The position numbers and the translations under genes are program-made. Under the pieces are notes generated by a model. It worked only from the letters and a program-made list of their open reading frames with translations. It was not told the origin of the DNA and searched no databases. A stretch of 37,958 nucleotides of DNA. It comes from an uncultured Flavobacteriales bacterium. GTDB taxonomy: Bacteria > Bacteroidota > Bacteroidia > Flavobacteriales_D > Sanyastnellaceae. The DNA lies in the NCBI GenBank assembly GCA_905479115.1, contig CAJQLF010000051.1, positions 1-37,958 of the forward strand, written 5' to 3'. This document shows positions 1 through 37,958 of this stretch, one piece after another. Position 1 is the first letter of the stretch, and each line of letters opens with the position of its first letter.

Positions 1-276
1 TTGATTCGCCCGATCAATGAAACGACGACTGAATGCACTGTGGACCATTACGGGTATCAAATTTGGCTGGGCCGGACAGAGGATGGCCTGGCGTTCAGCT
101 GCATGGAAGGGTTGCGAGGCCAGTTCGTAGTGTCGGTGCCATCTTTGGATCTGGTCGTGGTCCGCACGGGTTTCAAAAAAGATGAACACAGAACCGATGA
201 GCTGCCTTCTGACGTGTACCGCATCGTCCAGATGGGAAGAAGGGTATTCGAGGCTGCTCAAGCGGTGCGAATGTGA
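1..276 (+). CDS. Serine hydrolase (beta-lactamase/class C-like), C-terminal fragment
   Basis: Open from the first base of the window and ending at a TGA at 274-276, so this is the last 91 codons of a gene that starts upstream; the TTG at base 1 is probably an internal leucine. The segments YGYQIWLG, RGQFVVSVPSLDLVVVRTG and the closing helix resemble the C-terminal end of the beta-lactamase/penicillin-binding-protein-like serine hydrolase family, in which a G-x-G-G-Q-hydrophobic strand precedes the final helix. The catalytic SxxK and YxN motifs would lie outside the window, so activity and substrate cannot be judged. The next gene, a response regulator, begins 79 bases downstream on the same strand. 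Confidence 0.6.
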   Translation: MIRPINETTTECTVDHYGYQIWLGRTEDGLAFSCMEGLRGQFVVSVPSLDLVVVRTGFKKDEHRTDELPSDVYRIVQMGRRVFEAAQAVRM

Positions 277-355
277 GTTCATCATGTGCGGACGCAAAAA
301 AGGTCGGCGGTACTTTTCATTTGCGCTGTTGATTTGAGGTGTTAATAGCAAAAGG

Positions 356-1156
356 ATGACAAAAGAGAACACCCCCATTCGTTGCTTGGTTGTGGACGAT
401 GAAATGCACGCGCGCCAAGCGATTTGCCGGCAAATAGAAAGGCATTGCCCCGACTTTCATGTGGTTCAAACCGCCAGCAGCGCCGTCGAAGCATTCCAAT
501 TGGTGAATGAACTGACGCCTGACGTGGTTTTTTTGGATGTGCAGATGCCCCATGAGACGGGATTGCAGCTGTTGGATCGATTCAAGGAACGAAACTTTTA
601 CGTGGTGTTCTGTACGACCTACCACGAATATGCGGTGGAAGCCTTGCGCCGGCGGGCATTTGATTATTTACTGAAGCCAGTTGATCAGGATGACTTGATC
701 GCGTGCGCGAAAAAAATCATTCACAAACTTCGGATTGAAAAGGAGCCATCGCCTCAACAGCCGCCTGGCGGAAAACGAATCGAGCTCATCACCTCGGGGC
801 AGCGTTTCTTTGTGCGTCATTCAGAAATTCTTTACGTCGAGGCTTCAGGCAGTTATTCCACGTTCTATTTAAGTTCGGGCAGGCGGATAACGGTTTCGAA
901 AAACCTCAAGCGCATCGAAGTCATGCTGCAGGATTCTATTTTCTGCCGGGTGCACAATTCCTTTTTGGTGCGACTTGCGTCGGTTCAATCGTTTAGCCAC
1001 CGGAACGGTACACTGCATTTGACCAACGGGAAGGACGTACCGATTGCTGTTCGAAAAAAGGAACATGTCCGAAAGCGGTTGATTCAACTCATGATTGATG
1101 TTAACGGTGATGCAGGAATGCCCCTCGCTGCCGAGTCTGAGACGCCGCTTATTTAA
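356..1156 (+). CDS. LytTR-family two-component response regulator
   Basis: 266 residues. Residues 8-125 form a receiver domain: the acidic pair D14-D15, the predicted phosphoacceptor D61 in VVFLDVQMP, the conserved Thr near 87-88 and K107 in LLKPVD. A linker follows, then a LytTR DNA-binding domain at about 138-245 (IELITSGQRFFV, ILYVEASGSYSTFYL, FCRVHNSFLV). This is the AgrA/LytR architecture, so the protein is expected to be a cytoplasmic transcription regulator activated by a sensor kinase. No kinase gene is present in the window, and the partner may lie upstream or elsewhere. The ATG at 356 follows AAAGG directly, which is too close to act as a normal ribosome-binding site. rlmN begins 40 bases downstream. 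The target genes are unknown. Confidence 0.9.
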   Translation: MTKENTPIRCLVVDDEMHARQAICRQIERHCPDFHVVQTASSAVEAFQLVNELTPDVVFLDVQMPHETGLQLLDRFKERNFYVVFCTTYHEYAVEALRRRAFDYLLKPVDQDDLIACAKKIIHKLRIEKEPSPQQPPGGKRIELITSGQRFFVRHSEILYVEASGSYSTFYLSSGRRITVSKNLKRIEVMLQDSIFCRVHNSFLVRLASVQSFSHRNGTLHLTNGKDVPIAVRKKEHVRKRLIQLMIDVNGDAGMPLAAESETPLI

Positions 1157-1181
1157 AAACAAGCACCAAGGTTCGAGCGAG

Positions 1182-1189
1182 TATCTTTG
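1182..1189 (+). promoter_or_regulatory. Predicted Bacteroidota -7 box upstream of rlmN
   Basis: TATCTTTG matches the Bacteroidota TAnnTTTG -7 consensus exactly. It ends seven bases before the ATG at 1197, so a transcript from it would carry almost no 5' leader. No good TTG/TTTG -33 element is visible at 19-23 bases upstream, so this is a half-match only. Confidence 0.4.
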
Positions 1190-1196
1190 CTCTATC

Positions 1197-2258
1197 ATGG
1201 AACGGAAAGACATCCGCGCGTTATCGCCCTCCGAATTGCAGGAAGCCATGCTGGAATTGGGAGAAAAACCTTTTCGGGCGAAGCAAGTAGAGGAATGGAT
1301 TTGGACAAAAGGAGCGGGATCATTTGAAGAAATGAGCAACCTTTCCAAATCGCTTAGAGAGCGGTTGGAAGAGAATTTTACGCTGCAGCGAGTCGCCATC
1401 GCAGACCAACAGCACAGCGAGGATGGGACCATCAAATGTGCATTTGATGTGCGGGCAGGACAGGTGGTAGAAGGGGTATTGATTCCAACATCGAAACGGA
1501 TGACGGCGTGCATCTCCTCCCAAGCAGGATGTAGCTTGGCTTGTAAATTTTGTGCGACGGGTCGACTTAAGTTGCTCAAGAATTTGAGTGCAGGCGAGAT
1601 CTACGATCAAGTTGAAATGATTCGGGACATGGCCATGGATCACCATCAGCAGCACTTAACGAACATCGTTTACATGGGAATGGGAGAGCCACTGCTGAAT
1701 TACAAAGAAGTGCTTGCATCCATTGACCGCATTTGTGGAGACCCCGGACTTGGTATGTCGCCCAAGCGCATCACAGTGAGCACGGCTGGAATCGCCAAGG
1801 CAATTAAGCGACTCGGAGATGATGAAGTTCGGTTCAATTTAGCGCTTTCATTGCATGCAGCGAACGACGAAAAACGCAACCGCATCATGGCCATCAATGA
1901 GTCCAATAACCTGGACGCTTTGGCAGAGGCGCTGCAGTACTTTTACTCCAAGACAGGCACGCGGGTGACGTTTGAATACATCATCTTCAAAGATTTCAAT
2001 GACGAACTGGAGGATGCTCGAGAACTGGCTGCTTTTTGTGCCCGGGTTCCGAGCAAGGTCAACATCATCGAATACAACCCCATTGATGGCGGTGAATTCG
2101 AACAAGCAGATCCTGAGCGGGTCGACGCCTTTGTGGCGCTATTGGAAAGCCGCAACGTAATTGTCAATGTCCGGCGCTCTCGGGGGAAGGACATTGATGC
2201 AGCCTGCGGTCAACTGGCGAATAAAAATTCCGCCGCAACACCGGCATTTAAGACGTAA
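1197..2258 (+). CDS. rlmN: Dual-specificity 23S rRNA/tRNA adenine-C2 methyltransferase RlmN
   Basis: Radical-SAM enzyme that methylates C2 of A2503 in 23S rRNA and A37 in some tRNAs. The 353-residue product has the radical-SAM cysteine motif C112-x3-C116-x2-C119 (AGCSLACKFCATG) for the 4Fe-4S cluster, the downstream YMGMGEPLLNY and VSTAGIA segments, and the C-terminal VRRSRGKDIDAACGQLA stretch, whose Cys is the family's methyl-carrying residue. The frame is open back to 1095, inside the response-regulator gene, but the ATG at 1197 gives the normal family length and lies just after a -7 box. Its TAA (2256-2258) abuts the lepA stop codon on the other strand with no base between. It needs a Fe-S cluster, which the SUF operon in this window could supply. 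Confidence 0.95.
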   Translation: MERKDIRALSPSELQEAMLELGEKPFRAKQVEEWIWTKGAGSFEEMSNLSKSLRERLEENFTLQRVAIADQQHSEDGTIKCAFDVRAGQVVEGVLIPTSKRMTACISSQAGCSLACKFCATGRLKLLKNLSAGEIYDQVEMIRDMAMDHHQQHLTNIVYMGMGEPLLNYKEVLASIDRICGDPGLGMSPKRITVSTAGIAKAIKRLGDDEVRFNLALSLHAANDEKRNRIMAINESNNLDALAEALQYFYSKTGTRVTFEYIIFKDFNDELEDARELAAFCARVPSKVNIIEYNPIDGGEFEQADPERVDAFVALLESRNVIVNVRRSRGKDIDAACGQLANKNSAATPAFKT

Positions 2259-4049
2259 TTAGTCCAGTTTGAGCACGGCGAGGAAGGCCGATTGAGGTAC
2301 TTCAATGTTCCCTACTTGGCGCATACGCTTCTTTCCTTTTTTCTGCTTTTCGAGCAACTTTCGCTTTCGAGTGATGTCACCGCCATAGCATTTTGCCGTG
2401 ACGTCTTTTCGAACGGGCTTAATGGTCTCGCGTGCGATAATCTTGGCGCCGATGCCGGCCTGCAAGGCGATCATAAACTGCTGACGCGGGATCAATTCCT
2501 TGAGCTTGAGGCAGATTTTCTTTCCAAGATTAAAGGCGTTATCGCGGTGGATGAGGGCGCTGAGGGCATCGACACCGTCTCCGTTGAGCATAATGTCAAG
2601 TTTCACCAAGTGAGAAGGCTTGTACTCATCCGGGAAGTAATCGAAAGACGCATAACCCCTGGAGACGGATTTGAGTTTGTCGTAAAAGTCGAATACGATT
2701 TCTCCGAGGGGCATATTAAACGAAAGCTCCACTCGATCGGAAGTCAAGTAGACTTGGTTCAACAAAACCCCACGCTTTTCAATGCACAAGCTCATGACCT
2801 GGCCGATGTATTCGCTCTTGGTGATGACTTGAGCTTTGATGAACGGTTCTTCGACGCGTTCTAAGTGATTCGGAACGGGCAAATCAGAGGGGTTATTGAC
2901 AACCTGCATCCCGCCATCTTTGGTGTATGCGTGATAACTCACGTTCGGCACGGTGGTGATCACCGTCATATCAAATTCCCGCTCCAGCCGCTCTTGAATG
3001 ATCTCCATGTGCAACATCCCGAGGAATCCGCATCGAAAGCCAAAGCCCAAGGCGACGGAGGATTCCGGTTCAAATACCAATGAGGCATCGTTGAGCTGCA
3101 ATTTCTCCATGGATGCGCGAAGTTCCTCGTAATCTTCCGTATCGACCGGATAAATCCCAGCAAACACCATCGGCTTGACATCTTCAAACCCGTGGATGCG
3201 ATCTTCACAGGGGTTTTCCTTGAGTGTGATCGTATCTCCTACCTTGACTTCTCGGGCGTTTTTGATGCCTGAAATGATGTACCCAACATCGCCGGGGGCC
3301 AGTTCCTTGCGGGGAATGAGATCCATACCTAGAACACCGATTTCATCTGCGGTGTAATCGTTGTTGGTCGCGAAAAATTTGACCAAATCCCCCTTTTTTA
3401 GTCGGCCGTTTAGGATGCGGAAATAAGCGATGATTCCTCGAAAGGGGTTGTAAACACTGTCAAAAATCATGGCCTGCAAGGGGGCATCAGGATCACCTTT
3501 CGGGGCTGATACCCGTTCTACAATGGCCTCCAGAATTTTGTCCACACCCAAGCCGGTTTTACCGCTAGCCGGTATGATATCGTCCATAGAGCAGCCAATG
3601 AGGTCCACGATTTGGTCTCCGACTACCTCCATGTCGGCAGAGTCCAAATCCATTTTATTGAGGACGGGGATGATTTCAAGGTCATGCTCCAAAGCGAGGT
3701 AGAGATTTGAAATCGTCTGAGCTTCAATGCCTTGCGTTGCATCTACAATGAGGAGGGCCCCTTCACAAGCGGCGATGGATCGAGAGACTTCGTAGCTGAA
3801 GTCGACGTGTCCTGGCGTATCAATCAAATTAAAGATGTACTCCTCTCCATCGGCCGCGGTATAGACCATCTGAATGGCGTGGCTTTTGATGGTGATCCCA
3901 CGCTCTCGTTCGAGGTCCATATCGTCGAGCGCTTGGTCCTGCATCTGCCGTTCGGTGATGGTTCCTGTGGTTTGGAGCAACCTGTCGGCCAGGGTGCTTT
4001 TCCCATGGTCAATATGTGCAATAATGCAGAAATTTCGGATGTTTTTCAT
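2259..4049 (-). CDS. lepA: Elongation factor 4 (LepA), back-translocating GTPase
   Basis: 596 residues, the usual LepA length. It is a ribosome-bound translational GTPase. From the N-terminus it shows the P-loop/G1 [10 protein letters not shown], switch region RGITIKSH, G3 [12 protein letters not shown]4 [12 protein letters not shown]-like domains, and the LepA-specific C-terminus with [21 protein letters not shown] and [15 protein letters not shown]. The frame extends to a TTG at 4082, but the ATG at 4049 starting [16 protein letters not shown] matches family N-termini and has a -7 box 17 bases upstream. It is convergent with rlmN with zero spacing and divergent from the large secreted-protein gene at 4227. 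Confidence 0.97.
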
Positions 4050-4066
4050 CGAGGACGAATGTTCCT

Positions 4067-4074
4067 CAAAACTA
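4067..4074 (-). promoter_or_regulatory. Predicted -7 box for lepA
   Basis: On the minus strand this reads TAGTTTTG, a full match to TAnnTTTG, 17 bases before the lepA ATG. A matching -33 TTG is not evident at the expected distance. The position agrees with translation starting at 4049 and not at the upstream TTG at 4082. Confidence 0.4.
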
Positions 4075-4137
4075 CGTTGCAACCGGATGCTTTTTAGAAG
4101 AATTGTTGCGGATATTTCGAGTACTTCAGGATTGCCC

Positions 4138-4145
4138 TATATTTA
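4138..4145 (+). promoter_or_regulatory. Possible -7 box for the 4227 gene
   Basis: TATATTTA resembles TAnnTTTG, with a TTTC about 19 bases upstream as a weak -33. It would give a leader of roughly 75 bases before the ATG at 4227. The remainder of the 177-base divergent region 4050-4226 holds only the lepA box and the ACCTGT repeats listed separately. Confidence 0.25.
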
Positions 4146-4199
4146 CGAATTCTGTGGTCGTTTGATTGTTGATAATCATAGCTTTCCAATTTTGAGCTG

Positions 4200-4222
4200 A
4201 CCTGTGAAACCTGTAAACCTGT
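4200..4222 (+). repeat. Three ACCTGT direct repeats just before a start codon
   Basis: ACCTGT occurs at 4200-4205, 4209-4214 and 4217-4222, each followed by an A-rich spacer, ending four bases before the ATG at 4227. They occupy the place of a ribosome-binding site but are not Shine-Dalgarno-like. Function unknown. Confidence 0.5.
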
Positions 4223-4226
4223 TGAA

Positions 4227-7200
4227 ATGAGTCGAATCTTACTAACAGCAATATTTGGCCTGCTGGCCTTTGGCCTTGCAGCCCAAGTGGAATACACCAG
4301 CCAAAATGTTGCAGATCAAGCACCTTACGTGCAGCCTTCTGAGACTTCAATTGAGGGTGTGCTTGAGCGGTATGGTTCGTACAAGGGAGCGGTATTGAAT
4401 ATGACACGTGATGAGTGGGAGGTCATGCGGTCTTCGGATGTTTATGACCACGAAGAGGCCAAGCGTATTTTGAAGGAGCACAAGGCCAGGTGGAAGGCGG
4501 AACACGCGCAAGAGATTGCTGACCGAAAAGCGGAGCGCATGCAAATGACGGGTGGTTGTGATTGTTGGGTGGAGCCTGACGAATCCTATACCCTGATTAC
4601 CGAAGACGATCAATATTACACGGCTGGAGCAGGCATCAATGTTGATTTTTCAACACCGCCAATCCAGATGGGCTTTGATTTCAATCTCTATGGAATCACG
4701 TTTGATAATTTTTACCTGAACTCCAAGGGTTCGGTTTCTTTCGATAACTACACCATCGATTGGACACCGGAAGAGTTCCCCGTAACGACGGACGAGGTGG
4801 CTCAAATTGCGGGGTTTTGGGCCGATTCAGATTACCGATTGTCTGGAGATATTTACTATAAAGTGACGGAAAATGAAGTGCTTATTAACTTCATTGATGT
4901 GGGGTATTACAACATGGGAGAGGATCTTTATAACTCCTATCAAATCGTCATCACGAGCGAAGAATCAACGTATTTGCCGAACGGTGCGAACACGCAGATG
5001 TGCTACCTCGAAATGGATTGGGCACACGGCGATGTAGGGGGTTCGAGTGGTTGCTGCGGGGATAGCCCGGCTACGGTTGGTATCGATGCCGCTCCGGATT
5101 TTGGCCCCTTCCTGCAATTCGGTCGGTTTAATACCCTGGACGACACCTACAATGGGCCGCAGGGCACAGGTCCGGATGCGGACGATGGCGTGCATTGGCT
5201 GAATTACAGAAACTTCGTCATGGACTCCGCTGAGGACAGCGAGAACCTGGCCCCATTCCCTACGGCCAACGTGGGATGCGACACGGTATTTATGTGCTTG
5301 GGGAATACCTTCGACATGAACCTCAGCTTCCTCGGACCTGAGCCCAATCAGACCATTACCGTGACCTCCACGGATGTTCCCGGTTGGGATTACACCATCA
5401 CAGAGGAAGATGACTTGGCGAATATTACGGGGATTTTCACAGCTTTGCCTGAGAATGTAGGGATTCAGGAGATTACCATTACAGCGACAGATGACGGCAC
5501 ACCAGTGGGTGAAACGGTGACGACCTTGGTCTTCGAAGTCTTGGATATTGTTCTGCCAGAGTTGACCGTTGATGGCAACACCGCTATTTGTGCTGGAGGG
5601 GAGTTAACCCTAACGGCAACAGGTGACTTTGAAGAAATTGTGTGGTCCAATGGAACACCAGGGAACACGAACACCTACTCGTACGGGGGGACATTTTTTG
5701 TCACAGGTTACATCGACCAGTGCACCGTTGTTGAGGAGTTTTACGTTGATCAAAGCCCTTACTTTTTACCGGATGTTGTGGTAGATCCGGCTGCAGTTTG
5801 TCCAGGGCAAACCGCTTTGGTTGTAGTGGACTCGCTCGAGCAACTGGAGTACGATATTTATCAATGGGATGCAGATTGGAATGGATTGGGCGGAGAGGTG
5901 GTTTCCTATGTGGGTGACGCGGGAGCAGAACTCACCGCAGGGACCTACCGATTGTTGGTGACGGACGAGGATGGCTGTCAAGGACAGCGAGTCTTTATCA
6001 TTGAAACCATTGGATCCTTCATTCCGGAGGTAACCATTGATCCGTTCTGCGACGGCATTCCAAGTTCGGTTGTATTTGAAGGCGGTTTTTCCAGCCCGCA
6101 AGAGGGAGCATTCTTGGTTTACATGAGTTCTAACGAGTCTTCGGGTTGGGGAGGGAGTTACTTGGAGGTAATTATCAATGATGACAGCTATATCCTGACA
6201 TCGAGCAGTGCCTTCGAACAATTTGATTTTGACATTGTCGCAGGAGATAACATTGAGATCGTCTTTTATGAAGACGCCTCCATCGATTCGGATGTGCTTT
6301 CCGTCTCTGTCTACAACTGTGGGTTCTTGAATGCCACTCAAATCAGCGACTTGGGACCGGGCACGATTTTCACCTCTCCATCTGAATGCATCGCATCTCC
6401 AGCCACGGGCGAATGGACCTGCGTGTCTGCTCCAGTAGACGGTTGGGAGTTTACAAATACGGATCAATACGATACGGAGTTCATACCTACGAGTTACGGT
6501 CTCTATGAGATTTGCTTTGCTGAGGAGACGTGCCAGAGTGATTATTGCTACGACATTGAAATCACCGAGGAGCCTTCGGTGGAACTTACCGTCATCGATG
6601 ATTTGCTGTGCGATGGGGAGTCGGAGACGGTTTTTGCTGAAGTAGATGACATAGGAGGCACGGCAACGTTGAACTGGTCTGCTCCTGGGGATGATGATGT
6701 GGCGTTCAACGAGTTCTCATTTTCGAATACGACTACGTATAACGCATCCATTGTTGTAACCAATGGTTGTGGCTCTGCGTCAGCGTCCGTTCCGCTGTAT
6801 TCTCAATTCACGCCTGAACCGAGTTTGGAGGATGAAAATTTGTGTGAAGGCGGTGAAGTCTATTTAGATCCGACCAGCCCGGATACGCCAGATTTGGAGT
6901 TCGAGTGGTACTTCAATGGCAACTTGATTCCGGGTGAGATTGCAGAAGAATATTCCGCTGTTGAAACGGGAGAATTCTGTGTGGAGGTTTCAAATCAATG
7001 CGGACAAGGTGAAGCTTGCGCGGACATTAGCATCGTCGGCGATATTCCGCTTCCACTGGAGAGCATGACCATCGATTGCTTGGGAGATGGAGTAGGTGTC
7101 GTCATTCCTGACTTGCCTGATGGATATACCGTGGTATGGCCCGATGGTTCCACCGATTTGACGTGGGAAGTAATAGATGGGAGTGAATACGATGGACAAG

Positions 7201-7931
7201 ATATTTGCATGGACTATACCGATCCATTTGGTTGTGAGACCAACACCGTATGCTCTTATTTGTACATTGGTTTGCCACCGGCAATTGAGCCGGAACCATT
7301 CCTTGGAGAGGACGATGGGGTTGAGTACTGGACATGGTCGAACCCTTATCGTCAAATACCAGCTACTTCGCCTAATGGAGAAGATAATCCGCATTTGACG
7401 CTGTGTCCCGAAGTGGAGTACGATTTTGAGCTGCATGCTACCACATGGAATGGTACCGACTGGATCGATGGTGCTGGTGAATATGAGTGGTGGGTGGAGT
7501 GCCCGGACACGACGATTTACTTTGGCAATCCTGTGGACATCATGACCGTAGTGAGTTCAACCTTGAACCAAAATTGTTGGGAATACGGGATTGAATTGGT
7601 TGGATCAGCAATCAACCCTTGCGCAGTTGGTGGTGTGCGCCAAGAATGGGATGTCGTGATTGATTATTGTGCGTTGACCATCCCAAATGTCTTTACGCCT
7701 GATTACGGTGATGCCATGAATGAGGACTTCCACATTGAAGGCCTTGAAGTGTACGACAATGTTTACATGCGCATATACAACCGCTGGGGACAAGAGGTAT
7801 ACGCTAGTAACAATTACACCAATGAATCCGCGTGGCGTCCCAACAATGGTGAAACAGGAACGTACTGGTACAACTTGCGCCTACCAAGCGGCATTGAACA
7901 AAGTGGGCACGTGACGATTTTGCGCGACTGA
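4227..7931 (+). CDS. Large secreted protein: nidogen-like N-terminus, Ig/PKD-like modules, T9SS type B C-terminal domain
   Basis: 1234 residues. It opens with a Sec signal peptide (ILLTAIFGLLAFGLAAQ) and a charged helical stretch at about 50-105. Residues about 115-310 resemble the nidogen extracellular (NIDO) domain: DFNLYGITFDNFYLNSKGSV, IAGFWADSDYR, YNSYQIVIT and DWAHGDVGGSSGCCG. Several cysteine-containing Ig/PKD-like modules fill the middle. The last ~85 residues (IPNVFTPDYGD, MRIYNRWGQEVYAS, GTYWYNLRLPSG) form the gliding-motility-associated C-terminal domain used as a type B sorting signal by the type IX secretion system. The product is probably exported to the cell surface or medium as an adhesin or structural protein; the ligand is unknown. 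radA begins 12 bases downstream and may be cotranscribed. Confidence 0.9.
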   Translation: MSRILLTAIFGLLAFGLAAQVEYTSQNVADQAPYVQPSETSIEGVLERYGSYKGAVLNMTRDEWEVMRSSDVYDHEEAKRILKEHKARWKAEHAQEIADRKAERMQMTGGCDCWVEPDESYTLITEDDQYYTAGAGINVDFSTPPIQMGFDFNLYGITFDNFYLNSKGSVSFDNYTIDWTPEEFPVTTDEVAQIAGFWADSDYRLSGDIYYKVTENEVLINFIDVGYYNMGEDLYNSYQIVITSEESTYLPNGANTQMCYLEMDWAHGDVGGSSGCCGDSPATVGIDAAPDFGPFLQFGRFNTLDDTYNGPQGTGPDADDGVHWLNYRNFVMDSAEDSENLAPFPTANVGCDTVFMCLGNTFDMNLSFLGPEPNQTITVTSTDVPGWDYTITEEDDLANITGIFTALPENVGIQEITITATDDGTPVGETVTTLVFEVLDIVLPELTVDGNTAICAGGELTLTATGDFEEIVWSNGTPGNTNTYSYGGTFFVTGYIDQCTVVEEFYVDQSPYFLPDVVVDPAAVCPGQTALVVVDSLEQLEYDIYQWDADWNGLGGEVVSYVGDAGAELTAGTYRLLVTDEDGCQGQRVFIIETIGSFIPEVTIDPFCDGIPSSVVFEGGFSSPQEGAFLVYMSSNESSGWGGSYLEVIINDDSYILTSSSAFEQFDFDIVAGDNIEIVFYEDASIDSDVLSVSVYNCGFLNATQISDLGPGTIFTSPSECIASPATGEWTCVSAPVDGWEFTNTDQYDTEFIPTSYGLYEICFAEETCQSDYCYDIEITEEPSVELTVIDDLLCDGESETVFAEVDDIGGTATLNWSAPGDDDVAFNEFSFSNTTTYNASIVVTNGCGSASASVPLYSQFTPEPSLEDENLCEGGEVYLDPTSPDTPDLEFEWYFNGNLIPGEIAEEYSAVETGEFCVEVSNQCGQGEACADISIVGDIPLPLESMTIDCLGDGVGVVIPDLPDGYTVVWPDGSTDLTWEVIDGSEYDGQDICMDYTDPFGCETNTVCSYLYIGLPPAIEPEPFLGEDDGVEYWTWSNPYRQIPATSPNGEDNPHLTLCPEVEYDFELHATTWNGTDWIDGAGEYEWWVECPDTTIYFGNPVDIMTVVSSTLNQNCWEYGIELVGSAINPCAVGGVRQEWDVVIDYCALTIPNVFTPDYGDAMNEDFHIEGLEVYDNVYMRIYNRWGQEVYASNNYTNESAWRPNNGETGTYWYNLRLPSGIEQSGHVTILRD

Positions 7932-7934
7932 TTC

Positions 7935-7946
7935 AGAGGTAACTTG
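7935..7946 (+). promoter_or_regulatory. Ribosome-binding site and TTG start codon of radA
   Basis: AGAGGT at 7935-7940 is followed three bases later by TTG at 7944. The zinc-finger cysteines begin at codon 10 and the preceding gene stops at 7931, so no ATG can serve as start without losing the finger. This is one of few Shine-Dalgarno-like sites in the window. Confidence 0.6.
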
Positions 7947-9317
7947 GCCAAATCGAAAACCCACTACGTCTGCTCTTCATGCGGCCAAGATTCGGTTCAA
8001 TGGGTGGGCAAATGTCCCTCCTGTAAAGCATGGAATACGCTCGAAGCGTTCACGGTCCGGAGCAACACGCCTGCAGAGCGAAGGAAATCGCCACAGTTAA
8101 AGCCAGCTGAAGCCAGACCTCTGGCAGATGTTGAGGTGCTGGAGTTGGGAAGAACCCCAACGGGTGATGCTGAGCTCGACCGGGTATTGGGCCAGGGAGT
8201 GGTCCCAGGCGCGGTTATTTTGTTGGGGGGTGAGCCAGGAATTGGCAAGTCGACCTTGATGCTTCAATCGGTCCTTCACATGGCCAAGGGAGCGAACCGC
8301 ATTCTTTATATTGCCGGAGAAGAAAGTCCAGAACAGGTGCGGATGCGCGCAGAACGACTTGGTCAAGTACCCCCGTCCCTGTTTGTTTTTGCGGAGACCG
8401 ATGCGCAAGCTGTTCTGCGTGAATTGGAGGCGAACAAGCCGTCCATGGTGATTGTCGACTCCATTCAGACGATGTTTTTACCGGAGGTAGAGTCAGCCCC
8501 TGGCTCGGTTTCTCAAATACGAGAGACGGCAGCGGCCTTTACGCGCTATGCCAAACAGCATCATGTTCCCGTTTTTTTTGTGGGGCACATTACGAAGGAG
8601 GGCTCATTGGCAGGCCCGAAGGTGTTGGAACACATGGTGGACGTTGTGCTCCAGTTTGAAGGAGAACGCCACCACGCGTATCGGATGCTGCGGGCCGTCA
8701 AAAATCGGTTTGGAACGACAGCAGAGTTGGGACTCTATGAAATGAGGGGTACGGGGTTGATGGGAGTAGAGCACCCATCGGATGCGCTACTGGGTCAAAA
8801 GTCTGACGACGAAGGCTTGAGCGGAACGGCCGTGTCTGCAGCGCTCGAAGGAGCGCGTCCCATGCTGGTGGAGGTACAGGCCTTGGTTTCAACAGCCGTT
8901 TATGGAACGCCTCAGCGATCGGGAACGGGGTTTGATTTGCGCCGGCTGAATATGCTGCTGGCAGTTTTAGAAAAGCGGTGCGGTTTCAAGCTGGGATCGA
9001 AGGATGTGTTTTTGAATTTGGCAGGGGGGTTGCGCATGCAGGATCCAGCCATTGATTTGGCCGTGGTAGCAGCTATTTTAAGCAGTGTGTTGGATGTCCC
9101 GCTTCCATGGGGGACAGCTTTCGCTGGTGAAGTCGGCTTGACCGGTGAAATCCGCCCTGTTCCGCGCATAAATCAGCGCATTGCTGAGGCCAGTCGACTC
9201 GGAATGAAAAGGCTCTTTTATTCGGGCCATACGCGCAACGTAGAACGCCCAAAGGACAGTCAGCTCGAATTGGTGGGAATACGTCAGGTCAGCGATTTGC
9301 ACGGACGCTTGTTCTAA
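7944..9317 (+). CDS. radA: DNA repair protein RadA (Sms)
   Basis: 457 residues, normal for RadA, the RecA-like ATPase that drives branch migration in recombinational repair. It has the N-terminal four-cysteine zinc finger (C10, C13, C24, C27), a Walker A motif GEPGIGKST at about 96-104, Walker B-like MVIVDSIQT, the RadA signature KNRFG, and the C-terminal Lon-protease-like domain (FLNLAGGLRMQDPAIDLAV, GEVGLTGEIRPV). Translation starts at a TTG. The gene follows the secreted-protein gene by 12 bases. Its TAA overlaps the convergent rsmI stop codon: the two coding regions share four bases (9314-9317). Confidence 0.96.
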   Translation: MAKSKTHYVCSSCGQDSVQWVGKCPSCKAWNTLEAFTVRSNTPAERRKSPQLKPAEARPLADVEVLELGRTPTGDAELDRVLGQGVVPGAVILLGGEPGIGKSTLMLQSVLHMAKGANRILYIAGEESPEQVRMRAERLGQVPPSLFVFAETDAQAVLRELEANKPSMVIVDSIQTMFLPEVESAPGSVSQIRETAAAFTRYAKQHHVPVFFVGHITKEGSLAGPKVLEHMVDVVLQFEGERHHAYRMLRAVKNRFGTTAELGLYEMRGTGLMGVEHPSDALLGQKSDDEGLSGTAVSAALEGARPMLVEVQALVSTAVYGTPQRSGTGFDLRRLNMLLAVLEKRCGFKLGSKDVFLNLAGGLRMQDPAIDLAVVAAILSSVLDVPLPWGTAFAGEVGLTGEIRPVPRINQRIAEASRLGMKRLFYSGHTRNVERPKDSQLELVGIRQVSDLHGRLF

Positions 9318-10006
9318 GGCTTACCGGCCATGACCACAACGAACTCTCCACGTGGCTCGTGCTCGGTGAAGTGGGCGATTAACTCAGACGCCGGACCTCG
9401 GACGGTTTGTTCATGTAACTTACTTATTTCCCGAGAACAAGCGACCCACCTATCGCTCCCGCAATGGGTTTCTATTTCATTGAGCAACTTCAAGATGCGG
9501 TGAGGAGATTCGTACAACACCACCGTGCGCTCTTCTTCAGCCAATGCAATTATTCGCTTTTGACGTCCTTTTTTGTGAGGTAAGAAGCCTTCAAAAACAA
9601 ATCGATCGCAGGGAATCCCCGAAACGACAAGTGCGGGCACAAAGGCGGTTGCTCCGGGTAAGCAAACAACGGGGATGCCTTGTTCGGTGCATGCGCGTAC
9701 CAGAAGAAAGGCGGGGTCAGAAATTCCCGGAGTACCGGCGTCAGAGCATATGGCCAGCGAATGGCCCGTTTGGAGAGCATTGATCCATCCTGGAGTGGAC
9801 TTGTGCTCATTGTGCTGATGAAAGGCCTTCAGCGGCGTGTCAACTTCAAAATGATGTGTCAGTTTGCCCGTCGTTCGGGTATCCTCGGCGAGGATGAATG
9901 TTACTTCGCGCAGAATGTCCACAGCACGCGGTGTGAAGTCACCGAGGTTTCCAACTGGGGTCGGAATGAGATAGAGGGTGCCATTCTGGGCAGTTGAGTC
10001 GCTCAT
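9314..10006 (-). CDS. rsmI: 16S rRNA (cytidine-1402-2'-O)-methyltransferase RsmI
   Basis: 230 residues, the short form usual in Bacteroidota. It uses S-adenosylmethionine to methylate the ribose of C1402 in the decoding centre. Family motifs are LYLIPTPVGNLGDFTPRAV at the N-terminus, LAEDTRTTGKL, the glycine-rich ICSDAGTPGISDPAF that binds the cofactor, and CLPGATAFVPALVVSGIP. Its ATG overlaps the stop codon of the preceding gene as ATGA (10003-10006), which points to translational coupling in an operon asmA-like/hypothetical/rsmI. The 3' end overlaps radA by four bases on the opposite strand. Confidence 0.95.
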   Translation of the reverse strand: MSDSTAQNGTLYLIPTPVGNLGDFTPRAVDILREVTFILAEDTRTTGKLTHHFEVDTPLKAFHQHNEHKSTPGWINALQTGHSLAICSDAGTPGISDPAFLLVRACTEQGIPVVCLPGATAFVPALVVSGIPCDRFVFEGFLPHKKGRQKRIIALAEEERTVVLYESPHRILKLLNEIETHCGSDRWVACSREISKLHEQTVRGPASELIAHFTEHEPRGEFVVVMAGKP

Positions 10007-10608
10007 GCTGTCACAAATAAACGACGAACCAGGGTGAGAAAAGCCAATCCCCCTTGGTCTTCATCTTCCCAATCCACATCTGTTGTTGACTCCAGCAAGA
10101 GCACTTGTGCTTCCTCGAATTGACTGCAGCGTTCAATGGTTTCACAGAGCTGCATGAATGCGGGAACGTCACCGTCGGTGAGCAGGGTGGAAAAGCGCAC
10201 CCGGTCATTGATGCTTAAGGCGCTTTTGAGGGCAACGAGCTTTTGTTCACTCAATGTTTCGGCAAGGGAGGGACCTCCTGCAGGCGAGGTTGTTGCTGGA
10301 CTAGATTTGATTGCGGTCGGATCTAATTGGGGTGTGTGGCCCAGGGCCTCCGCCTCTGAGATGATTTCCACCTCTTCCTGGACTAACTCGGATGGAACGA
10401 CCACTTCCTCGGCCTCGATGTGCTGCTCTTGCGCGACGGACTGAATCGATGCCAAGTGCTCGGCTACGGCTACGGCGCGCTGGGAAGTCCCGAGTTGGAG
10501 GTGAATGTTCGCCCAATCGGGGTCGGTTTGATCCAATTGTTCAAGGCAAGATTGCAATGCCGCTTTTGCCGTTGCCAAGAGTTCGGAGCTTGTGGGTTGG
10601 TCGTTCAT
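10003..10608 (-). CDS. Conserved hypothetical protein between asmA-like and rsmI
   Basis: 201 residues with no signal peptide or membrane segment, so probably cytoplasmic. The N-terminal ~65 residues look helical, followed by an acidic and then Pro/Ser/Thr/Ala-rich linker to about residue 115. The C-terminal ~85 residues (KSALSINDRVRFSTLLTDGD, then helices and the acidic DWEDEDQGG) resemble a small helical domain I recall from uncharacterised Bacteroidota proteins, where the motif reads like INDRF-F-ELF-GD. I know no function. Four-base ATGA overlaps link it to both neighbours, so it is probably made with the AsmA-like protein and RsmI. Acidic composition and modular build could suit a protein-protein adaptor, but that is a guess. 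Confidence 0.75.
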   Translation of the reverse strand: MNDQPTSSELLATAKAALQSCLEQLDQTDPDWANIHLQLGTSQRAVAVAEHLASIQSVAQEQHIEAEEVVVPSELVQEEVEIISEAEALGHTPQLDPTAIKSSPATTSPAGGPSLAETLSEQKLVALKSALSINDRVRFSTLLTDGDVPAFMQLCETIERCSQFEEAQVLLLESTTDVDWEDEDQGGLAFLTLVRRLFVTA

Positions 10609-12935
10609 GGGGTCGATTTACGGAAGAGGTCTTTTAGGAGTTCTTTTTCGCGCTGGAAATTTTCTTTGCGGTGGTTTTTTTGGGCTTCCCGGTCCCAGCT
10701 ATATACTGGATTCTGAACCGTTCCTTGCATGGAGATGAAAAACTGCTGTCCGAGACCATCGTCTTCAATGGGCCCAAATTCACTCTCACGAGCGGATCGC
10801 AAGTCGCGCATGGCAAACCCCAGTGTGTAGTCGATGGAGGAGTCAAAACCGTATTGACCTTCAAGGGTAATATTCATCGCAGAGGAGCGAATTTCAACGG
10901 TCGGGATTTGCACGACTCCTCGGGAGATGTATACCGGGGACTCGAGGTGATCAAAGGTGACATCGGCGAGGCGTTCGCTGAGGTCATCGGGATCGACAAG
11001 CGGAGCCATCATGCGGTGACCGCGCAAGTAATCAGCGATGTCTTCAAAAGCTTCAAGGTCCTTGAGCGAGCCATGTTCGATGGAGGAGGCTCCCAAAACA
11101 TCAAGGCTAGAGGGGTCCCACTCACCGTTGGTCAAGAGGTCAAACTGCACAGAGCCAGACACTTCAAGTTTGCCGCTCAAGTGGGTGGAACGGAGCGTTG
11201 TTTGATCAAAATTATTGAATGCCCTAAAAAGCGAGGGGAGGTCGCAATGGACTACGTTAGGATGGATGAGAAAGGCTGCCTTGGAACCGTCCGGGGCGAA
11301 TGAACACTGGCCATCTCCGGTCAGGGAGCCTTCCAAGGTGGACGCTTTAAACCGCGATACCTGCCATTGCGATGGATCTCCTGTGAGGCGGAACTGAACG
11401 GTATCCAAGCTCCAATTTTCATAGGCGACATGGCCGACTTCAGCTTCCAAATCGACGGCGATTCCCGCGGGCAATTGCATATCCTGCAAGGCAAAAGTCT
11501 CGGAAGAATCTGTGGCGGCATAAGCCCATTGCGGAAGATGAATAGTTCCCCCAATGCTCGTTGGTTTATCCTTTGAATTGAAGTCATCGATTTCGAGGTC
11601 ACCGTCGAGTTGGATTTCATCCCATTGGGCTTGAAATGACGATACGGTGGCCATGTTTTTATTGACCTCGCCGGTTGCTTGGGCAGTCCATGGAACCCCT
11701 TTCCATTCCCCTGCCATTTTATCTGCGGTAAACGCACCCTCAAATTCCCAGCCGCTGGTGCGTCGTTCGGCCTTTCCGTTCCATGTGGTGAGCCCCGAAT
11801 GTGGCCACTCATTTCCAGACGGGAGTAAGCCTTTTTCCAAGGCACCCCAATCTACTTGACCAGCGCCCTCGGTTTGAAAGGTTCCTGTTTTGAAATCGAT
11901 TCGATTTACTGCTCCTTGCCAATTCCAGCCTTCGGATTGGAGGTTGACAGCAGGGGCATCAGCTCGCCATCGCCCGTTGTCAAATGTGACCCAAATCCGC
12001 GCGTCTCCCTTGGCATTTACCATGCGATCTTCCCAAGGAACTTGCCATGTCCCCGAGTCAATCACCCAATTCGATTTGAAGACATTATCCGCCCAGGTGA
12101 GGGAGCCGCTGGCTGTTGTTGCGCTGGAGAGTTTGTTCCAGGGTGAGGGGAGTGGAACCAGCGCTTTAAATGCCGACAGCGAAATGTGGCTGGCATGGCC
12201 TTCGATTCGCCATGGGCCACCATCTTTTTCCACTTCAAATTGAGCTTCTAACCCCTTCCAGAGAACCTCGGTAAGCGAAATCCAGACGGCTTCAGAGGTG
12301 GGATTCCATCTGAACTCACCTGCCCAATCCAACGGACTCTTCGTTTTGAATTCCGGTGTCTCTGCGGTGCCAACAACCCCTTCGCCAATGGCAAAGAGGC
12401 CGGTGTCGCTCCAGGCGATTTGCACGCGGGCTTCATCCACGTGGACCGTCCGGTTATCTGCTCGCACAGCCGTGCGCAGGAATGTCAGGTTTTGGATAGA
12501 GAAAGAGGCGCTGCTAGAGGTGGTATCTGCGCGGGCAGTGCGCCAAACGTCGGTGTTCCATTGGCCATCCTCTGTGCTTTGTAAGTTCAATTGGGCGTCA
12601 GAAATACTCAGCTCTGAGAGTTCGTATTGGCCGCGCAGCAGTGCAAGGGCGTGGCATGCGAGTTGGATTTGACCTGCTTGGATTAAGGTGTCATTTGACC
12701 CGAACGAGTCCATGGCCCAGACGCCATTCAAAACAAGTGAAACATCGGGGAAATGCGACCAAAGGTCCAATTCGATTTTTTCGATGTGCGCATCTGTGAT
12801 CAGCCGCTCATCCAATTCACGGAGAAGCTGCTCGGTCAGGCGGTCCTCATGGGATGCCAACCAAGCGATGCCAGCTCCCCCGCAGGCGAGAATCAAGAGG
12901 ACAATTACCAATAAAGTTATGCGCAGACGTTTCAT
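10605..12935 (-). CDS. AsmA-family inner-membrane/periplasmic protein
   Basis: 776 residues from the ATG at 12935. One N-terminal membrane helix (RITLLVIVLLILACGGAGIAWL) anchors a long, beta-rich, Trp-rich periplasmic region, as in AsmA/TamB-like proteins that bridge the envelope and are implicated in lipid transport to the outer membrane. The AsmA-like N-terminal part (IEKIELDLWSHFPDVSLVL) and an AsmA-type C-terminal part (FEDIADYLRG, VVQIPTVEIRSSAMNI, DYTLGFAMRDL) are both recognisable. The frame is open to 13130, but an upstream start would bury the membrane helix behind a Cys/Arg-rich stretch and overlap the sod start. A TAGTTTCG on the minus strand (12951-12958) is a possible -7 box. It is first gene of the operon with the hypothetical and rsmI. 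Confidence 0.85.
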   Translation of the reverse strand: MKRLRITLLVIVLLILACGGAGIAWLASHEDRLTEQLLRELDERLITDAHIEKIELDLWSHFPDVSLVLNGVWAMDSFGSNDTLIQAGQIQLACHALALLRGQYELSELSISDAQLNLQSTEDGQWNTDVWRTARADTTSSSASFSIQNLTFLRTAVRADNRTVHVDEARVQIAWSDTGLFAIGEGVVGTAETPEFKTKSPLDWAGEFRWNPTSEAVWISLTEVLWKGLEAQFEVEKDGGPWRIEGHASHISLSAFKALVPLPSPWNKLSSATTASGSLTWADNVFKSNWVIDSGTWQVPWEDRMVNAKGDARIWVTFDNGRWRADAPAVNLQSEGWNWQGAVNRIDFKTGTFQTEGAGQVDWGALEKGLLPSGNEWPHSGLTTWNGKAERRTSGWEFEGAFTADKMAGEWKGVPWTAQATGEVNKNMATVSSFQAQWDEIQLDGDLEIDDFNSKDKPTSIGGTIHLPQWAYAATDSSETFALQDMQLPAGIAVDLEAEVGHVAYENWSLDTVQFRLTGDPSQWQVSRFKASTLEGSLTGDGQCSFAPDGSKAAFLIHPNVVHCDLPSLFRAFNNFDQTTLRSTHLSGKLEVSGSVQFDLLTNGEWDPSSLDVLGASSIEHGSLKDLEAFEDIADYLRGHRMMAPLVDPDDLSERLADVTFDHLESPVYISRGVVQIPTVEIRSSAMNITLEGQYGFDSSIDYTLGFAMRDLRSARESEFGPIEDDGLGQQFFISMQGTVQNPVYSWDREAQKNHRKENFQREKELLKDLFRKSTP

Positions 12936-12979
12936 TGAGATTCTTCCATTCGAAACTACAGTGTTGAACGGTTGACCGT

Positions 12980-12994
12980 GCACAAGCATTGTGC
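12980..12994. repeat. Perfect dyad GCACAA-gca-TTGTGC in the asmA/sod divergent region
   Basis: Six-base perfect arms with a three-base centre lie about midway in the 100-base gap between the divergent asmA-like and sod starts. A GTGCACA overlaps its left edge (12978-12984) and a TGTGCACA palindrome follows at 12999-13006. The arrangement suits an operator for a dimeric regulator, though no regulator is identified. Confidence 0.4.
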
Positions 12995-13023
12995 CGAATG
13001 TGCACAGTTTGAAGTGGAAGACG

Positions 13024-13031
13024 CATCTTTG
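13024..13031 (+). promoter_or_regulatory. Predicted -7 box for sod
   Basis: CATCTTTG matches TAnnTTTG at seven of eight positions and ends four bases before the ATG at 13036. Transcription starting 4-7 bases downstream would yield a leaderless mRNA. No convincing -33 element is at the right spacing. Confidence 0.35.
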
Positions 13032-13035
13032 TCTT

Positions 13036-13788
13036 ATGAAGAAACGAACCTTCCTGAAATTGGCTGGCACTGCGGGTGCAGGCATGTTAATTGCACCATT
13101 CGTTGGATGTGGAACGGGCGACGCTCGCACGCAAGAGAGGGATGCACCGGTAAAAGGGATGAAGCCAAAGCCTTTTTTGTTCGAGCAAGAGGCGCTGGGT
13201 TACGGATTTGATGCCTTGGCTCCTCGGATTGATGCGGCGACCATGGAAATTCACTTTGGAAAGCACCATGCGGGGTATGTCAACAAGCTGAACAAAGCCA
13301 TAGGTGCAGCCAATGGGGCCTATGATGGAATGGAGCTTGTGGATCTGTTGGGGACGCTCCAGCCAGATCAAACGGCCTTGCGAAATAACGGAGGAGGCCA
13401 CTACAACCACACGTTGTACTGGAGGACTTTGACTCCGGGAGGCTCTCCAGAACCGGCAGGTGCATTGCGGGAGGAACTTGAGTCGGCCTTTGGTTCTGTG
13501 GGGGCATTCACAGAAGCTTTTGCTACCGCTGGGGCCAAGCGATTTGGAAGCGGATGGGCTTGGCTGATTCGAAACGAAGAAGGCCAATTGGAAGTCACGA
13601 GTACACCGAACCAAGACAACCCTCTGATGTCCCAAATTGTCGATCGACCGGGCACCCCATTATTGGGAATGGACGTGTGGGAGCATGCGTATTATCTGAA
13701 TTATCAAAACCGTCGAAAAGCCTACATATCGGCTTTCATGTCTTTGGTTAACTGGGATGTAGTTGCTGTTAACGCGTCGGCACAATAG
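13036..13788 (+). CDS. sodA: Exported Fe/Mn-family superoxide dismutase
   Basis: 250 residues that convert superoxide to oxygen and hydrogen peroxide. The predicted metal ligands are H73 (ATMEIHF), H125 (HYNHTLYW), D213 and H217 (GMDVWEHAYY). Q193 in NQDNPLM and Gly in place of the Fe-type Gln before NHTLYW suggest a manganese or cambialistic type. Unlike classical cytoplasmic enzymes it carries ~45 extra N-terminal residues: KKRTFLKLAGTAGAGMLIAP, a Tat-like (KR, FLK) signal ending in FVGC, a possible but imperfect lipobox. It should therefore act in the periplasm or tethered to a membrane. The upstream extension to 12991 is rejected because it would bury the signal peptide. The 3' end overlaps the convergent lipoprotein gene by 20 bases. 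Confidence 0.93.
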   Translation: MKKRTFLKLAGTAGAGMLIAPFVGCGTGDARTQERDAPVKGMKPKPFLFEQEALGYGFDALAPRIDAATMEIHFGKHHAGYVNKLNKAIGAANGAYDGMELVDLLGTLQPDQTALRNNGGGHYNHTLYWRTLTPGGSPEPAGALREELESAFGSVGAFTEAFATAGAKRFGSGWAWLIRNEEGQLEVTSTPNQDNPLMSQIVDRPGTPLLGMDVWEHAYYLNYQNRRKAYISAFMSLVNWDVVAVNASAQ

Positions 13789-14311
13789 GTGCAGTCACCC
13801 TGCGCAAGGTTCCGCTGGATGTGAGTCCCCCCTGGGTCAAAAGCTTGCGAAAGGCGGCGTTATTTTCGGGTGACAACACATGGGTTGTCTTTCCTAAGAC
13901 CTCAACCTGCTCAACGGCTGCGGTGTTGAGGACTTCACTCCACACAGCGACGGCATCAGCGTCGTCTTGATCAAATTTCCACAAGTAGATTTCATCCTTC
14001 CATCTGCGCCCCAACGTCACGGACCATCGGGAAGGGTCATCCAGGCCTTGGCTTAACACCAGATACCCATGGAATCGCCGCAATTTCGCTTGTTCTCCAA
14101 GCTGAATTGTATCTTCAGAGCCTTCATCGAAAACCATGGACGGGTGAATTTCCACAGTGAGATTGTCCCCATCGGTCCACGTTCCTTGCCATTTTGCTGG
14201 AAATTGATTCAAATCTCTGCGCCCCAAAGGCATGGGTTCGGTAAAGGTTACCGAGGAGCAACCTGTCCAGAAGAAGGCGCCAATTAACATGAATAGGATT
14301 AATCGAGTCAT
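13769..14311 (-). CDS. Predicted lipoprotein of unknown function
   Basis: 180 residues from the ATG at 14311. The N-terminus is a lipoprotein signal, hydrophobic (ILFMLIGAFFW) and ending in TGC-SS, so the mature protein should be attached to a membrane by its N-terminal Cys. The rest has no family I recognise. It contains a WQGTWTDGDNLTVEIHPSMV segment and beta-rich stretches that could form a small barrel-like fold, which is inference. It is the last gene of the minus-strand group ftsX/DUF3098/uppP, 11 bases after uppP. Its last 20 bases overlap the sod coding region on the other strand. The open frame upstream of 14311 lies within uppP and is not needed. Confidence 0.8.
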   Translation of the reverse strand: MTRLILFMLIGAFFWTGCSSVTFTEPMPLGRRDLNQFPAKWQGTWTDGDNLTVEIHPSMVFDEGSEDTIQLGEQAKLRRFHGYLVLSQGLDDPSRWSVTLGRRWKDEIYLWKFDQDDADAVAVWSEVLNTAAVEQVEVLGKTTHVLSPENNAAFRKLLTQGGLTSSGTLRRVTAPIVPTR

Positions 14312-14322
14312 GCTCCTTGAAT

Positions 14323-15123
14323 TTATTGAATGAACCACACGGCCAGCAGCCCCACAGCGAGGCAATAAAGGGCAAAGACATTCAAGTTTGTTTTTCGCAC
14401 CAACCGAATCATCCATTGGCACGCGGCTACTCCGCTGATGAATGCGGCGGCTGTTCCAAGCGCATAAGCCATGCCGCTCACTTGTCCTGTACCTGCGCCT
14501 CCGGCTTCCATGAAGTCTTTGATTTCCAAGGCAGTTGCACCAAAAATGACAGGGAGTGCCATGAGAAAACTAAACCGCGCAGCTTCCTCACGTGAAATTC
14601 CCAATGCGATAGCCGTTCCGATGGTAGAGCCCGATCGACTAATTCCCGGAATGATAGCCAATGCTTGGGCCACCCCAATGCCGATGACCTTGCCGGTCGA
14701 GAGGGTGCGTGACGCCGCCGATAAGCGCTCAGACAAAAAGAGAATCAATGCGGTCACGCACAGCGACCACCCCACCCGCTCGGGATGTTCAATAAAAACA
14801 GATTCGATTTGGTCGCGCAAGGTGAACGCTACCGCGACGGCGGGCAAGGTGGAAAGGGCCAACCATCCGATGTAACGGTGAGCGGTATGTCGCTCTTGGC
14901 GGTCGGAATCAAACGCGCCAGCAATGAGTTTGGCGATGTCTTTTCGAAACACCACCAACGTGCTGCACGCCGTAGCTCCATGCACTAAAATGCTAAAGGT
15001 CAAATCAACTTCTTGCAGTTGAAACAAGGCTTTTCCCAGCTCCAAATGCCCCGAGCTACTTACCGGTAAGAATTCTGTTAATCCTTGGATAATCCCAAGG
15101 ATAATCGCTTCCCAAGGCGACAT
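14323..15123 (-). CDS. uppP: Undecaprenyl-diphosphatase UppP (BacA)
   Basis: 266 residues, family-typical. This integral membrane phosphatase converts undecaprenyl pyrophosphate to the monophosphate, recycling the lipid carrier for peptidoglycan and other envelope polymers, and gives bacitracin tolerance. The glutamate-rich motif QGLTEFLPVSSSGHLELG near the N-terminus and PGISRSGSTIGTAIALGIS later in the chain are the two active-site signatures, set among about eight hydrophobic segments. The start overlaps the stop of the DUF3098 gene by one base (TGATG), so the two are probably translationally coupled. It is the third gene of the ftsX operon. Confidence 0.96.
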   Translation of the reverse strand: MSPWEAIILGIIQGLTEFLPVSSSGHLELGKALFQLQEVDLTFSILVHGATACSTLVVFRKDIAKLIAGAFDSDRQERHTAHRYIGWLALSTLPAVAVAFTLRDQIESVFIEHPERVGWSLCVTALILFLSERLSAASRTLSTGKVIGIGVAQALAIIPGISRSGSTIGTAIALGISREEAARFSFLMALPVIFGATALEIKDFMEAGGAGTGQVSGMAYALGTAAAFISGVAACQWMIRLVRKTNLNVFALYCLAVGLLAVWFIQ

Positions 15124-15356
15124 CAGCGCTTTAGAATTGCGTAAAAGATGGTCCCATAGCCGAGCAATACGACGAGGGGTGCAACGGTAATCCGCCGAGT
15201 GCTGAAGATTTCATCGCTGAATGCCGTTGGATCTTCTGCGGCACCTCCCGACATCAGGAGATAGCCGACAATCAAAATAGCAATCCCAATGATCAACCAT
15301 TGGTAGTTCGTCTGTTTCAAGGCGAACCCATCGGGAGAATTTTTTGATGCACTCAT
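15123..15356 (-). CDS. DUF3098 small membrane protein
   Basis: 77 residues with two hydrophobic segments (YQWLIIGIAILIVGYLLMSG and ITVAPLVVLLGYGTIFYAIL) around a short loop with FSDEIFSTRR. This matches the DUF3098 family, short two-helix inner-membrane proteins found in Bacteroidota between ftsX and uppP. Function is not established; conserved linkage suggests a role at the envelope or division site. It starts nine bases after ftsX ends and its TGA shares one base with the uppP start. Confidence 0.85.
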   Translation of the reverse strand: MSASKNSPDGFALKQTNYQWLIIGIAILIVGYLLMSGGAAEDPTAFSDEIFSTRRITVAPLVVLLGYGTIFYAILKR

Positions 15357-15365
15357 GGGGCAAAG

Positions 15366-16247
15366 TTAATGCAAGGTGTCCAAGCGTTTTTTCAAAAATC
15401 GATTGACAGCAAAAGCGGTGGAACTTACGCCGAACAGAACACCAAGAAATAAGAGGATTCCCAATAACACGCCTAATATCAAAGGAGAGAAGGGATCGAG
15501 GAAGGAGGTGTTTTGGAATTGAACGAGCGTAAGGATTCCATTGATGGCTGCAAAGGCCAATGCTCCAGAGACTATTCCGTAGTAAAACCCTTGTCGCAAA
15601 AAAGGCGCTCGAATGGCCTGGGGATGGGCCCCTACGAGCTGCATGGTTTTGATCAAAAATCGACGGGCAAAAACGGTGAGCCGAATCGTGTTATTCATCA
15701 GGGCAACGGCCGCCAACAAAAAGATTGCGGCGAGCCCAATCAGGGGACCGACCAATCGTTGAATGGTGCGTTCAATTTGTCCGAGCAAGGCTTCTTGCCA
15801 AACAACATCCGCAACACCGGGGATCTCCTCCAAGCGCTGAACAGCGATAGCAAGTGCCTCAGTAGTACTCGCACTCGGGAGCATCCGCAAATCCATGACG
15901 TCCGATAGAGGGACGTAGCCTAAGAAATCTACAAATGACTCGCCTAGTTGTGCTTCCAATTCCCGGCTTGCGGTTTGGGCATCAATGAAGGTAACGGATT
16001 CAACGCCCGGGTCAGTTCGCACGATTTCGCGCGCCTCTTCCAATGCTGTTGGATCCACATCCCGTTGAAAAAACACCTGAACACGCGCTTCCTGGCGAAG
16101 CTCTTGTTCCCAGTGGTGCCCCAAAAACCCAATGACAAGCAAAAGCCCAATAAGTAAAAGCGTCAGGCTCATACCGACGGTCGTGGTAACCGCGGTGGTG
16201 ATTTGAGCGCCAGAAGGGCGATTGGATGAAGCAGAAGGAGAAGTCAT
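15366..16247 (-). CDS. ftsX: Cell-division protein FtsX
   Basis: 293 residues. FtsX is the membrane half of the FtsEX complex that links cytoplasmic ATP hydrolysis to peptidoglycan hydrolase activation at the septum. It has an N-terminal membrane helix (GMSLTLLLIGLLLVIGFL), a periplasmic loop with FtsX features (ARVQVFFQRDVD, PGVESVTFIDAQTA), and three C-terminal helices around a cytoplasmic TVFARRFLIKTMQLVGA. The frame extends to a TTG at 16295, but a -7/-33 pair lies across that extension, so the ATG at 16247 is preferred. ftsE is not in the window. It is first in the operon with DUF3098, uppP and a lipoprotein. Confidence 0.93.
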   Translation of the reverse strand: MTSPSASSNRPSGAQITTAVTTTVGMSLTLLLIGLLLVIGFLGHHWEQELRQEARVQVFFQRDVDPTALEEAREIVRTDPGVESVTFIDAQTASRELEAQLGESFVDFLGYVPLSDVMDLRMLPSASTTEALAIAVQRLEEIPGVADVVWQEALLGQIERTIQRLVGPLIGLAAIFLLAAVALMNNTIRLTVFARRFLIKTMQLVGAHPQAIRAPFLRQGFYYGIVSGALAFAAINGILTLVQFQNTSFLDPFSPLILGVLLGILLFLGVLFGVSSTAFAVNRFLKKRLDTLH

Positions 16248-16262
16248 GTGTGATTCGTCCCC

Positions 16263-16296
16263 CAAATATGCGATGAAACGACGAATCGGTTGCAAA
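16263..16296 (-). promoter_or_regulatory. Predicted promoter of the ftsX operon
   Basis: On the minus strand TTTG (16296-16293) and CATATTTG (16270-16263) are separated by 22 bases, close to the Bacteroidota TTTG/TAnnTTTG arrangement. The box ends 15 bases before the ATG at 16247. It is one of the better promoter matches in the window. Confidence 0.5.
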
Positions 16297-16333
16297 CGAT
16301 TGTTATTCGCGGTGCATTGCGTTGACTGCGCAG

Positions 16334-16363
16334 TTTAGAACGATTTTAAATAACGTATCTTTA
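16334..16363 (+). promoter_or_regulatory. Predicted promoter of the SUF operon
   Basis: TTTA at 16334-16337 and TATCTTTA at 16356-16363 are separated by 18 bases, near the Bacteroidota promoter pattern. The box lies 21 bases before the ATG at 16385 of the A-type carrier gene, and inside the alternative upstream start at 16322, which argues for the shorter protein. No clear IscR- or Fur-like operator was recognised. Confidence 0.4.
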
Positions 16364-16384
16364 CAGCAAAATCAAGCAATAGAG

Positions 16385-16711
16385 ATGATTACAGTCAATG
16401 AAAGCGCACGAGACGAGGTGCTCAATTTGCTGAAAGAAGAAGGGCGACCCTCGGGCAGTTTTGTTCGGGTGGGTGTCAAAGGTGGTGGGTGTTCAGGATT
16501 GATGTACGAAATGACGTTTGATCATGAAGTCCAAGAAGGAGATCAAACGTTTGAGGATAAGGGAGTAAAAATAGTCGTAGACCGGAAGAGCTTTCTGTAC
16601 CTCGTGGGCACAGAATTGCAATTCAGTGGAGGGCTCAATGGAAAGGGTTTTCAGTTCTACAATCCCAACGCCAACAGAACATGTGGCTGCGGAGAGAGTT
16701 TTTCATTGTAG
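16385..16711 (+). CDS. sufA: A-type iron-sulfur carrier (HesB/IscA/SufA family)
   Basis: 108 residues, usual for the family. It accepts Fe-S clusters from the SufBCD scaffold and passes them to target proteins. The three conserved cysteines are in GGGCSGLMY and in the C-terminal TCGCGESF. The start at 16385 follows the predicted promoter and begins MITVNESARDEV, like homologues; the open frame from 16322 would add 21 unrelated residues. It lies 52 bases upstream of sufB. The symbol is assigned by position and family, since IscA, ErpA and SufA cannot be separated from sequence alone. Confidence 0.88.
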   Translation: MITVNESARDEVLNLLKEEGRPSGSFVRVGVKGGGCSGLMYEMTFDHEVQEGDQTFEDKGVKIVVDRKSFLYLVGTELQFSGGLNGKGFQFYNPNANRTCGCGESFSL

Positions 16712-16763
16712 CGAACGCCGATTTGATTAGTGTGTTTTTAGCAACAGATCGAAAAAAGATCCA

Positions 16764-18212
16764 ATGGCATACGACGGGAAAGACAAGGTTTTAGAGGAAG
16801 TCACAGGCAAATCGTACGAGTTTGGTTTCACAACAGAAATCGAATCGGACAAGGCGCCAGCAGGCCTCAGTGAGGATATCATCCGCTTGATTTCCTCCAA
16901 GAAGGAAGAGCCTGATTGGCTATTGCAGTGGAGGCTCGAGGCATTTGCGGTGTGGCAAACCATGGAAGAACCCGACTGGCCGCATCTCAACTATGTGAAG
17001 CCGGATTACCAAGCGATCAGTTATTATGCGGCTCCTAAGCAAAAGAAGCAACTGAATTCGCTGGATGAGGTGGACCCTGAGATGCGCCGCACCATGGAAA
17101 AGCTGGGTATTTCGATGGAGGAGCAAAAGCGCCTGTCTGGCGTGGCAGTAGACTTCGTGATGGACTCGGTTTCTGTGGCGACCAGTTTTAAAGAAAAGCT
17201 CGGTGAATTGGGGATCATTTTTTGTTCCATGAGCGAGGCGGTCAAAGAGCACCCAGAGCTCGTGCGCAAATACCTCGGAAGCGTTGTTCCAACCCGAGAC
17301 AATTTTTTTAGCGCATTGAACTCTGCCGTTTTTACAGACGGGTCATTCTGCTACATTCCTAAAGGCGCGCGATGCCCCATGGAGTTGAGCACGTATTTCC
17401 GCATCAATGAATCTGGCACAGGCCAGTTTGAGCGCACGTTGGTCATCGCGGATGAAGCGAGTTATGTGAGTTATTTAGAAGGGTGCACGGCTCCTCAACG
17501 CGACGAAAACCAACTGCATGCGGCGGTGGTCGAACTGGTCGCTTTGGACGAGGCAGAAATCAAGTATTCCACCGTTCAGAATTGGTACCCAGGCGATGCC
17601 AGCGGCAAGGGCGGAGTGTACAACTTTGTCACGAAGCGGGGGATATGCCACCGTCGTTCAAAAATCAGTTGGACCCAGGTTGAAACGGGCAGTGCCGTGA
17701 CGTGGAAATACCCAAGTTGTATTTTGAAAGGCGACCACAGCGTGGGAGAATTTTACAGTGTGGCCGTGACAAACAATGCCCAGCAGGCCGATACCGGCAC
17801 GAAGATGATTCATTTGGGGAAGAACACGCACTCGACCATCATCTCCAAAGGGATCAGCGCAGGAAACAGCCACAACAGCTACCGTGGTTTGGTCCAGATC
17901 ATGCCATCGGCGGCGAATGCCCGCAATTTTTCGCAATGCGACTCCCTGCTCATGACCGACACGAGTGGAGCGCACACCTTCCCATACATCGAAGTGAAAA
18001 ACCCAACGGCTCAAGTCGAGCACGAGGCGACGACTTCTAAAATCGGGGAAGATCAAATCTTTTATTGCCTCCAACGTGGCATCGATGCGGAACAGGCGAT
18101 TAGCCTGATCGTGAACGGTTACGCGAAGGATGTGCTGAATCAACTGCCCATGGAATTTGCCGTGGAAGCTCAAAAACTCTTGTCCATCTCATTGGAAGGA
18201 AGTGTAGGATAA
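16764..18212 (+). CDS. sufB: Fe-S cluster assembly scaffold protein SufB
   Basis: 482 residues, normal for SufB, the core scaffold of the SufBC2D complex on which nascent Fe-S clusters form. Diagnostic stretches are [40 protein letters not shown], the C-terminal FSQCDSLLM with the cysteine equivalent to the proposed cluster/sulfur acceptor, and [18 protein letters not shown] with the conserved His-Glu pair. Its TAA shares a base with the sufC ATG (TAATG), so the two are translationally coupled. Confidence 0.97.
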
Positions 18213-18964
18213 TGCTGAAAATCAACGAACTCCAGGCTTCGATCGACGAATCGAAGATCCTCAAAGGCCTCAACCTCACCATCAATCCCGGTGAAGTCCA
18301 TGCCATCATGGGCCCCAACGGCTCCGGCAAATCAACCTTGGCATCCGTGTTAGCGGGTCGTGAAGATTACAGTGTCGATGGGGGAATGGTCCACTTCAAT
18401 GGGACGGACCTTTTGGACATGGACGCCACCGAGCGTGCTCGAGCAGGGCTGTTCTTGGCCTTCCAATACCCGGTTGAAATACCCGGGGTTTCCAACATCA
18501 ATTTTATGCGAGCAGCTGTCAACGGCAAGCGCGAGCACGAAGGGTTGGACCCCATCAAAGGAAAAGACTTTCTCGAGATGGTCAAGGAAAAAGCGAAGCT
18601 GGTTGAACTCGATGGGCGCTTGCGAAATCGTTCCGTCAATGAAGGGTTTTCGGGAGGAGAAAAGAAGCGCAACGAAATCTTTCAAATGGCCATGCTCGAG
18701 CCGAAGTTGGCCATCCTCGATGAGACGGATTCAGGTCTCGACATTGATGCCTTGCGCGTTGTATCCGAAGGGGTAAACGCCATGCGCTCTCCTGATCGGA
18801 GCTTCCTCGTTATCACGCACTATCAGCGATTGTTGGATTACATCGTTCCGGATTTTGTGCACGTGTTGGTCGATGGCCGAATCGTCCGTTCAGGAGGAAA
18901 AGAATTGGCATTAGAGCTCGAAGAAAGAGGCTACGACTGGATCAAAGAAGACGCATTGGCATGA
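18212..18964 (+). CDS. sufC: Fe-S cluster assembly ATPase SufC
   Basis: 250 residues. SufC is the ABC-type ATPase of the SufBCD scaffold, where ATP binding reshapes the complex during cluster assembly. Walker [10 protein letters not shown] lies at 34-42, with the ABC signature [11 protein letters not shown], Walker [17 protein letters not shown] and the switch His in VITHYQRLL. There is no membrane partner, as expected for this soluble ABC protein. It overlaps sufB by one base and sufD by four (ATGA). Confidence 0.97.
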
Positions 18965-20304
18965 TGGATTTGGCCAAGCCCCAAGTGATGGACCGACCAA
19001 CGAAGTCGGTGCAGCATGCTGCGACGCAAGAGAAAGGAGTGGCCTTTGTCGAAGCACTGGACCGCATCATGGGATCGGCCCGAAGCGCTTACGACGAAGT
19101 TCTTTCAAGCTTACCTGTGCCCCACCGCCGCGTGGAGCGCTGGAAGTATACACCGGTCGCTGCTTGGTGGAGTGAGGTGAAAGCGGCAGAGACCGCAACG
19201 GTCGCTGCAGCAGGCTGTGAGCCGAATCCGATTCCAGGGCTGGACGCCTATCGAATGGTCTTTGTGAATGGACACTTTGACGCTGCAGCAAGTGACTTAC
19301 CGGTGCATCCGGGCGTCGTTTGTATGCCGTTGTCCCAAGCGCCACCCGAAACACTCCAAGCCATGGACGCTCAGCAACCCGAACACGCGGAGTGGTTTGC
19401 GGCATTGAATGGAAAGTTTGCGAGCGAAGGCATGTACTTGCGCGTCGAAAAGAATACTGTTTTGGACCGGCCCATCCTGGTGCATCACCGGTGCACTGGC
19501 GAAGGGAGCGTTTCCTTTTTGCGGCATGACATGGTGATAGGCGCTCACGCGCAAGTGAAGTGCGTGCAATGGTCGAGTGCTTCAGAGGATGCTATGGGAG
19601 CAGTGAATATCCTGACTCGGGCATCCATTGGAGAGAATACGCGGCTGAGCTTGGACAAAGTTCAAGACGAAGGGGGGCAGGTCAAGCACGTAGCCTTTGA
19701 AGACATTCGCCAGGCCCGTGGAAGTCGAGCAGACGTTCACACGGTGACCATCCGTGGCCAGTGGGTCCGGAATGACTTAACCTTTCGCATTGACGGAGAA
19801 GGATCGCATGCCGAGCTCAATGGCATATTCCTGCCTTTGGATGGCGAGTTCGTTGACAACCATACGACGGTTGATCACCGCGTCGCGCACTGCACGAGTT
19901 CAGAAAATTATAAAGGCATCTTGTACGGCAAGAGCACAGGAGTATTCAACGGAAAAGTTTTTGTCCGTCCCGATGCGCAGCAGACCAACGCTTACCAACA
20001 AAACGCCAACATCCTGGCTAGCGATCAGGCGACCATGAATGCCAAGCCGGAATTGGAGATTTATGCGGATGATGTAAAATGCAGCCACGGGTGCACCATT
20101 GGACAATTTGATAACGAGGCGCTTTTTTATGCCCGTTCCCGCGGGGTAGGTCTTGAAGCGGCCAAGGCGATGTTGGTGCATGCCTTCATTGGAGAAGTAT
20201 TGCAAGGATTGGCCGTGCCGGAAGTGCGTTTGGAAGTGGAGCACCGATTGGCCGAAAAGCATCAATGGGAAATCTGGAGCGATCATCCGGACAACGAATC
20301 TTAA
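18961..20304 (+). CDS. sufD: Fe-S cluster assembly protein SufD
   Basis: 447 residues. SufD is a SufB paralogue that completes the SufBC2D scaffold and is needed for iron acquisition. The beta-helix core and C-terminal signature are clear: [34 protein letters not shown], and CSHGCTIGQ with the conserved His. The ATG at 18961 overlaps the sufC stop, and a second ATG follows immediately at 18964, so initiation could use either. The N-terminal ~100 residues are less conserved, as usual for SufD. sufS begins nine bases downstream. Confidence 0.95.
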
Positions 20305-20313
20305 TTCTGAGGC

Positions 20314-21546
20314 ATGAGCAAGGTGCTGGACCCGAATCACGTACGTGCGCAATTCCCGATTTTAACGCGGGAAGTGAACGGGAAACCGCTTGTGTACCTC
20401 GACCATGCGGCTTCGGCGCAGAAGCCCGTTCCCGTGATCGAAGCGCAGCGGGAGTACCTGATGCATTACCACTCCAATGTGCACCGGGGTGTTCATGCGC
20501 TTTCACAGCAGGCAACGGACGCATTTGAACATGCCCGCACCATTGTCCAACGCCACATAGGCGCAGCATCTTCGAGTGAGATCATCTGGATGGCGGGAGC
20601 GACGGATGGCATTAACCTCGTGGCACAAGCGTGGGGCCGAGAGAATATTTCGAAGGGCGATGTCATACTGATCACAGAAATGGAGCATCATGCGAACATC
20701 GTTCCTTGGCAAATGCTGGCGGAAGAGCGAGGTGCGCATGTAGAAGCCGTGGGTGTTTTAGACGACGGTACACTTGATTTACAGGACTTTCAAGAAAAAT
20801 TGAAAGTAAATCCGAAGCTGGTTGCGTTTACCCACATTTCCAATACGCTTGGGACCATTAATGATGCGAAACAACTCACGGCATGGGCACAAGCGGCGGG
20901 AGCGAAGGTGTTAATTGACGGATCCCAAGCCGTTCCACATGCAGCGGTGGATGTGCAGGATTTGGGGTGTGACTTCTATGTTTTTTCGGGACATAAATCA
21001 TACGGCCCCACGGGTATCGGGGTGCTCTACGGTCGTCAATCGTTGTTGGAATCCATGCGACCTTGGAAGGGCGGCGGTGAAATGATTGATGTTGTGAGCA
21101 TTCGCAATGGAACGACGTATGCAGGTTTGCCGCACAAGTTTGAGGCGGGAACGCCGCACATCAGCGGAGCGATTGGCTTGGGAGTAGCGTTGACTTGGCT
21201 CAATGGCTTGGGGGTGGAGTCGGTGATGGATCACGAAACGGTTCTGGCGGCTCAAGCTCGACATGGATTACGTAAGTTGGAGGGCATGCGATTCATAGGG
21301 ACCGCCCCGGAATCAGCAGGAGTAGTGAGTTTTGTGGTTGATGGAGTGCACCCGTATGACATCGGAACATTGCTTGATTCGCAGGGAGTGGCTGTCCGAA
21401 CAGGACACCACTGTACTCAGCCGCTCATGGAGCGCTTCGCTGTATCGGGAACAGTGCGCGCTTCGTTTGGAGCGTACAACACCTTGCAGGAAGTCGATAC
21501 CTTTGTAGCTGCGACGGAACGTGCGGTGAACATGTTGCGAGCTTGA
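20314..21546 (+). CDS. sufS: Cysteine desulfurase SufS
   Basis: 410 residues. This pyridoxal-phosphate enzyme takes sulfur from L-cysteine, holding it as a persulfide that SufE collects. K228 in FSGHKSYGPTG should bind the cofactor, H126 in TEMEHHANIVPW stacks on it, and C367 in RTGHHCTQPLM is the persulfide-forming residue of group II desulfurases. Length and N-terminus match the family. It sits between sufD and sufE; the sufE ATG is 20 bases downstream. Confidence 0.96.
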   Translation: MSKVLDPNHVRAQFPILTREVNGKPLVYLDHAASAQKPVPVIEAQREYLMHYHSNVHRGVHALSQQATDAFEHARTIVQRHIGAASSSEIIWMAGATDGINLVAQAWGRENISKGDVILITEMEHHANIVPWQMLAEERGAHVEAVGVLDDGTLDLQDFQEKLKVNPKLVAFTHISNTLGTINDAKQLTAWAQAAGAKVLIDGSQAVPHAAVDVQDLGCDFYVFSGHKSYGPTGIGVLYGRQSLLESMRPWKGGGEMIDVVSIRNGTTYAGLPHKFEAGTPHISGAIGLGVALTWLNGLGVESVMDHETVLAAQARHGLRKLEGMRFIGTAPESAGVVSFVVDGVHPYDIGTLLDSQGVAVRTGHHCTQPLMERFAVSGTVRASFGAYNTLQEVDTFVAATERAVNMLRA

Positions 21547-21559
21547 CAGCGAAATCTCC

Positions 21560-21564
21560 AGGAG
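21560..21564 (+). promoter_or_regulatory. Ribosome-binding site that fixes the sufE start
   Basis: AGGAG lies two bases before the ATG at 21567, a close but usable spacing, and favours that codon over the TTG at 21543, which would overlap the sufS stop. Such clear Shine-Dalgarno sites are rare in this window. Confidence 0.5.
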
Positions 21565-21566
21565 CA

Positions 21567-22007
21567 ATGAATGCCGATCTACAGAACCGCCAAAATGAAA
21601 TCGTCGAGGAATTTGCGTTTTTCGAGGATTGGATTGAAAAGTATGAGCATGTCATTGAGTTGGGTAAGGAATTAGAATCCTTACCGGAGGAAGAAAAACA
21701 AGAAGATTACTTGATTCGTGGGTGCCAGTCACGTGTGTGGTTGACCGCTTCAAAAAACGCCAACGGGGAGGTGCGGTTTCGCGCAGATAGCGATGCGATT
21801 ATTACCAAAGGGCTGGTGGCCTTGATGGTCCGGGTGCTGGATGGATTGCCTCCTCAGGACATTGCGTCTGCCGACTTGTGGTTTATCGGTAAAATTGGAT
21901 TGGATACCCACCTCAGCCCAACGCGGGCCAACGGATTGCAGTCAATGGTCCAGCAAATGAAACGGTATGGGATTGCCTTTCAAGCGGACATGGAAGGCGG
22001 GAAATAA
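21567..22007 (+). CDS. sufE: Sulfur-acceptor protein SufE
   Basis: 146 residues. SufE takes persulfide sulfur from SufS and delivers it to SufBCD. The acceptor is C53 in LIRGCQSRVWL, matching the family's GCQS motif, and the rest (FFEDWIEKYEHVIELGKELE, SPTRANGL) is family-typical. An alternative TTG start at 21543 would add eight residues, but the AGGAG site favours 21567. It is the last gene of the SUF operon; no gene follows on this strand before the convergent M23 gene. Confidence 0.95.
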   Translation: MNADLQNRQNEIVEEFAFFEDWIEKYEHVIELGKELESLPEEEKQEDYLIRGCQSRVWLTASKNANGEVRFRADSDAIITKGLVALMVRVLDGLPPQDIASADLWFIGKIGLDTHLSPTRANGLQSMVQQMKRYGIAFQADMEGGK

Positions 22008-22075
22008 AGTGGCGCCTCCCTCTTAACATCTGCGACATCTTGCAGGTTTCACAAACATAGAGATGCAGCGCCACT
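22008..22075. repeat. Long inverted repeat after sufE
   Basis: AGTGGCGC (22008-22015) and GCGCCACT (22068-22075) are perfect complements separated by 52 bases; inside, CATCT (22036-22040) can pair with AGATG (22061-22065). There is no following T-run, so this is not a standard intrinsic terminator, but it sits right after the sufE stop. A 10-base palindrome ACCAATTGGT lies near 22112-22121. The rest of this 147-base convergent gap shows nothing recognisable. Confidence 0.3.
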
Positions 22076-22154
22076 CAGGTCCAGGAAGACCAAATGGAAA
22101 ACGCACCTACTGACCAATTGGTTGCTTTTACATAAATAGCGCCGCGTGGTTCAC

Positions 22155-23390
22155 TCAGCGAACGCCGAAGGTGGGATCGTCGATTTTTTCTTTCCACTCT
22201 GTGACGGTAGTCAGAAAAGCATCCTGTTGTTCCTGCGCTATTGGGTTGGACGGGGGGAAATCCTCTTGGAGGTGGTCCACTTGTTTGCCGTTTTTCCAAA
22301 ACCTGAAGCAAACGTGCGGTCCCGTGGCCAAGCCGGTTTGGCCAACATACCCAATGACTTGGCCTTGACGTACGGATTCACCGACGGAAACGGCGCGTTT
22401 GGACATGTGCAAGTACTGGGTTTCATAGGTGGCGTTGTGCCTGATTTTGACGTATTTGCCGTTGCCCTTGGTGTAGCTTGATTTGATCACCACCCCGTCT
22501 CCAACGGACAGGATAGGTGTACCGGTAGGAGCGGCGTAATCTGTTCCATAGTGGGCCTTGGTGCGGTTGAGGATGGGGTGAAAGCGCTTGAGGTTGTAGC
22601 GGCTGCTGATTCGGCTGAATTCCACAGGCGCTTTGAGGAAGGCCTTGCGCAAACTTTGTCCTGCAAGGTCGAAGTAGTCGACTCCATCGCCTTGGTTAAA
22701 TCGGTAAGCAGGTAAGTCCCGTCCTCGATGTTCGAAGTGGCAGACGATGACCCGAGGCATTCCGACGGGCTCTCCATTGACGTAGATCCGCTCGTACAAG
22801 ACGTCGAAGGCATCTCCTTTTTGGAGACGGGAGAAATCAACCGTCCACGCATACACTCCGGCCATGGAAAGTGCGAGGCTTGTTGGCGCACCTGAGCGTT
22901 CGAGGTCGAGTGACAACGAGGATTCGATGATGCCCGTGGCGCGTTCGATGAGGGTGTCGGTTGGATAGGACTCCAAGACTACATTGTACGGCTCTCGCAA
23001 GGAGAAACGTACATATCCCGTGGAACTGCGCTCGTACACAAAATACGTGGCAGGTTGCAAAGTGTCGGTATCAAACGCGATCCACCAGGGCCGCCCCGCC
23101 CGCATCTCTCGCACGTCGTATTTCTCTCGGCTTTTTGAGGCAATTTCTTGAATGACCGCCGCGGAAATTCCAGCGGGTCCGAGGAGATGAGATAGGGATT
23201 GGCCGCTTTGGACCAGACCAGAATCAACAGTTAGCCCTTCCCAAATTGTGCCAAACCGTTCTTGTGGAGCCGCGGGGATTTCTGGAACGGCATTCGATGC
23301 CGAAGATGCGGTTCCATCGGGACTGCTCGTACCGCAGGAAGCGAGAAGCAAAAGCACGGCAAGACTTCCGGTGACTCCAAGGCACTTCAT
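22155..23390 (-). CDS. M23 (LytM-like) peptidase lipoprotein
   Basis: 411 residues from the ATG at 23390. A lipoprotein signal ends at C19 (LLLLASC), a middle region of about 220 residues contains LysM/OapA-like features (SGQSLSHLLGPAGIS), and the C-terminal M23 domain cleaves peptidoglycan cross-links. Active-site residues are H280 and D284 (HYGTDYAAP), H328 (QYLHMS) and H359 (ATGPHVCFRFW). The canonical H-x-H is H-x-C here, so the predicted third zinc ligand is C361; I recall similar GPHVCY/F motifs in other Bacteroidota homologues, suggesting a subfamily trait and not damage. The ATG overlaps the stop of the upstream dioxygenase gene (ATGA). The open frame to 23672 is a shadow over that gene. 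Confidence 0.9.
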   Translation of the reverse strand: MKCLGVTGSLAVLLLLASCGTSSPDGTASSASNAVPEIPAAPQERFGTIWEGLTVDSGLVQSGQSLSHLLGPAGISAAVIQEIASKSREKYDVREMRAGRPWWIAFDTDTLQPATYFVYERSSTGYVRFSLREPYNVVLESYPTDTLIERATGIIESSLSLDLERSGAPTSLALSMAGVYAWTVDFSRLQKGDAFDVLYERIYVNGEPVGMPRVIVCHFEHRGRDLPAYRFNQGDGVDYFDLAGQSLRKAFLKAPVEFSRISSRYNLKRFHPILNRTKAHYGTDYAAPTGTPILSVGDGVVIKSSYTKGNGKYVKIRHNATYETQYLHMSKRAVSVGESVRQGQVIGYVGQTGLATGPHVCFRFWKNGKQVDHLQEDFPPSNPIAQEQQDAFLTTVTEWKEKIDDPTFGVR

Positions 23391-24370
23391 TTCACCCCAA
23401 AGACTTCTTTTTCGACCCACCCTTTCCCCCAATTTGCCAACTCTTGTTCGCTCCATAGCTCTGGATAGAAAATGCGACGTTGAAAGCGAGGGGGCAGGTA
23501 TTTCTGCCAGTTCGTTCCACCCGTAGCAGCAATGTCTTCCGGATCTCGTTGCAGATAACGCACGGCGCTTTTGTAGTGACTGAGGGGCCAATTGATGTTC
23601 ACGTTGGTATCTAACCAACGCAGCGCTTGACGTAAATCGTCTGTCTGCGCTGCAACCGGTAATCCATTCCACAAGGAGCGGAGGTTTACCTCAAAGGTGT
23701 TTTCGGCCAATTCCAGCAAGGTCCGGTCGTATTTCACTTCAAATTGACGCAGCGTCAGTGTTTTTTTTCCAGTAGCCAATTCTACTGCCCCAGCCTTCCA
23801 ATAGATATGACTGTACAATTCTTCAAGGTCTCCAGGAGCATGGTCTTCGTACTTTTCTCGCACCTCCTCTCGCAGCAAGCGGTCAAATGACGTGCTCCGG
23901 ATTTCGATCATTCGGTACTGCGCACTCTGAAAACCGCTGGCAGGTAACAGCGACATGCGGAATTTCAAGAATTGGTCCTGGTCCATGCCGTCCACCATGA
24001 TTTCGAAACTGTGAGTCAGCGCTTCGAAGTAGCGGTTTACGCGGCTCACTCGCTTCAAAATTAGATCGGGGTCTTTCGATGCTGAAGTGTTCAACTGGTC
24101 CAATTCATGCAGCGCCAATTTGAAGTAGAGCTCGGTGATTTGGTGGTAAATAATGAAAATCGATTCGTCTGGAAAAGGCGTGATGGGATGCTGCAAACTG
24201 AGCAACGTATCGAGGTTGATGTAGTCCCAATACGTGAGGTAATCTGCGTGTAACAAACCGTCCAAGTAGGCGTTGAGGTCTTGGCCCATGGCCGCATATT
24301 TTTCCTGGAGAGCCTCTACCTTCTTCAGAATGTTTTCGTCGAAGGATGGTGGGTGGGGATGGTCGGACAT
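23387..24370 (-). CDS. kynA: Tryptophan 2,3-dioxygenase
   Basis: 327 residues. This heme enzyme opens the indole ring of L-tryptophan to N-formylkynurenine, the first step of the kynurenine pathway. Family motifs are YWDYINLDTLLSLQ, IIYHQITELYFKL with distal H76, FLKFRMSLLPASGFQSAQYR with R138 for substrate carboxylate, the proximal heme ligand H265 in WPLSHYKSAVRYL, and ATGGTNWQKYLPP near the C-terminus. It lies in an operon 27 bases after a DUF3108 gene and overlaps the M23 gene by four bases. The upstream RidA protein looks like a 2-aminomuconate deaminase, also of tryptophan catabolism, supporting the call. Confidence 0.93.
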   Translation of the reverse strand: MSDHPHPPSFDENILKKVEALQEKYAAMGQDLNAYLDGLLHADYLTYWDYINLDTLLSLQHPITPFPDESIFIIYHQITELYFKLALHELDQLNTSASKDPDLILKRVSRVNRYFEALTHSFEIMVDGMDQDQFLKFRMSLLPASGFQSAQYRMIEIRSTSFDRLLREEVREKYEDHAPGDLEELYSHIYWKAGAVELATGKKTLTLRQFEVKYDRTLLELAENTFEVNLRSLWNGLPVAAQTDDLRQALRWLDTNVNINWPLSHYKSAVRYLQRDPEDIAATGGTNWQKYLPPRFQRRIFYPELWSEQELANWGKGWVEKEVFGVK

Positions 24371-24397
24371 GGGGGCAAATTCGGAAAAATCAAGGCA

Positions 24398-25267
24398 CTA
24401 ATGACCGAAGGAGTTAGGAATTCTCAACCCCTCAGCGTGCGTCAGTTCCATTCGGATTTTCCCAAATAAAATACGCGTTTCCGCATAGAGGGGAATGTGG
24501 GATGAATCATTGGTGACGTAAACGACCAGATCATTGGACTTTTTCCAGATTCGGCCCGTTTGAATCACGGGTTGAATCACAATGCATTCGTACTTTTTTC
24601 CATCCACTTTGATGGGTTTGATTCCTTGGTGAACAAGTTTCAATTCAAACCATTCTTCGTCCATGAACAGTGGAATTCCGGTGGTGTCGCCTTGTTGAAT
24701 TTGGTCCCATTTCACATTTCGAAGGGCGTACAGTGCGCTGACCATATCGTGACTCGTTTGGGGAAGCAAGTACGTGGCAATGACAGAATCCTGATCGCCT
24801 TTTTTTCGATGGGAATGAACGGTATTGCGTGTCCAGTCGAAGGCGTAGTCTTGTCTTAATTCATACCCTCCTTCGTGAATATCGCGATGGAAATGGAGCG
24901 GCAGTCCGCTGGCCGCATCGATGGTTGAGCGGTAGACGTCTTCGACCTTAAAGATCCACTTGAACGCGCCGGTCGTCCGACCTTCAACTAAAATTTCCCA
25001 AGACGGACCGTGCTGGCTTGGCGAAACTTGTGTGACCGAAATATCTGCTTGAGCCGCATGAATTAAACCGAATTGAAAAGTATAGCTCAGCGATTCACCG
25101 GGCTGGTAGACGGAACCGTTGGGGGTGAATGCCGGAAAAGGGTGAGGTGATATGGTATCAGCGTCAACCAGCGGCAGCTCTTGCGCCCGTGCGCCTAACA
25201 TAAGCGTGCTAGAAATGATCAGCGCGATTCCCGGAAGTAGATTCAAACGCTGAGGGTTGCTATGCAT
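24398..25267 (-). CDS. DUF3108 exported protein
   Basis: 289 residues from the ATG at 25267, with a Sec signal peptide (LLPGIALIISSTLMLGARAQ). The remainder matches the DUF3108 pattern: a Y-x-PGESLSYTFQFGLIHAA strand, FKVEDVYRSTIDAASGLPLH, and a late GRIWKKSNDLVVYVTNDSSH followed by ILFGKIRMEL. The fold is predicted to be a beta-rich envelope protein, likely periplasmic; its function is unknown. The start lies inside the ridA-like gene (25-base overlap), and kynA follows 27 bases downstream, so all are one transcription unit. The upstream frame to 25324 is shadow sequence. Confidence 0.82.
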   Translation of the reverse strand: MHSNPQRLNLLPGIALIISSTLMLGARAQELPLVDADTISPHPFPAFTPNGSVYQPGESLSYTFQFGLIHAAQADISVTQVSPSQHGPSWEILVEGRTTGAFKWIFKVEDVYRSTIDAASGLPLHFHRDIHEGGYELRQDYAFDWTRNTVHSHRKKGDQDSVIATYLLPQTSHDMVSALYALRNVKWDQIQQGDTTGIPLFMDEEWFELKLVHQGIKPIKVDGKKYECIVIQPVIQTGRIWKKSNDLVVYVTNDSSHIPLYAETRILFGKIRMELTHAEGLRIPNSFGH

Positions 25268-25662
25268 TTGAGTTCGATGGCAATGGGCGTTGGGAGCCGA
25301 TTGATTTCGACGGTTGTGCGGCAAGGCTGACTAGAGGGGTCAGGAAAATACGCCGCGTATATGCGATTGAACGTTCCAAAATCCCGCCTCATATCTACCA
25401 AGAAAACAGTAACATCTACCAAACTCTCCCAGTTGCTTTCGTTTGCCTCAAGAATGGCCTTCACATTCGCAAAAACGCTGTGAACCTGTGCGGCGAAATC
25501 AAAGGATTTGAAGTTTCCATTGTGATCCAATTCCAATCCAGGAATTCCGCTATCATTTTCGTCACTTCCAGCAATGCGCGGCCCGACACCACTTAAAAAC
25601 AAAAGATTGCCGACAGATTTGGTGTGGGGGTAATTGCCAACAGGCTTTGGTCCTTGATTCAT
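25243..25662 (-). CDS. RidA-family protein, probable 2-aminomuconate deaminase
   Basis: 139 residues from the ATG at 25662. RidA-family trimers hydrolyse enamines/imines. Here PKPVGNYPHTKSVGNLLFLS, VDVTVFLVDMRRDFGTFNRI and the catalytic-Arg segment PCRTTVEINRLPTPIAIELK (R115) resemble the branch described as 2-aminomuconate deaminase, which acts late in the 3-hydroxyanthranilate branch of tryptophan breakdown. It heads the operon that also encodes tryptophan 2,3-dioxygenase, which supports that reading. General reactive-intermediate detoxification is the alternative. A TTG at 25686 could extend the product by eight residues but falls within the predicted -7 box. It overlaps the DUF3108 gene by 25 bases. 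Confidence 0.85.
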   Translation of the reverse strand: MNQGPKPVGNYPHTKSVGNLLFLSGVGPRIAGSDENDSGIPGLELDHNGNFKSFDFAAQVHSVFANVKAILEANESNWESLVDVTVFLVDMRRDFGTFNRIYAAYFPDPSSQPCRTTVEINRLPTPIAIELKCIATLSV

Positions 25663-25683
25663 TCTTTTGGATGCTGTTAGAGG

Positions 25684-25691
25684 CAAAGATG
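25684..25691 (-). promoter_or_regulatory. Predicted -7 box of the ridA/kynA operon
   Basis: On the minus strand this reads CATCTTTG, the same octamer found before sod and rnr, 21 bases upstream of the ATG at 25662. A TTG lies about 24 bases further upstream, slightly far for a -33 element. Confidence 0.35.
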
Positions 25692-25745
25692 CCTTTTGAT
25701 TAGAACAGTTTTTAGCAATTTAAGTCAAAGCGTACAACTTATTCA

Positions 25746-25761
25746 GTTCATTCACCTGAAC
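25746..25761. repeat. Short inverted repeat before the cadherin-gene promoter
   Basis: GTTCA (25746-25750) and TGAAC (25757-25761) flank six bases and lie about eight bases upstream of the predicted -33 element. It could be an operator. Five-base arms are weak evidence. Confidence 0.2.
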
Positions 25762-25768
25762 ACGAGAC

Positions 25769-25799
25769 TTGCTTTTCATCGATAAAAGAAGTATTTTTA
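25769..25799 (+). promoter_or_regulatory. Predicted promoter of the cadherin-repeat gene
   Basis: TTG (25769-25771) and TATTTTTA (25792-25799) are separated by 20 bases, a good fit to the Bacteroidota promoter pattern. The box lies within the longest open frame from 25769, so translation should start downstream. A GAGGAA at about 25820-25825 precedes the ATG at 25838. Confidence 0.45.
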
Positions 25800-25837
25800 A
25801 CTTCTTTTTTTGGCTTTACGAGGAATATTTAATCCAC

Positions 25838-28800
25838 ATGACAAATTCGAACTTGATGTTTATCAGATGCACGGCCATCATCGTTTTGATGAATTGTGGG
25901 ATTTCAATGAGCGCTCAAAACACTCTGTCGGTTCCATTTACGAATGGGTTTGTGGGTACCGTAGGAAATAATTCAGCCAAGGCAGATAACATCCAAAGCT
26001 TTTCAACCTTGGGTTTGACTAAAGTGGATTTTGTACAAAACTCTTCTGGTGCGGTGTTCGAAATACAAGGCAACGATATACCAGGCCTTGTTCGTTTTGT
26101 GAGCATTACGGGCCAATCATTAGACATTGAAGGAGCGATTGTCTGGCGTGTCAACTCAGGTTCGACCATCGAGATTTTTGGGTTCATACCCGCCACGACC
26201 ACATCGGCGGTTAACTTGAGTACAATTGGAGCGAGCAACTATGTTTTAGATGCGTCATCGAACATTGGTATGCGCCCGAATGGTGGCACATTTGCCATTG
26301 TGGATGGCGATAATATCTCCGGGAACGCCGCTTCTGCAGGATTGTTAGACGCACTGAATGATTATCTCGCGACTGTTATTGCGAATAGGCCTGCAGGGTC
26401 TGTTACGGTGAATGATGAATCAACAACAAATTCAACACCAACACTCACAGGAACCGTTAATTACGATACAAGCGTCGGAGAAACCTTCACGGTGAATGTG
26501 GATGGGGTTACCTATACTACGACCAGTGGCATTTCAATTGTCAATCAAGATTGGTCGCTTACCCTGGGCGCAACATCCATCGGAACATATGAGGTTACGG
26601 CAGTTATTACAGATCAGTCGGGCTATACACTTTCTAATGTTGGGTCGCTGACCATATCGCCGCCGGACATTACACCTCCCTCGATTACTTCCGGCGCCAC
26701 AGGCACGGACCTGGTCGAGAATTCGGGAGCAGGCCAAACGATCTACACGATCACAGCTACGGACGCAGTGGGTGTGACGGGCTATGCGATCGCCGGCACG
26801 GACGCGGCTTTATTGAGTGTGAATGCTGCGACAGGAGTTGTGACATTGACAGCTGATCCGGATTATGAGGCGAAGAACTCCTATAGTTTCACGGTCACTG
26901 CGAGCGATGCTGCGACGAACACGAGTGCCCCAACCGCGGTCACGTTCTCGATCACGAATGTGGATGAAGTCAATCCGACCATCACTTCTGGCACGACAGG
27001 TACCAACATCACTGAGAATTCGGGTGCAGGTCAAACAGTTTACACGATTACATCGGACGCCAACGATGGTGGAACGATACAAAGCTTTGCCATCGCTGGC
27101 ACGGACGCTGCTTTATTAAGTGTGAATGCTGCGACAGGAGTTGTGACATTGACAGCTGATCCAGATTACGAGACGAAGAACTCCTACAGCTTTACGGTGA
27201 CTGCCACGGATGAAACGGGTACGAGCACGGCTACCACGGTCACGTTCTCGATTGTAGACGTCGATGACACGGCCCCTGTGATTACTTCCGGTGCCACAGG
27301 CACGGACCTGGTCGAGAATACGGGAGCAGGCCAAACGATCTACACGATCACAGCTACGGACGCAGTGGGTGTGACGAGTTATGCCATCGCCGGCACGGAC
27401 GCTGCTTTATTAAGTGTGAATGCTGCGACAGGAGTTGTGACATTGACAGCTGATCCGAACTTCAACACCAAGAGTTCTTACAGCTTCACGGTCACTGCGA
27501 GCGATGCTGCGACAAACACGAGTGATCCAACCACGGTCACGTTCTCGGTTACAAGTTCTGATGTCATTGCCCCTGTGATTACTTCCGGCGCCACAGGCAC
27601 GGACCTGGTCGAGAATTCGGGAGCAGGCCAAACGATCTACACGATCACAGCTACGGACGCAGTGGGTGTGACGGGCTATGCGATCGCCGGCACGGACGCG
27701 GCTTTATTGAGTGTGAATGCTGCGACAGGAGTTGTGACATTGACAGCTGATCCGGATTATGAGGCGAAGAACTCCTATAGTTTCACGGTCACTGCGAGCG
27801 ATGCTGCGACGAACACGAGTGCCCCAACCGCGGTCACGTTCTCGATCACGAATGTGGATGAAGTCAATCCGACCATCACTTCTGGCACGACAGGTACCAA
27901 CATCACTGAGAATTCGGGTGCAGGTCAAACAGTTTACACGATTACATCGGACGCCAACGATGGTGGAACGATACAAAGCTTTGCCATCGCTGGCACGGAC
28001 GCTGCTTTATTAAGTGTGAATGCTGCGACAGGAGTTGTGACATTGACAGCTGATCCAGATTACGAGACGAAGAACTCCTACAGCTTTACGGTGACTGCCA
28101 CGGATGAAACGGGTACGAGCACGGCTACCACGGTCACGTTCTCGATTGTAGACGTCGATGACACGGCCCCTGTGATTACTTCCGGTGCCACAGGCACGGA
28201 CCTGGTCGAGAATACGGGAGCAGGCCAAACGATCTACACGATCACAGCTACGGACGCAGTGGGTGTGACGAGTTATGCCATCGCCGGCACGGACGCTGCT
28301 TTATTAAGTGTGAATGCTGCGACAGGAGTTGTGACATTGACAGCTGATCCGAACTTCAACACCAAGAGTTCTTACAGCTTCACGGTCACTGCGAGCGATG
28401 CTGCGACAAACACGAGTGATCCAACCACGGTCACGTTCTCGGTTACGTTCTCTGTGGTGCACAACTTGAATGCATGTGATGGAGACTCAGATGCGACGAT
28501 TGATCTTGATGCGCTCCACTCTTCTAATGGTGTTTGGACCTATTCGTTGGACAGCGATATTTCGGGCTTTGCCTCCTCATCACTTCTTGGAAGTATTTTG
28601 ACTGTTGATTTCAGTGGGGCAAATACAGGATCTGGGACAATTGAGCTTTCCGCACAGAGTGGGGGCAATTCTGGAAGTATTGATGTTGTAGTGCAAGAAT
28701 CGCTCTATCCATATGTCACCAACATGGTGCCTGACGGATGTTCCAATGCCAATGCGGAAGACGGTGGTGCGGTCTTTACGTTTTCTGGAAATTACGGATC

Positions 28801-29056
28801 GCCGGTAACGGTGCACTATTATCTCAATGCGGTCAATATTTTCGATTCGGGGACGGCTAAGTTTGCAGGATATGGCGACGTTCAAACGAAGGACTCGGAT
28901 GCTTCAGGAAACTGGAAATCAGTGAGTAGTGGAGCTTACTGGTTGTATGGCTACACAAATGCTCGAGGATGCTTCAATCCAGAACCTGCAACGTCGGGTG
29001 TGCCGACATCCTCGCCAAAGATTAAGTTGTTGACCGTGCCCTACTTGCTTGATTAG
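25838..29056 (+). CDS. Exported cadherin-repeat protein with internal 298-residue duplication
   Basis: 1072 residues. A signal peptide ends near ISMSAQ. Residues to about 180 are a beta-rich region of no known family. A bacterial Ig-like module follows (TPTLTGTVNYDTSVGETFTV). From about 282 to 869 there are six cadherin-like modules of 99-100 residues, each with TSGATGTDLVENSGAGQ-type starts, GTDAALLSVNAATGVVTLTA, and a SYSFTVTASD strand with acidic Ca2+-binding-like sites. Modules 1-3 are repeated as 4-6 (listed separately). The ~200-residue C-terminus ends KLLTVPYLLD and is not a T9SS sorting domain I recognise. Probably a surface adhesin or spacer. ATG 25838 is chosen over the 25769 TTG because of the promoter; ATG 25856 is also possible. 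Confidence 0.85.
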   Translation: MTNSNLMFIRCTAIIVLMNCGISMSAQNTLSVPFTNGFVGTVGNNSAKADNIQSFSTLGLTKVDFVQNSSGAVFEIQGNDIPGLVRFVSITGQSLDIEGAIVWRVNSGSTIEIFGFIPATTTSAVNLSTIGASNYVLDASSNIGMRPNGGTFAIVDGDNISGNAASAGLLDALNDYLATVIANRPAGSVTVNDESTTNSTPTLTGTVNYDTSVGETFTVNVDGVTYTTTSGISIVNQDWSLTLGATSIGTYEVTAVITDQSGYTLSNVGSLTISPPDITPPSITSGATGTDLVENSGAGQTIYTITATDAVGVTGYAIAGTDAALLSVNAATGVVTLTADPDYEAKNSYSFTVTASDAATNTSAPTAVTFSITNVDEVNPTITSGTTGTNITENSGAGQTVYTITSDANDGGTIQSFAIAGTDAALLSVNAATGVVTLTADPDYETKNSYSFTVTATDETGTSTATTVTFSIVDVDDTAPVITSGATGTDLVENTGAGQTIYTITATDAVGVTSYAIAGTDAALLSVNAATGVVTLTADPNFNTKSSYSFTVTASDAATNTSDPTTVTFSVTSSDVIAPVITSGATGTDLVENSGAGQTIYTITATDAVGVTGYAIAGTDAALLSVNAATGVVTLTADPDYEAKNSYSFTVTASDAATNTSAPTAVTFSITNVDEVNPTITSGTTGTNITENSGAGQTVYTITSDANDGGTIQSFAIAGTDAALLSVNAATGVVTLTADPDYETKNSYSFTVTATDETGTSTATTVTFSIVDVDDTAPVITSGATGTDLVENTGAGQTIYTITATDAVGVTSYAIAGTDAALLSVNAATGVVTLTADPNFNTKSSYSFTVTASDAATNTSDPTTVTFSVTFSVVHNLNACDGDSDATIDLDALHSSNGVWTYSLDSDISGFASSSLLGSILTVDFSGANTGSGTIELSAQSGGNSGSIDVVVQESLYPYVTNMVPDGCSNANAEDGGAVFTFSGNYGSPVTVHYYLNAVNIFDSGTAKFAGYGDVQTKDSDASGNWKSVSSGAYWLYGYTNARGCFNPEPATSGVPTSSPKIKLLTVPYLLD
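26683..27552 (+). repeat. First copy of 870-bp direct repeat within the cadherin gene
   Basis: Encodes three cadherin-like modules with starts at 26684, 26981 and 27281 (297 and 300 bases apart). Read line by line against 27577-28446 I find no base difference. Only the 24-base linker 27553-27576 separates the two copies, giving a tandem period of 894 bases (298 codons). Confidence 0.9.
27577..28446 (+). repeat. Second copy of the 870-bp direct repeat
   Basis: Apparently identical to 26683-27552 and in the same reading frame, so the protein has six modules in place of three. Identity includes third codon positions, which implies a recent duplication, gene conversion, or an assembly effect. 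Sequence diverges immediately after GTTCTCGGTTAC at 28446. Confidence 0.9.
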
Positions 29057-29066
29057 GACTGAGATT

Positions 29067-29100
29067 TTTGTTCTGATCGCTTTGGAATTGGATATCTTAG
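29067..29100 (+). promoter_or_regulatory. Predicted promoter of pepP
   Basis: TTTG (29067-29070) and TATCTTAG (29093-29100) are 22 bases apart, matching the Bacteroidota pattern apart from one base in the -7 box. The box ends four bases before the ATG at 29105, so the mRNA may be leaderless. Confidence 0.45.
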
Positions 29101-29104
29101 CGAC

Positions 29105-30394
29105 ATGCGATACCAATCCCTCTCTTCAGAATTGTACACGCGCAATCGCGCAAACTTTATGAAGGAAATGAAGCCGCGGAGCATTGCGGTTTTCTTTTCG
29201 AACGACATCTATCCCACCAGTGCAGACGGCACGTTGCCGTTCAAGCAGGCGAGCGATATTTTGTGGTTGACGGGTGTTGACCAAGAGAATACGGTGTTGG
29301 TTTTATTCCCAGATGCCCACAATCCAGCGGACCGTGAGATTTTGTTCACCACCGAGACCAACGAGGAACTGGCCATATGGGAAGGAGCGAAATTGGACAA
29401 AAAACAAGCAACAGCGGCGACAGGGATCGCCAACATTCAATGGACGCCAGGTTTTGAGCGTACGTTTCATCGCCTCATGTCGGAGGCTGACGCGTTGTAT
29501 TTGAATGACAACCCCCATGCACGTGCCAAGATTATCGTGGAAACACGCACAGCGCGTGAGAATGCGGCGCTGCGAGAGAAGTATCCCAACTACGAAATTG
29601 AACGTTCTGCACCGATTTTATTCAGTCTGCGTGCGATTAAATCACAGGAAGAGGTGGAACAAATGCAGCGTGCCTGCGACATCACCAAAGCGGGGTTTGA
29701 GCGTGTCTTGCAATTCGTAAAACCGGGTGTGATGGAATACGAGATTGAAGCGGAATTCATGCACGAATTCTTGCGCCGTGGTTCCCGTGGATTTGCCTAC
29801 ACGCCGATCATCGGAAGCGGATTCAACGCCTGCGTTCTGCATTACATCGAAAACAGCTACGAGTGCAAGGCGGGCGACGTCATTTTGATGGACGTCGGAG
29901 CGGAATACGGCAACTACGCCTCTGACATGACGCGGTGTGTGCCGGTGAGCGGCAAGTTCACAGACCGCCAACGCGCGGTGTACAATTCCGTTTTAAGCGT
30001 GATGCGCGGTGCGATGAAACTGCTGCGTCCGGGCGTGAGTCTTCACGAATACCATATCCAAGTGGGCGAACTGATGACCAAGGAATTGCTCGATTTAGGG
30101 CTGATCACCGCTGAAGAAGTCGCCAACGAAAATCCAGCATGGCCCGCATACAAGAAGTACTTCATGCACGGGACATCCCACTTCATAGGCCTCGACGTCC
30201 ATGATGTTGGGCACTGGCATGAGCCGATTCAAGCAGGACACGTCTTCACCGTGGAGCCGGGCATTTATATCCGGGAAGAAAACCTTGGTATTCGCCTCGA
30301 AAACGACATCTTGATCACGGAGGACGGCTTCGTCGATCTCATGGGGCACATTCCGCTCGAAGCTGATGAGATTGAGGCGATGATGGCAGGCTAA
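29105..30394 (+). CDS. pepP: Xaa-Pro aminopeptidase (M24B family)
   Basis: 429 residues. It removes the N-terminal residue from peptides with proline in second place, using two divalent metal ions. The N-terminal creatinase-like domain (SDILWLTGVDQENTVLVLFP) precedes the pita-bread catalytic domain. Predicted metal ligands are D263 and D274 (LMDVGAEYGNYASDMTR), H359 (MHGTSHFIGLDVHD), E384 (TVEPGIYI) and E399 (GIRLEND), all present. There is no signal peptide, so it should be cytoplasmic. Its TAA lies seven bases from the end of the convergent thioredoxin-like gene. Confidence 0.94.
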   Translation: MRYQSLSSELYTRNRANFMKEMKPRSIAVFFSNDIYPTSADGTLPFKQASDILWLTGVDQENTVLVLFPDAHNPADREILFTTETNEELAIWEGAKLDKKQATAATGIANIQWTPGFERTFHRLMSEADALYLNDNPHARAKIIVETRTARENAALREKYPNYEIERSAPILFSLRAIKSQEEVEQMQRACDITKAGFERVLQFVKPGVMEYEIEAEFMHEFLRRGSRGFAYTPIIGSGFNACVLHYIENSYECKAGDVILMDVGAEYGNYASDMTRCVPVSGKFTDRQRAVYNSVLSVMRGAMKLLRPGVSLHEYHIQVGELMTKELLDLGLITAEEVANENPAWPAYKKYFMHGTSHFIGLDVHDVGHWHEPIQAGHVFTVEPGIYIREENLGIRLENDILITEDGFVDLMGHIPLEADEIEAMMAG

Positions 30395-30401
30395 GCCGAC
30401 C

Positions 30402-31652
30402 TTACAAATTCGCCGAGACCAAAGAATCTAAGAAGGCGCCGGTGTCTTCTGAGTAACCGATGTTGCGGTCAATGATGCGTCCGTCTCTTCCGACCAAACA
30501 CCAGGTCGGATAGGCGACTACCGGGTATTCTGCGGGCAAAGAGTCGAGCATCATCTGCGGCACATTCAATTCTCGCCCATCGAGGTAGCGCTGCACCGTT
30601 TTTGCTTTTTGGTGGTGATTGACACCCATCACGGTGAACCCTTCGGGTCCGAATTCTTCTTGCATTCCTGCGAGATGTGGCATGGCCCGCATGCACGGAC
30701 CACAGCCGATGTACCAAAAGTCGAGGTACACGAGCTGGCCTTGCAATGCTTCTAAGCTCACGGCTTCACCGTCCAAATTCAAACCCGCCATAGCAGGCGC
30801 TTCAGCGCCGATGGCAGGCAAGGAGGCCAGCGCTTCTTCGAACCAATTTTCACTTCCGCCTCCGCCTGCAACAGCAGGATCGACGGGCTTAGGCTCTTTG
30901 GCCCAACTCGGAGCTGTCCAATCGGCAATGGCATTCACGATCGCGGGCTGATTCACATCTTCCCACGTCCATTCGATGGTCATGTCGCTGCCATAGCCCA
31001 TATCACCGCGGTACCAGGATAGTTCACGCCTTACCGGTAATCCATCGGGCGCTTGAAACACCCACTTTTGAACATCATAGGAGCCGGGATGAAAGTCTTG
31101 GGATGCGGAATCGGGAATGGAGGTACGCGTCAGCATGAATTGTTCGGGCGAGGAGCGGGTTGGAAGCACATGTTCCCAGACAACATCGACCAAAGAATCG
31201 CTCACTTGCTCTGCCCACCATGTGCTATCGGTAAGTGGTTTCGATAAGGCGAGTGAAGCATAATAGTTCCCGACGCCATTTCCATTACGCTGTTTGCGGG
31301 GATCAACGGGATCAATGGATTTGGTGCTGTCGGATCTAATGTCGGTGAGTTCGTTGCCCCATAAACGGCTCAACCAAATGCTGGAGTCCCCTTCCTCGAT
31401 GAAAGTGTCTTCCAGCGTCCAAGCCATGTCGTAGGTGGAATCTTGCGCGGCATGGTTTCGAACCCACTGCATGGAAACTTCACGCTTCCATTGGCTATCA
31501 CTCGCTTCCACGCTGTTGGTCATGTGAGCTTGAAATTGTGCGTTTTCAATTTGCATGATGGCATCGCGCACATCATTGGCATCGCTAAAAACGGGCTCGG
31601 GCTGGCTGCACGCCAGGAGGGCGAGTGGGGCAAAGAGTAGAATTCGATTCAT
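30402..31652 (-). CDS. Lipoprotein with C-terminal TlpA/thioredoxin-like domain
   Basis: 416 residues from the ATG at 31652. The signal ends at C15 (ALLACSQPEP), so the protein is membrane-tethered and faces the periplasm. Residues about 20-260 form a Trp-rich domain with no family I recognise, followed by a glycine linker (AVAGGGGSEN). From about 285 there is a redoxin domain with the C317-G-P-C320 motif in FWYIGCGPCMRAMPH and a cis-Pro in VVAYPTWCLVG, as in TlpA/ResA-type thiol-disulfide reductases. It is likely a periplasmic reductase or oxidoreductase; its partner is unknown. It lies 29 bases after miaE, probably in the same operon. Confidence 0.87.
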   Translation of the reverse strand: MNRILLFAPLALLACSQPEPVFSDANDVRDAIMQIENAQFQAHMTNSVEASDSQWKREVSMQWVRNHAAQDSTYDMAWTLEDTFIEEGDSSIWLSRLWGNELTDIRSDSTKSIDPVDPRKQRNGNGVGNYYASLALSKPLTDSTWWAEQVSDSLVDVVWEHVLPTRSSPEQFMLTRTSIPDSASQDFHPGSYDVQKWVFQAPDGLPVRRELSWYRGDMGYGSDMTIEWTWEDVNQPAIVNAIADWTAPSWAKEPKPVDPAVAGGGGSENWFEEALASLPAIGAEAPAMAGLNLDGEAVSLEALQGQLVYLDFWYIGCGPCMRAMPHLAGMQEEFGPEGFTVMGVNHHQKAKTVQRYLDGRELNVPQMMLDSLPAEYPVVAYPTWCLVGRDGRIIDRNIGYSEDTGAFLDSLVSANL

Positions 31653-31681
31653 GCCACGAAAGTAGACAAGCGGCGCACATC

Positions 31682-32299
31682 TTAGCCGTGCATCGTTTCT
31701 TTCTTGCTGTAGTTGGCCATGATGGATGCCTCGTAATCGAGGTAAGCTTGCCAACGGGACTCGACATCGACGCCGGTGCCGTACTTGCGCGCGAAGCCAA
31801 TGAACGTGGTGTAATGTCCCGCCTCGGAGACCATGAGCTCGCGGTAGAACTCGGCCAACTCGGGGTCGCTGATTTTTTCAGAAAGCATCTTGAACCGCTC
31901 GCAAGATCGCGCCTCTATCATGGCGGCAAACAGGAGCCGATCCACGAGTTGTTCTTCTCGGCTGCACTTCCGCCGAATGAACTTCAGCACCTCGCCCACA
32001 TAATCGTCTTTGCGCTCTGGACCGAGGGCATAGCCGCGAGCCTTGATGCGTTCAACGACCATTCCAAAGTGTTCGATTTCTTCTTGCGCGATGCGCGTCA
32101 TTTCTTCCACCAATTCCAGGTGTTCGGGGAAGCGTGCAATGATGGAAATGGCGTTGGATGCCGCTTTTTGCTCGCACCAAGCGTGGTCCGTGAGGATTTC
32201 GGAAATGTTGCTTTCGACCAGCGCGACCCACCTCGGATCGGTTGGGAGACGAAGGCCAAGCATCGGAGATTCGCTTGATGCAGAAGAGGGGGTACTCAT
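31682..32299 (-). CDS. miaE: tRNA 2-methylthio-N6-isopentenyladenosine-37 hydroxylase MiaE
   Basis: 205 residues from the ATG at 32299. MiaE is a ferritin-like non-heme diiron monooxygenase that hydroxylates the isopentenyl group of ms2i6A at tRNA position 37. The carboxylate/histidine ligand pattern is visible in four helices: SEILTDHAWCEQKAAS, AQEEIEHFG (ExxH), IEARSCERF and SEAGHYTTF (ExxH). Length agrees with the family. The ATG overlaps the stop of the upstream methyltransferase gene (ATGA), so the two are coupled. The open frame to 32410 is within that neighbour and is rejected. Confidence 0.92.
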   Translation of the reverse strand: MSTPSSASSESPMLGLRLPTDPRWVALVESNISEILTDHAWCEQKAASNAISIIARFPEHLELVEEMTRIAQEEIEHFGMVVERIKARGYALGPERKDDYVGEVLKFIRRKCSREEQLVDRLLFAAMIEARSCERFKMLSEKISDPELAEFYRELMVSEAGHYTTFIGFARKYGTGVDVESRWQAYLDYEASIMANYSKKETMHG

Positions 32300-33165
32300 G
32301 GTTGGGTGGTGATTCGGATGAGGCTGCCCGTGGGAATCCAATGGCCGTCTTCTCCGCGCAAGCAAAGTTCGCCGGCCTCGCTTGAGGCAGCAGGCAGAAT
32401 GCGGTCCCAAACCGTCTCTAGGGCGGAGGGCGCGATGCCACTGTAGGTGTTCATGATGATGAAACCGCCGGGCTCAACCAAGGCGGCAACGGTTTCACAC
32501 AGGTTGAGAAGTTGATCTTCGAGACGCCATTTTTGGCCTTTGGGTCCCAGTCCCCAAGTTGGGGGATCGAGCACAATGCCACGGTATTTCTTGCCTCTGC
32601 GTTGCTCGCGTTGGGCGAATTTAAGGGCGTCCTCAACCACCCAGCGGATGCCATCGAGGCCGCTCAATTCCATGTTGATGCGTGTCCAATCCACGACTTG
32701 GCGGATAGCATCTACATGGGTGACATCTGCTCCTGCAGCACGCGCAGCGAGCGAAGCTCCACCAGTGTATGCAAAGAGGTTCAGAAATGCATCCCCGGGC
32801 TTCAGATGTTCGGCGATGAATTCCCAATTGACGGCTTGTTCAGGAAAAACACCCACGTGCTTGAAGCGGGTCATTTCGAGCTGGAACGTCAAATCCAATC
32901 GCGGAGAGCGGTACTTTAGGTTCCATCCTTCAGGGACGGATTCCAACGGCACCCAATTTCCTTTGGTCATGCCGGTCGGTTCAAATCGGGCGTTGGCCTT
33001 GTCCCAAGCATCAAAGTCAAGGCTCCGCGACCAAACAGCGGAGGGGTCCGGACGGTCGAGCAAAAGGGTGCCAAAGCGTTCGAGCCGTGAACGGTCTCCG
33101 GAGTCCAGGACGGCGTATTCTTCCCAATGTTCGGGCGCCCATCGTTGATAAGTGCGTGTAGACAT
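32296..33165 (-). CDS. Class I SAM-dependent RNA methyltransferase, RlmI/RlmK-like
   Basis: 289 residues. The Rossmann core carries a SAM-binding motif FLNLFAYTGGASLAARAAGA, an acidic ribose-binding position (VTHVDAIRQVVDWTRINMEL), and the catalytic-type LDPPTWGLGPKG, as in the RlmI/RlmK family of 23S rRNA methyltransferases (COG1092). It lacks an N-terminal PUA domain and is shorter than E. coli RlmI, so the exact substrate is uncertain. It starts the minus-strand group that continues with miaE and a thioredoxin-like lipoprotein, a plausible RNA-modification operon. It is divergent from rnr across only 51 bases. Confidence 0.85.
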   Translation of the reverse strand: MSTRTYQRWAPEHWEEYAVLDSGDRSRLERFGTLLLDRPDPSAVWSRSLDFDAWDKANARFEPTGMTKGNWVPLESVPEGWNLKYRSPRLDLTFQLEMTRFKHVGVFPEQAVNWEFIAEHLKPGDAFLNLFAYTGGASLAARAAGADVTHVDAIRQVVDWTRINMELSGLDGIRWVVEDALKFAQREQRRGKKYRGIVLDPPTWGLGPKGQKWRLEDQLLNLCETVAALVEPGGFIIMNTYSGIAPSALETVWDRILPAASSEAGELCLRGEDGHWIPTGSLIRITTQP

Positions 33166-33172
33166 GCGGGTG

Positions 33173-33210
33173 CAAAGGTCGGAAATGCCGAGGTATTCAG
33201 AGCATCTTTG
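33173..33210. promoter_or_regulatory. Overlapping divergent promoter elements between the methyltransferase and rnr
   Basis: CATCTTTG at 33203-33210 (plus) ends six bases before the rnr ATG; GACCTTTG on the minus strand (33180-33173) ends seven bases before the methyltransferase ATG. The plus box lies inside a perfect hairpin GAGCA-TCTTTG-TGCTC (33200-33215). Each promoter's -33 region would fall near the other's -7 box, so they may compete. The -33 elements themselves are poor. Confidence 0.35.
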
Positions 33211-33216
33211 TGCTCA

Positions 33217-35352
33217 ATGGCTCCAAGAACCCCGCCCAAGCAATTGCGCAAAGAGATCCTAGAGGTCTTCAAGCGCCAACCAAACAAGCCCCTGAACCAC
33301 AAACAGGTGGCAAGTACATTGGGAATTCTCAATCATGATACTCGGCAGAAAATCACAGGAATCTTGGAGGACATGGGCCGCGATGGCCGCTTAGAATCAA
33401 TCGGTCGAGGGCGCTACCTTCTCAAAGAAGTGCCCCAAAACGATCGGCCTATCGGAACCATTCAGGTGACCCGTCATGGACGGGGATTTGTCATGATGGC
33501 GGATGGAAACGAGGTATCTATTCCCAAGGGATTTACGGGAACAGCCTTTTGGGGTGACACGGTCGAAGTGGACTGGGTGCGCCGCGGCGGCCGGCACACA
33601 CCGCGTGTAGCACGCATCGTAGAACGTCAACGTTCCCAGTACGTGGTGGTACTCGAAAAAGTCCGTGATTACGCCTTTGGCTACCCTTCGGATCAACGCC
33701 TTCACACCAACTTTTTCATCGGCGCAAAGCACTTAGCCGGTGCTGAAAATGGTCAAAAGGTCATCGTCGAAATACTCAAGTGGGACGATGCGTCGGACGC
33801 GCCTTCTGCAAAAGTCGTGAAAATCCTAGGCACGCCTGGTGACCACGAAGTCGAGATGCACGCCATCCTCGCCGAGTACGGATTGCCGTATGAATTTCCC
33901 GATCATGTGCTTGCCGCGGCTGATGCGATCCCGCATGCTGTGCCTGCGGAAGAACTGAAGCGCCGCCGGGATTTCCGAGATGTTACGACCCTGACGATTG
34001 ACCCGGTCGACGCCAAGGATTTTGACGACGCGCTGTCATTGAAACGCCTCAAAAATGGTCATTGGGAGGTGGGGGTTCACATTGCAGACGTGGCGCATTA
34101 CCTCAAGCCAGGAACGGTGCTCGACGAAGAGGCACGTCAGCGCGCGACGTCGGTCTATCTCGTAGATCGGACGATTCCGATGCTGCCGGAAGTGCTTTCC
34201 AACAACCTCTGTTCGCTGAGGCCGAACGAGGATCGACTGGCGTTCAGTGCGGTGTTCGAAATGAACGACAAGGCAGAAATAAAAGGCGAGTGGTTTGGCC
34301 GATCGGTCATTCATAGCGACCAACGATTCGCTTACCACGAAGCGCAGGAACGGATTGAGACAGGCAAAGGCAAATACGCCGATGAGGTGAAGACGTTGCA
34401 GCATTTGGCGGAGAAGTTGCGCGCCAACCGATTCAAGGCCGGGGGCATTGACTTCAACACGGAAGAGGTCAAATTTGAGTTGGACGAGGCGGGCAAACCG
34501 CTGCGGGTCGTAATCAAGCGCATGCTCGATGCCAATCGCCTCATCGAAGACTTCATGTTGCTAGCGAATGTGCGGGTGAGCCGTTACCTCGCCAAGCCGC
34601 GAAACAACGAAGGCAAGCGCGAGGAATCAACCCGCACAGCGGTGTACCGGATTCACGATCGGCCTGATCCCGAGAAGCTTCAGCAGCTGCGGAAGTTTGT
34701 TTCCAAATTCGGTCTCGAAATGCCTAAGATTAATCCCGCCAACGCTGAGTCTGCGCTGCGGCAACTGCTCCAAGCAGCAGCCGGCAACACGGCTGAAAAT
34801 GTGGTCAAAACCATGGCGATTCGCTCCATGGCCAAGGCGGAGTACAGCACCAATAACATCGGCCACTATGGCCTGGCGTTTCCATTCTACACGCACTTTA
34901 CCAGTCCCATTCGTCGCTATCCAGATGTGCTCGTCCACCGGTTGCTCCAGCAGTACATCGATGGGGGTAAATCAGCTGACCCCGGTCCACTCCAGGGAGT
35001 GTGCCAGCACAGTTCCAACATGGAAAAGCGGGCCGCAGAAGCCGAGCGCGCATCCATCAAATACAAACAAGTCGAATTCCTCATGACGCGCATCGGCGAG
35101 ACCTTCCACGGCATTGTGAACGGCGTTGTGCCGAAGGGCATTTTTGTCGAAATCGATGAAAACAAATGCGAGGGCTTCGTTCCCAAGGACTCCCTTCCGG
35201 ATGACCACTATGTATACGACGAGGACCGGCAGGCGCTGGTCGGTGCGCGGCATGGGGGTCAGTTTGCCATGGGTGAGCGTGTTGTGGTGCGTGTTGTGGC
35301 CGCAGATTTGGCCAAGCGTCAATTGGAATTTGAGGTCCCTGAAGAAAAGTGA
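33217..35352 (+). CDS. rnr: Ribonuclease R
   Basis: 711 residues. RNase R is a processive 3'-to-5' exoribonuclease able to degrade structured RNA. Domain order is an N-terminal winged-helix segment (HKQVASTLGILNHDTRQKIT), cold-shock-type OB folds (RHGRGFVMMADGNEVSIPKG), the RNB catalytic domain with the metal-binding run DPVDAKDFDDALS, HIADVAHYLKPG, FTSPIRRYPDVLVHRLLQ, and a C-terminal S1 domain (FHGIVNGVVPKGIFVEI). The basic tail of E. coli RNase R is short here. The ATG at 33217 gives the normal N-terminus; the open frame from 33127 overlaps the divergent methyltransferase and its promoter. Confidence 0.95.
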   Translation: MAPRTPPKQLRKEILEVFKRQPNKPLNHKQVASTLGILNHDTRQKITGILEDMGRDGRLESIGRGRYLLKEVPQNDRPIGTIQVTRHGRGFVMMADGNEVSIPKGFTGTAFWGDTVEVDWVRRGGRHTPRVARIVERQRSQYVVVLEKVRDYAFGYPSDQRLHTNFFIGAKHLAGAENGQKVIVEILKWDDASDAPSAKVVKILGTPGDHEVEMHAILAEYGLPYEFPDHVLAAADAIPHAVPAEELKRRRDFRDVTTLTIDPVDAKDFDDALSLKRLKNGHWEVGVHIADVAHYLKPGTVLDEEARQRATSVYLVDRTIPMLPEVLSNNLCSLRPNEDRLAFSAVFEMNDKAEIKGEWFGRSVIHSDQRFAYHEAQERIETGKGKYADEVKTLQHLAEKLRANRFKAGGIDFNTEEVKFELDEAGKPLRVVIKRMLDANRLIEDFMLLANVRVSRYLAKPRNNEGKREESTRTAVYRIHDRPDPEKLQQLRKFVSKFGLEMPKINPANAESALRQLLQAAAGNTAENVVKTMAIRSMAKAEYSTNNIGHYGLAFPFYTHFTSPIRRYPDVLVHRLLQQYIDGGKSADPGPLQGVCQHSSNMEKRAAEAERASIKYKQVEFLMTRIGETFHGIVNGVVPKGIFVEIDENKCEGFVPKDSLPDDHYVYDEDRQALVGARHGGQFAMGERVVVRVVAADLAKRQLEFEVPEEK

Positions 35353-35445
35353 GTTTTTAGGCTCAATTGAACCACTTATTATAATCACTTATCTAGATTA
35401 TTTAGGCTTTTATCGATTATAATCAACACAAATTGATTATATTCG
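35353..35445. promoter_or_regulatory. AT-rich intergenic region with ATTATAATCA repeats
   Basis: This 93-base gap is strongly AT-rich compared with the rest. ATTATAATCA occurs at 35378-35387 and 35416-35425 (38 bases apart), the second within the palindrome GATTATAATC (35415-35424); a related GATTAT lies at 35434-35439. It probably contains the promoter and regulatory sites of the downstream secreted-protein gene; TATATTCG just before the ATG is the nearest -7-like sequence. Confidence 0.35.
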
Positions 35446-37958
35446 ATGACCATGAATCGCTTGACTCGACTTACCACCGTGACGGCATGTGCTGTCTTCT
35501 TCTTTTTGTCTCTTTTTACTTCATCGGCTCAGGCCCAATTTTTGGGCCTCCAAAGTGAAGTTTTGGCGGAGACTGAGTTGGGAACGACCTACAGGGTCTA
35601 TGCGGAATTTGCATCGGCATCAGATGAGTGCATTGCGGTGTATTCAGTGGGGACGTCCGAGTGTGTGGAGAATGATGAGAACAACAACTGCATCCAAATG
35701 GGTCCTTTGCTGCTCGAACTTGGCGTGACGACCGCATTTTTTCAGCACCCGGCTGCGGGGGACATGGGATCAGGCATTAACCCATTCTTTTTCCCATTTT
35801 ATCCGGAAATGGAATACGATAGTTGGCTGACCATTGGTTCCTCCTCTACCAATGACGAGGCGGTAAGTAACATCGGAATGGTTTCGGATTTGGCAGAATT
35901 TGCTTCGGGAACCGGTTTTGTAATGGATGAGACGGTCGGAGGAAGTTGGTACGTTACACCCGGAGCCAATCCAGCGGCCATGGCTGGAGATGACGGGTTG
36001 GTATTGCTCGGGCAATTCACAGCAGTTGACGATGCAAATGGAAATCCTGGACACGTGACCTGCCTCTGGAATATCCAATGGCGCAATAACGTTGGTGTAT
36101 CGTTTAAAGAAACCGGGATTACACATGACACTTCGGGTGACGGAACCGTTTCGGGTTGCATGGACGCTTCGGCGTGCAATTACAACGCCAGCGCAACAGC
36201 CAGCGATGATGGTTGCGCTTTTGCGACGGGATGCGATGTCTGCGGCGGAAACGCGACGGACGGGACGGGCTCCGTGGTGGACAACGATGCCGATAACGAT
36301 GGCGTTTGCGACGTGGACGAAATTGCCGGTTGCCAGAATAGCGCGGCCTGCAATTACAATGCTTCCGCTACGGATGCGGCGACTTGCCTGTATGCGACCG
36401 GATGCGATGTATGTGCGGGGAACCCTACCAACGGCACCGGAACAGTATTAGACCTCGATGCCGACAACGATGGCGTGTGCGACGAGGACGAAATTGCGGG
36501 CTGCCAAAACAGCTCCGCGTGCAATTACGACGCGAGCGCCACCGACTCGGGCACGGCGTGTGTTTTCCCTTTTGGCTGTGAAACGTGTTCCGGAGAAACG
36601 AATGGAACAGGGACGGTCGTTGACAATGATTCGGACGGGGATGGCGTCTGCGATGCAGATGAAATTTCCGGTTGCCAAGTCGCCTCAGCCTGTAACTACA
36701 ACGCCTCAGCTACGGACGCCGGAACCGTGTGCATTTACGCGGCGGGTTGTGAATCATGCTCGGGACCGACCGACGGTACAGGAACCATATTGGCCAATGA
36801 CGACGACAACGATGGCGTGTGCAATGCAGATGAAATCGCAGGCTGCCAAAACAGCGCAGCGTGCAACTACAACGCCTCCGCTACGGATGCGGCTGACTGC
36901 ATCTTCGCTACGGGCTGCGACGAATGCCAAGGCAATCCAACGGATGGGACAGGATCGGTCAACGACCTCGACGCCGATAACGATGGCGTCTGCGATGCAG
37001 ATGAAATTGCCGGTTGCCAGAGCACCTCAGCGTGCAACTACAATGCTTCTGCGACGGATTCCGCCACGTGTTTATTCGCCACAGGCTGCGATGTGTGCGC
37101 AGGCAATGCGACGGACGGCACTGGAACGGTAACAGACCTCGACGCCGATAACGATGGCGTGTGTGACGCAGACGAAATTGCCGGTTGCCAGAGCACCTCA
37201 GCGTGCAACTACAATGCGAGTGCTACCGATTCGGGTTCGGCGTGCATCTTCCCATCGGGCTGCGAAACCTGCTCAGGGGCAACCGATGGCACAGGCACGG
37301 TCCTGGCCAATGACGACGACGATGACGGGGTGTGCAACGCGGACGAAATTGCCGGTTGCCAGAACAGCAATGCGTGCAACTACGATGAGAGCGCAACCGA
37401 TGGCGGCGTGACATGCGTCTATGCCACGGGCTGTGAAACGTGCTCTGGAGCGACCGATGGCTCCGGTACGGTCGTGGACAATGACGCGGACAATGATAGC
37501 GTATGCGATGCGGACGAAGTAGCGGGTTGTCAGAACAGCACCGCTTGCAATTACAATGCAAGCGCGACGGATCCTGGTGCCACCTGCATCTTCCCCCAAG
37601 GCTGTGAAACATGCTCTGGTGAAACCAACGGCAACGGAACGATTGTGGACAATGATGCTGACAACGACGGCGTGTGTGATGCGGACGAAACGGCGGGTTG
37701 TCAAGATAACACGGCATGCAACTACGATGCCAATGCCACCAACGGAGGCATCGCTTGCGTGTACGCCAGCGGTTGCGATTATTGTTCAGGCGAAACGGAC
37801 GGTTCGGGCACGATTGTCAACGGAGATGTCGATGCCGACGATGTCTGCGACGTAAACGAAATCCCCGGTTGCCAAGACCCTGTCGCATGCAATTACAATG
37901 AAGCGGCAACCGATGAAGACAATTCCTGCACGTACGAAGTATTGGGCTACGACTGCAA
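35446..37958 (+). CDS. Secreted Cys/Asp-rich repeat protein, truncated by the window end
   Basis: 837 codons are visible with no stop. A signal peptide (LTTVTACAVFFFLSLFTSSAQAQ) is followed by a ~210-residue N-terminal domain of unknown family containing paired cysteines and long hydrophobic beta strands. From residue 237 onward is a repeat array of about 57 residues per unit. Each unit starts GCQ-x3-ACNYNASATD, holds six cysteines, and ends with an aspartate-rich DADNDGVCDADE run like the Ca2+-binding loop of thrombospondin type 3 repeats. Similar arrays occur in T9SS-exported proteins of marine Flavobacteriia, but any sorting domain lies beyond the window. ATG 35446 is used; ATG 35452 in the same frame is equally possible. 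Confidence 0.88.
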   Translation, partial: MTMNRLTRLTTVTACAVFFFLSLFTSSAQAQFLGLQSEVLAETELGTTYRVYAEFASASDECIAVYSVGTSECVENDENNNCIQMGPLLLELGVTTAFFQHPAAGDMGSGINPFFFPFYPEMEYDSWLTIGSSSTNDEAVSNIGMVSDLAEFASGTGFVMDETVGGSWYVTPGANPAAMAGDDGLVLLGQFTAVDDANGNPGHVTCLWNIQWRNNVGVSFKETGITHDTSGDGTVSGCMDASACNYNASATASDDGCAFATGCDVCGGNATDGTGSVVDNDADNDGVCDVDEIAGCQNSAACNYNASATDAATCLYATGCDVCAGNPTNGTGTVLDLDADNDGVCDEDEIAGCQNSSACNYDASATDSGTACVFPFGCETCSGETNGTGTVVDNDSDGDGVCDADEISGCQVASACNYNASATDAGTVCIYAAGCESCSGPTDGTGTILANDDDNDGVCNADEIAGCQNSAACNYNASATDAADCIFATGCDECQGNPTDGTGSVNDLDADNDGVCDADEIAGCQSTSACNYNASATDSATCLFATGCDVCAGNATDGTGTVTDLDADNDGVCDADEIAGCQSTSACNYNASATDSGSACIFPSGCETCSGATDGTGTVLANDDDDDGVCNADEIAGCQNSNACNYDESATDGGVTCVYATGCETCSGATDGSGTVVDNDADNDSVCDADEVAGCQNSTACNYNASATDPGATCIFPQGCETCSGETNGNGTIVDNDADNDGVCDADETAGCQDNTACNYDANATNGGIACVYASGCDYCSGETDGSGTIVNGDVDADDVCDVNEIPGCQDPVACNYNEAATDEDNSCTYEVLGYDC
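36154..37958 (+). repeat. Array of 57-residue (171-bp) GC...ACNY / Asp-rich repeats
   Basis: Ten complete units lie at 36154-37866 (571 codons, 57-58 per unit) and an eleventh starts at 37867. Conserved positions are Cys at 2, 8, about 20, 26, 29 and 51, and the Asp run at about 42-54. Units vary mainly in the segment between the third and fourth Cys. Units 5 to 7 share the longest DNA matches, for example GACCTCGACGCCGATAACGA in units 5 and 6. Confidence 0.9.

Follow-up and report, generated by a model that had tools for sequence, protein, structure and literature searches.

A probably very recent tandem duplication of a three-module cadherin block, of unproven copy number, in a predicted bacterial surface-stalk gene

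The window analysed here, a whole contig of 37,958 nucleotides from an uncultured Flavobacteriales bacterium (assembly GCA_905479115.1, contig CAJQLF010000051.1), carries a gene for a putative surface stalk in which a block of three cadherin modules, A-B-C, stands twice in tandem (Table 1). This is probably a real and very recent block duplication, although its copy number is unproven. A first-pass annotation had described an exact, in-frame 870-base duplication with a 24-base spacer inside a cadherin-repeat gene, and a search for maximal exact direct repeats in the window returned it at the same positions: the copies agree at 870/870 bases with an offset of 894 bases, and the identity ends immediately at either edge. 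The nature of the gene is also borne out, the protein matching Pfam family PF00028 in six stretches (E 1.2e-49, 167.1 bits against a curated cut-off of 28.8). The reading frame is open through the whole array (ORF 25769-29056), C1 is joined to A2 by a normal inter-module linker that keeps the frame, and TRF reports a single array at 26683-28446 with a period of 297 and 5.9 copies, modules A, B and C being 297, 300 and 297 bases long. The next-longest exact direct repeats in the window measure 65 bases and all lie within the same array; outside it, none of 60 bases or more occurs in 131,790 bases of the genome (the window and six further stretches), and module A has no match in the 69-contig genome apart from the six array modules.

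The preferred reading, held with moderate confidence, is that a recent, recombination-driven tandem duplication of the three-module block lengthened the stalk. An ancestral A-B-C stalk would have become A-B-C-A-B-C, most likely through unequal homologous recombination between similar modules, and the identity of the blocks would then be true in the cell rather than smoothed by the assembler. The product is predicted to be an exported, rod-like surface protein, with a distal head, the cadherin stalk, and a C-terminal module whose probable role is to hold the protein in place or to export it. The likely signal peptide has its first ATG at 25838, and Big_13 (residues 189-272) is the only domain that Pfam recognises in the head, with no adhesive domain among its matches. 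Structure prediction for the head is poor (mean pLDDT 49.3) and exceeds 50 only in the last ~100 residues, the Ig-like part. Relatives of the head are present in two of the 22 genus genomes, the window's own and G015 (53% identity), and a short-pattern scan of genome contigs found others in two alphaproteobacterial MAGs (L009:6001-6876 and L010:6001-6783), near the starts of two reading frames, one of 396 aa that a contig end truncates and one of 729 aa. The 38-39% identity of these two suggests a transfer of the head between phyla.

Table 1. Coordinates of the repeat-stalk gene, its parts and its neighbours in the window.
Feature	Position	Strand	Remarks
RidA / L-PSP family gene	25243..25686	-	left slot border
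Repeat-stalk surface-protein gene	25838..29056	+	1,072 aa from ATG 25838; mechanical ORF from TTG 25769
Head	25838..26680	+	signal-peptide-like start (by eye), uncharacterised domain, Big_13 Ig-like domain
First 870-base copy	26683..27552	+	
Cadherin module A1	26687..26983	+	A2 = 27581-27877
Cadherin module B1	26984..27283	+	B2 = 27878-28177
Cadherin module C1	27284..27580	+	C2 = 28178-28447, shortened where the C-terminal module starts
24-base linker	27553..27576	+	end of module C1; resembles other inter-module linkers
Second 870-base copy	27577..28446	+	identical to first
C-terminal module	28448..29053	+	202 aa; common to all five slot genes and two genus genes elsewhere
pepP (Xaa-Pro aminopeptidase)	29105..30394	+	right slot border

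The modules inside a block differ from one another, as had been noted at first reading, with nucleotide identities of 74.1% for A-B, 85.5% for A-C and 74.8% for B-C. Synonymous divergence by NG86 amounts to a dS of 0.36 for A-C, 0.77 for B-C and 1.0 for A-B. Between the two blocks the assembly has zero differences over 289 codons and ~225.7 synonymous sites, which by the rule of three puts their dS below ~0.013 and, to the extent that the assembly is reliable, supports the proposal of a very recent three-module expansion. For pepP, taken as a yardstick, dS is at least 1.65 to the eight of 15 congeners that gave values and is saturated for the other seven; G003, whose pepP is cut by a contig end, does not enter this comparison. 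The congener G004 has a single cadherin module in the same slot, with 80% protein identity, against the six of the window gene. It is synonymously saturated, its NG86 dS exceeding 2 in all three comparisons with A, B and C, which fits an origin of the copies after the split from G004, although the single module could instead be a separate acquisition. From these comparisons the doubling of the block is probably the youngest event in the array.

Could the identity have been maintained rather than newly made? Ongoing gene conversion, an alternative that the first-pass annotation had also offered, could have held the copies of an older duplication identical; it would require exchange between repeats, and there are signs that this has happened between modules that are not identical. 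B and C have an identical 65-base core, and their longest run of same-residue codons without a synonymous change spans 21 codons, a length reached in 78 of 20,000 shuffles; on these grounds the modules have probably exchanged sequence at an earlier time. The corresponding run for A-B is 14 codons (603/20,000 shuffles), while the A-C run falls short of significance (28 codons, 1,734/20,000), and the G004 module has runs of only 5, 4 and 3 codons against A, B and C. Conversion may thus have helped, but the whole 870-base block is perfect while A, B and C differ from one another by 14-26%, and a recent duplication is the simpler explanation. Maintenance by conversion is quite improbable as the main cause.

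A more serious challenge to a recent duplication comes from the assembly itself. The genome consists of 69 contigs totalling 2.27 Mb, and the nine whose lengths were seen measure 5.6-53 kb. Among the stretches of this genome that were read, the start of contig C52 overlaps that of contig C10 by exactly 127 bases; no such overlap turned up at either end of the window. Contigs from a de Bruijn graph built with k=127 meet in 127-base overlaps, as SPAdes-type assemblers leave them, so this one contig pair makes the genome seem to be a short-read de Bruijn assembly. In such a graph an 870-base repeat, far longer than 127 bases and beyond the span of short reads, is a single looped node whose multiplicity is chosen by the program, and a copy number of two with exact identity is then weakly supported. 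The array as assembled might accordingly be in part a product of the program, the node having been traversed as often as a fixed rule or a guess from coverage dictated, with two, three or more blocks in the true array and small differences smoothed away. The excerpts of PMC8021871 used here describe metagenome assemblers as masking small differences, and metaSPAdes as collapsing most strain differences; those of PMC9704523 state that repeats of this kind are not accurately resolvable with short reads. Against a purely artificial origin stands the junction from C through the linker to A, which is short enough to be covered by single reads, placing at least one tandem junction in the sampled DNA, and which is distinct from both the head-A junction and that between C and the C-terminal module. 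As this junction exists in frame with a normal linker, the assembled sequence is evidence that the sampled DNA contained no fewer than two blocks, or else a mixed set of molecules some of which had them. On the same ground, an accidental joining of unrelated contigs was rejected. That the array is partly an assembly product falls only slightly short of being probable, and 'exactly two' and 'exactly identical' are decisions of the assembler. The caution about assembly error voiced in the first-pass annotation was thus right, and the 127-base overlap sharpens it. It also carries a warning of wider use: when an exact repeat in a short-read genome is several times the length of k, its assembly is no evidence of copy number.

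Near its right end the window carries another repetitive gene (35446-37958, + strand), with approximately eight 171-base repeats of a cysteine-rich CNYN type, that runs off the contig end. The end of this gene is matched on five other contigs of the same genome. On three of them (C42, C17, C36) the match lies within ~850 bases of the contig start, from which assembly breaks may tend to fall near CNYN-type repeats; on C6 and C59 it lies further inside.

Duplication of cadherin modules in blocks has parallels elsewhere. Among relatives of the host, the cadherin block finds matches at E 0.001 in three of 22 genus genomes, with G003 marginal (E 8e-4, 27% identity), and at E 1e-30 in two of 399 order genomes and in four of 395 phylum genomes, the last four being the window's own and three of another family. 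In a plasmid collection 14 records match, the best being from Comamonas endophytica. Its giant protein WP_263726043.1 (4,321 residues), one of the bacterial proteins built of PF00028 modules, aligns with 93% of the three-module query at 53% identity, but the longest exact direct repeat in its gene is 151 bases as against 870 here. Exact repeats in the other cadherin arrays read do not exceed 196 bases; the Comamonas record is a complete plasmid, whereas the others belong to fragmented genomes, from which longer exact repeats could be missing. One array (L098) has exact repeats with periods of two and three modules (600 and 888 bases), so that block duplication is not unusual in kind, and what is notable about the present one is its length and its three-module period. 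Carriage of the block by phages was considered and is unsupported, none of eight pattern matches in viral contigs being confirmed and phage records giving no match.

Among known systems the closest likeness is to the Periscope Proteins (SasG, Rib, Sgo_0707), which in the excerpts of PMC8201768 and PMC9704523 used here are single-chain surface rods, as predicted for the window protein, with an N-terminal head and tandem folded domains in highly identical copies, and for which a change of length by homologous recombination has been proposed. In the window protein, unlike in those proteins as excerpted, identity is found between three-module blocks, and depends on the assembler, while neighbouring modules are only 73% (A-B) and 84% (C-A) identical in protein; in addition, its C-terminal module has no significant match to a Pfam or NCBIfam family, and its host is one of the Bacteroidota, judging by the type B T9SS sorting domain of a protein encoded at 4227-7931 of the window. 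The same excerpts raise a misfolding problem for identical neighbouring domains. Doubling a block of three unlike modules would make the stalk longer while leaving identical domains three apart. Should long reads confirm the array, this would be a cadherin-module surface rod lengthened in just that manner, a possible way round the misfolding of identical neighbours. By analogy with the Periscope Proteins, block number might differ between cells of one population, with selection acting on stalk length in a phase-like manner; the repeat architecture fits, and congeners carry six and one modules. However, repeat number in Periscope Proteins is described as varying among strains, whereas the difference seen here lies between species, each represented by one genome, and we regard population-level variation as unlikely. 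The fibrillar adhesins, in the excerpted account of PMC9210967, have the same layout of head, stalk and anchor, but they combine a known adhesive domain with a stalk, whereas the window protein pairs stalk-type repeats with a head in which Pfam finds no adhesive domain. In the open-licence literature on Periscope Proteins, fibrillar adhesins, assemblers and T9SS, searched by subject rather than by the name of the slot, none of the titles found concerned this gene or slot.

The C-terminal module is undescribed and is proposed as a putative anchor or secretion module. Like the sorting domains of type IX secretion, it is a fixed C-terminal module behind unrelated passengers, and the genome does encode a protein with a type B sorting domain, but a known type A or B sorting domain was rejected since no sorting-domain model in NCBIfam or Pfam matched: the seven members scanned had no NCBIfam match of any kind at E up to 1, and Pfam gave nothing significant, only E 0.05 and 0.18 for one member each. 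A likeness to CFA/I fimbrial subunit B in a PDB profile search (E 0.19 and 0.22) is too weak for use, and structure prediction of the module alone was useless (mean pLDDT 32.2). The module reaches six of 22 genus genomes and eight of 114 family genomes, the same eight being the only carriers among 399 order genomes; the two outside the genus have weak, partial matches (E 8e-21 and 3e-20). Within the genus, G009 and G015 carry it at other loci behind other fronts. Where it meets the cadherin array (28433-28452), ACGTTCTC occurs twice, 12 bases apart and in frame.

The place of the gene, between ridA and pepP, is itself variable. At a threshold of E 1e-60, pepP was found in 17 of the 22 genus genomes, counting that of the window, and all 17 regions were read. 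A large gene fills the gap in four (the window, G004, G012 and G015), and in the other 13 only 58 to 319 bases separate the ridA and pepP matches, which leaves no room for a gene of this size, so that the slot was called empty. One of these 13, G014, carries its gene beyond pepP instead, and after that gene comes a decayed remnant of the 3' end of a second pepP (L070:4290-4448). That piece agrees with the pepP of G011 at 134 of 159 bases and with G014's own at 124, and by this likeness it is possibly the trace of an import from a relative. The five genes have three kinds of head, one common to the window and G015, another to G004 and G012, and a third in G014. Stalks differ as well: six cadherin modules in the window, one (by Pfam) with other repeats in G004, cysteine-rich CNYD-type repeats by eye in G012 and G015, and short repeats, also by eye, in G014; Pfam at E 0.01 found nothing in the proteins of G012, G014 and G015. 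Yet the C-terminal module is common to all five, at 40-66% identity, and that of the window is nearest to G004 (56%, against 44% to G015), although the window's head is common with G015 and absent from G004. Head and tail therefore have different histories. Tentatively, the ridA-pepP gap may be a surface-protein exchange site in the genus, where incoming genes have a C-terminal anchor or export module in common while heads and whole stalks (cadherin, CNYD-type and others) are swapped between species by recombination, and where stalk length is tuned by block duplication, perhaps within populations; taken as a whole, this is somewhat unlikely. The mosaic slot and its common C-terminal module nevertheless deserve more attention than the duplication. 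A slot with one shared module and differing heads and stalks is a clear place to study surface change in such bacteria.

The surroundings of the slot vary too. Beside it in the window lies a DUF3108 gene (24398-25324, - strand) that is patchy across the genus: tblastn found no match in the regions read from G005, G006, G008, G009, G015 and G020, and in these six a tryptophan-dioxygenase-like gene adjoins ridA. On the other side, a GGTATCTTCG-like box stands directly before the pepP ATG in 17/17 genomes, whether the slot is full or empty (29085-29105 in the window, where it reads GGATATCTTAG). We take it to resemble the Bacteroidota -7 element, in which case the pepP transcript would be nearly leaderless.
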